Assembly (NCBI GenBank): GCA_002189035.1
Contig: CM007992.1
Location: 1,364,001-1,428,000, forward strand
Source: Utricularia gibba
Lineage: Eukaryota > Streptophyta > Magnoliopsida > Lamiales > Lentibulariaceae
Reading direction: 5' to 3'
Length of the DNA stretch: 64,000 nucleotides
Of this stretch, positions 1-64,000 are shown one piece after another (within the stretch, counting starts at the first letter, position 1; the number at the start of each line of letters is the position of its first letter). Both the position numbers and the translations under genes were made by a program. Under the pieces are notes generated by a model. The model did no database searches. It saw only the letters and a program-made list of their open reading frames with translations, and was not told where the DNA came from.

Positions 1-3000
1 CATTATTCGGTAACGTGTTTCCTTGTGCTTCCTTCTGCTGACTGCAACCATATTTTGCAACTCCAGTGTCAAATGGGGTAACGTTTTTGAAGTCTTTATG
101 AGCCTGCTTGGAAATTATTGTCGTTCCAACAGCGTCCTGCATGATGATGCATAGTGCTCAGTTGAAAACAGTGAGAGAAACTAGATCAGGTGATGGAACA
201 GTTACAGGTTCAAAATCCAAACGGCTAGACTGCAATCAGCCATTAATTCAAGCACGCCACAAGTAGCAGTTACCAACATTTTAAACAATGTTAAATCACC
301 ATAAATAATTTTTGAAAAATAAAAGTTGCAGCAGCATAAAGCATAAATTGAAAAAAAAAACAAAAAATACAGACTGGTTCAAGGGATGCGTCCTTGAACT
401 AAAATAGAATAATGATTGTTTTCTAAACACATTACCTTCACATCTCGGAAAAACGCTTTTAAACTTTTGAGGGATTCATCAAAGGAACTGTACAGCTTAA
501 TAGACTTGCGCAGCCACTTTGATATATATGCTCTATTTCGCTCCCTATGAAAGCGCTCATCTGCAATTCAAAAGGTCCATAACACAATTACAATGTCAAT
601 ACACCAAAGCTGTAGATCAGTTGAAAGATCAGGAATGCCAAGCCAAACTTTGTCGTTCGGGCAAATAAATGAAGAATGTCAATTGATTCAGAGTTAATCA
701 AGGTGAAACAACATTTACTTTAATTTTGACAACTCAGAGTGTATCTGTTAACTAGTGATCTTTAGATATAAAAAAGTGATAGTTCAGGCCCACCTAGTAA
801 GATGACAGCTCCATGATCAAATCTGTGGCGTATGCAACGACCTAAAATTTTGAGCATGAAAAGAAAAAATTACAAAGAATTCACTTGATTTTAATTACTA
901 GACAAAAATCACAATTCAAAATTAATCCCAACATCCTAAACGTCAAGCCTTACCATATTACCAGGTTTAAGTTTTAATAATAAGCCCAACCAACACCACG
1001 GTTATACAGCAGACAAGAAAGGTGCCATGCATTTCCCGGAGCATCATGGAATATCACTTTGTATACTGTTGACAGGAAACAAAGAATTACCTATAGCTTG
1101 GTTTACAGCTCTGAATGCTTGCTGACAGTACCATTCATTCCCATTTACAAGATTTTTTGACAGCTCATGTGTATCATTGAACTTCTTTTTCTGGGCAACC
1201 TTAACTTCATGACTAGAAATAAAATGATAAAAAAAACAGATATTAATACTAACGCCAACAACACAATAGTCATGGAAGTCAAAGGAGACCAGTGATCTTA
1301 CATATTTGGAAAGGGAATACCAATCATCACCTAGTATAGTTAAAGCAAAACAGCTGACAAAGAACTCTATAGTTTTTGAATAATTTAGTAACTACAAACG
1401 CTTAAAAGCATTAAACAACATTTAAACTACTGAAGGATACAACAGCCCGTGCGTTATCATTTGAGAAATCCATTCCTTCTGATACCTGTAAAAATGGAAA
1501 GCCCTGGTGATAGAATTTTCGTTCACAAGGTCACGAGCATGGAAAACAGAATATTAAAAGCATTACCTTACCACGGCAAACAGCCAAAAATGCAGCGCCT
1601 TCTTTCTTAAAATCCTTAGATGATTTCACCATGGTGCCAGTTTTAATACCCAACCTTTTAGACCGTGATTTCATCCCCTTATGGACTGAATCATAATACT
1701 TCCTTAACACTTCATCAAAAGCGTCTTGACTGCTTCTTCTAGGTTCTAAATCCAAATACCCCACCCCATTAGTAAAATAAGTAGCATAAGCTACATACTG
1801 CCAAAGGATCATAGAAGAAAGGGCACATATAACTTGTCTTTGAGCAGATTTTGTGAATGAGTTGGTCTCACGATTGGTTCATCGTGAGACTAAAAAAACA
1901 AAAACTTCATGCTACGGTTCGCTGCCGTACAGGTGAGAAAGAGCAAACACCACAAGTTGCATAACGAATGATGATGATATGTGGAATGGATTCGAATAAT
2001 CTTACCAACAAAGACAGTCTTCTTTGTATTAAGTCGGCCCCATTGACCTGTTATTTTCCATCGTTTGCTCATCTTATCCAGAAGCTTGTAGCTAGGAAAA
2101 AATACAAGGCATCCACCAGGAACAATGTCGAATATTTCCTCCAAGGATTTACCAATTGCATCCTGGGCAAGACAATAAATATCAACATTTTGCAACCATG
2201 AGCACATTGACTGTAAAAGCTAGCACAGTAGTACCTGAAAATCTAATGCATCAGCAGTTCTGTAACTTGCATTTAGAGGATAATCACCGGGTCCATTCGC
2301 AATTGCAGCTACCCACACCTGCAAACAGCAGAAACCGATAAAACAAGTAAAGATACTTCAGAACTGAGCTTCTAAGATTATAAAGAGAGAAAATCACCTG
2401 TGAATTGACATCAATCACGTGTGGGGCTTCCAGACAAGCACCAAATTGTATTCCAAGTTCGGAAGAGAATGAACTTAGTGGTGAAAGAGTCCTGAGTTGA
2501 GAAGGATGAAAGAACTTAATAAAAAAAGAAAGCTCCCCATATGCAAGGATACTTTCATAACACTTCTAGTAAGGTACATTCATGGGTAATATTTTCAGTT
2601 GAGTAATGCCATAAAACTTCATAAATTAATCTCAAAAATTGGCAGCCGACAATAATTGATAAAGAACAACCACCTCAATAAACAATGTCGGAAACACCAT
2701 AAACATAGAAGGCACCAACATTTACACAGTATTAAGTTCAAATTGACTGTACTAGGATATCCGGAAATTCGAAAACTACACTTTTGCATACCCAGAAGTC
2801 AGAATCACAGACTGAGAAACTTCCGCTATGCTTTTGAAAACAACAGAAGGATTTAAGCACCACAAACTTAGCACAGTAGTCCATCCACCTGCACACATTG
2901 TGAAATAAAATGAAAGAAATTTTCAGTTCAAAAAAGAAAATGAAGCAGTAAACAAAGTAATTGAGTGAAGAGAAGAACAGCAAACAAAGATCAACTAATG

Positions 3001-5902
3001 TGAATTCACCTTCGTCCATCGCATATCTTTGTAGTGCAAGTTCATAGTTACTTGTATTGATGCCATTCCCAGAGAAAAAGTAATTGAGTGAAGAGAACAG
3101 CCCTGAAAAGTACTCGAATCACGATGGATAAAAGACTCTAACTAAGAAAAAGGTGGAGGCTACCTTCCAGTGTATTAGCGGCCATTCCACTCAAATGTGC
3201 AGAAACCTCTGAATTACCATCCACTGACTCAGCCTCTGAAGCAGCTTTAATGGCCTACGGGAAATAAAATCACCAGATAAATTAGAACCACAGAAATATA
3301 GAGTATACAGACAGCTTCCTGGTGGGATAAACTTTAAACGACATTTCCCTCCCCAAGTTTCTGGACTACCTTTTTGGCGCACTCGTACAAGATTGTAAAA
3401 TTTTGAAGTGTTATATTCGCATCTTGTAGCTCCTTTAATGCCTTATCACCAGTCCAACTAAAGCATGATGAAAAAACAACATCCTTAACGTTAATTTTCT
3501 CAAGCTAAAACAAATGGAAAATCCAGAAAACACTACAAATCATGTTCCACTATAAAACTATCAGAAAGAAGGTGGATTCACAACCACACTTATGTAGTAG
3601 AGTTACTGACCAACTATAGTAGTGCTGAAATTCCTGCTTAATCAGTGTAGGCACTTTCCGGCCAATCCAGCTCGTAATGTCCTGAAAATTTAACTGCGTT
3701 TCTTGATGCTGTAAAAAATAGTGATAAAAATCAAAAGGACATCTTAAACACCTGTGTCATCTCGACAAGAGGCTGATAAGCAATGGCATCGTTGAGGGCC
3801 AACATCTCCAACTCCCTTTCCAATTCTAAATGGCAGAAGGGAGGCGTCACATCATAAAAGACGAAGAATTAAAAAAAACGCAGGCCTGTTCACTTACGAA
3901 GCAAGGCTTCTTCAGTAATATCAGCACTTCCAGCATCACGAGCACCATCTTCAATATTACTAGAATATGTATTCAAGGTTATGAGATAAAGATACAGGAT
4001 AACGTCCAGAAAAATAAAGGAAGAAATACCAAAGATTCTAAATATTTCCTATGACAGCTAACAACAGAAGAATGATATTTCCTATGACCGTGAAAGAATG
4101 ACATCTAAATATGTTGAATCTCAGTTAAAGGACATTAATACAATATGGCAACAATTCTGCAGCAGAAAGATAATCTAGAAAACTCTTATGCGCTAGTGTA
4201 TAATCAGACAGATTCAACATACTGCGCTTCATCAAAAATGATTACACTCTGACTTATGTCAACTTCCATAGCATCTCGTATAATCGGATTGATGATGTAA
4301 TTATATGGGCAGAAGACCAACTCAGCATCTTGTGCCATAGTACGTGCGGCAAAATAGGAGCACCCTGAAAAAAAAAAAAAAAAGCTCTTCTAGAGGCCTA
4401 TAAAATGCATTTGATATTGGTATATGATGCATTACCCTTGGCTGGGAAGTCTAATTAGTGTTTTAGAGAGCATTACCCTTGACCACTCGACCAATTTTGA
4501 CAAGATCTTCAATATCATGAACCTCGTGGCTACCTCCCTTCTGAAGAGAATGGTGGCCTACAAGCTTATTGACATTCCTAGCACAAGAAAGGCTTAGTTT
4601 AGGCGTTTTACTGCACAAAAAGATAACACAAATGACAACTACATGCATCTTAAAAAAACATACTTGAAATATGGGCAGGAATCTTCTTTATTCTTCAAAA
4701 GCAGCTTACTGAAAATCAGGAAATGCGTTAGAACAGGGACAAATGTAGTAATATTTTGCATCAGTAGGATTAGACGCAACCATTGTTCATCGACATTATC
4801 ATTCCCTTGAACGCAGGGATTTGTACAATAATGTCGTCTGGATCCCTAAAAGAATGCCAAGGGGTTGAGAGATATACACCATAATTTATGGGATAGCATC
4901 AAAAGTAATGAAACAACAAACAAAGCATTCATGTTGCTGGTCCAAGATGTAACCCATCCTTGAATTTTTTATAAAAAATCCAGCCTTTTGAAAACAAAAC
5001 AACAGCATGTGTGCAGCAGGAAACCCCACCAAAACAGCCATGGTAACACGATACGTGGTTTTCTTGTACTCCCGGATTACTTGACTGATCTGACCATGCG
5101 TTCGCCTAATAAAAGCAACTCAATTTGCTTAGGATATCGGTTAAAAATATTTGCCAGTAGTGCAACGTATATTGAAGTGCAAATAATTATCCATAACTAG
5201 ATGGACATTTCAAATAGTATAGAGATGAATCATACGAAGCATAAAAGATAGTAGGAGCAGCCCTCCTCTTTTCCTTTTTTGAGGTATTCATGGCAGGAGG
5301 TGTTCCATTTCCTGAAGAATATATTGATCAGAAGAATAAAATAGAGAAACAGGGAACCGCGCCAATCTTCTCAGAGCCAAACCTGGTTGTTGAGTCTCAG
5401 GAATGAAACCGCCTCCGCAATTAACTGGGTCCGTAATGGCCTCAGAATTTGCCCTCGAACTCGCATTCGCCAACATTCCATTAGGATTCTTCAGTTTCTG
5501 GTTCTTCTGCCATGCGAGTACAGAGCAAAGCAACGAAAGGGACTTTCCCGTACCCGTCGGGGACTCTAGTAGCGCGTGGCAGTGCCCCTCTCTCGCGGAT
5601 CGATCGAGAGTCGATATCACCCGATTCATGAACGCTAGTTGAGTCCCGTAGGGAGGGTAAGGGAACTCAACCGGAATTCCAGCTATGTGAACGACGCTTG
5701 TCGCACCACCTAAGGAGAACGGAAGAGTTCTAGTCGAAACTTTTGTCGACAGAGTAACATCTGGCGAACAAGGGGAATCTTCCATTTCCTTTTCATTGGC
5801 ATTTATCTTGTTTGCGAACGAGGAAGCTCTCCTCCTCCTGACATTGCGACAAGTTCTAGTTTTAGCGTTCAGCGACGACCTCGATGAGGGGGAATCCTCC
5901 AT
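1..5902 (-). CDS. FANCJ: FANCJ/BRIP1-like Fe-S DNA helicase (3' end outside window)
   Basis: Superfamily 2 5'-to-3' DNA helicase of the XPD/FANCJ group, expected to act in the nucleus in crosslink repair and recombination. The first exon (5383-5902) starts at MEDSPSSRSS and carries the Q-motif region FPYPPYGTQ and Walker A SPTGTGKS. It splices to 5236-5311 (TPPAMNTSKKEKRRAAPTIF) and then to a THGQISQVIREY exon near 5036-5118. The Fe-S region is spread over small exons: YCTNPC (about 4.8 kb), SCPYFK (about 4.7 kb), KLVGHHSLQKGG (about 4.5 kb). Walker B DEAH (about 4.22 kb) is split by an intron inside the His codon. Later exons hold VPGGCLVFFPSY (about 2.1 kb), FLAVCRGK (about 1.57 kb), VSEGMDF (about 1.46 kb) and RHRFDHGAVILL (about 0.82 kb). 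An exon open to the left edge (about 1-152, starting DAVGTTIISKQ) shows the gene continues outside. Helicase motifs decide FANCJ over RTEL1 less firmly than they decide the family. Confidence 0.88.
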
Positions 5903-6128
5903 CGCCTGTGTGCGCGGTCACAAATAGAAGCTCTTCTCCCACACCACCCACCAGAAAACTACTATAAACGTTAACAAGGATTCTGTCAAGAAACGGCGGT
6001 GATGAAGAGACAGACTACTTCAAGCATCTGCTTTGCCGAGGAGGTATCGGAGTTCGCGAAGGCGGGAAATCAAAATTATCCTGAAACCGAAAAAAGTGAC
6101 AACACAACCACCCAGAAAAGGGCCGAGA

Positions 6129-6147
6129 TTGGGCGGCCCGAAGCCCA
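6129..6147. promoter_or_regulatory. Site II-like TGGGC/GCCCA motifs upstream of FANCJ
   Basis: TGGGCGGCCCGAAGCCCA-type sequence lies about 230 bp upstream of the FANCJ start codon. TGGGCY (site II) motifs are typical of plant housekeeping and proliferation-linked promoters. Position and motif are seen; the regulatory role is inferred. Confidence 0.35.
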
Positions 6148-6229
6148 ATTTAAATGCCCACCATTTTATTGCCCACTACACGACACTGCAATCATCTCCA
6201 AATGCCTCTTTGGTATCATTTAATATTTA

Positions 6230-8390
6230 AAATTTTATGAATAATTTTGTTTAATTTTACTTAAAAATTATTAAATTTCTTGAATTTTATTTTAGTTATT
6301 AAATAAGATATTATACATTAAAGTATAAGATATATATATTTTTTACTATTAAATTACATAATAATTAAATATATTAAATTTTACAATATAATTTTATAAT
6401 AACATAAAAAATAATTTTACAATTTTAAATTTGATTCTATTCTATATAATTTAAAATATAGCTTCAAATTACAGAAAATTGTCTTAATGTTTTCGAAATT
6501 ATAATTATTTTAATATTAATCATCTAGATCAACTGGATTAAACGATACAATCAAGAATTAATCATAAAAAATATTTGATTGAGTATCCAATCTTTCTATT
6601 CTATTAATGGCATTTTCTATCCAACCCTAATCATAAATAGATTATTTTGGCAATAAGCATTCAAAATATTCAAATCTTAAAGACTACCTTAACAAAATAA
6701 TTTTTTAAAAAATAAAAATAAAATTAAGTAACTATTTTCTAGGGTTAAAAATAGTATTTTTAGGTACATATTCAAAAGCATTTTTGATAGAAGTAAAAAG
6801 TAGAAATAAATTGTGATTTATCAATAAATAATTTTATTTTTTATAAAGTTAAAATAAATTTCAAACAAAGTTTGGAATACTGTTTGAATATTGTAAATCT
6901 GTAAAACATTGAAATACCTATATTAAGAGTACATAGAATTCAAATTTTATTTGAGATAACTAAAATTAAAATATCAGAATTATTGCATTGAATTCCAACT
7001 TCCAAAGACTATGAACTATTAAAGATCAAATTGACATCAACCAATAATTACAATACTATTTTAATTACGACTCCATTAGATATTTACTATCCCATGTAAT
7101 ATCATAGTGATCAATCTCATTTTTGCATATATATATATATATATGTATATATCTATATATTTAATTGGTATATTTCTGTTTTTGGTGCATAAATTACCTT
7201 TTCTTTTGTACATTTTTGATTGATATAAATGGTAACATAATCTATTGTTATCAATTTATAAGTCATTCCAATGTTTTATTAAACTGAAATTTTCTACTTA
7301 TTAAAAAACTATATTTATATTAAGTTTTTATTTGAAACGGTTTTTAATTTTGAAAAAATGTTTCATAAATAGTTATATCATCAATTTTATTCAAAAAAAA
7401 ATTAAAAAATAATTTTTATTTTTAAAAAGTTATAAAGATCTAAATTAAATTTTTATTAAAATTACTTTTTCAAATTTTTTAGAAATAAAACTAAATTGGT
7501 CTTAATTAAAATTCGAAATATCATATATCCTACTCTAAAACCAATCGTTGATCCACATATTGATTTTTAGTTTACTCTGTATTAATTATATTCTTTAAAT
7601 CATACATCTTTTATATATAATATTTCTATTCAATTTAATATATTTAAATAAAAATAAAAGAAGAAATACTTTTGATGTGATAAAAAGCATAAAATGAATG
7701 GTCATCTTATAAAAACAATAGCAAAAATAACTATTGATTTGTTGTGAGAGAGTTAAAATTTGATGCATCAACTATTAATATATCTAAGATATTGTTTGTT
7801 GGTTAAATTCAAATAATAGTTTTTTTAACTCAAAAGTTGAAAAAAATTCGGTGAGTGAAGGAATTTTGATCTCAATATCATAGTTGTGATAAAAATAATT
7901 AGTAATGTGACTTTCTCAAAATGAGATTCGAAAAAATGAGATTATTTATCATAAAAACCGCTTTCGAGAATTAAAATTTACCATTTCCATAAATAATTTC
8001 TAACCATTTAAATATAAAACTAGCACTCAAAAAATAAATTCAATTTTTTTTCATAACATATAATATTATCGCATTCACTAATTTTTACTATTTTTATAAA
8101 TTTGTTTCATCAATTTAATTTAATCTAGTTTATATATTTTAACATGAAAAAAATATATGAATTTTATTATTCTTTCATGCATTTGAATATAACTTATCAT
8201 GTTATTGATAAATAACATTATTTTTCAAATACTAGAATCAATGACCTCAATATCATAGTTATGATTTTTTGATTGAATTGCAATTGAAAACTTAAAAATA
8301 TAATACAATATGATACAAATATGAGATTATATCAACATCATACATTATGAAAAATGTAATAACATAAATTATCAATTTTCGAAACAAAAA
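6230..8390. other. AT-rich intergenic spacer
   Basis: More than 2 kb of highly AT-rich sequence with no open frame of note and no recognisable protein, RNA gene or terminal repeat. It includes a TA-rich microsatellite near 7126-7162. Confidence 0.7.
7126..7162. repeat. (TA)n microsatellite, interrupted
   Basis: Alternating TA dinucleotides with two short interruptions (TG and TC) inside the AT-rich spacer. Confidence 0.85.
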
Positions 8391-11300
8391 TGACAAGTTT
8401 GACATTGTATGCCCCAATTAACCCAAGAACCTGTTCAGAAACTGATAACGTCCAGGTTCGGTTTTGGAGAAGTGCCTGTAGCTCCTGGTTCATGGCTTCC
8501 TCCCATACGGGAACTCCCTTAGCCTGCACATAGGAAGAAGGTTCATCTATCAGAAAAACAGGCTCGGGAGAAAAATCCTCAACAGTCCGGATCTGGAGCG
8601 CAACATAATCCTGCATCCAGCGAGGAGGATTAATAAACCGGGAACTATGACGCCGCCCCACCACTGCATCAGACGTCGAAGAGAAGTGCGGAGAGGAACC
8701 CAAGACAGGGGAATCAATAGCTCCTGAAGTAGGAACATCGTCGCTGGCTGAGTCCTCAGTTTGGGCTGAGTCCGGCTGAAGACCAGAAGGAGCAGCAACT
8801 GAAGAGCCAGGGAATAAGTCGCCATCATCGTCCGGTAGGAGGAAAGGCAAAACCGAATCAATAGACGGTTCCTGCAGAGTACAACCCTTCAAAGGGAAAA
8901 TGTGTTCAAAAATGTTTTTCTCGATCATTTGTAAGCTTTGTGATCCAATGGGTAACCGAGAAAAACACATTTGCGTGCCCGCGGGGCTACTTTATCAGCC
9001 TGTGGATTCGATAAACCTGCAAAACATAGACAACCGAAGACTCTCAAGTGATCGAGAACCGGAGGCGTCCCCATAAGCCTTGCAAAGGGGGAATCCCATT
9101 GTAACACAGCAGTGGGGAGACGATTGATCAAATGGGTAGCAGCCAGAACCGCATCCCCCAAAAACCCTTCGGCAAGCCTGATTGAAGCATAAGAGCACGG
9201 GTGATTTCGAGAAGGTGTTTATGTTTGCATTCCACTCTGCCATTCTGCTGAGCACGGTTGGTACAGGTGTATTGATGCAAAATCCTTTGGCTCGAGCAAA
9301 GCTGACGCATCTGCGCATTAAGAAATTCACCTCCCTTGTCACTGCGGATTTGTTTTACGTCAGCCCTAAATTGCCTGTGGAAGAAGCGAAGCATCCTAGC
9401 AATGTGGTCACCAGCCTCAAACTTGCATTTCAACAGGACGGTCCAGGTGCTACGCGTGTGGTCATCAAGTATGGTTAAAAAATACCGTGTTCCATGGATC
9501 GTGTCAACCTTGTATGGCCCCCAAAGATCACAATGGAGGAGGAAAAATTTATCCGGGGCAAGCGAGTCACTCAAAGAGAAGGAAGGCCTCTGGAATCGAG
9601 AGAATTCGCAAATGTCACAGGGATGTCCCTGAAGTCCACAAGAGATAGGCATGTGGGCTGCCTTGGAGTCGGATAGGTGACCCAATCGACAATGCCAAAG
9701 CAAAGGGGGCATCAAAAGATGAAACCGAGCCACAAAACAAAACAGATTTAGTCCACAAGACATCAAACAAATGACCCAGGAAGCATCAGCATGTTGTAGC
9801 AGAGCCTTGGTGGTAGCTGCTCGAAAATGAGGTAAACAAGACCTGCTGTCGAGAATGTAGAGACCATCACGGACACGCCCCATGGCTAACACCCTATTGG
9901 AAACCTGGTCCTGCAGAACCCATCCAGCTTCAAACAAACGAAAAAGGACCTTCATGTCATTGGCCAGGCGATGCACAGAAAGCAAATTAAATTTGAAGGA
10001 AGGAACATAAAAGGTGTGTTGGAGTGTCATGTCATCCTGTAAGCGTACTGTCCCAACACCGAGAACATTGGCCATAGAACCATCAGGCAGTGAGATTGCA
10101 GCATTCCCAATATTCTGTGCCAGCTGAAATTGATACTTGGTATAGCAGACGTGGGTGGTAGCACCCGAGTCGATAATCCACTCCCAGGGTTTGCAAATGA
10201 AAGTATCAGTCACCCGACTACTCATGGACACCTCAATGGGAAGTATACCTGCAAAATGCGTGTGGCTCATAGTAGGATGCTGCGGGGAAGAGCCATGAAG
10301 CGGAGGGGCAGAGGTGTGCCCTGAGGAGCATAGTTTTCGAACTTCGAATTGCAAGGCCTGCAGCTCTTGTCGCAAGGAGCTGATGGTGGCATCTGATGAA
10401 TTTGTAGTTGAGGTGGAGTAAACTTCATCAATTGGAGTGTCAGCATGCATCACCTGACAAGAATAGGGAGCACTATGTCCTGAAGGACGAGTAGCCTTAA
10501 TCGCTCCCCCAGCAGACTGACCTATGTGCTGCACATTTGATTCCCGCTTCTTCCACCAAGAGGGATAATTACCGGTGAGAATAAAACAGGTTTCACGAGT
10601 GTGTCCCTGTTTCTTGCATTGATCACAATAACGACCATCACGTTTCTTAGCATTGCCAGTGAAGGAATTATTAGAAGACAGCTGACATGCAATGTTGGCA
10701 TCAAGAAAATGAGTATTCATAGCAGCATGACTAAAAGTATCAGCACTGCTTTGTTTTTCTTGCTCCACTTTGAGAAGGATAGAGTAGGCCTTGTCTACGG
10801 TGAGGCCATCCATCACAAGGATCTGATTCTTAATCGAATCATATCGGTCATTTAATCCTCGCAAGAACTGTGTCAATTTAGTGGGAGCAAAAACAGCAGC
10901 AGTAGGAACAAGTGCCGAACAGTTTATGCATGTTATATCAGGCGTAACCGTTTCCAAATCCTTCCATAACCCACTAAGCTTCGTGTAATACTCAGCTATA
11001 GAGAGACTGCCCTGCTTTAGGTGATAAAGATCATGCTGTATCTGATAGAATTGACTGTGATTCAATCTGCCATAGTGATTTTGCAAAGAAATCCATAGAT
11101 CATATGAACTAGAGGCGTTATTGAAGCTAGAAACCAGTCCCTTGGATATTGAATTTAGCAACCACGACATTATCATGTAGTCGTTGCGAATCCAGAGGTT
11201 ATACGTCGGATCCGTGATCGGAGGACAACGGATTTCACCGTCAATGAAAGCAAGTTTGTTCTTCGAGCCCAACGCCAAACGAACGTTTCGACGCCATTCA

Positions 11301-11443
11301 AAATAGTTCAGCGTGGTCAGGGGAGAGTTTACCAAGGCGATGTTAGGATGATCGGAACCGCTCAACATCAGCGGATCAGATCGATCGATGACTGCGCCAG
11401 CACCGAAAGCCGATGGCACAGGTTCTCCGGAAGTCGTATTCAT
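8338..11443 (-). pseudogene. Copia gag-pol polyprotein, frameshifted and lacking RT/RNase H
   Basis: The first 771 codons (11443-9128) contain an N-terminal Gag region (NYFEWRRNVRLALGSKNKL; WLLNSISKGL), a CX2CX4HX4C zinc knuckle (CDQCKKQGHTRETC), protease active site WIIDSGATTHV, the H-x-R-x-G-H pre-integrase motif (WHCRLGHL), and integrase with D residues in LLHCDLWGPY and IRSDKGGEF plus a downstream QQNGRVECKH in place of the usual E motif. Near 9150-9165 the frame is lost in a run of T and G (FWG then GDAVLAATHLINRLPT one frame over); a second break lies near 8925-8935. The last recognisable segment is the start of RT. This is an old copy with no sign of use by the host. Confidence 0.85.
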
Positions 11444-11582
11444 GTTCTTGAATGGAAGACGTCGGGGATTGACGACCGTTCCACGCTCACCGCACCATGT
11501 TCAAAGGTCGAACGAACAATTTTATTTTCTCTTCAATTGCCTTCGTATTTGTTCTACCCAACGTCCGTTCGACCTTTGAACA
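8430..11582 (-). mobile_element. Truncated Ty1-copia retrotransposon
   Basis: Reading on the minus strand, a candidate 5' LTR (11498-11582) is followed by one long gag-protease-integrase frame (11443-9128), then by two shorter shifted frames (9161-8925 and 8970-8338). Order is Gag, zinc knuckle, protease, GAG-pre-integrase, integrase: the Copia order. Similarity ends just inside the reverse transcriptase (WEEAMNQELQALLQNRTW, near 8.45 kb). RT core, RNase H and a 3' LTR are absent, and the sequence passes directly into AT-rich spacer. The copy cannot move by itself. No target-site duplication can be defined because one end is lost. Confidence 0.88.
11498..11582 (-). repeat. Candidate 85 bp 5' LTR with 19 bp inverted ends
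   Basis: The segment begins TG and ends CA, and its outer 19 bases (11499-11517 and 11563-11581) are inverted repeats matching at 18 of 19 positions. It sits at the 5' border of the copia element, and TGG follows directly after it on the minus strand, as a primer-binding site would. The matching tRNA was not identified and no second LTR is present, so a simple stem-loop remains possible. Confidence 0.45.
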
Positions 11583-11878
11583 GAACCTACTTTTTTCCAT
11601 CCCAAATCAATAATAATTGACATACAGAAGACTGAAGTAATTGCAATTTTGCATCAAGCTTCCGTTTTATAATAAGGTGATATGTCACTTATTGTAATTA
11701 TCAAACATATGTGTGACCTTTTGCAAATGTGCAAAAATGTAGGTGGCGCAAATGCAATTCTCCTAAAAAATATCTGGGAAATTGGTTTTTTTTTTTTAAA
11801 GAGGGCCCCCTCCATCAAAATCAAAAGGCAAAAGCCCAAAGCAATAGGTGAGGCATCAACAAAACAGCAACGTCGAAG

Positions 11879-14800
11879 ATGAAGGCGAAGAAGAAGAAAG
11901 GTCGCCCCGCCAAGAATTCTTCACTCGTTTACGACCATCAAACACCAGTCAATTTTCAGTCTTCTCCACTCACACGCCGCCGATCTGCCGCTTCCGACAA
12001 CCCTAAAACTAAGAATAGTAGCATTTCGCCCCTGAACCACAAATTGGACGACGACGATGATGATGATGATGAGAGGAGGGAGAAGAAAGTCAAGCTCGTT
12101 GTCCCGTTGCCTGAATTGGAGGAGGGTAAAGAGGAGTTAAATCAGACGAGGAGACTGCACTCCGGAAATCACGATTCGGGTCCCGCATCTGAGGAGGAAG
12201 GGTCCTGGGGCCAGGAAACGCGGGGAAAAGGCGCAAGATCAATGTCGTTGAGGGCGGATCTGGAGAAACTATTTCCAAGGTGAGGTTTCTTCGGGGGATA
12301 TGGAAAAATGCTGGGAACTTTATTTTTTTGAAATACCGGCGGTTAATTCGATGATCCGCCGGTTTCCCATAAGTTTCTCACCTTTCTGAAAGTTTTCAAA
12401 TTTCTATTTTGGGACTTTGAACCCGGATTTATTGCTTTCTGGGCGTTGATGCGAAGTTGGGAAGTGGGTTTTTTTCGTGCAAAATACAATGAAATCATTT
12501 TTCGTTGTGTCGTCCTCCTCTGACTGTTGTAGATCTCAAGTGGGGTGCTGTTTTTTGTTGACAAAGTCAACGTCTATATTCCACCCGCATCCTGAAATCT
12601 GAACAAATCTCGGAACTATTTATTTCCTTTTCTTGTAATGAAATCTTTGGTCGTTTGCCTTTATTATTCTTTTCTTTCTCGGTAATGCTTGTACATTACC
12701 CCTGTATTACGGTGTGCGTACATTCGCTTCTTCCTCACTGTCTCTATTTCTATCAACAACATCTCATCCGCTGGCAGCTCGGTTGGCTTGAACAAACTTT
12801 TAATGGGGCATTGGAAAAGCTTTCAATTTGTCTTGTTGGGATCTTGTATTTGTTATAGAGAAGCAGATATATTCTGTCTGAAATAGGCATAAGTTTTGGG
12901 AGTCATTTAATTGTTTCATTGATATATGCAGGTGAAAGATGCATTGATAGTGACAGATGCTACCAAAGATGGTTCAAGTCAGACTTGTGCTTTATTGGAT
13001 TCCTTTTTTCTTCAAACATAATTGAAAAACAGTACTTTTTCAGTTGTAAAAATCCGTACATCTTTGGCGTATCTTAATCCATTTATGTTTTTTTTTCTGG
13101 TGTGTGTGGACAGAGTCACCATTGGAGTCTGGTCCCACGACCCCTTTGCCTGACAAAAAGCTGCTGCTTTTCATTCTTGACAGACTTCAAAAGTACGTAC
13201 TGTGTTTTGTGTACTCTTGGAGCTGCTTCTTTGCGCCATACTGTGGGTTCTTAGTTTTGCCAATGTTGTTTTGTTGTTCATACCTTGATTCAGGAAGGAT
13301 ACTCATAACGTGTTTTCTGAACCGGTCGACATCGAGGAGGTTCGTGATTAAATTGAAGCTATTAACTATGTTACTGATTCAAGCAGGGATGACAATGGAT
13401 TTGAAACCGTTCTTTTGCAGCTTCCAGATTATTTTGACGTTATTGAACAACCCATGGATTTTGGGACCATCAGGAAGAAGCTGGACACAGGAGCTTATGA
13501 CAGCTTGGAGCAATTAGAGGTTTGCTTTGAGTGTTATCATCAGATTCTTGTGTTTTTATGCGCTTTAGTCGAGGAGCAAATGAATTTGTTGATTTATTTT
13601 CTATGGTTGCATGATGATATCTGCGGTTGAATATGAATAACATTGAAGGTTCTCTGGTGATTCCAGGCTGATGTGTTTCTGATTTGCTCAAATGCTATGG
13701 AGTATAATTCTCCAAACACAGTCTTTTATCGGCAGGTGCTTGATGCTTCTGTTTTCTTGTCTTTCCTACATATATTCTCGTATTCCTTCTGAATCATGAA
13801 GTGCACTAGGCCCGATCCATACAAGAGCTTGCTAAGAGAGACTTTGAGAACCTGAGACTTCATGGGGATGATGGTGAACCACAGCCGATAGTGGTGCGGA
13901 GAGGCCGACCCCCGAGCAAAAATCCAAAGAAGTTGGCTGAGACTAGTGCAGCAGCAGATCGTCTTCAACGCAGCGTTTCATCAGATGCAACTCTAGCGAA
14001 CGTAGAGGAAGAGAGGGCAGTAAGTTCATCCGGTTACAATTTAAGAAAGGCAGCCCTTTTAAACAGGTTCAGGTCCAATGATCAGTTTGTTTCCTCTTAC
14101 ACGCTGAGAAATGGAGATTACTCTGACTGGTTGGCTGATTGGAACAACGAATTCCCAGGTTTAGAATTTTGTACCAGAATCTGCATTTTGACCTGCATTT
14201 TTGCCACTTGCTTACATGGACTTTGTTCGTGCCCCTTTTGCCTTTATCATGTGTAGCTTCCATTGTGAGGGCTGACATGAGACATGGGAAAAAACAGTTC
14301 ACAGTCGATGAAACCAGACGAGATACTTATGGTGATCATCGGCCACAGTTTTCTGCCATGAAGTCTCCACTTTCTGCTGGAGATATGCGGATATTAGTTC
14401 CGGTATGAATTCGAATGAACTTCATTCGTAAAAGCAGGCAGTCTGAGTTCACTTGGATCATTGGCTTATACAATCAACAGGTCGGCCTTCAGGAGCCCCT
14501 TGCTTATGCAAGAAGCCTAGCCATGTTTGCTGCAAATCTTGGATTTGTTCCTTGGAAGATGGCATCTAAGAGAATAGAGTCCATCTTACCACCTGGAGTG
14601 CAGTATGGCCCTGGCTGGGTCGACGAAATCCGACCAACTGCAGATCCTTCCTCCTTTTCGAGTGAACTTCAGAAACCTTCAAACCTTAATGGTGGTCATT
14701 GCAGCTCAGACAAAGTTCCTGTGCCTCCTGTTTCGGGTGTAGCCTCCACGTCTGGCTGTGGCCCTTCTCAAGAACACCTTGTGGCTTTAAAAGGTGATGC

Positions 14801-14930
14801 TTCCTCCTGGAAAACACCCTTGCAACAGAGAAATGGTTTTTCTGGATCGCTTACATCTCAAACTTCATACCCAAATGGCCTTAATTCCAGCCATACATTG
14901 ACAAGGATTCATTCCATACAAGATGGATAA
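11879..14930 (+). CDS. Bromodomain protein (plant BRD1/2/13-like)
   Basis: Likely nuclear acetyl-lysine reader; Arabidopsis relatives are subunits of SWI/SNF complexes. The N-terminus MKAKKKKGRP is basic, followed by an eight-Asp run and EKKVKLV. The bromodomain is built from several exons: SGPTTPLPDKKLLLFILDRL (from 13114), KKDTHNVFSEPVDIEE, LPDYFDVIEQPMDF, ADVFLICSNAMEYNSP (with the acetyl-lysine-binding Asn) and ARSIQELAKRDFENL. Downstream are an AT-hook-like RRGRPPSKNPKK, SGYNLRKAALLNRFRS and a conserved EPLAYARSLAMFAANLG block (exon starting about 14482). All checked splice phases fit, except that exon 1 changes frame between 12125 and 12215 (see findings). The frame ends at TAA 14928-14930, yet stays open for 50 further codons. 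Convergent with APE1L. Confidence 0.87.
12047..12071 (+). repeat. GAC/GAT trinucleotide run coding for poly-Asp
   Basis: In-frame GAC/GAT codons in exon 1 of the bromodomain gene encode eight consecutive Asp residues. Length variation would keep the frame. Confidence 0.8.
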
Positions 14931-15083
14931 CAAGTTGCAGGAATTTGGAATACCACACAAACTGGATGCCAGGCTTTTTCACAATGTCATCCCTTTGATT
15001 CAATGGGGACCCCGAAGTCCATAAAGCCTGCTGTCCGAAGCATGTGTTCTCCTCCGCATCAGAATTTGGCTCAGCAACTATGA
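14931..15083 (+). other. In-frame 50-codon continuation after the bromodomain-gene stop
   Basis: Directly after TAA (14928-14930) the same frame stays open to TGA at 15081-15083. The hypothetical peptide is Ser/Pro/Gln-rich and ends NLAQQL, similar in character to the LALQL-type ends I recall for related plant bromodomain proteins (from memory, not checked). It may be former coding sequence cut off by a nonsense change, an assembly error, or simply 3' UTR. Confidence 0.45.
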
Positions 15084-15538
15084 GCTTATGAATTCTTTGA
15101 TTCATCCCAGTTCTTGATCATATAGAACTTCATTAAAGTAAAGAAAAATCATTCATACTTTGCAAAGATGTGATGTATCTAATTTATGGCGCAGGTGAAA
15201 GAAACTACACAAACAATCCTCATAAACACATCAAAAAAATTTGACATCTTTTCTTTGATTGTAAGCGGTTCCTTGTCTTTATCATGCGCTCTGTGAATGG
15301 AAACCTGATTCTGTACTTAAAAAGAAATATTAACAATTGGCACTAGAAAACTGCCTATAAAAAAATACAAGAGGTTCAAGAGCAGGGCTAGTGAACATAA
15401 GTTCTGGCAACAAATGCAATCCAGGCAAAAGGTAGCAGCAGAGCTACCATACAGTACTGCCATGGTGGCGGCATACCTAAGGCAACAAGCACTTGTTTCA
15501 TGTTATAATCTACTCTATTAAAGCTCCATAAAAGAAGC

Positions 15539-16609
15539 TCATGAGTTAACACTATTAGAAAGCACGAGGGACACTGGACAGTGGTCGCTTCCATAGAAAC
15601 CCTTTAGTTCGATGCCATGACCATGCATTTCGCAAGAAACAATTCTGTCCTTGAGTTTATCAGAAAGTATGAAGTAGTCAATTCGCATCCGTTTTCCACG
15701 ATATTTCCCAACAGGGTTTCCTGACCAAGAGAATCCACTGTCCATATCTTTATCTGGATGCAGATGCCTGTAAGCGTCTATGAGATTGCCTTCTTTTAGA
15801 ATGGCACTAAAACGCCTCCTCTCAGAAAGTGTGAATCCAGGCTGTCCACAGTCCTCTTTGTTAGGTGGAACATAGCCATTGAGCTTGGCTTCACTAAAGA
15901 ACACAGGATGGCTGACGTCAATCTCTTGATGACTTACATTAAGATCACCACACCAGATAAGGGGCTTACTGGCATTTTTAGTGACAAACTCCAGTATTCT
16001 CTTGTCCCATTTTCTTCGCCTTTGGAATGAGGACTCCTCCTCTTTCCATCCATTGTTAGGGACATAAGTGTTCAACAGATAGAATGACTCGAATTCAGCC
16101 AGAATAACACGACCATCTGATTCGTGCTTGGAGTCAGTATGGTCGAGTGAGAAGCAAATCCTTTTTGGTTGAAAACATTTCTTGATGAATAGGCTAGTTC
16201 CAGCATACTTCGAATCCGAAAGTGACCACCACATATTGTAGTCCTTGAATGGAGGCTGTGATAGTGCACGCATCACAATCTGTTTCTCTGCACGGGATGA
16301 GCTGGTATCATCCTTTAACCCTCCAGGATTTTTTGGTGCACCTTTCCCACCAGCTGCAGGCATCCTGACTTCCTGAACGGCAAGGACATCTGGATCAAAA
16401 GTTTCCACAAATTTAGAGAATTCAGACCAATTGTTCTTGATTCTTAGCAGTAAACTATTGGCATTCCACGTCAAGAATCTCAAAGGCTCTTTATTTGGCA
16501 TTTCTGTTTTATCTTCCTCAAAATCTCCCAGAGGAGAAGTAAACGAGGAGGGGCAACATGGTTTTTTGCATGGCCCATCTTTCTCCACCGGCTTGAAGAA
16601 TCTCTTCAT
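15539..16609 (-). CDS. APE1L: APE1L, AP endonuclease/exonuclease III-type nuclease
   Basis: Endonuclease/exonuclease/phosphatase-fold enzyme that incises DNA at abasic sites or processes blocked 3' ends in base excision repair. The whole frame lies in one exon. The Met at 16609 (MKRFFKPVEKDGPCKKPC) is chosen because the plant family starts MKRFFKP; the frame is open 24 codons further upstream (16681). Motifs in order: LTWNANS (metal-binding Asn), VQEVRMPAAGGKG (catalytic Glu), LLNTYVPNNG, WCGDLNVSHQEIDV (Asp and Asn of the GDLN motif), GFSWSGN, RMRIDYF, and GSDHCPVSL near the end (catalytic His). Length of about 356 residues fits Arabidopsis APE1L. All active-site residues are present. Transcribed toward the bromodomain gene, with about 450 bp between the coding ends. 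Confidence 0.93.
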   Translation of the reverse strand: MKRFFKPVEKDGPCKKPCCPSSFTSPLGDFEEDKTEMPNKEPLRFLTWNANSLLLRIKNNWSEFSKFVETFDPDVLAVQEVRMPAAGGKGAPKNPGGLKDDTSSSRAEKQIVMRALSQPPFKDYNMWWSLSDSKYAGTSLFIKKCFQPKRICFSLDHTDSKHESDGRVILAEFESFYLLNTYVPNNGWKEEESSFQRRRKWDKRILEFVTKNASKPLIWCGDLNVSHQEIDVSHPVFFSEAKLNGYVPPNKEDCGQPGFTLSERRRFSAILKEGNLIDAYRHLHPDKDMDSGFSWSGNPVGKYRGKRMRIDYFILSDKLKDRIVSCEMHGHGIELKGFYGSDHCPVSLVLSNSVNS

Positions 16610-16689
16610 CTTATCGAACAAGAGATGCAGATATCCTAAAGCAGTGCACCTAAAAAATGGTTCTTCACCCTTCTTTAGCACACCCTCAA

Positions 16690-18180
16690 GCCCATGAAGC
16701 CTTTTCCACCTGCATTCTCATTGTCATGTAAACAGCAATCAGAATTCAGAATCACAATTGCAGACACAGCAGAAGTTGAGACTCCTTATCAGCCACGCCG
16801 CCGCTGTACAACGCGATCACTCAACAAATCTCAGCAACCACCGGCGAACGTAGAACAACATAACCCTAACCCTCAACAGATAATTTCGGTTTTAAAATCG
16901 TTTCCGGGTCACGGTTCAACCCGTTAGAGCCCGTTTATCGCTTCCCCTCGTTTTCCAGAATTGTTCAGAGAAACTGAGGAATCCATGAGTCGTCTTCAGC
17001 GTTGGAGTTCAAAACTGCGGATGAAGTTCAAGAACACTTCAAAGAAGATGCGCTTCTTTCAAATTCCCGTTAAGTTGAGTTCAAGTTTTGCGTCGAGAAC
17101 AGTTGCGTAGTTGTCTGCCGAAATAATGCTGACTGTCGCCGCCACCCATCGCTTGCTGCAGAGTTCTCCACCGAGCAGATGCACTTCTTTCATTCTGGGC
17201 CGAGTGCACTTTCTTGGAAATACGAAAGGCCAAAGGGGCCTTGAGGCGAAAAGATTATCCGACTGCGTGAGATACTGAGGGTGAAAATCTATATATATGA
17301 TTAAGAGAGTGTTTAATAAAAGGGTATATAAGTATTATATTCAATTTTACACATATATCATTATTTTATTAATTAGTATATTTATATTAATTTTACATGA
17401 GTATATCATTTATATACTCATTTTTAAGTATATAAGTGATATATACTATTAAGAGTAAAAATCGGTATTCTGTCGAAGGTCGATTTTTGGGTTATAGATT
17501 CGGATGGACGCGTCGTATCCAATCGTGGATTACGTGTTTTGCTTGGGGCAGTTAATGAAAGTAAAGATAGATAAAAAATTTTTACGTGAAAACTGTCGAA
17601 GAACGGAAAAATCACGGAACTATCTGAACTTGTCGAGAAACTAGCTTTCACTAGATGGAGAAGAAGAGAAAATACAAGTTGGGAGATTTAACATCAAAAC
17701 TTTTCCATTACAATGTTTCTAACATTTATAGGTGAGTTGAGGCCGACGGAGTTATGAGCTTTGCATGCATCGGTGATCTCAAAATGGCCACTTCTTACAA
17801 ATTATAATAAATAGAATTTGGAGTTCTGAGCTCTCGCCTTTTGGACAGAGCCCTTAATATGGCAATAATAAATTATAAGAGAGTTATTGTTTGTGACGTT
17901 GGTTTTTTGGAGGTTTACACTAATTTGGTTGAAGTTAACTCCACCATTTTTTATCTTTGCAAATTCAAGGATAGGTGTATTGAAAATGCGCATATCCAAA
18001 CAAACAAATTTTTAGTATAAAATGGATCATATTCCATGTCCCATTTTCTTACTTTGCTATTGAGCATAATAAGTCCAAGGTGCTGACATATTGATTATTA
18101 CGTCGAGAAGTTGATATTTAAATCAAATGTGATGTGAGTCATTTCATTATCCATGGTGACTTCAAATTCCCCTCATAATT
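16690..18180. other. APE1L upstream region and start of gene desert
   Basis: 16690-17280 is moderately GC-rich and probably holds the APE1L promoter and 5' UTR; it includes a telo-box-like TAACCCTAACCCT near 16860. From about 17280 the sequence becomes AT-rich with no coding signal. Confidence 0.5.
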
Positions 18181-19937
18181 AATATATGTATACATTAAAA
18201 ATCGATTAAATGAATTTTAATATATTAAATCTAAAATTATTGAATGTTGAATATTTAGTTAAATAAATATTGATACAATTATATTTTAATATATTGAATA
18301 AAATTCATTCAATCATGAAATATTTATTAAATCAAACCTATATTTATCAAAATTTTTATTAGTAATATATTTCGTTATAAAAAACCAATATAAATTGATT
18401 TTAGTATATTAAGTTAAAATTAATTTACTTATGAAATATTTAGTAACTAAAAAAACTATTTATAAAAATTAACATGAATCATATATTTTATAATTAAAAA
18501 TTGATACAAATTAATTTTAATATTTGAATCAAAATACAATTAATGATTAAACAAGTATTTATGAAAAAAAAATATTAAAATTATATTTTTATATCAAAAG
18601 TCGATATGAATTAGTTTTAATATTTTGAATCAAAATTCATTTAATAATAAAATATGTATTAAATCAAATACATAATTATGAAAAACGATGTTAATAATAT
18701 ATAATTTCATCAAAAATTGATACAAATTGATTTCAACATATTAAGCAAAAATTTATTTAATATTAAAATATTTAGTTAAAGAAACAGATATTTTAAAAAA
18801 AATCAATATAAATGATATATTTCTACATATAAATGAATTGATACAAATTGATTTTAATAAAATTCATGATGATCGACATCCACAATAATTAGATAAGATT
18901 CATCAATTTATCATATTTATCAATAAATCATATTACTCAACAAGATAAATGAAATGATCATGATTGAAAGTGACCCCAATTCACTCTCTATCTATTCTGC
19001 CATTCTTTTTCCCAAATTGTATGACAAAACACCAAAATGTACTCAATTCCCTTTCATATTGATTTTGACGCCTCAATGGGCGGCATTACATACCAACACT
19101 GTATTTATGAAATTGATTTTAATATATATTAAATCAAATATATGATTACGAATATTAATTTTAATATAGTAAATCGAAAATCATTGAATAATGAAATGTT
19201 GAATGATCAAATAAGTATTTATAAAAAAGATATTTGCAATATATTTTTATATCAAAAATTCATATAAATACATTTAAATATATTTAGTGAAATATTAATA
19301 TAGATAATGAAATAAATAATTATTTATGAAATTCGATATTAATATTATATTTTTCTATACGAAACAATATAATAGAAAATTAGTAAATAACTATTTATAA
19401 AAATCAATAATTATTATTATTTTATATAAAAAATATACAAATTGATTTAATATTAAAATATTTAATAAATCAAAAGAATATTCATTAAAATCGTTATCAA
19501 TAGTATATTTTTATATAAAAAAATACATAACAATTTATTATATTATATTGAATCTAAATTCATCTAATAGTAAAATATTAATAATTAAAGATATTAAATA
19601 AAAATGAATTTGATAATAGAATATTTAGTAAAATAAACATATATTCATGAAAATCAATGTTTAATATTATATTTTTATGTCCAAAAATGATATAAATTAA
19701 TTTTAATATGTTGAATTGAAATTCATTTAGTGATTAAATCCTGAATAAATCAAAGAAGTATTTATAAAAATCTATATATATAGTATATTTTTATATAAAA
19801 AATTGATATAAATATATTTAAATATATTGAATTGAAATATTAATATATTTAATCAAATAAATAAGTATTTATAAAATTCAATATTATTTTTATCGAATAT
19901 AATTTAATTTCAAATAAAAAACATTCAAAAAAATTCA

Positions 19938-20170
19938 TTCTATCATTTCTCTTTTTTCGTTTTATTTTTCCAAAATGATACAATGACGTACCGAAACCGA
20001 CGATTACCCATCAAGTGACGAAGCCAATAACGAAGAATAAAAGATTGTTCTAGTTGTTAATCAAAAGCGGCAACGACATTGACTGCATAGTATCAAGTGC
20101 ATTGAAAAATATATTATATGTTGATTTCAATGTTTCCATCATCTAAGAATATTATATTTTTTGTGTCAAC
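19938..20170. repeat. Higher-order module copy 1
   Basis: Contains GTACCGAAACCGACGATTAC and CCATCAAGTGACGAAG, followed by ATATTATATGTTGATTTCAA and GTTTCCATCATC. The same landmarks recur in the three later copies. Confidence 0.7.
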
Positions 20171-20689
20171 AAATGATATAAATTTATAAAAAAATATTTA
20201 TAAAAATTGATATTTATAGTGTATCCATATATTAAAAAATGGAAAATTGATTTTAGTATATTGAATCGAATTTATTTAATATTGAAAAATTAAATAAATC
20301 ATACAAATATTCATACAAATCAATAATAATAGTATATTTTTATATAAAAAACCAATATCAATTTATTTTAATATGCTGAATCTAAATTTATTTAATAATA
20401 AAATATTTGGTGACTAAATATATTAAATCGAAATTAATTTGACAATGAACTATTTAGTATTTATTAAAATGGTGTGATTTTATTAAATAAGATACATGCT
20501 TATGAAAATCGATTTTAAAACAAAAATCTATACTTACAATATCTAAACTCATATTGATGTTGAGTAAACAAAAATTCAAATCTCATGTACATGAATGGAC
20601 AACTATCCACTTATCTCCAAATTCAATCTTAGAATTCAATTATTAATCATCAATTCAACTTAACATTAAATAACATTCCACCATAATTC

Positions 20690-20930
20690 AATCAATCACA
20701 TCCGTCGTTTCCTTTTTTCTTTTCCCAGGTAATACAGTGTCGTACCGAATCTAATGGTCACCCATCTAGTGATGAAGTCCATAAGGAAGAATGAGAAATT
20801 TTTGAAGTTGTTCTCCGACACGGGAAATGGTGGCTATGTGATGCATAATATCAAACTTATTAAAAATTGTATTTCATGTCAACTTTAGTGTTTCCATGAT
20901 CATCGTTGTAGTTTTCAATATTTCTATTTT
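20690..20930. repeat. Higher-order module copy 2
   Basis: Contains GTACCGAATCTAATGGTCAC and CCATCTAGTGATGAAG, then TTTCATGTCAACTTTAGTG and TTTCCATGATC, in the same order as copy 1. Confidence 0.7.
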
Positions 20931-21629
20931 GAACATTGTTGTCGATTTTGACCAATCTACTATATGTTTAAATTTATCCTATGCCTTTTGGGTTTTTTGA
21001 TTTGAAGTCCAATCTACTTAAAGGCTTAGGGCTTAGGATCTTAAAGCTCAATAATTTTTAAGGTTATTAATGTATATAATTATGAATTATATATCATAAA
21101 TAATTAATATATTGATGAAATTTTTAAGGGCTTAGGACTTAGGATCTTAAATTATGAATTATTGTAAACAAGTAATCTAATATATCATAAATTTACAAAT
21201 GTTATAAAATTAAATTTAATAAATGATATAAATATTCGTTAAAATCAACATTAATAATATATTTTTGTATCATAAAATACATATCAATTTACTTTAATAT
21301 ATTGAATCTAAATTTGTTTAATATTACAATATTTAGTGATTAAAATATTGATTTTAAATGAATTTGACAATGAAATATTTCATGAATTAAGCATATGTTG
21401 ATGAAAATTGACATTAATATTATAGTTTTATATTAATAAACGATATATATCGATATGTGTAATTATAAAAATCGATATTTATAATATATTTTGATATTAA
21501 AAATTAATACAAATGTATTTAAATATATTGAATCGAAATATTAATATATTTAATGAAATAATAAATTATTTATGAAATTTGATATTATTATTATGGAACA
21601 CAATTCAACTTCAAATACAAATACAGAAA

Positions 21630-21880
21630 TAAAATTTAATCTATCATTTTCGTCTTTTACTTTCTTCATACCTAGTTGGTATAGTGGTCTACCGGATCCA
21701 ATGTTCACTCCTCAAGTAATAAATTTGATAAGAAAGAATGAAAAATTATTATAGAACACAATTGCAACAGCATAGATTGCGTAGTATTAGATTTATTGAA
21801 AAATATATTACACTTTAATTTCAGCATTTCCATTATCAAATAATCTTATATATTTATGTGAATAAACGATATAAAATGAT
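21630..21880. repeat. Higher-order module copy 3
   Basis: Contains CTACCGGATCCAATGTTCAC and CTCAAGTAATAAA, then a GAATGAAAAATT block, ATATTACACTTTAATTTC and CATTTCCATTATC. It is the most diverged copy in the core. Confidence 0.65.
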
Positions 21881-22599
21881 GATCAATTATTTATGAAAAC
21901 TGATATTTATAGTTAATTTTTATATCAAAAACATATAAATTAACTTTAATGTATTAAATTGAATTCATGTAATATTGAAATACTTAATAAAAAACAAATA
22001 TTTATTAAAATTGATATTAATGGTATATTTTTATATCAAAAAAATTCATATTAGTTTATTTTAATATATTGAATCTAAATTAATCTAATGTAAAGTATTT
22101 AGTGATTAAAGAGATTGAATTTAAATGAATTTGACAATGAAATATTTACTGAAGTAAATATGTATTCATAAAAATTGATATTCATATTAGATTTTTATAT
22201 TAAGAAACGATATAAAATGAGTGTATATATTGAATTGAAATTCATTTAATGATGAAATGTTAAATGAAAAAAAAAAATTAGATATAAATATCAATAAGAT
22301 ATTTTTATATAAAAAATGGATATAAATACATTTAAATATATTAAATCTAAATAGTAATATATTTCATCAAAGAAACAAATATTTATAAATGATATTATTA
22401 TTATTAAATTTTTATATTAAAACTATACAATAGTAAATTGGTGATAAAGTATTTATAAAATACGATATTTACAGGTTATATTTTTGTATCACAAATATAT
22501 TCAAATGTATTTAAATATATTGAATCGAAATTTCAATATATTTAGTAAAATAAATAAGTATTTGTGAAATTTGATATTATTATTATCGCACAAAATTCA

Positions 22600-22745
22600 A
22601 TCTATGATTTTCGTTTTATTTTTCTTATCAAGGTGATACAGTTCCACACCGAAACCGACGGTTATAACTCTGGTGATGAAATCGAATAGAAAGATTGAGC
22701 TATTTTTGTAATTATAACATTACAATATGAAATTTATGATTAACT
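22600..22745. repeat. Higher-order module copy 4 (shorter)
   Basis: Contains ACACCGAAACCGACGGTTA and CTGGTGATGAAATCG, then AAGATTGAGCTATTTTTG. The second half seen in copies 1-3 is missing or very diverged. Confidence 0.65.
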
Positions 22746-23299
22746 ATTTATGAAAATCGATATTAATAATATATTTTATATATAAAAATATATATAAATT
22801 GATTTTAATGTATTTAATTGAATTCATTTAATATTTAAATATTAAATAAATCAAAAAAATATTCATTAAAATCAATATTAATAATATAATTTTATATCAA
22901 AAAACTGATATCAATTCATTTAATAATAGTATATTTAGTAACTTAAGTGAAATTAATTTGATAATAAAATATTTAATGAAATAAATGTGTATTCATGAAA
23001 ATTGATATTAGTATTAGATTTTTATATTAAAAAACGATATAAAATGATTGTATCTATTGAATCTAAATTCATTTAACGATGACATGTTAAATGAAAAAAA
23101 CAAAAAATTTTAGAAATCAATATCAATAAGATATTTTTATATCAAAAATTGATATAAATACATCTAAATATATTAAATCTAAATATTAATATATTTCATC
23201 AAATAAATAAATATTTATAAATTTGATATTAATATTATATTTTTTTATAATAAAACTATACAATATTAAATGTATGACCAAGTATTTATAAAAATTTTT

Positions 23300-24880
23300 G
23301 ATCAAGTATTCACAATCAAATTATTATACTTTTCAATCTGTCAAAAACAGTCGCTTTTGACAAACCCTGACAGTTATCGACGTCTCAGACTGCACTTGGG
23401 TATCAAAAGACATTTTGGTCACTTTTCAGTAGCCGATTAGCACGTCCGATTTAGACTCCATCATATACAAATAGAAAAAAAGGAAATTAGTTGTATGTAT
23501 ATTATTCACTTACTCGAATTTCTATTCTCAAATATTAAATATTATATGAAATTAATCATATAAATACTCAATTATATTATACATAGATATATTAATACTT
23601 AACTATCAAAATACCTCTAATTCTTATTGTTCAATGTAAAGGCTCAGGTATGGGACAGTCTGCTATAAGAGCGGAGGTAGCACATATGGGGTAGATCAAG
23701 GTTAGCGGGTTTTGGAAGTCATAGTATATTCCGTCTCATTTTTTCATTTTTGCATGTTTGTTTTTGTTATATGCATCGTGGATGTTCCTCGGCAATCCCA
23801 AGCACGCCAGGGAACGGTAATGTGCCCGATCTATGGTCTGCTGTTGCGTGGTGTTACAGGTCCTTACCTGATTTCATGTTCTTGTTCTTTAGTCACGCTA
23901 CATTTGAAAAACCTAAGAATCAATTATATTCATAATGATTTTGTATAGAATTGATTATGTATTTCAAATATATGTCAAATTATCTTTTATAAAAATTAAT
24001 TTTTGAGAATCAATTCATTTATATAAAAAGCATGGAATTATAGTTTTTCTAGGAAATTGATTCGAGAATTAATTCTAAAAATAAAATTACAATTATATCT
24101 TTTTTTATAAATGATTAATTATTCTAATTTTTAAATTAGAATATTGATATAAATGCAATTATATTAAAATAACAACATAAATTATAATTTAAAAATTATA
24201 TAATATTCCTATAACACGAATAGTATAAAAAAATATTCTTAAATTATAAATTTATAAAATATAATTATTAATACATATGAATAAATGTGTCATTTAATTA
24301 TCAAAATCAATTCGCATTTTTTATACTCCAAACATGAATTCATTCTATAATAATCATTCTAAAAAACAATTACAAACATATATCAATTCTTATTTTATTA
24401 TAATTTTCAATTATGTTAAAATTAATTCTGAAGTGATCTTTTCAAATGTAACCTCAATGTCGCATCTTGTAGGGAAGCATACCTCACAACTCTTCCCAAT
24501 TTCCTCTCAGATTTCAATTACAGTGGCCATTAGGAGACCTATCCCTCTTTTGTCTACCTACTTAGGGAATTATGAATTTTTGTAAAAATAGCCCTTAATT
24601 AAAATGAGAATATAAAACCATCACCTATAATTTATCAGATTAAACTGAAATTTTTCTTTTTCAATTGCATAAAATCTATGTTTTAAAACATGAATGCAAT
24701 AGTTGATTAGAGTTTTTTTTAAAACCCTTGAATGAAATTTCTATATTTAAATATATATTTTAAATTAATAATTAAAAAATAGTATTTGGAAAGTGAATAA
24801 CGAGGGGGTGGGGCATTTACAGCTTAGCAACAGAATAACAAAAATTACTAATTACTATTTCGAAAAAGAACTATTTGTTT
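23300..24880. other. Intergenic region between the repeat array and the cyclin promoter
   Basis: Mostly AT-rich without genes. Two islands of more balanced composition (about 23330-23460 and 23630-23900) stand out but show no recognisable protein, RNA or terminal repeat. Confidence 0.5.
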
Positions 24881-24914
24881 TGAAAAGGTACACGTGGCTG
24901 AATATTTAAAATAT

Positions 24915-24982
24915 AGCCGTTTGCACCCAACACAAGAAAGAGCGATGCGCTTCATCCAACGGTCATCATTCACTAGCCGTTG
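24915..24982. promoter_or_regulatory. Cluster of three MSA-like elements (AACGG cores)
   Basis: TCCAACGGTC at 24955-24964 fits the mitosis-specific activator consensus (YCYAACGGYY). AGCCGTTTG (24915-24923) and AGCCGTTG (24975-24982) carry the AACGG core on the minus strand. They lie about 430-500 bp upstream of the cyclin start codon. MSA elements are bound by three-repeat MYB (MYB3R) factors and drive G2/M transcription of plant B-type cyclins, so the location fits. Confidence 0.7.
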
Positions 24983-25416
24983 TTTTCAAATAAATTCCAA
25001 GAGAATAGACACTGACTGGTCTTCCGAGGGTGCAGACATAAATCCGCTCTTCACTCTATCTCCATATTTTTCAATTGAACAATTTGGGGAGTAGAGGGAG
25101 TCAGATTCCCAATTTTGTGTCACCCCTTTCGAAAACTCTGTCGAATGATTCGCCTTCAATGGGGTTTCATATGTAGTCTCCCTCCCTGTATTCCTACGGA
25201 TCTTCTTGCAGGAGCTTGTGTTCGTTTCTGTAGTTTCGTGGGATTCTATTGATTTCAAGGTTTGGGTTCTGTCGATTGAATTTTTTTTCTTTGATTTAAT
25301 GACGTGGGCATCATTGATCTGAGTTTAATCTTCAGGATTTGAATTAAGATTCCATTTTTTTCGCTTTTCTTTGTATTTTTCCAGACCTGTATCCTGTATT
25401 GGAAATATAAATCGTA

Positions 25417-27717
25417 ATGGCCTCCAAGGAGAATTTTCCAGGTCTGATGAGGTGTTCAAATTCTCAAGGTAACTGAAATTTTCAAAGCACTTTGTTATGA
25501 GAAATCGCTTCATCTGAAATGTTGCAGAGTGACGGGTTTCTTAATGGTTTAATAGGTATGGCAATGAGGCCAGGGGATGGAAAAGTATCAACAGGGGTTG
25601 GTAATAACAGGAGGGCATTGAGCGCAATAGACAAGAACATTGTTGTGGATCCTTCCTACCCATCTGCTGTCTACAAAAGGGATAGTCTGAAAGAGTATGA
25701 ATCTCAGAAGGATTTATCTTTTTCTTTATATTTCGAATCCGGAATCACATTTTGATCTTTAAATGTGGTGATCTTTCGTAGAAAGAATACTTCCAGTAAC
25801 AAGAACCGTTCCATCCCGGTTCACCGCCCCATTACAAGGTTCATTTTCCTTATATTCTTGTGTACTCTTGAAAGGTTTTCTTATCCATGTACCTGATATT
25901 ATGAGCGGTCTGAGTACTATAACATATATCATGAATATGAAGTTGTGATGGCTCTTCAGGAACTTCGCAAAAAGAGCTCTAAGAGAACAGAAGCAAGAAC
26001 CACAGGTACTTGTTCTTTCTTCTTGCATAATGCTTCAATTGTGGTATGCAGGGCAGGGACTTGTTGCAATAAATTTAGTAATATGTTGTATTCTCAGGCG
26101 CTGAAGCCTTTGCCTCAACCTGCACCGATTCCTCTTGAATCCGAAGGCTGCATTATCATTGAGGTAGATGAAGATGTGCCATCTTTTGTGCAACATACAG
26201 AGGCTATGCTGGAAGAAATATATAGAATGGTGCTTCTCCATTTTTCACCTTCTTTTTTCTTCTCTCGTGTCTTGCTGATTCTCAATGTTTTGAGTTTGTG
26301 TGCAGGATGCAGAAGTTGAAATGGAAGACGTTTCTGAGGAAGAGGTAGTGATGGATATAGACAGCACAGACAAGAAAAATCCACTTGCAGTTACTGAGTA
26401 CATTGAAGAAATTTACATGTACTACAAGAAAGTAGAGGTGTGGCATATCCCATTTCTTTTATGCTTACATTCTAACCAGCACTCTAGTTTCATCCATGCT
26501 TACTATTGGCACCAGGATGATTCCCATCTCACCTCACATCTGCATCGGCTCACTTGCGCATTTTCCTTTGATCTTAATATCTTTTATTCAACATAGTTTC
26601 TCTTACACTGCCTGATCTTTTACTGCAGAAACTAAGCTGTGTCCCTCCGAATTACATGGAACAGCAGCCTGACATCAATGAGCGTATGAGAGCTATTCTC
26701 ATTGACTGGCTCATTGAGGTGCAAATTTCTGATCTGGTTGTTGTGTTTGTTGCGCAAACATCATCATCCATGAACCCAATGATCATTGATGGCCTTTCTG
26801 TGTTGTAATCTTTGCAGGTGCATTACAAGTTCGAGCTGATGGAGGAGACATTGTATTTAACTGTCAATCTCATTGATAGATTCCTAGCAGTCAAGCCTGT
26901 TGCAAGGAAAAAACTGCAACTGGTTGGGGCAACGGCTCTTCTTCTTGCCTGCAAATACGAAGAAGTTTCTGTTCCCATCGTGGAGGACCTTATTCTGATC
27001 TCAGACAAGGCTTACAGCAGACAAGAAGTGCTTGAAATGGTTAGTTGTCTGCCTGCCTCTCTCAGTGAATGGAATACAAGTTCTAACTTCTGGTGTGTAC
27101 GAACCTGTAGGAGAAGCTGATGATCAACACCATGCAGTTTAATCTATCCCTGCCAACTCCATATGTTTTCATGCGGCGTTTCCTGAAAGCTGCGCAGTCG
27201 GATAAAACGGTTTGTTTCTTTCGCATCTCCAGTACCTGTTTCCTTTGTTCAGAAGGTCATTGCCTCCGGTAACTTGTCTAGCAGCTGGAGCTCCTGTCAT
27301 TCTTCATAATCGAACTCTGCCTAGTTGAATACGAGATGCTTCAGTTCCCTCCTTCCTTGTTAGCAGCCGCTGCCATCTTCACAGGGCTGTGCACTGTGAC
27401 TGGGCGGAAAGAGTGGAGCAGAACCTGCGAAACTCACACCAGCTACACAAAAAACCAGCTTCTGTCAGTCATTCAAAGCATAATTCTGCTGTTTTCTTTC
27501 TTTTTTTTTTTTTTTTTCAGAAACAGGAGCTCATGGGCAATGCATATTATTATCTGTTTCCTGTTGCAGTGATTGTGCAAAAATGATGGTAACTTTCCAT
27601 CAGAGAGCAGGAACTGGGAAGCTAACTGGTGTGCATAAAAAGTACAGCACTTCAAGGTATGGGTATGCTGCTAATGCTGAACCTGCTCTTTTTCTTCTTG
27701 CTGATGGAGAAACATAA
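25417..27717 (+). CDS. CYCB2: G2/mitotic-specific B2-type cyclin
   Basis: Regulatory subunit of cyclin-dependent kinase for G2/M. Exon 1 begins MASKENFPG (25417) and splices at about 25472 to 25556 ([10 protein letters not shown], then [11 protein letters not shown]). Later exons give [47 protein letters not shown] and [20 protein letters not shown]. The cyclin box starts [18 protein letters not shown], with [32 protein letters not shown] and [10 protein letters not shown], and the C-terminal fold runs [16 protein letters not shown] to the last exon [17 protein letters not shown]...FLLADGET. The HYKFEL sequence in the box is typical of B2 rather than B1 cyclins. An obvious RxxLxxI destruction box is [10 protein letters not shown]. 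All splice phases checked are consistent, with no disruptions. Its 3' end faces SBE1. Confidence 0.93.
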
Positions 27718-27991
27718 CGGGGAAGGCTTTTGGGTTAACTGTAACACTGCATCAGAGAATGCAGGGGCCACAAACTCAGTGTTCTTCTTGAGCTTTCTCT
27801 TCTTGTTGGTATCATCATTTCAATCCTTTGTATGTAATAGACTACTCATGATGAAGCCAACTTTTGCTGCTTCAAAACACGAACAACACACGACAGAGTC
27901 ACATCCTGTAAACCGCAATGGAAGTTGATGTGAAATAAAAACACATCGTTTCATATATGTTGTAACTTTTGTTTGGCACTACGCCTCACTA

Positions 27992-30900
27992 CTAGTCATC
28001 TCCTATTCCTTGAACCAGCTTCGGAATGCTGCCACTGTTACTTGTAGTTAAAGGAATCGGATGATCACTCTCCTCGAATTCTTGGAGTCCCTCTTCAACT
28101 CGATAATAAGCCTCATGACAAACACATCAACAAAGCGGTAAGGGAGGGGTTCATGCAATTAAAAAAACATGAGATTCATCAATGAACATACCACACATGT
28201 ACGCGAAGGAGATAGCACTTGGAAGGAATTTGGCCGGTTCTTGAAATTTGATTCAGGAACACCTGGTTTTCCTTCCGGGGATGTGAAATGGTCTACATCA
28301 TGTCCAATCTGTCAAGAAGTGAAAATAGTGAACGTCGTTAATGAAAACTGCAATGAACCACTGAAATGTTCAACCAAAAAAGCTAGAAAGAGAAGTCCTT
28401 ACTCTCCCAAGTCCGCCAAATTCCCATGCATCACTATCCAAAGCGACTCTATATTTTCCAGGCATATCACAACCGACCTTATACCTGTGCATAACGATGT
28501 GAAGAGAAGCATGAAGAAAATCAAGCAAATGGTGGCATTGTACCACTAAACGATTTACCCTTCATATGTATTTTCTGGGTGGAAGTTGAACACAAACACC
28601 AGATCGCCACGTTCAAATACAATGACCTGCAAGTAAAATATACTGAATCTAAACGAGAAAATTTCTCAATTGTATTAAGGAAGTGAAAACAAAGGCCATG
28701 GGAAGTCCTCTTGCAGTAACGTCAGCAACCTTTTCATTATCATCCATGCTGCTAACAAACTGTTTTTCCGATGATAAAAACTTGAATTTCTCATCCAGCA
28801 TATTCATGGCTCGGTCAAAAGCATTCATGAACTGCATTTACAATTCAGAGGGTGAAAAATATTGATTCAAGTTTCCCACAAGTCAATAATGTGAAAGAGG
28901 ACTTCAGCTTTTGTTTCTACAAAATCATTTAGGATCAAGCAATAAGATTGCATCAGTAATAAATTAGAGAAAGCTGGGTGGCCCAGAATTACGCATATCA
29001 ATCATAGAAATGGTTGCATGGAAAATAATGCAAAGCAAAGAGACCTTGAATCTCAAGTGATCAGCATCAACAAGGTTCCATTGACGACGGCATTTGTCAT
29101 AGCTCCAATCATTGCCTTCCCTAGGGAAGTCAATCCATTCTGGATGCCCAAACTATTCAACGAGAGATTATCAGAAACATCTCTTCCACTTATATGAACA
29201 AAGTCCCTCATGCAGATTCCAATGCAACTTTGTTGAGAACACGCATTTATCATTTATATTCGCAAATCTTAACAAACTTCCGAAAACAGTGTCCTTTTAC
29301 AACATTAGTTTATTTTCTAGTTTGTAGGATGAATACAACCATCTTACCTCATTTCCCATAAAGTTAAGGTATCCCTCTCCACCCAATGCCATTGTTATGA
29401 AATGAATCATCTGATGGACATGGGAAAAGAATCTATGTTAAGTTTTATGACATGTAAGCAACTGTTTAAAATCCACAAGCATTATGTACCTTATGAAGTG
29501 CAATCCCGCGCATGATAATTGGAGAAGCTTCATTCAAACAGGACATACCAGAGTACATTTCTTTATCCATCAGGAGAAATGCAATGGTTTTGTCACCAAC
29601 AATCGCCTGTCAAACTCCAAATGTTAGCGTAGGGGAAGTAGCAGGGAGTATGAAGTATGGGGCAGAATGTGTTCGATTGCGAATACCTGATCATGACTTT
29701 CAGCATATGCTATACACCTCTCTGCATACCTCCTGTTTGTCAAGCAATAACTTATTTCCCCCATGCTCCACTCTTCATCCTTCTGGTTTTTCAAATAGTT
29801 AATCCACTTGTCAGGAATAGCCATTGCAAGCCTATAATCAAAACCAATCCCTCCATCAGAAACAGGTCTACTAATTCCAGGCATTCCAGAAACATCTTCC
29901 GCGACTACAGTTGCATTTGGCAAGATGCTATGTATAAGATCATTGGCCAGCATTAAATACAAAATCGCATCAACATCTGTCATCATATTGAAGTATTCAT
30001 CGTAGTTCCCAGTAAATGCCATGTTTATTCCATGGTGATGATACAGCATTGAGGTCACACCATCAAATCGAAATCCATCAAACTTGAATTCCTCTAGCCA
30101 CCATCTCAGATTTGAAAGAAGAAATCGAAGAACTTCCCAGTTTCCATAGTTGAACAATCTGCTATCCACAACTTGTGATAACCGCGATCTCCAGTATGAA
30201 AATAAGAGTCTAGTGAGCCCTGTCCAACATCAAAACCATTGAGGCCATCCGTAATGTTGTTACTTGCATGGCTGTGAACAACATCCATCAGGACTTGAAG
30301 ACCTAAACCATGTGCCTTGTCAATCAGATATTTGAGGTCCTCTGGGGTCCCAGATCTACTACTGACAGCAAAAAAGTTTGTGACATGATACCCAAAAGAT
30401 GCATAGTATGAATGCTCCATCACAGCCATCAACTGAACTGTATTATAGTTATTTGCTCGAATGCGAGGCAGAACACTATCGGCAAAATCCTTGTATGTAT
30501 TTACACAAGGTTCTGAACTACTCATTCCAACATGTGCTTCATATATGCGCGGTGACTCAGGTTTAGGCGGCCTAGGGTGTTTGAAATGGTACCTGACAAG
30601 CTAAACTTCAGTCAGTGTACTACAAAAAGAAGCTAACAGCCAGTTAGATATGTTATTCCGGCAATGTTTTTTTTCATATCACATAAATCTGGGAAGAACC
30701 TTTTCAACACAACAGATAATAAAAAGCAATGCCCCAAAATTTAGAAACTGAACTACTTCACAATCTACCTTTCCTGAGGCGGAGGATCCCAATACACACC
30801 ATCATAAGGTGCACCGAATCTTGTAGGATCCTGAGTTGCATACTTGATCCAGGCAGGGATTCGATCGACCCACAAACCATTAGGTTGCTTAAATCTGAAT

Positions 30901-32310
30901 TTCACCCTTGAATTATGCGGGATGGCTGGATTCCCATCAAATCCAGGTATTCGAATGCTCCATAGACCATACTCATTTTTCTCCATTTTATGGTCTGATC
31001 CTCTCCATCCATTGAAGTCACCAATAACTTCTGCTTCCCTGAAGCAAGTTAAAAATAAGTTGGGACGTAGACAAATGTCTGAGTTGAGATAAACCGGTCC
31101 TTAATTCAATAAAATGTGAATTAAAACAATGAAGATCTTATAATCATAAGAAACGTGGACTGACAGAGCAGCCGGGGCCCATTCACGGTAGATGATGCAA
31201 CCATCTTCTTTATTGAATCCAAGTTTCTGGTAACCTGCTTGAAGTCATATCAGACAACTCGAGTTACATTAAGCTCTTTTCACTGCCTTTTTTACGGAAT
31301 TATGAATAACATCAATATTTCCTAGGAGCATTACATCTTTTTGATGACACAAGTTTAAATGAGAGAGGCTAAAAAAGTTGAAGGGCCTCTAAATTCACGC
31401 TCAAAAACTAAATGTAAAATCTATCTCATACGCTATCAATACCTTGTGCAAACTCTTCAAGGCTTCCCTCATGTTTCTCAATTAGTTCTTTTTGATCCAT
31501 GTATCTCCTTAACCTGTATGTGAAATGATCTCTATAAGATTCCAACGCGGATCTAATTGGAAGAGGCCAATTGTTTCAACATCCTTTTTCATATTCCCCA
31601 CAGTAGAATGATCGTCAGAGGTGAGAGCAGGTAACATTGAACCGAGTTGCTAACCAGGAAAATGGATCCACAGTTCAGTGATAAGCACACTACAAGAAAG
31701 TCTTCAGTGAAGCAGAAATTCCAGGAGCAGATATACTTACTTTTCCATGACTCATACCGCTTAAAACAGAGATTGCTCTATGATTCGCCAGCAATTTGCA
31801 AGAAGTGAATGCTTTTCTGGATTGCGTCTTACCAGTGCAGCGGCCACTGCATGGATCCTGCGAGAAAATTGAAATAGACACCCTTAGCCTAATCATTACT
31901 CAGCGGTATAAAGCCCAAGCCGACACCGCAATCCTTTGAATAATCAACCCAATCATACGCACAGGCAATGTGCTAAAGCATATTCAAGGAGACAACAGCC
32001 ATAACTGTTCACAATTCTCATCAGAATCGCCGCAAATAAATGAACCACAAAGCGGTATATCACGCAAAAAAAAAAAAATGAAACAGCGATCAAACCAATG
32101 CGGATTCTTCACTTGCTGCAATCAACGACGAAACCCGAGCAGCAGCCGCATACAGAGGGTTACTCGAACTGTGCATCTCCTCTGTTTAGAAGCAAAAGCT
32201 AGTTGGAACGGTGGAGTGAAGAGTCGGGCAAGCATTCTCTCTTTTGAGATGGCAGTTCCAGTTGCCGACCACACACTTTGATACTGCCAAGGCGATATTT
32301 CTATTTCCAC
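27992..32310 (-). CDS. SBE1: Class-B (SBE I) starch branching enzyme, two apparent frameshifts
   Basis: GH13 1,4-alpha-glucan branching enzyme of plastid starch synthesis. Exon 1 (32164 up to [10 protein letters not shown] at 32235, or Met at 32310) is transit-peptide-like; exon 2 is 31741-31857. CBM48 region: [31 protein letters not shown]. Catalytic barrel: [21 protein letters not shown] (nucleophile Asp), [10 protein letters not shown] (acid/base Glu), [21 protein letters not shown] and HKLW/DSRLFNY mark class B rather than SBE II. The end is VLSPSRTCV + AYYRVEEGL...GIGDD, stop at 27992-27994. Near 31546-31550 (LDP then ALESYRDHF) and near 30166-30170 (GYHKLW then DSRLFNYGN) one base is missing relative to the frame the protein family needs. 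Either the gene is decaying or the assembly has two indels; all other exons read cleanly. Confidence 0.88.
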
Positions 32311-32319
32311 CCTAAAATC

Positions 32320-33360
32320 GCCGGTTTTATTTTATATAATAAAATAAAATAATTTATTTTTCTCGACAATTTTTTTAAGCAAGTCTAATAACAATGTATG
32401 TTTAAAATAAAAAAGTAATATTAAATATGATTATCTTAAATATGCATATCATGAAGTGATCATTTTTCTAAATAAATTTATTATGGATGTATATTCAAAA
32501 TAAAATTTTATGTACTCATGAATATGTTTGATATTATAATATAGAATATTTAAATTTAAATTTACATATAAACAGTTATCTGATTAAATAGCATATGTAT
32601 GCAAGTCTAGTATAATTATATCATTCATTTTTTGAACATGTGGATAATATACACAAATGAAAAAAAAGGAAGAGGATTACTTATTATATTTTATTACTTA
32701 AATATAAAAATATTCAATGATATTATATTTTAATATTTTAATATTCTAATATCAAATGATTTCTATCTATTATATTAGTTTAGATTATATGAGATCATTT
32801 TATATTAAATACCATAGATTATACATTTATCTATGGAGAATTGGTTTATTTGAGATTGCTTTATATATGTTATTTGTTTTATAAATTTATAATAATGGAT
32901 AAAATAAAAATTTAAAGATTTAATATCAATTTAATATCATGGTTTGTGACTTGATCCTCTATCATGAATTATACTTCCATTTTAGCTTGAATATGAAAAT
33001 TATAAACCATATTTTGAAGGTTCATTTTGTAAATTCACAATTTCTGTTAAACACTACAAACCAAACACTTATGAAATACAATTTTAATATTACTAACTAT
33101 ACATTATATTAAAAAAAAAATTCCATTATATAAAACTCAATAAATTAATTTTTTTATTTTAATGGATTACATAATTTTTCTTAGTAATAATTTTGTTAAA
33201 AAAAATATGTCAAATTTAACTGGAAACTCACTTAAATATATGGGACGGGTTCGCTGGTTTTCTCCATTCTAAATTTACAAGTTAGAATAGAGCAGCAATA
33301 TACACAACATACAGCACATCAAAAAACAAGAAAGGAGTTCCGTTATACCCTTGGAAGGTA
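32320..33360. other. AT-rich intergenic spacer between SBE1 and GI
   Basis: About 1 kb of AT-rich DNA between the 5' end of SBE1 and the 3' end of GIGANTEA, both transcribed leftward. No gene, repeat or terminal inverted repeat seen. Confidence 0.6.
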
Positions 33361-33425
33361 TCATCGTCTCATGGTGATGGTATACCTGGCCGAGATGCAG
33401 GGGTTAGAGTCTCCGGGGGATGTTT

Positions 33426-36400
33426 TCAGGCGGAGATAGTGATGCCTAATTCTTTTGCGGCGGCATCCACGAACTGAATCGGCAGTCCGGTGGCGAGGCG
33501 GCTGTGCGCTTCCCATGTCAGGCACTTCTTGATCTCTGCGACGCAGTCGGTTGTGCCGACCTTCAAGAGGGCGTACGGCGGGCTGCGGATGGCCTCGGCG
33601 TCGGCGTCGGCGTCGGCTCTGATACTGGAGGTTAAGATGCTGGCGTGTAAAATGGCACGGAGGACGGATGTGCTGAGGGCACGAACATGCGCGCTGGGAT
33701 GGGAGACGCAGCGAACCGTGGCGGGAAGGCGGCACTGCAGCAGGTAAGAAACCAATGTATTGAGAATGGGATGGTGGGTGGATGTTATTATCAGGGGATG
33801 GGATGATGATACCTTCAATAGATTGGAGAGGCCGTCTGCGACTGGGAAACCGGACTCTCCCCATTCTATAACTGGTTCGACAGCTCGGGCTGTCACTTCC
33901 AGCAGCTGTTGAATGTTGGATGACACAAGAAACCGGTGAATTTTGCAAATAAGGATGGGGAAAGATGATTGGTGATGTTAATGGGAGGTTTGCTAGAGGA
34001 ATGGTGCAGCTTTAATTACCTCTAGCTGAGGTAAAGTGCATGCTTCTCCATCAACCAGCATGCCGTCGGTGGCACGGAGCAGGACATCTGATGCGCTAGC
34101 GAGAATCACCAGAGACTCTGGGTGATCGTGGTTTCTCATTAACTCGACAAGAACCTTCACTATTCGCTGGTTGATTGTCCACATCTTTTGTCCTTGATCA
34201 TCATCCTTAGCAATCCAAGGTTTTAATTCCCTCTCGGCCTGAGAACAAGTGTCAAGGAGTTCCAAAAAAACAATCAAAAAACTAGAACAGTTGGAAGCCA
34301 TGTGCCACAGAGAAGTTCTTAATTCAGTTTGAAAGCCAAAAAAAGAGACAAGAAAACTGTGGTCTGAACCTGAAGAACAACTGCTGTCACAGCTTTTGCC
34401 GGCGATGCAGATGCCACGTTACATAGAGCAGCAACCACCTGCATCGTTTGGGAAGTGATGATCTGAACTTACCGTGTTTGAAAATTTCAGCATTCAATGT
34501 GGTGAGTAATTAAGGGACTAAAGATTCAGCTAAGAAGGCTAAAGAGAGGATGGATTATTGAGCAGAGTACGATGCCATCATATATAGTTCAAGAAAACAA
34601 AGTGAATTAATTAATACCTGCCTCCAACCTTGCTGAGCGGACGTGCTCTCGGCGCTAGGTTGTGTTTCAGGAGATACGATCAATTTGTGCCACAGTAAGG
34701 AAACAACAGAAACACATAGTTCTTGCTTTTCTGCAAGAACAGATCTCAGAAGAACCTGGGAACTGCAACTAAAACCGATATGTCGATCCATAGTTAAAAA
34801 GTTGGCCAAATCTGAAGCATCTGTAGGGAGGCTTGCCAATCCCTTGCCTACATTGCATCTTTCATTGTCAAAAGAAGCCCCCTTCTCCTCCAATGCTTCT
34901 GACTTGGAAAAGTTTCCAGTCTGTTGTGAAGATGGATGACCATATTCTAACTGGCAACAGCTAGCACAGCTGTTGAGTTTTTTCCCGTGAAAACATGCAG
35001 AGTCCTTAGCTGATGGATTTTGAAGAAGATGCAACTTCATCGGTTCGACTTTGTTTACTATAGAAGCAATTACCTTACTATGAATGTTGATGAGACTGAA
35101 AAGGGAGGATGCCCTGGACTGAATCTCCTTGTCCAACTTGCATCTTACCAAGGCAGAAAGAGCACACATGCAAGCTTTAGAGTGCCTAAACAAATGAGAT
35201 ATGTGGGCTGCGACCATTGCAGCAGCCACTATTTCATTTGAGCTATAACTCCATGAAGTTCCAATGGAAGACGGCTTCAAAGAAAAAAGGGCTTCAAGAA
35301 TTGCTAACATTCTTCGGGTATGTTGAACTGCTAAATTAATGCCATCCTGAAACTCAACATTCTGATTATTAACCATTGCATTCCCACTAACAGAACTATC
35401 TCCAGCATCCAAGAGATTACAGCCTTTGGAGATCAAGGGGAAAAGCTGCAATTCACAGGATAAAGCACAGACAGCAGCAATGATATAAGAATCAAATGCT
35501 GCGACAGGGCCATGCTTTTTAACCCGTTTACCATCAATATCTGTTTTCCTCGCACTAGACCCGTCTTTGCCCAAATCAGCGGAATAAGAAACTTCACCTC
35601 TTGGCCTTTTGCTGCCACTGGGCTGTGCCTCATTACTAACGCATACAGTTAACACAGCAAAAAGAAGGCGGGAGGCAAGTTCTACTGATGCACGGGACTC
35701 CAAGAATAGGGAGTGGACCATTGTCCGGAGCTCAGCCACGGCAAGATTCTTTGATGCAGATCCAAAGGCATATCTTGTTTTCCTATTTTGCTCCCTAGAA
35801 GACTCGGGAGGGAAAGTCCTCTGGAGAACTGCTTCTACAGTAGCGACAAATATCTTAATCAGGCAGGTTTCGGATGGACTTCCACGAGGAAGATACTCAA
35901 GTACTTTAATAAGAGGAATGTATAAGTTCCAAGAAAGTGCAGGAGTCTGCAGAGGTGTTGCAACTATGATCTCAGGAAGATCTACAGCTGAAGAGCTCAA
36001 AGGAATCAAGCCATAAGCAGCTTCCCATATTGTACAAATTCTCCATTCAACCTCTGGACCATGTGCACATAGCATTGAGGCTATCCCCTGGGCAGTAGCA
36101 TCAACTGTAGCTTCCGCAGCAGGAAATTCTTTTTGCTAGTGCAAATTGGAAAATACAAGTCAAGAAGACATGTTGAAGCAAGGAATAATATTGGACAGGA
36201 TTCAGAAAGTCAGAAAATAAAACCTGCTTCCTAGCAATGGAGATATAGCCAGCCAACGGTTCAAGCTGTACTTCAATTCCTTCAACTTGTCTTAGAGGAG
36301 GAAATAGTAAATCTGGCTGAGAGAGTACTCTGAAAAGTAAAGCAGCAGCAGAATCTGCAGCCACCCCAGCTCTCATAGACATAGCAACTCCAATAGCACG

Positions 36401-38592
36401 CAAGAAATGCAAGTGCATCCAATTCCTTGGAAGCTACAAACAACAGCATTACATAGGTGTTAAACGCAATGACCACCCTGAATTTTTTTTTTTAAAAAAA
36501 AATCATACAAAGCAGGTTACAAGGGCACCCAAAAGGAACGGGGAATGACTGCAGTTGCTATATAAAGAAAATCTTTCAGAGAAATATGAGGAAGGGGTGA
36601 GAATGAAGTTGGATGGTACCCTCGTGCCAGATGAATATTCTTCTGCTGCACGGAGGAGTTCAACGAGCCTCACAGCAGCATCAAGAGCATCAGGAGCCCA
36701 GGATGGTGGAGCTTCAAGAAGACCAAGAAGTAGTCTTTGGGTTGCAGTTGGAGTAGCATTTGCATAATATCTGAATCACGAAACAAGTTTATGGAAAATC
36801 CTTAGTTTTAGGATAAACATGTCCAAAAAGTACCTATGGAACAGACGGGCATAAGGCTCGAGAGCTGGGAGACCAACAACAAGATGCTCATCCATGGGTG
36901 TTGTTGGGGGAGGAAGCAAGAGTGCAGGAACAGCAGCAGCTGTTAAGGCAGAAGTTCCATAGCGAGCTTCTTCTTCATCACAGACACTAAGAATCACCCC
37001 AGCACCATTAGCAACGGCCCATCTTGGGGTTGATGGCATGAGCTGTGGGTGCTTTCCCGAACCACGAGAAGAGGCTTACAAAACAAAAATTCAAAATATT
37101 ATAAAGAGATCTCTTATTTCAATACACCTTAAATAACATGAGTAAAAGGAGAAATGGTCGGAGAAGCAAAAATGTTGTATAAGATATTCTTCAATAATAC
37201 ATCTATACTTATAGGAGTGTAGCCATCGTCATACAGCATAACTAAATGAGTCTTGACAAATCAAAAGGAACTTTTTTAAGATCATAAAGATGCAGTGACA
37301 GCACAACTGACCAAGTGATGGTGGTTTTAACTCTCCAGCCGCATATTTTCCCATGACACCTCCACACCTACGGGCAATAGTATTAGATAAGATGTTAATG
37401 CATATGCCTTTCAACAAAATCTCCACCAGCGTAGTAAACTTTTAAGAGATCAGTCAACAATTTTCTTACAAACAGTAAACATAAAGGGTTATATATAAAA
37501 AAGGTACACATATGGTTTGAACATCAATGTGTCTGTAAAATAGTCCTTTATCCTACTCTCTTACCATCGAAAATAATCACTTCTAATACCAAGAGGTGCT
37601 GCAAGCAATATATCAGCGATCCAGGATGAAAGTGGCCTGATGGGTTTCCTCTCCGGAGTTGTGGGAGCCAAACAAGGTCCTTCATCCACCGACTTACTAG
37701 AGGAAGCCTGATTCCCACTGCTGCTTCTATCTGCTTCGCTTTCATGGCGATCACTTTTGTTAATTGGTCTGTTATAATGGGTTAGGATTCGTAAAATCTC
37801 CCCACATGCAAGGGCCCATTGTTCGGAGTGATCATTCTGAGATTACAGAAGAAAAAAGCCAAATCCATGATCAGAATACTAGGCATATGTTACAGACACA
37901 ATGCCTGAATAAATTAGAGTAGTTATGTTTACCTCGCCGTTAGGGCAGAATAGAGAGATGAAAGAAGAAAATGGAGCACCATTTCGATCGTACTCCAAGA
38001 TATTATCAATAATACATGAAATAATCGGGAGAATTACAGCATGGCCATGCTCTGGATGATGAAGAAGAAATGCGGCTGGAAAAAAGAAGAAAAAGTCAGA
38101 TGGAAAACTTCCAGGAGAAGAAATGTTATGGGGTTAAAATTAACCACAGAACAGGTACCAAGAACATCATCAAAAAGCCTGCGTTGTGATGGATAATGAC
38201 TCCTTATAAGCTGCAAACAAGTTTATACTACAATTAAAAGTATGAAGTAAAAAGCCTGATACATAAATGGAAATCAAAGTTTGTGCTCGGGACTGAGCCA
38301 GGATAATGAAGCTGCAACGCTTAAAGGATTGCAAGCTGCCAAAAGAGTACCTCTGCTATCTCATCAGGAAATTGTTCCGAGGTAAACTGGCCAAAGTACT
38401 CAGCATATGCAGCAACTTGGGCCTTCATAGAGAAAAAGCATTCTAGTAAGATGATGAAAAAGTTTATTTTCAAATGATCCGTCGCCAATAAAAATCTAAG
38501 GATACCTTTCGTTGATCTTCATCTGGTGGTGGAGGCCAAAACAATGAAGAGATTTCCAAACTTTCGATCCACTTCCCACTTACAGCTGCCAT
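33426..38592 (-). CDS. GI: GIGANTEA
   Basis: Large plant-specific clock and flowering-time protein that stabilises the F-box protein ZEITLUPE and acts with FKF1 on CDF repressors; nuclear and cytosolic. Start at 38592: MAAVSGKWIESLEISSLFWP, in the exon ending QRK. Further exons, in order: LIRSHYPSQRRLFDDVL, AAFLLHHPEHGHAVILPIIS, CPNGE + WALACGEILRILTHYNRP, PLSSWIADILLAAPLGIRSD, KYAAGELKPPS, SGKHPQLMPSTPRWAVANG, YYANATPTATQRLLLGLLEA, NWMHLHFLRAIGVAMSMRAG, then the large exon about 36095-34615 with GPEVEWRICTIWEAAYGLIP and KRPRGE, followed by ERELKPWIAKDDDQGQKMW and WEAHSRLATGLP. It ends AAKELGITISA. No domain of known enzymatic function. Exons read without frame breaks. The 5' UTR probably extends to about 39.2 kb with an intron. 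Confidence 0.95.
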
Positions 38593-39387
38593 AAAACGTG
38601 CAATAGTTCGAGTATAAGTATCTACGAGTGTAGTATTTTTTGAATAAATCTACCAATGTATCATTAGAAGGCTATAATTGAGCATTTTCAAAAGAACAAC
38701 AAAAATCTCTGGAACTGATCTTAGAGCGCAATATATCTGTTCACTTCTTTTTGATTTCTTCCTGCAGAAGCTTCAGGTGCCAAATGTCCAAGTTCAAAAA
38801 CTTATGACTTCCTGATAAAAAAAAATCCAAAAATCAGTTCTTTGATCTGAAACAAAAACAACAAGAAACCAAGAAATCAACGACGGCAACGATTAGCCTT
38901 CTTACGGACTTGAAATTAAACAATTATACATCCCCTAGATCCAAGATCAACTTACAAAAACACTATTACAGTAACGCGCCAATTGTTTTCATTATTTTTC
39001 CTACGATACAAAGCAGAAAAAAAAAAAGCAGCCCTGAAGCATCAACAAAAATAAACTTCCACTAATTTCCTACAAAAGTGGACTTCTGCATACTAGATCT
39101 TCTGGAGCCGGATCCCGCACGAATTACTACAACTCCCAAGTTAAAATAGAAAATACGTAAAGAAGCAAATTCAACCAAAAAAAAACTAAAGAAGAAAACG
39201 TCCTCGGCTCGCCGAACAGAAAACAAAAATCGAAAGACGAAGGAAATGAAAGTGCCTTAATTCCACGGAAGCTGAAGCAACGATTGACGGAGTGGTGAAA
39301 AACGCAGATTTTTTTCGAGGTAAGATTCTGGGTGGAGACAGAGGGAGAGAGAAGGGAGGATCTTTACCACGCATTTGGTTCAAGCAT

Positions 39388-39405
39388 ACGTGGCGACGAT
39401 ATTTT
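39388..39405. promoter_or_regulatory. Evening-element-like and ABRE-like motifs upstream of GI
   Basis: TACGTGGC (39387-39394) is an ABRE/G-box-like core. GATATTTT (39398-39405) reads AAAATATC on the minus strand, the evening element lacking its last T. Both lie about 800 bp upstream of the GI start codon. Evening elements are expected in an evening-phased clock gene, but the match is imperfect. Confidence 0.35.
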
Positions 39406-39479
39406 CCTGATGCCGCACCATGTCCATGTGTCATGCATCATCCATCAAAGTATCCATGGATACCATGCCATTCCCCATA

Positions 39480-40380
39480 CCAATAATAAAAAAAAAATCT
39501 AAAGTCAAAAAATTAAAATCAAATTTAATTCACAAATAGATTTATTACCAATATAATAAAAATATTTCTTTTTCATCAAATATATATATTAATTAGCAAA
39601 CCTCACCTGATTTTTTTAATAATTATGGTGCACACTAAAATTTTTAATATATATATTTGAGGTATAGGTAATTAATAAATTTAAAAATTAAATTATTTAA
39701 GTGAGAGTTTTATTAAAATAAAATATTATTTTTAAAAAAATTATTTAGTATAATATTTTACTTTGTATCTATAAAATTATATTAATTAATTAATAATATG
39801 AATCATAATAAGTATTAAATAATTATATGATATTACAATCAATTTTATTTTGAAATTCACAATGGGAAAATAATTTTAATAATTAAAAAATATTTTAAAT
39901 GTGAATTGTAAATTAACCTAATTTGAAGAGAATTGAGCAAATTTAGTGGTATTAACATTTAAAACAAAAATATAGCACATATTTTTAAGGAGAACATATT
40001 CACAACTTATCTTTATTTAAGTTTGATTTTTTAATTTATATAAAATGAACTGTCGTTTATCACAATAAAAAATTAGAGTTCATTTAATAGGACATTTTAC
40101 TTTTTATCTATTTTAAAAAACATGTTTATATCATAATATTAAAGTATACAATAATATATTAAACTTTACAATTTTTATTAAAAATTGTAGTATAATTTAT
40201 ATTAATCATAAAATAGTTTTGCAATTTTAAAATTGATTCTATTCAAATAATCTTAAAACTAATTCAACTACACATGATATGAAACACAATTTTCAAACTG
40301 CATAATAGTCTTTAATTGTCCCACATCAAATTGGCTAATTTAAAAAATAATAATAATAATAATAACACACGGAGAGATTA
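39480..40380. other. AT-rich spacer upstream of GI
   Basis: AT-rich DNA with no coding signal; ends in an (AAT)n microsatellite. Confidence 0.6.
40346..40365. repeat. (AAT)n microsatellite
   Basis: About six tandem AAT units. Confidence 0.8.
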
Positions 40381-40454
40381 TCCTCGGCCATTCAAAAAGA
40401 AAAGGTAGAGATTTCCTAGGATGTTGGAAATCTTCGGAGTGGATGGGATGGTTG

Positions 40455-40501
40455 ACACGTGGCTCCATAAGATTCGAGATCTATATGATCGCGATCACGT
40501 G
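40455..40501. promoter_or_regulatory. Two G-boxes in a GC-richer island
   Basis: ACACGTGGC (40455-40463) and CACGTG within ATCACGTGGTG (40496-40501) are about 40 bp apart. They lie in a balanced-composition island (about 40380-40720) inside AT-rich DNA, about 1.9 kb upstream of the GI start codon. G-boxes bind bZIP and bHLH factors such as PIFs. A role as distal GI promoter is inferred only. Confidence 0.35.
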
Positions 40502-41348
40502 GTGTGAGTGGGACCCGCAGATGCCACGGAATGCCCATACATGCATACCATGGCATCATGCACTCGATCAAGCAAGTGGAGAAGATCAACGGCGTGCAGG
40601 AGAACACGTAGAATATGCCAAATCAAAATGCGTCACTCTCAAAGATGCAAAGTTAGGAACCATTTGCGGTTGCTTTGCCCATTGGTCAACTTTCTTTTTC
40701 CCTTTTTTGGAATATAGTTGTTAACTCAAAAAGCTTCCTACAACTTTCTCTTTTCTACAAAAAAAAGAAAAAAAAGCTTTTGATGAATCAATTCCTTTAC
40801 ATCAATAATTGAAATCTATTTGATTTTTTTATAAATTTAAAAGTATTTTTTGATATTATTGTAGTAAAATAGAAGTGAGGATCTATAATTTATTAAAAAT
40901 AAAAAAATATTTTAAAATTTATGATCTTTCTATAACAAATTTATTTTAATAATTTTTTTCTATAAATAGAAATCCTCCTTTGTTAAATCTTTTTAGGATA
41001 AGCATGTTAGTTTTTTCATGTCATTTTACTATTGAAATCATTAATATTTTTCATATATTTTTTTGAATTTTTTAGAACACAAATCTTAAATTGTACCAAA
41101 ACATTATCTTCTCATAAAATAAAATTGGCACTAGTTTAATAAAATATAACTTGTCTAATACTAGATAGTGGTAGATTTATTTGTTTAATAAATAAATAAA
41201 CACATGAATATATAATGGTATAAAAAATCAATAAACGCCATGAAAAAGGAAAAAATACAAAATAGGATTCCAAGTCGGAAAACTTTGGAGGGAAATCGAT
41301 TTAGCCGATACCAACACTAAATCGAAAACCTAAGCAGATGAAAAGGGG

Positions 41349-41785
41349 ACTACATGTAGAGCTGGGTACGGGTCAGACTCGTACGAGTACGAGTCCGACC
41401 TGCTGGATCAAAAATTAAGTGGCTGACTCGGCGGGTCAAACTCGTGCGGGTAAAGTGCTTGACTCGACTCGTACCCGGGTTGAAGTTTCCTTGGGCTCGT
41501 CGATCCTTCACTTAACTCCCAATCCTGGATAATATTTAAGTTGGTGACATAGAGCCCTAAACCCTAAACCAATGATTCCCATCCAACAGTGGATGTCACA
41601 CGATGGACAATCAAGGAGAAGTAAATGGGTACACTGGTACGGGTTAATGGGTCAACCCGTACCCGTCTATCTCGACTCACACCGTACCCGTCTAGTGACG
41701 GGTACGAGTCACGTATTGACTCGTTACGAGTCAACCCGCGGGTCGGACGGGTTGACCCGGACTCGTACCCAGCTCTAACTACATG
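41349..41785. repeat. 8 bp target-site duplication flanking the MITE
   Basis: ACTACATG occurs at 41349-41356 and again at 41778-41785, directly abutting the two ends of the 41357-41777 element. An 8 bp duplication is the signature of hAT transposition. Confidence 0.85.
41357..41777. mobile_element. hAT-type MITE, 421 bp
   Basis: The element starts TAGAGCTGGGTACGGGTC and its other end read inverted is TAGAGCTGGGTACGAGTC: 14 perfect bases, then one mismatch. Perfect 8 bp duplications (ACTACATG) flank it. Both subterminal zones are packed with short inverted or direct copies of GACTCGTAC/GGGTTGACTCG-like words, which would let the element fold on itself. It is strikingly more GC-rich than its surroundings. 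No transposase frame is present, so it is non-autonomous. Two telomere-like units (CCCTAAACCCTAAACC) lie near 41554-41570. Confidence 0.85.
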
Positions 41786-41789
41786 AATC

Positions 41790-42840
41790 GGTCATGGGGT
41801 GCAAATCAACTGCTGAAATGGAATAGAAACAATAAATCAATCTACAAACAATAAATTGGGCACGAGTATAAATCAATCTAAGATAATCGATAAAGTAAAC
41901 ATACACATGAAGAAGACAGAAAAATGATAGCATTAGGCCCCAACCATTATAAGACAATCCGAAAAGCAACTGATTTATAGGAATTCAGGGACAGCCAATG
42001 ATTATTAGTAGTATCATATATGAGATCAAACATATTTTACCATATGTAGAAAATAGCTAACTCATTTTGAGAATCAATTGGACTGAGTTCTTCTATAAAT
42101 AGGAGACATGACTTGCAGAATGACTTTCTAGATTTTACGACCATTATTTTTTTTAATTATTTGTAGATACTTAATGAAATTCATTTTTTTGGTGAGTTTT
42201 TTTTCAGTTTTGTAGTTTACCGTCATGATGATTTTCACGTAAAAATCTTAATGTTTTTGTATATATTTTTACACTAACCAAATACTGGAGTCATAAATCG
42301 TTAATACAAAACCCAACAATATAATCAATTTATCTTAATAAATTTATCTTAATAAATTGATTCCTTTCCTTTAACCGATATTTTAACCACAACAATATAT
42401 TTTATAAAAATATAATTTAAATAATGATTATTATTTATCAAATGTTTAATAGAAAATTTTCTAATTAATTTATATAAAATTTATCAAAATAGCGTATCAT
42501 TAAATTGTTTTTTTATTAATGGTTGAACATAATTTTACCAAAATAATTATTCAAAATTTGTCTCAATAACTTTTCCCGAATTCGAAAGAATTTATCTAAA
42601 ATACTGAAAATGAACAAATAAAAAAAGAAATATAAATTACATTGGAAAAAACTTTTATATAATAAATATTATCTTTTTATAGTATAAAATTAATTAAATC
42701 CATCTAATATATTTTTTTCACATGAATAAAATTATATTACTATATAATGTTAATATCAATTTTAATAATATATGTTATTAAACACAAAATAACTTTTCAT
42801 ATCCTAACAAATACAGGGATTTGTGGTGAAGTCTGATGTG
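41790..42840. other. AT-rich intergenic spacer
   Basis: About 1 kb of AT-rich sequence between the MITE and the 3' end of the DUF1475 gene. No coding signal seen. Confidence 0.6.
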
Positions 42841-43033
42841 TCACTATAATGAATGTCCCAGTAGAGAACTCAGTGTAAAGGACCCATTGGCCAACAACAA
42901 GACCAAGAAATCGCCTATTCGCCTACACCAGCAGTTGCATCATATCCATTTGCTGCCCTGATCAGCAGCGCAGTTATACACCAGAAGAACAACAAGCACC
43001 GCATCAGACAGCATTGTCTCTGTGAACTCTCAC

Positions 43034-44655
43034 TCACCTGCTGTCCTTGTGAAACAGGGCAAGGAATGAAGGGTCTTGAGGGCTCAGGCGGAAGAGTTGC
43101 ACCACGATGTAGACGCACGTGAAGGCGCTGAAAAGGAGACTTCACGTGTTAGAGAGATGGCCATGGAGGGAATGCAGGGGTAGAGACTGACCTTCCGAGG
43201 CAGATCAGGGAAAGGATCCAAAGTGTAGCAGTGATCCAATTTGACTCTTTGTAGGCAAACCAAACCTGATCCCAGAGAATGACATGGTAAACAAGGGTGA
43301 TGAAGATGGTATTTGGAAACACTACAAATATCTGGGGTGTTGAGAGATACCGATAATGCGAAGACGACGACATAGAAATCAACAAGTGTTGCTGACATCC
43401 ACCTAGTAAGGTGCCATTTGAATGTCAGCCAGGGCATGAATATAAGAAACTATTTTGGAAAACTAGGCTGATATCTGTTGTCTTGTAATGAGGAGAGCTT
43501 ACGGAGTCAGAACATCTTGGCGAAATGGAGATCCATCTGTGGATGTAGTGTAAATCAGAGTGCCAAGCATAAAGAGCCCCAAGAGGATGAAAAGAATCCT
43601 TGCACTTTGAACAGATAGTAGGCCCTTGGGCTCAGCTTCATCCCTTTAAAGGTGAATGATTTGATGTGAAGAGGCAAAGAGTGCAACCACAGATAGGGGA
43701 ACAAGGGTGAGAATAGTACAGGACTCATGGTGAATACCTACTTTTTCTTACGTCTCGCCAGCACAAAGTAAATGGGATCATGCTGAGATTCCTGAGTGGA
43801 CAGCTCCAGAAACCGTAGAAAAATATATGCACATGAAGCAATGCTGCAAATGACGAAAAATGCTAATTTCCATGTAATAAACTGTCAAAATCCAAGCATA
43901 TCTCTCTGGAAAAATTTAGCTATCCCATAAAAAGAGTCAAAGATGCCAAAACCAATGCTTAGAACAAGTGGAATGAAATTAAGAGGACGGAGAACAAACC
44001 TTCGGAAAGACACAAGCAAAACTATCCAGATCAATGACAGAATAAAGTTAGATTCTCTGTACACAATCCAAGCCTGTAAACAAATGACAAACATTATACT
44101 TCCAGATGATTATATGCACAAGATCAACGATTAAATAAAGATTCATGTTTTTTTAACCTGACATGGATGTTTATATACAGCATGACAATTTCTAACCTTA
44201 CATAGATTCCACGGTAGTGATCCAACTTAATGAAATCAATCCATGTTAGGACAGCAGACTTCAATACGCATGGTGCGCAAAAAAGAAAAACAAAAAACTT
44301 TCATAATGCAGGCGATATGGCAAAATTACATACCCCTATAGGAAGAACATTGATATAGAGATCAATCAAGGTTGCGACCACCCATCTGCACAAGAAAATT
44401 TTAAAAACTAGTAAAACAAGGGTCTCTGCTCAACCAATCTAAACGCCCATAACACATCAAACCCACGTCCCAATTAACCATAACGAACTTGAATACATGT
44501 ACTAGAAAGAACCGAAGTGAGAAAGCGTACGGCGTGAAGACATCTCTTCGGAAAGGGAGGCCGTCAGTTACACTCGTGTAAATAACGGTAGCTGCAAACG
44601 CAAAACCCAATACCAAGAACGCCGTTCTCAGAGCAACAGCAAGCGTTGCCGCCAT
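43034..44655 (-). CDS. DUF1475-type membrane protein, two tandem domain copies
   Basis: Predicted multipass membrane protein of unknown function. Copy 1 uses exons MAATLAVALRTAFLVLGFAF...DVFTP (44531-44655), WVVATLIDLYINVLPIG (44334-44385), AWIVYRESNFILSLIWIVLL (about 44.0-44.07 kb) and SIASCAYIFLRFLELSTQES (about 43.8 kb). A linker, HDPIYFVLARRKKK/DEAEPKG, follows. Copy 2 repeats the series: RILFILLGLFMLGTLIYTTS...DVLTP, WMSATLVDFYVVVFALS, VWFAYKESNWITATLWILSL, AFTCVYIVVQLFRLS, ending HKDSR with stop at 43034-43036. Each copy has hydrophobic helices and the signature TDG(L/S)PFR. Intron positions and phases are the same in both copies. I recognise the family from TDGLPFR and YKESNW; no biochemical role is known to me. 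Membrane destination cannot be told. Confidence 0.78.
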
Positions 44656-44799
44656 TGATCAAGTCCTTCTGAAGCAGCAAAGAAACGAATCGCCATTTGT
44701 AGACATTTCGGGAAGGCAACTCAACGAATGCGCGATGGCCTTTTAGCCACGTCACCAGATGACCTCTAATTTTAAACGGTCTTCCGGAACTGGACACGT

Positions 44800-45740
44800 A
44801 AAAAAAAAAGTTTTTTTACTCGATTTAAAACAAAAATCAATAATTAAGCAATTAAAATACAGTTTACTTGATAATTTAATTAATAATATTTTAAATTATT
44901 TATGTTTAAATAAACTTAGGATTAAAATAATATTATATTTAGTAATATATTTAAAAAAATGAAAAAATTAAACTATAAATTTTATTCAATTAGTCTTTAT
45001 TTAAGAAAATAGTTTTAAAAACATGATTAAATTAATTGTAAGTACAAGAACCTAATAACGTTATCTTACATTAGTTATGTATAAGAGAGATTATGTATTT
45101 AAATAAAAGGATCTTCTTAATTTTTCACGAGATCTTTTACTCAAAAAATGAAAACGTATAACTGTGAGAATTGAATGTACGAAACAAATAATATTCTAAA
45201 AGATAAGAATGACTCATGATATTTGATATCAAATTTAAACTTGAATTCATATCAATGGTGGAATAAGATGATACTCAATAAAAAAACTAAAGAGGGATAA
45301 AAGGTAAAGTTAATGACTTAAGTTGGAATACCTTACATTTATTATGAATGATGAAGGTAACGATTTATTACGAATGAGGAAATTAACGTGTTTAAATATA
45401 AGTATACTTTTAATGTTATATGAAGTATTTTTCTTTGAAAAGAAAAAAAAACATAAAATTATAAAAGTTGATAAATCAAAACAAATAATATCATATAAGT
45501 ATAAGATAAATCATTACATTAATACTATTGTAAAATATATCTACTAAAGAAATACACTTTCCTATACACAATAAATATTTGTTTCAATTAAATTAATTAG
45601 TCTATTAACTTTAATCAAAGGGTTAGACCGTTTGAATTGGCAACCGCTTTGAAGACGGTCAAGAAAAAAGGCAGTAGCATGGCACTTGGTAGATACCACG
45701 ATACACTAATAAACACCTTCTCAGAAAGAAACAAACTCCG
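44800..45740. other. AT-rich intergenic spacer
   Basis: About 0.9 kb AT-rich DNA upstream of the DUF1475 gene. No recognisable gene or repeat. Confidence 0.6.
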
Positions 45741-45745
45741 ATGCC

Positions 45746-48012
45746 TCACCTTCCTGATGATCTAGCGCTCATGGAGGAATGGTAGTTTGTGCTTCTCTGT
45801 TTCCTGTAGGAAGAGTAGACATCACCATATCGGCTCGGTTCGTTCCGGTCGGCATTGGCACCGAGCCCTGCTCGGCTCGAACCGGATGCAGTGCCATCAG
45901 CAGGAGTCCCTGTTTCTGAATCCGCATTGTTCAGGTTGGGAGGAGGAGGGATGCAGGCGCCTCCCTTACGGACAGGAGACACTCTCTCGTATCCGTAGTC
46001 ATCATCATCGTCTTTAAGGGCCCTTCAGATGGATTCACCTCTCCAATGTCTCTGAAGAACTTTGACACTCTCTCCAGGACTTCTGATGGGGATGCATTTG
46101 ATGGTGGAATGGTGGCTGGTATGTCGAGGGGGCTTATGGGAGAATACGGCACTCCACTGCCTATCTGCACCTTTCGCACCATGCCTGGGATAAGACCTGG
46201 TGGGAACAATGGATAGGGAGGCAGCTTTTCGGTTGTCTTCCCGGGAGTTGGTGCCAAGGTGGGATTTGGCTGAGCCACAACAGATGGTTGTGCAGCCACT
46301 GGTGGTGCAACAAATGCACCTGAAGGGACTGAGGGTGGAAGAAATTGCTGGGGCGGAAAAGATGGCAATGGAGCAACTTGTTTATCTGCATGATCCGGTA
46401 TTTTTGGCAACACACCAGGTTGCCATTGTAGCGAACTGCGATTAGGCGGCAACGGAGATACTCCTGTTGAACAAATACTAGTAAGACTGAAGCAGTTAGA
46501 TAGTTTTATCTGAAAAGGAAGCATAAACAGAATAGAAATTTAAAAGCATTCCAATGATAGTGGCTGGCTGAAGCGAGAACCTGGAGTAGAGGATTGATCC
46601 CTGCTAATGGAAGGTGAGGCACCAACGGAACCAGGTAAAGGACCTGGAGGCAGCCCATTTTTCATTTCAGTATCAAGTGCAAGGATAGTATCTTGATCAT
46701 ACACTTCCTTTGAGGCCCAAAATTGTAAGATCTTCTGAAGGCGTGACTGATTTTCCTCCTTGTTTTGCGGATTGTTGAACACCCTGGCCAACATAGAACC
46801 CAGAACTGGCCGAAATGCAAGTGCTTCATTATCTATTTCTTGAGAGTTGGCACGCCTCTGCAAGCTGCATGTTTCAAACATTGACAAGTGAATTTGTGCT
46901 TAAGAGAATATCTCAAAGGACTGTAACTCTCGCATAATGACCGACAACAGAGTAATCTACAATATGAAGCCAGGAGCTTGAAAAAAGAGATAGAGATAGC
47001 AAGAGACGTAACCTGTCAAACAAAATATCATTGGCCAGGTAAACTATATGGAGCTGTCTCTCTGAATCATCTAGAGAGAACACTCTATCACGAAGTGCCT
47101 CGGCAAGAATAGCTCCATAAGCCGCCCTCTGCATAAACCAAGTCTTTGCACTTTTGATTGACTCCTTTGTTCCGGTGAGGTTGTTCAGAACCCCATTCAA
47201 TTCAACCTCAACATCAGGAGGAAGCGATCTTGGGCCTTTAAAAGACCTAGAAGCTGGATCGAACTCAGGGTGGCTGAGACTGACCAAAGGTGGAGCCTGA
47301 TGAACAGGTTGCTGTTCATAGAATGGTGGAAATGGAGGTTGTTGTAGATGTGAAGAAGCAATCACTGAAGCTGAAGCCACAGCAGCAGCATTTGGGGTAC
47401 TAATAGATACCCCTGGATTCATCATGGCATTGGGAGGCTGCATCACAGCCATGGAGGAGGGGAAGGCAGGATTAAAGGGAGCAAAAGGGGACGCCTAGAA
47501 ATATAAAGCTTATAGTGGTAGTAGTTATGGCCTTCGCCACCAAAAAGGAAACTGTAAGCAGGATTATCCTTCTCTCTCTCACGAACGACATCTTCAAACT
47601 CGGGACCATTCTTGATGGCATACTCAACCAATTTATCAATTCGTTTTTGAAGCTCCGGATCAGACGGAGGCAAAACAGCAGGAGGAGCTGAACCATGGAA
47701 TGGCGCTGGAACAAGATGCGGAGGCACATGGGCAGGGTATGAAGGCGGCGATTGCTGATGAAGATGAGGAGGTGGAGGTAAATGAGGATAAAGCTGGCTT
47801 TGTTGCAACGGGCGAGGAAACGGAAACTGCTGAAGTGAAGGATGCGGTGGGATAAAGGGAGGACCGTGAACAGATGGGGCAAACTGTTGATGCTGCGGAT
47901 GAAATGCATACTGCTGTGCTTGCTGCTGCTGTTGTTGCCCGTAGGCCATGGGAGCGCCATACTCATGAGGCTGCCGATCCATTCCTACGTCAGCAGAATC
48001 AAACCTCTGCAT
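45746..48012 (-). CDS. SURP + CID domain protein, CHERP-like splicing factor; two apparent frameshifts
   Basis: Nuclear RNA-processing protein resembling animal CHERP, which associates with U2 snRNP. Start [10 protein letters not shown] (48012). A Gln/Pro/His-rich N-terminus is followed by a SURP module ([20 protein letters not shown] ... [20 protein letters not shown]). After a Pro-rich linker comes a CID-type RPR domain: [72 protein letters not shown]. The C-terminus has [11 protein letters not shown] and ends [20 protein letters not shown], stop 45746-45748. Joining the frames needs one extra base near 47488-47496 (KLYISR to SPFAPF) and another near 46010-46014 (NPSEGPLK to [12 protein letters not shown]); no GT-AG intron of normal length explains either. 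Other splices fit in phase. Confidence 0.85.
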
Positions 48013-48388
48013 ATAGCAACACGAAACACAGAGAAATCAATCAACACCCAATTAAATTCATGGAGTAAAACCCCAAAACACTCTCATCCTTTCTCTCTCG
48101 CTAATCCCCAACACTATCATCATCCCTTCAAACAATTCTGCTTCAATGAATCGAAAACCCTAGAAATTTGCTTCAACCAGCATAACTCTTCCTAAACTAA
48201 CATCCCTTTCCATCAATACCACTACATGCAATTCATATTTGGGAACACAGAAATTCAAACTGAGCTACAGAAAAAAAACAATCAAGCCTACTCGGTAATG
48301 CACGCGCCACCACGTACCAGGAACCGAATGAAAAGCTCGACCAATGCATCTCAATTTTCTGGAATTTCAGCAGAGAGCAAATTAGCAC

Positions 48389-48434
48389 TGGGCCTAAGGT
48401 CCATGGAGGGTTGTAGTTATGGGCCTACGGCCCA
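48389..48434. promoter_or_regulatory. Site II-type TGGGCC/GGCCCA cluster upstream of the CHERP-like gene
   Basis: TGGGCC at 48389-48394 and 48420-48425 and GGCCCA at 48429-48434 lie about 380-420 bp upstream of the start codon. Such clusters are common in promoters of plant RNA-processing and ribosomal genes. Function is inferred. Confidence 0.45.
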
Positions 48435-48479
48435 CACTATTTTCAGATAAAGAAATGCATTTTAGATCATTTTGATACA

Positions 48480-49030
48480 ACAACAAATTCAATATTTAAA
48501 AAATCACAATTGAACAGCAGCAGTTGAATCATTCGGAGGCACAAACCATTGTGATAAGGTTGAATTAAATTTGCATTTCTCTAAAATAAAAAAATGAATT
48601 ACGATTCAATCAGTATTAGATTATGAACGGTTAGTAATAATAATTAGATTAAATTCATATTCTTTTAAAATAGAAAAAAATTACAATCTAATTATAATTC
48701 AATTACGATTGATCCATGATTTATGATCTATTTTTTAAAATTACAACTTTGTTTTTTTATTTAAAAAGCATACAGTTAAATTGTGATTAAAACACTTAAA
48801 TCGTGAATACGATTGATTGTTTATTTAATCATTTAAAATATTGAACAAATTCATACCTCTGACTTGTGTAAAATTGACTTAAAAGATGTTTGTTAATGTA
48901 ATTAAATGTAAATTTATTAAGATTTAATTTAACTCACATTAACTGTCATTGATTTTTAGTATTCTATTTATAAAATTATATCAATTAACGAAAAAAATTA
49001 TTTTATGTTAAATTTAAAAATATAAAACCA
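48480..49030. other. AT-rich intergenic spacer
   Basis: AT-rich DNA between the promoter of the CHERP-like gene and the 3' end of the capping-protein gene. No coding signal seen. Confidence 0.55.
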
Positions 49031-49128
49031 GATAGGATTAGAAGAGGTTTAGAATATGAATGAACGCTGACAAGGCTGCAACACCAGAAGAGCGCCTTGA
49101 TCTCCGGGGAAGCCTTGTTCCATTTCGT

Positions 49129-50624
49129 TCAGCTCTGTGGGAGTCGCATTTCGATGATTTCGGAGGGTGGCCGGAGGTTACAAACCATCTCTTTTGTCTT
49201 CCCGAAGTAGACCTGGAAGTGAAAGCACGCGCCGGTGGCAACAATGAGAGAATAAAAGGGAAGCATGATCGGAGGGAGGTACACAGACCTGGTCCAGTGA
49301 ATTCCTCAGCTTGCTCTCCATTTCCTCTATCATCTTTCCCATGTTACACAAGTGTCCCTCTGAAATGGAGAGCTCCATGCTCATCTATGGAGGGAGGGAT
49401 GTGAGAACTTGAGATCATACAGCTCAAACTCAAAGAAGGAGTGTTCTCTTGTGTTGTTACCTGTCGTCTAATTGATCCAGATAACTTGAAGGATCCTGAA
49501 GAATCATCGCTGGTGGTCAGTGAAAGCATTACGGAGCTCGTTAAACAATACTGAGCAGTGCCTTCTTCTGGTGTCACCTAGATGCATGCAACACGGATGG
49601 AGATCATGGTTGATAAAATTGTCTGCCTGATTTGCTGATGTCTAAAATAAGGATGTTTGTTGGCCTGGTGATAGAGATAATGTACCTGAATTACGTGTAT
49701 GGCATCCCAAGACCCCTCCTGTAAATAACCTCTTTTACCGTCAGCAGTTTTTGAGCCATCTTCAAAAAAAAAAAAAAAAAAAAAGAAAGGAAATTAAACA
49801 ACAGAGACAAGAGAAGGGCATGCCATGACATGATTAGTGTGGAGAAATGATCACCTTTCTTGATTAAGAAACAAGCTACGAACCCTTCATTTTCATCCTC
49901 CCACACATATACAGATGATATACCGCCTTCATAATACCTGCAGATGATTGCTCAACGTGATAACTGGAATGCCATAAGAAAATGAGGAGTAAAAGGGCGA
50001 ATTTGGGGCCTAACTGGTCACGGTAGACTGAAAATACTTCATTTGCTTCAACTTCAAGCTTCCTCAACTCTGGAGATGGATATGGTGCATCATCTAAAGG
50101 GGGGTAGTAGTTATTTGACCATGGAGACCTTCACTTCAGTAAACCAACCTTCTGTTAGTTATTCCCCGAAATAATAGGTGAAATCATGGTGTTGAGGGCC
50201 ATGGGACGCTCCTCAAAAATCCAGCAGAAACAAATGCATACCGGTATGAATCAGCATCCCTGTTGTACTCACATAATATGAACTCTTTCTCACTTTCTGA
50301 GTCGTACAGAACCTGAGAAACAATGGTATAATCATATCAAATACCAGGGATTATATACACATTTGAAAGAAATGGAACAGATGTGACAAATGCATTAAAA
50401 TTGTGCTTTCCATCTTGACCCTCTTTCATGCAAACTCCGAACAAAGGACCTCCAAAAACACAAAAAAGCGAATGGGATAAACAAGAGGAATATACCTGAA
50501 GAGGCTGGTCGACTTGCGAGAGAAGATCTGATGCGTGGTGCGGCAAGAGGCTCAAAAGAGCAGACAAAGCTGTTTCTGTATGCTTGGGTGGCATTCTTCT
50601 CATCAAACCCATTGCCGCATCCAT
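49129..50624 (-). CDS. CPB: F-actin-capping protein subunit beta
   Basis: Beta subunit of the heterodimer that caps filament barbed ends in the cytoplasm. Exon 1 starts at 50624: [20 protein letters not shown], then [19 protein letters not shown]. Further exons read [138 protein letters not shown] and [20 protein letters not shown], ending MRLPQS with stop at 49129-49131. The start matches the conserved family N-terminus, and the C-terminal tentacle helix, important for actin binding, is intact. Exons read cleanly. Untranslated 5' sequence probably extends to about 51.25 kb. Confidence 0.93.
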
Positions 50625-51310
50625 TTTCTATTATCCACTCCACCGAAAAATGAAAACCAGGTGTAAAGACTGTATTCACACGCTTCTACGTCATCATTCT
50701 TGCGCAGAATCTCCTCATCTGCAATGCAATTCACAGAACTCAGTTAAGTGTAAATCGCAGAATCAAGAAAGAGACCTAGGAACAAAAAATCAGTCAGACA
50801 GCTTCTAATTTGACTTCACACACACGAGAGCTGTTCGCAACGAGCTAAAAAATGGGCAGCAACAGAACGGTCTGGGTAAAATAAGAAACACAGGGCAAAA
50901 GCCTCGGCATCCGAGCTGTACCCAAAGACTTGATAAAGGAACCCGAATTGCACCACGATAACTCAACTCAACCACAGCATTACTTGCAACCACTCAAATT
51001 CAAGGAAAGAAAAGCTTCCCACTTTATGGCTGATCCCCCAACGCTATCATCAATTATGATTAAAACAATCCAATGCCGTTTGGAGATAGCTTCGATCCAT
51101 CCCACTTCACTTGATCTGCCCAAACACGATACAACTTGCAAAAAGAGAAAATCAAACCTGGACGTTCGTTCTCGAGAACAGAGGAACCACGTACCCGCGA
51201 CAGCTCGAATATCTTGACCAGCAGACGTTGATTTTGCGAATTTCAATGAGGAAGTGTTCGGCCCGTCGAAGAGGAGGACCGCCGCCGCTAAACCAATTGG
51301 GCTCACACAT

Positions 51311-51316
51311 TGGGCC
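51311..51316. promoter_or_regulatory. TGGGCC motif upstream of the capping-protein gene
   Basis: Single site II-like TGGGCC next to GGCC, about 690 bp upstream of the start codon and near the likely transcription start. Confidence 0.3.
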
Positions 51317-51399
51317 GGCCATAAATGACGTATGCTTTGTATTTTCATTTACAAGCACGAGCCCATTTACAATACATTTTTCATCATTTTTTTGAATTA

Positions 51400-52800
51400 A
51401 AATAACATCAATTTTAAAAAAAATCGAAACATTGAATAGAGATAATAAAGTGAGATTATAATTGGGACAAACTATACACATATATGAACATGGGCAGTAT
51501 ACTTTGTGGGCAATTGGACAAACATATAAATTTGGTGTAATATATTGCGATATATGTTATTTTTATTTTATTTTTGTGATTAGTATGTTTATTATTATAT
51601 TATGGTTTTTAATTAACTTTTCATACTATTAATGCTTAATTCCAATAAAAAATGGTAAATGAATAAATAAAATGTCAATTAAGAAAAATCAAAGGCGCTT
51701 TCAGTAAAACAATTTTACTCAATAAAATATTAAAAAATTATTGAAGCTATAATAACCTCAATAACAAGTTTTTACTTAAATTTTAAGAACATGTATGTTG
51801 GTTTTCGAATGATGTATATAATTTTTTATTCAATTTTATATCCCATATCATTATCTTTTTTATATATATTTATATTCTGAATTTTTATTTTTCTAATGTT
51901 TGTATTTATTTTTATTTCATAATAAATTATATAAATATTTAAATACAAAAAATATTATTATTTAAAAACAAAAAAATATTTTTAAAAATAAATAAATAAG
52001 TATATAAATATATAATAAACTTTTAAAAAAATAAATTTATTCTACATATGTTTGATCAAGTCCGCTATCAATTATGTGTACAATCTTATTATTGGATTCT
52101 ACAACTTGGCAAGATATGATTCAAAAGGATGAATATTGTGTTCTAATATATTAATTAATTGTTGTGTTAACTGATATGGTCTATAAGATCTGATTGAATA
52201 TCATAGTCTTCATCTTTAATAATCATTTTATATAAGATTATAGTAATATACATAATATTGACTAGGGTCCAATAGTTTAATACATAAGCAAATGAATTCC
52301 AAACCTTGTTTTTAATAATCTAAAAACTTGTTCTATATTTTTTTTATTGCATTCTCTTGTCTTGTAGAATGAGATTTATTTTAAGAGTATGTGGAAGAGT
52401 AATAGTTTTCATAAAAATTATCTATGCAAAACAAATAATATCGAATATCATATCTTTTTCCCATTGATTAAGAATTCCATTAAATGATAACTCTTAATGC
52501 GAGTTGTCAAAAAATGTTGAATGAGACAAACATATTGATATCAATATTTGAATTTGAAATACATAAGAAAAAATATTATATTCATATATTATTTGAAATA
52601 ATTATTTATAATATGATAGCATACGATCAATGTATACGAGTATATTGTTCTTTACTTATGGGATGATTTTATAGGACAAGTTTCTTATTAATAGTATTCA
52701 TTGTTGAAAATGATCTTATTCTTTATTTGAAGGAATTTTTAGAGGGTTTATTTTTAATTTACAAGAATTATAAAGGATTAAATTAATTTTTACTTACACC
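51400..52800. other. AT-rich intergenic spacer
   Basis: About 1.4 kb of AT-rich DNA. Short open frames are present but none resembles a known protein; no terminal repeats were found. Confidence 0.6.
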
Positions 52801-53452
52801 CTAAAAAATATACACGACAAAAAGAGGGATTTGGATAAAAAAGAAGATAACAGTGGGAGTGGATTGCTGTTATGGCGGTCAAATTTCTCTCGCTGCGGTT
52901 GCTGCAGAACTGTAGAACTGCGAGCGACAGAAGTAACATTTGTCCAGAGGCTTGCAGCTGAATGTATAGGGTAAGAGAATCCCACTTTGACCGAGGAGGT
53001 CATTGATGAATCCTTCATGTTTATCTTTCATCTCGGTTATGTAATGTATTTATTGCTCACCCCTTGAAGTCTTCAGCAGATGCTCCCCCTCCCTCTGACT
53101 CTTTGATTCCTACAATTTCCCTGTTTCTTTTTTGATTTTCCACCATGCACTTTTTTCATGATTCAAAATCTTTGTCGCGACGTCTGGTACAATCTTCTTG
53201 AAACACGAAACTTTGGTTGTTTTGTTGCGGCAGCCTTTCAGTTTCTGGGTTCTTGACGGTGTTTGGCGCTGTACATACCGATCTGAGGAGTCTCTTATTG
53301 TGTTTTTGGGTTCTGGCCAACTCTTAATCAGGGTTTTGATTTTTCTGGTCTGGGGGACCTTTGTATAGAAGTCCTGTCTGACTTAATTGAACTTGACTAC
53401 TTCGTCGGGATTTAGTCTCGTGGAGGTGCTATTGGCTTTGCGGTTTCAAACT

Positions 53453-54448
53453 ATGGCTGCGGATGAAGTGATTGAGCTCAAATTCAGGCTTGCTGATGGT
53501 AGTGATATTGGGCCTAGCAAATACAATTCCAGTGCAACTGTGACATCTCTGAAGGAAAAGATTGTTGCACAGTGGCCGAAAGGTTGTGAAATCCTCGTAT
53601 GGGATCTTTTCATTTTATATCTTGATTGTCGCAGCTTCATATTATAGGGGATTTGGGCCTGCTGCACTCTGTATTGATGAATATATAGTGCTCTCTCTTG
53701 CCAAGATGACCTTTGCCTTTGTTACCAATGCATATTTTTCGTATTCTTCGCTGATTATCGTGTTTATGCGATCATTAATGCTTGAATGGGAGTTTCTTTG
53801 TGTTCTCTGTTGTATCCAAGAAAAAAGTTATTACCATGGAGAGTTTTAGTGGTGTCATTTGGTTGTCGTCTGATTGTTTCTCCAATGTGAGTATAACAAC
53901 CGTCTATTATTCTTTGGGATCCTTGTCCTTTGGAATCCCTTTTATATCTTTTCTGTGGCATCATGGAATCAGATAGACTTTCTTTGTGGTCTTCGGCATG
54001 TTTTTCCTGAAAACTAAGGTGCTTCTGAGCTTGTCACCTGTTGTGCAAGTTCAAATTTTCTTGGAATGATAGAGTGTACAAGGAAAGTAAAAATTTCTGC
54101 ATCTCTGAACCAATCCGTTGCTCAAGTCTTATGATGATCTATGGTGATTCTATTGCAGGCGTCGACAATGCTCCTAAATCCGTTAGTGATATTAAGCTGA
54201 TCAACGCAGGAAGGATACTTGAAAACAACACAACACTTGCCGAATCTCGACTTCCCTTGACTGAAGTTCTTGGTGGTGTCATCACAATGCATGTTGTCGT
54301 TCAACAACTCAATGCCGACAGCAACGGGGGTATGTTGTTTTCATTATCTATGTTGATGCACCATATGCTGAAAACCTTTGGTTTTGCATCAGATAAGTTC
54401 AAGGACGATTCCCAGAAGAAAGGAAGATGCTTTTGCAGCATCTTGTAG
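53453..54448 (+). CDS. MUB: Membrane-anchored ubiquitin-fold protein (MUB)
   Basis: Small prenylated ubiquitin-fold protein that docks ubiquitin-conjugating enzymes at the plasma membrane. Three exons: 53453 to about 53583 (MAADEVIELKFRLADGSDIG, KYNSSATVTSLKEKIVAQWP), about 54160-54331 (PKSVSDIKLINAGRILENNT, LPLTEVLGGVITMHVVVQ) and about 54391-54448 (DKFKDDSQKKGRCFCSIL). The frame is open upstream to a Met at 53387, but MUB proteins begin only a few residues before the VIELKFRL strand, so 53453 is preferred. Length of about 120 residues fits the family. The C-terminal CSIL is a CaaX box favouring geranylgeranylation, and the Cys two residues before it could be S-acylated. Convergent with the enoyl-CoA hydratase gene. 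Confidence 0.94.
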
Positions 54449-54800
54449 AAACTGCCTGTGAGGAAGAAAGCGGGCTAGCCAGGGCACAAAGATATTCTTA
54501 TACATCTGTAGTTTGTACATCAAAATGTTTGTTGCGTGTTCCAATTCATTATCTGATTCCTCTGTTTTCCGCAATAATCTTTTGATGAAGTACTGCCTTT
54601 CTTTTACAAATTGTTTCTGAGGATGAATGAATCATTGCGTTGTTTGTTCTGACTCCTGAACTTCTCCTTCAATTTATCAACATTGGTTCTTGAAAGTATC
54701 CTCCATTTTCACCAATGAACTGATACATGAAAGCAAACTCATTGAACCAAAGGTTCCAGAGCAGGCATACCTCTTGTGCAGCAGCAACAGTGTGTGTGAT

Positions 54801-56772
<1,972 letters not shown>

Positions 56773-56934
56773 CCAATGACAATGTACAGATTACGCGGCG
56801 TTGCTGATGCAAACTCGGCGACGGCCGTCCGTTCTTCGTCAGCTGCGCCGTTTATTTGTTCATTAAAAAAAAGACATTCAAAGCGACGTCGTTTTATTCT
56901 ATAAAGTTTATTATCGAAGAGGGACGCGGAGGCG
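56773..56934. promoter_or_regulatory. Compact bidirectional promoter, 162 bp between start codons
   Basis: The interval between the two divergent ATGs includes both 5' UTRs and whatever core promoter exists. It is GC-rich for this window and holds a CCAAT box (about 56774) and a palindromic CGACGTCG (near 56883-56890). No TATA box is obvious. Shared control of the two organelle-protein genes is inferred. Confidence 0.55.
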
Positions 56935-58819
56935 GTGGCGGAGACGGAGTTAGAAATGGATGTGTCTACTCCTCTGAATTCTTTCTACGCCGTGAATTCT
57001 CGCGCACGGCGCGAAGGAACGCCTCTTCGGAAATCGTTGAACTGTTTTCCTGCATTCCGATTCATGTTTCCAACAATTTCTGCATCAATTTTGGCATCGA
57101 CGTCATCAGGTTTGTTTGTTTGTCGATTTCTCTTCATGCTTTCTGTGATGAATCTCTTCGGAATGCATTCTGTCTTCCGCGTTGGACCGTGGGAGATATC
57201 AGGGTCTTCTTTTTTCCTGTTTGGAATGTTTGGTTTAGCGGATAATCTCTCGCTGAGGTTTAGTCTTCAGGGTTTTACAGAAAAAATTATTCTGAATTGC
57301 AGACTTTCGCTTCATATCTGAAAACACTGGGTTTCGTCGATCTTTTCTCGCATTTGGGGTGCAAAATACAATTGCAGCGACAGATGAATCTGATTGGAGA
57401 CATTCGGAAGTAAGTGAAGGACGCCATTCCCAAATTGCGGATTTTTCTGCTAAAGAAAGTGATGAGCCGTATGAGGAGGCCATTTGTGAACAACTGGATG
57501 ATCAGAAAATGGTTCGCATATGTGACAAATTGATTCCGGTGTTTATGGTTGACAAGCCAACGCCAACTGATTGGCGAAGGTTACTTACGTTTAGCAAGGA
57601 GTGGAACAACATAGGACCCCATTTCTACAAGAGATGTAACGACCGGGCAGATATGGAGAGCGACCCAGAAATGAAACATAATTTGCTTCGTCTTGCGAGA
57701 AAGCTAAAAGAGGTAGGCTCATAATAGTTGTTCTCCTGGTGCAGTTGAACCATCTTATGTCTTCTGATGGCTATAGCTCATTAACATGTATGTATTGTCT
57801 AGATCGACCAAGACATGCAAAGGCATAATGAACTCCTTGAGGCAGTCAGAAAATCGCCTTCTGCAATAGGTGAGATTGTCGCCAGGCGCCGTAAGGATTT
57901 CACAAAGGAGTTTTTCGTTCACCTTCAAACTGTTGCAGAATCGTATTATGATAATCCAGAAGAACAAAATGGTGAGGTAGTTGTTGTTTTATGTTTTCCT
58001 TTGCAGTATCTTTGACTTTGCTCACGTTATTTTTCATATGGCTAGCTGTCGCGAAACTTGGGAACGCATGCTTGGCTGCTGTGGATGCATATGATAATGC
58101 ATCTGAAAGTATAGAAGCAGTAAATGCTGCAGAGCTGAAATTTCAAGACATCATCAACTCTCCTTCTGTTGATGCTGCATGTAGGAAGATAGACAATTTG
58201 GCAGAGAAAAACCAACTTGACTCAGCACTAGTTCTCATGATTACAAAAGCTTGGTCAGCTGCCAAGGAGTCAAACATGATGAAGGACGAGGTAGGTCCAT
58301 TTAACCTCCAAAATCGTTGGTGACAATTGCGTGTAACAACAGCTGAATTTACATCACTTAATTTTTGCAGGTCAAGGATGTTCTTTTTCATCTGTACAAG
58401 ACTGCAAGTGGTAATCTTCAGAGGCTTATGCCAAAGGAAATCAGGATATTGAAGCACATTCTCATGATCGAAGACCCCGAAGAGCGCATGGGTGCCTTAA
58501 AAGATGCTTTCACCCCAGGAGAAGAACTTCAAGGGGTTGAAATGGACTCTCTTTACACGTGCGTGCTTCAACCTGCTTATGATTCTTGTCATACAGTTTT
58601 TCTACATGATCCTCTGAATTTTTTCTACACCTGGTTGACACCGTGTTCCAATCTAACAGGACTCCGATACAGCTGCATACCTGGATTACGACTGTGGTGG
58701 ATGCATATCATATGAGCAGAGAAGGCACACTCATTAGGGAAGCCAGAGACTTGATGAATCCAAAAATCATCAGAAAACTTGAAGAGCTGAAGAAGACGAT
58801 ACAGGATAATTTCTTGTGA
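56935..58819 (+). CDS. Plastid-targeted protein of the At4g37920/At1g36320 family
   Basis: Protein of unknown biochemical function; the family is annotated as chloroplastic. The start (MAETELEMDVSTP, 56935; alternative Met 56956) is followed by an Arg/Ser-rich transit-like segment (NSRARREGTPLRKSLNCFPA). Mature part: MVRICDKLIPVFMVDKPTPT, DWRRLLTFSKEWNNIGPHFY, KRCNDRADMESDPEMKHNLL, IDQDMQRHNELLEAVRKSPS, IVARRRKDFTKEFFVHLQT, LGNACLAAVDAYDNASES, INSPSVDAACRKIDNLAEKN, MPKEIRILKHILMIEDPEER, TPIQLHTWITTVVDAYHMSR, and an end at EELKKTIQDNFL (stop 58817-58819). The protein looks mostly helical with charged, coiled-coil-like stretches and has no recognised catalytic motif. Splices are in phase. Confidence 0.88.
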
Positions 58820-59718
58820 TACATCTTCCTAAAGATAGGCTTGTATTATTTTGGTCCAGGATAGTTTCATTAAATGTATGTTTTAATCATGATAAAAGAA
58901 TATGTGAGCATCCGAGAATATATATGTGACTCTGAATTTACATAGGTTTGTTTGTGCGGATTACTAGACGAGAGGCAGGCAATAAAGTAAACACATGTAT
59001 GCTGATGCTGTTGCCTCTAACATTCTTCATCAACGTGCTATTCTTTTTGAGCAGAGAACATAACTGTTTGTATTCTTCCAAACTACGCTGTCAATTGTTT
59101 GTTTGCAAATAAGATTTCAGAGTTGGTAAGGGAGAACTTTGATTGAGGGATGGGATATCTCTGATCCCATTTTTCCTCCTGCTCCACCTCAAATTGAAAT
59201 GTGCAGCATTGTATCCTTGCCATGTTCGTTGATGCAATGAAGAAAAAATTGGTGAACTCGCTCGTCTTCTAATGGCGAAAATGCCATGCTCTTAGATATA
59301 AAATCACTGGTTTTGCTTGTTTGTTGCTGCAGCAGGCAGGCATGGAGGCGGTGCTTCAATTTCAGAGGCAACCGAAGTATGCGTAGGTAATGATTATACG
59401 AGTACAAGCCTTTATGCCTCTTTGATACGCATCCCGGCCCCAAGGATACGCAACAAGTAAACATTGTGATGCGGCTTTTAGGAAGAAATGCCCTACCAAG
59501 TGCACTCTACTCTAACCAGCTTTTGGATGTGCCATTTTCTTCATAACCGCGCAAAAGGGGAAGAAGCCATCATCCTTTTGAGGTACGCACATACAACTTG
59601 ATTGACAGACAGCATGTTAGCAGATGACGGCATTACAGGAGAAAAGGAAAGCCTACTGGTCCCTGAACACTTAGGAAACTGAGAACATGGAAACAACAAG
59701 AATGTAAGTAGTTTCCCT

Positions 59719-60655
59719 CTACTTCTTTCTCTTTTTAGGAGGCTGAATCTCCTCATCTTCATCCTCCTCCTCCTCCTCTCCCTCCCCCTCATCTTCCTCA
59801 TCCTCGTCTTCATCATCATCTTCCTCTTCTTCTTCATCTTCATTGGCATCTTCATCACCTTCATCCCCTCCATCCTCTTCCTGGCCAGCTCCATTGACCC
59901 CATCCTCGTTGGCATTGCCATTGCCATTGCTACCGGGATTCGTCTCATGTCCTCCTCCGTCTTCCTTGCCACCATTCTCGTCATCGCCGCCGTCTAGCCC
60001 CTCGCCGCTGTTGTTGTCGACGGCGGCGTCATCATCAGCATCCTTCCCTTCCCCGGCCTCAGTGGGATTCATCCAGTTTTGGAACTGCTGGATTTCATTT
60101 TCTCAGGTATAAGAAATTCAAAAAAATAAAAAGGAAAAATTAATAAAATAAGTATTATATTGTTTGCACGGGAGCGTAATAATTGTTTCCATAAATACAT
60201 TTGTTATTCACTTCCATTAAATGAAAGGAAAGCAGTGGGCCCCCTCCAGCGTCAAAAAAAATGCGGAACTCAGGCATTTATTTAACCCTAATGAAACTCA
60301 TGGCGTGGGTTCCGCAACGGCGCACGTTAGCAGCAGCAACAACAACCAGTACTGTTGCTGATGCAAGAGCCAACGAGCGGGGGCGGGCCGACTAGTTCAG
60401 CGAATGTGAACGTGAACTCAGTACTAGAAATCATTGAATACGCGACACTATCCAGAAAGGTAATGGAGCCCAGTTGTGGAAGCAAAAGAGGAAGGAAGTT
60501 CAGGAGATCAGAGACTTGGGAGTTACCTGCGGGAGTGTGGGGGAGAGGAGTTGAGGGTGGAGATGCAGCACTGCGAGCCTGATGAAGTGTATAAGTTTTG
60601 ACGAGCACGTTAGCGATGGCGCCCTGCTGTCCATTTCCGCCACCGCCATCAAGAT
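59719..60655 (-). CDS. Acidic-tailed nuclear protein of unknown function (start unresolved)
   Basis: Two exons can be joined in phase. The upstream one (about 60655-60533) reads DLDGGGGNGQQGAIANVLVK then TYTLHQARSAASPPSTPLPH. It splices at CCGCAG|GTAACTCC to an exon starting near 60104 (ENEIQQFQNWMNPTEAGEGK). The rest is almost only Asp, Glu, Gly and Asn, and ends EEIQPPKKRKK, a likely nuclear localisation signal, with stop at 59719-59721. No in-frame ATG precedes the first exon, so the true start lies in a further exon I could not place, or at the Met of NWMNPTEAG (60072) giving 117 residues. Acidic stretches of this kind occur in histone chaperones and nucleolar proteins, but composition alone does not identify function. 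Confidence 0.6.
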
Positions 60656-60669
60656 CTCTAATTTTTGAA

Positions 60670-62630
60670 CAACAAAACAGAGAGGAAATAGTTATACCAA
60701 AAAACCTGCAAGCAAGAAATAAAGTTGACTGTGGTGTACATTCGTCTCTTTCGGGGAGACAGCGTGGTGATGTGAAGGAATTGAGGAGAACCTGGGCTCA
60801 AGTAAGTTTCCAAGGAACTTATGAGACTAGGGAGAGAAGAGAAATGCTTATGCTGTGGTTTGGTGCGTGCCTTTTTTAAGCTGTGTAACTGCTGCTATTA
60901 GTATGTTTATTATTGCTTGGCTATACTGCGTATTTTTGTTTGTTGGCATTTTTAATGTAGAGAGACAAGAGCAATTATGGTGAAAGAGGAAGTAGTTGGG
61001 AGTTTGTATTTGCATTGCAGTGCATGGGTGGATGGATGGGTGGAGAATAGAATCTATTCCAGTGCTTTGAGTTGAATCATGGCATGACTGATGGATGCAC
61101 AGCACAGCACAGGAACGAATGGTGATTGGTAGCGCTGAGGTGCTTTTCATTTTCAAAGAATCATTCTAACTTTTTTTTTCTTTTATCTTCTGCCTTTTTT
61201 CCTGTTCCTGCTCTCGCTTTAGAGTTTACCCGGTTTTTTAGTCTAGCTTTATGCTTTCAAACCGGATCCATGGATGGCACAAAACTCAAAATTCTTCTTT
61301 GTTTTTGGATTGGTTAAAAAGTGATTGACTTTACAAACAACTATTAGCCCAAAACATGGGGTGGTTTCTTCCCCTTATTTTTCCACTGTTCTGTACCTCT
61401 TCCATTTCCTGTCGGGCCAGGGTCACTGGAGACATGAGCCCCAGTTCACGATACTCTTCATGACTGTAATATTACTCCTATTTCTAAAAATAAGCATACT
61501 CTCCTCTTCCACAAGCACCTCATTGAGAACTCTTCTGTTACTAAAAATCGTTCCTGGTAGTGATATTAGTCGATGTGTGGGAGCTGTAGTTATATGCTAT
61601 TCATTTTTTAAGCGGGGAAGAATACTCTGAATGCCATTAAGTAGAAAACAGCCGATTAAATGGAACTGAGTTGTAAGGGGAGGTTTTAAGTGCTTCGATA
61701 ATCAAGGAATTTTCAGCAAGAAGGCAGCATGCTTAAACTCTAAGCTTCTGAAGTGAGTATATTCCAACTTCCATGAAGAGTCTTTGAAACGTGTATGCAG
61801 AAGAATTTGCGGTGTTTCTTTTGCATGTGGTCGTTGTCCAAACGCTGCACGAAAATAACGGTGAAGAAATGTTCCACTTTCACTTTTCCAAAAGCCTGGA
61901 TGGGTGATCAGATTAAGCAAGGGAAAGATGATTAGACCATACCTTTTCTTTCTTTTGTGCTCAAGGGTGACGTACATTATATTATACAACACGAAAGTGG
62001 CTATAATCTGAGTGCATTTTCATGCTAACTTGGATTACTGATTGCGGCATTGCATGTATTTCCTAGGTGTGGTGGGGTGCATATGCCTTGTACTTCTCTT
62101 CCTTTAATGTCGTTATCATATAATGGTATGCTGCCTCATTCTATATAAAGTGACTAAACATGGGGACATATTGCAAGGAACTTTTTTTGTTGAGTAATTA
62201 TGCTTTTGCTAGTTTAAGTTGAACATGAGAAGCTTCTGGTCTGTTGCCTGATCATAAGTTGTGTTACTGACTGATTAACATTTGATGAAGCAGCTTCCCA
62301 GATTGTCGTCCAAGCGTTTGAGTTTCACTTTTGTGGTTCTTGTATGCTAGTGACTAACTCCACACACACCTTCAAGGAGAAGTATTCTTCCCTTCTTGTG
62401 GTTTTCCATAAGTTTTGGGCTTTCATACACCAAAACTACATGCTTTCCAACTGAAGATTCCCTTTGTTGCTTGAAATATGCTGTCTTTTGTACTTGCTTG
62501 AAGGCTGATATTCGTCTGGTAGTACCTTCTGATCATGCTCTTAGTAACAGCTACCTATCTCCTTTTGGTTCCCAGGCTGCTGATATGACTTCTGAAGCCA
62601 ACCAATTCGAGACTTAGAGCACATGGTCTA
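60670..62630. other. Region between the acidic-protein gene and the TGA gene
   Basis: About 2 kb of moderate composition, containing pyrimidine-rich tracts. It probably holds the 5' UTR, leader introns and promoter of the bZIP gene and upstream exons of the acidic-protein gene. No convincing coding exon was found. Confidence 0.45.
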
Positions 62631-62631
62631 G

Positions 62632-64000
62632 GTACACGAACCAATCCTGATGTGGGACGGAGCTTCTGATAGCAGCACCAGCCTAGGGTGTGCTCCCTGC
62701 ATAGAAGAAGAGGTAACAAATTCTGATAGTTACATCCACAAACCAGGCTGTCAATCCAGAAATGAGGTGGTTTAACTTGAATGGCAGCCAAAGTCACTGG
62801 AGAAGACTAAAGATTGTCAAGCATCACAAAGTGCTTCAGAGAAGGTAAACACATCTCCACTTGCTTGTGCGAGCTCAGATCTGTGTTTGTAATTCATCAT
62901 TTGTGGCAGATACAACGAAAGCTTGCTCAGAATCGTCAAGCTGCGAAGAAATGCAGGATGAGAAAGAAGGTTCTTCATGTTTTGCTACCTTTCATTTACT
63001 GCAGCTCTGCAACCTGAACTGCTCTTTGGATAGGCGTATGTTCAAGAATTAGAAATGGATTGGCTGAAACTTGCCCAGCTTGAGCTGGAACTGAAAAGAG
63101 TTAGGCAAAATGTAAGGAAAAATGAGCCAGCCATTCATGGCTGTCTGTGATTCGCTCCTGTCCCCAAAAACATTCACTTGATTTAGATGAATCCGCAGGG
63201 TATGACTGTTCCGGTTTCAACTTCAAATACGTGTCTTATGTACAGAACTGTGAGCTCAGGTACGCAGCAACTGCATTCTGCTTTCAATGAGAACGATGCT
63301 GTGACACATCCTCATTCATAGCAGGTGTTTCTGCGTTTGAGATGGCATTTGGACAATGGAAAGATGGGAGAGATCGAGCAGTGTCAGATCTTCGAAACGT
63401 ACTTGAGAGTTCTAGAAGTGAAGCAGAGCTGCACCTTGTGATTGACAGTATGCTGGAACACTACCAACATCTGTTCCAAATGAAAAGAGATGCTGCAAGA
63501 ATCGACGCCTTCTACGTGGTCTCAGGCATGTGGGCGACCTCCGTGGAACGTTTCTTCCTCTGGATTGGAGGCTTCCGGCCATCAGAGCTCCTAAGCGTAT
63601 GTACGAACTTAATACCAGTTTCAGAACTTGTTCCAGAGAGCAGGTAAACAAGGCCATAGTTTCTTCCTGCAGTTTGTGAAGCCACACCTTGAGCCGTTAA
63701 CAGAGCAGCAAACGACGAATGTGAGCAACCTGAAGCGCTCATGTACACAAGCAGAGGACGCTCTGTCACAGGGCGTGGAAAGACTTCAACAGACGATGGT
63801 GGATAGCATTGCATTTCTTGCTGAAGAAGCGGGAAGCTACAGCTCTCAGACAGCTTCAGCTTTGGACAAGATGGAGTCTTTAGAAGGCTTCGTGAACCAG
63901 GTCAGAACAACAACAACTCCCTCTTGCCTTCACTCCTCCTCCAAGCTCTGATTCCCATCCGCATTGCACTCAGGCCGATCATCTACGAGAGCAAACCTTG
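62632..64000 (+). CDS. TGA-type bZIP transcription factor with DOG1 domain (3' partial, in-frame TAA)
   Basis: Nuclear DNA-binding protein of the TGACG-binding group. The first segment, VHEPILMWDGASDSSTSLGC (ATG at 62650), recalls the YEPIHQ..MW N-terminal block of TGA factors. The frame then meets TAA at 62773-62775 before continuing LEWQPKSLEKTKDCQASQSA SEK. Next exons: the basic region IQRKLAQNRQAAKKCRMRKK, the zipper AYVQELEMDWLKLAQLELEL, MNPQGMTVPVSTSN, and the DOG1 domain (VSAFEMAFGQWKDGRDRAVS; DAFYVVSGMWATSVERFFLW; IGGFRPSELL), then FVKPHLEPLTEQQTTNVSNL, QAEDALSQGVERLQQTMVD and ADHLREQTL at the window edge. The basic region is divergent: Cys-Arg where TGA factors usually have Ser-Arg. 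An upstream coding exon is likely, since TAG precedes the splice-like start of VHEP. Confidence 0.8.

Follow-up and report, generated by a model that had tools for sequence, protein, structure and literature searches.

A decayed, nested array of an AT-rich unit of about 113 bp occupies positions 18180-23318 (forward strand) of the window, the 64,000-nucleotide stretch of the Utricularia gibba genome analysed here (C4:1364001-1428000), and makes up most of a block of about 5.5 kb that is joined to a fragment of a gene and stands within a single solo long terminal repeat (LTR). It is highly probable, in our judgement, that the block arose by an interspersed DNA duplication, probably through break repair, of an array that was already nested, and that neutral decay followed. 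The initial annotation had described the array as an undescribed-looking satellite lying between two ordinary genes; the nested array that it reported is present, but it missed the surroundings, in which the array appears as part of a transplanted duplicate placed in a solo LTR. The feature extends beyond the array itself, the inserted block beginning near 17806-17847 and stopping near 23318.

Structure of the array

The array contains 15-25% G+C, and its unit is approximately 90% AT, with a consensus of about 8% G+C that contains short AT-rich inverted repeats. Within the window, a profile of the unit placed 34 units, full or partial, arranged head-to-tail at a spacing of about 113 bp, in good agreement with the units of roughly 110 bp over some 5 kb that had been proposed at the outset. 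Self-comparison of 17400-25000 with blastn returned 209 forward off-diagonal matches, the three highest scoring 569, 543 and 380 bits, with offsets that include 116, 856, 1758 and 2522 bp. The off-diagonals at about 110 bp and at longer periods expected from a dot-plot were therefore present, the best match compared with a maximum of 46 bits among the 1-5 matches found in each of three Markov-shuffled controls. Exact 10-mer spacings peaked at about 110 bp and also at 540, 650, 760, 820-830 and 990 bp. Tandem Repeats Finder detected fragments of the array and not the whole of it, because such arrays are so decayed. Unit copies are mostly 70-85% alike and no homogenised array is seen. A non-repeat spacer lies within the array at 18860-19090 (forward strand).

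Four GC-richer modules, all on the forward strand, interrupt the array at 19931-20140, 20690-20900, 21620-21835 and 22590-22710. Their cores (19987-20040, 20741-20794, 21688-21741 and 22645-22698, respectively) are spaced by 754, 947 and 957 bp, which bears out the longer period of 740-970 bp suggested earlier. The modules have in common a pyrimidine tract, followed in most of them by AG, together with the ordered landmarks by which they were originally recognised; the modules themselves proved real, and the last landmark, TTTCCAT, occurs in modules 1-3 and is absent from the shorter module 4. In a gapped alignment, the stretch following module 3 matches that following module 4 at 81%, which upholds the earlier proposal that a compound unit was amplified on top of the basic repeat, and the block of module 1 is similar to that of module 3.

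Copies elsewhere in the genome

The host genome (about 100.1 Mb in 516 contigs) was searched with two long queries, a consensus dimer and a module consensus, the resulting counts being based on the assembly, with very common words skipped, and hence to be read as lower bounds. Arrays of the unit were found at four places only, namely in the window and at C317:1741.2-1747.6k, C255:1335.1-1336.2k and C244:3151.1-3151.5k, all on large contigs, whilst other genomic matches to the unit were short, weak and AT-rich. Modules were found on C4 and C317 only. A search of plasmids gave weak AT-rich matches only. The initial annotation had expected either many genomic copies, indicating a satellite family, or copies here alone, indicating a local expansion; the outcome lies between the two, and the unit is a dispersed low-copy minisatellite rather than a member of any satellite class. 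No flanking DNA common to the simple arrays on C255 and C244 and the other loci was found, so the event on C4 cannot account for the whole of the dispersal.

These counts bear directly upon the possibility that the window holds one outlying array of a conventional pericentromeric or heterochromatic satellite family. Plant AT-rich satellites with higher-order repeats do resemble it in their nested periods and AT-rich unit of about 110 bp, and tandem units with higher-order duplication are precisely what such a family would display. They differ, however, in having thousands of homogenised copies, in place of four loci for a gene-flanked and unhomogenised array, and the high copy number in long arrays that marks a satellite was not observed in about 100 Mb. 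Even allowing for unassembled arrays, since the counts are lower bounds, we regard membership of such a family as very improbable.

A solo LTR split around the block

The array block is flanked by two parts of one LTR of about 543 bp, which belongs to a dispersed family with TG...CA ends. The 5' part (17447-17805, forward strand) corresponds to LTR positions of approximately 1-357 and the 3' part (23319-23463, forward strand), ending CTCCATCA, to approximately 397-543, as established by comparison with other copies, in which the two parts are consecutive. An identical 5-bp target-site duplication, TATAC, is present on the outside of each part, at 17442-17446 on the left and 23464-23468 on the right; a perfect 5-bp duplication was likewise seen at 4 of 12 other genomic copies of the family. 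The flanks of the array therefore have the terminal structure and the target-site duplication of a solo LTR, with TG changed to TA at the left end in the window. The block stands in place of about 40 bp of this LTR, and no target duplication was seen at its own ends. On the simplest reading of these sequences, a solo LTR would have received the block of about 5.5 kb at a later time, losing about 40 bp in the process. Shortly beyond the right end of the solo LTR lies a foldback, MITE-like AT-rich element (23899-24450), for which the genome gave at least 40 scored matches.

Gene fragment and colinearity with C317

The left end of the block carries an 87-bp fragment of a tetratricopeptide repeat (TPR) exon (17848-17934, forward strand), which we take, from its TPR motif, to derive from a putative SECRET AGENT-like (O-GlcNAc transferase) gene, and which is 88.5% identical to C317:1738427-1738513 on the minus strand. 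Window positions 17852-17957 are also about 81% identical to an open-frame exon at C213:224.74k, within a multi-exon TPR gene presumed on the same grounds to be SECRET AGENT-like. The fragment is continued by intron-like DNA (17936-18055, forward strand; 89% identical to C317:1740450-1740569), the first 25 bp or so of which resemble the start of the intron following the same exon on C213. The presence of intron-like DNA in the block argues for the copying of DNA rather than of mRNA.

The window segments 17936-18055, 18650-19962, 22449-22713 and 22701-23293 follow the same order on C317. The stretch around module 4 (22449-22713) is 83% identical to C317:1746431-1746700, that around module 2 (20593-20801) is 77% identical to C317:1747623-1747833, and the non-repeat spacer has an 84% match at the equivalent position of the C317 array. 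Homology with C317 continues past both ends of the window block, which identifies these ends as arbitrary breakpoints and not as the ends of an element. The gene relic on C317 is longer than that in the window (1738427-1740437, minus strand); it is interrupted by a repeat of about 1 kb and followed by the array. This repeat (C317:1739095-1740087) is dispersed and is also present on C255 and C375. Apparent links between C255 and the C317 flanks are accounted for by another dispersed repeat, which has inserted into the gene relic on C317. Other dispersed repeats break the C317 array at 1740577-1741254 and 1744147-1746419, and one of the repeats interrupting that array is similar to sequence lying upstream of the gypsy-like gag frame at C317:1757264.

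Further observations weigh against the proposed duplication. On C317 the exon piece is inverted relative to the intron-like piece and lies 1.9 kb away, for which an additional rearrangement must be assumed; C317 is inferred to be the inverted copy because the exon-intron junction in the window resembles that of the C213 gene. Window positions 18056-18649 have no counterpart on C317, and the left junction (17806-17847, about 42 bp) is a poor fit both to the LTR and to the gene fragment.

Alternatively, the array could belong to a transposable element as an internal tandem repeat, for instance to a Helitron or, as its variable 3' region, to a Tat/Athila retrotransposon, and have moved together with it. 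Such an origin would account for its place inside LTR sequence here and among pieces of retroelements on C317, for the gene fragment carried along and for the dispersal of the unit to four places. Satellites that originate in the variable 3' part of Tat/Ogre LTR retrotransposons resemble the array in that they, too, are tandemly repeated, AT-rich and associated with sequence of LTR retroelements. The window array, by contrast, stands inside a solo LTR that it breaks in two, is attached to a piece of a host gene and is no part of the element. The LTR pieces sum to one solo LTR instead of two LTRs around an internal region; both block ends lie inside the longer C317 homology, leaving no fixed element ends; target duplication was not seen at the block ends; and the C255 and C244 arrays lack common flanks. 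Constant ends of the kind expected of Helitrons or other transposons were not found among the copies on C4, C317, C255 and C244. Transposition is accordingly considered unlikely. A retroelement 3'-region origin was rejected once it was recognised that the two flanks together make up a single, divided solo LTR.

The C4 and C317 arrays might instead be homeologs left by a whole-genome duplication, with which their divergence of 11-18% is compatible, and the genome does contain at least one duplicated region. That region is marked by an open reading frame at 34555-36135, presumably MED33-like although without a Pfam match, the 78% identical duplicate of which is located at C412:1157371-1158906 and not on C317. 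The exonuclease-like open reading frame to the left of the array (PF03372) has no duplicate in the genome, C317:1728-1758k revealed none of the window's flanking genes, and the block divides a solo LTR into two parts. Homeology is thus extremely improbable, and was set aside after the searches with the MED33-like and exonuclease genes.

Selection and function

The modules contain a short frame (VIQ.RTES.GHPSSDE..KEE) that was once open, with in-frame stops in some copies. Differences in this frame numbered 113, 63 and 81 at codon positions 1, 2 and 3, respectively, without the third-position excess expected of a protein-coding exon. No parent gene for the frame was found in the host genome or among solved structures.

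Very AT-rich DNA between two genes, with short inverted repeats in its unit consensus, could in principle act as a matrix attachment site, an insulator or a replication origin upstream of the neighbouring genes. The divergence between C4 and C317 (K80) is, however, 0.14-0.20 for the array, as against 0.12-0.13 for the adjoining scrap of exon and intron, so the array enjoys no special conservation. In addition, searches with the array and the unit found no array on the homeologous contig C412, and the array of the window was inserted into a solo LTR. There is very little probability, in our estimation, that the array is such a functional element. The simplest account of these comparisons is neutral decay of both copies, with no selection detected.

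Proposed origin of the block and comparison with known systems

In the mechanism that we favour, a unit of about 113 bp would have expanded in tandem beside or inside an intron of a decaying SECRET AGENT-like paralog, after which compound units, each comprising several units and one module of about 120-200 bp, would have been duplicated to give the longer period of 0.75-0.96 kb. A piece of about 5.5 kb, comprising the end of the exon, the intron-like DNA next to it and the greater part of the array, would later have been copied to another chromosome region and joined into the solo LTR, with the loss of about 40 LTR bases and no target-site duplication of its own. The latter two features are to be expected of DNA-mediated break repair and not of transposition. 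The block has the arbitrary breakpoints, the missing LTR bases and the unduplicated ends of a break-repair duplication, its left junction being uncertain by about 42 bp. The donor-like locus would persist on C317, where the gene fragment has presumably since been inverted and the array interrupted by other repeats, and the two copies would now be decaying without detectable selection.

Interspersed (segmental) duplications that carry a minisatellite are similar in that a block with arbitrary breakpoints is copied elsewhere and keeps its intron-like DNA, at the cost of part of the target. The window block differs from them in consisting mostly of a nested AT-rich array, and in the solo LTR in which it landed, which bears a target duplication of its own and gives the event a clear polarity. 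It is ordinary in kind, though unusually readable. An apparent intergenic satellite can here be traced towards its source, since the solo LTR shows which way the copying went and the gene scrap points to the donor-like locus, and nested repeats near genes need not imply heterochromatin or function. The block also offers a datable example of the arrival of array fragments at new sites, and satellite libraries may begin by this route, among others. A further proposal, which we hold only tentatively and think rather doubtful, is that the unit and its splice-acceptor-like module (pyrimidine tract, AG and short once-open frame) constitute an undescribed lineage-specific minisatellite that spreads, transposon-free, as array fragments to unlinked sites. 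Were this correct, the intron of a dead gene may seed a nested satellite-like structure that is then carried into gene-rich DNA.

Elsewhere in the window, the remains of a Ty1-copia retrotransposon with gag and integrase domains lie on the minus strand at 8338-11500, and a 70-bp unit is repeated twice at 56055-56189, the copies matching at 86%.
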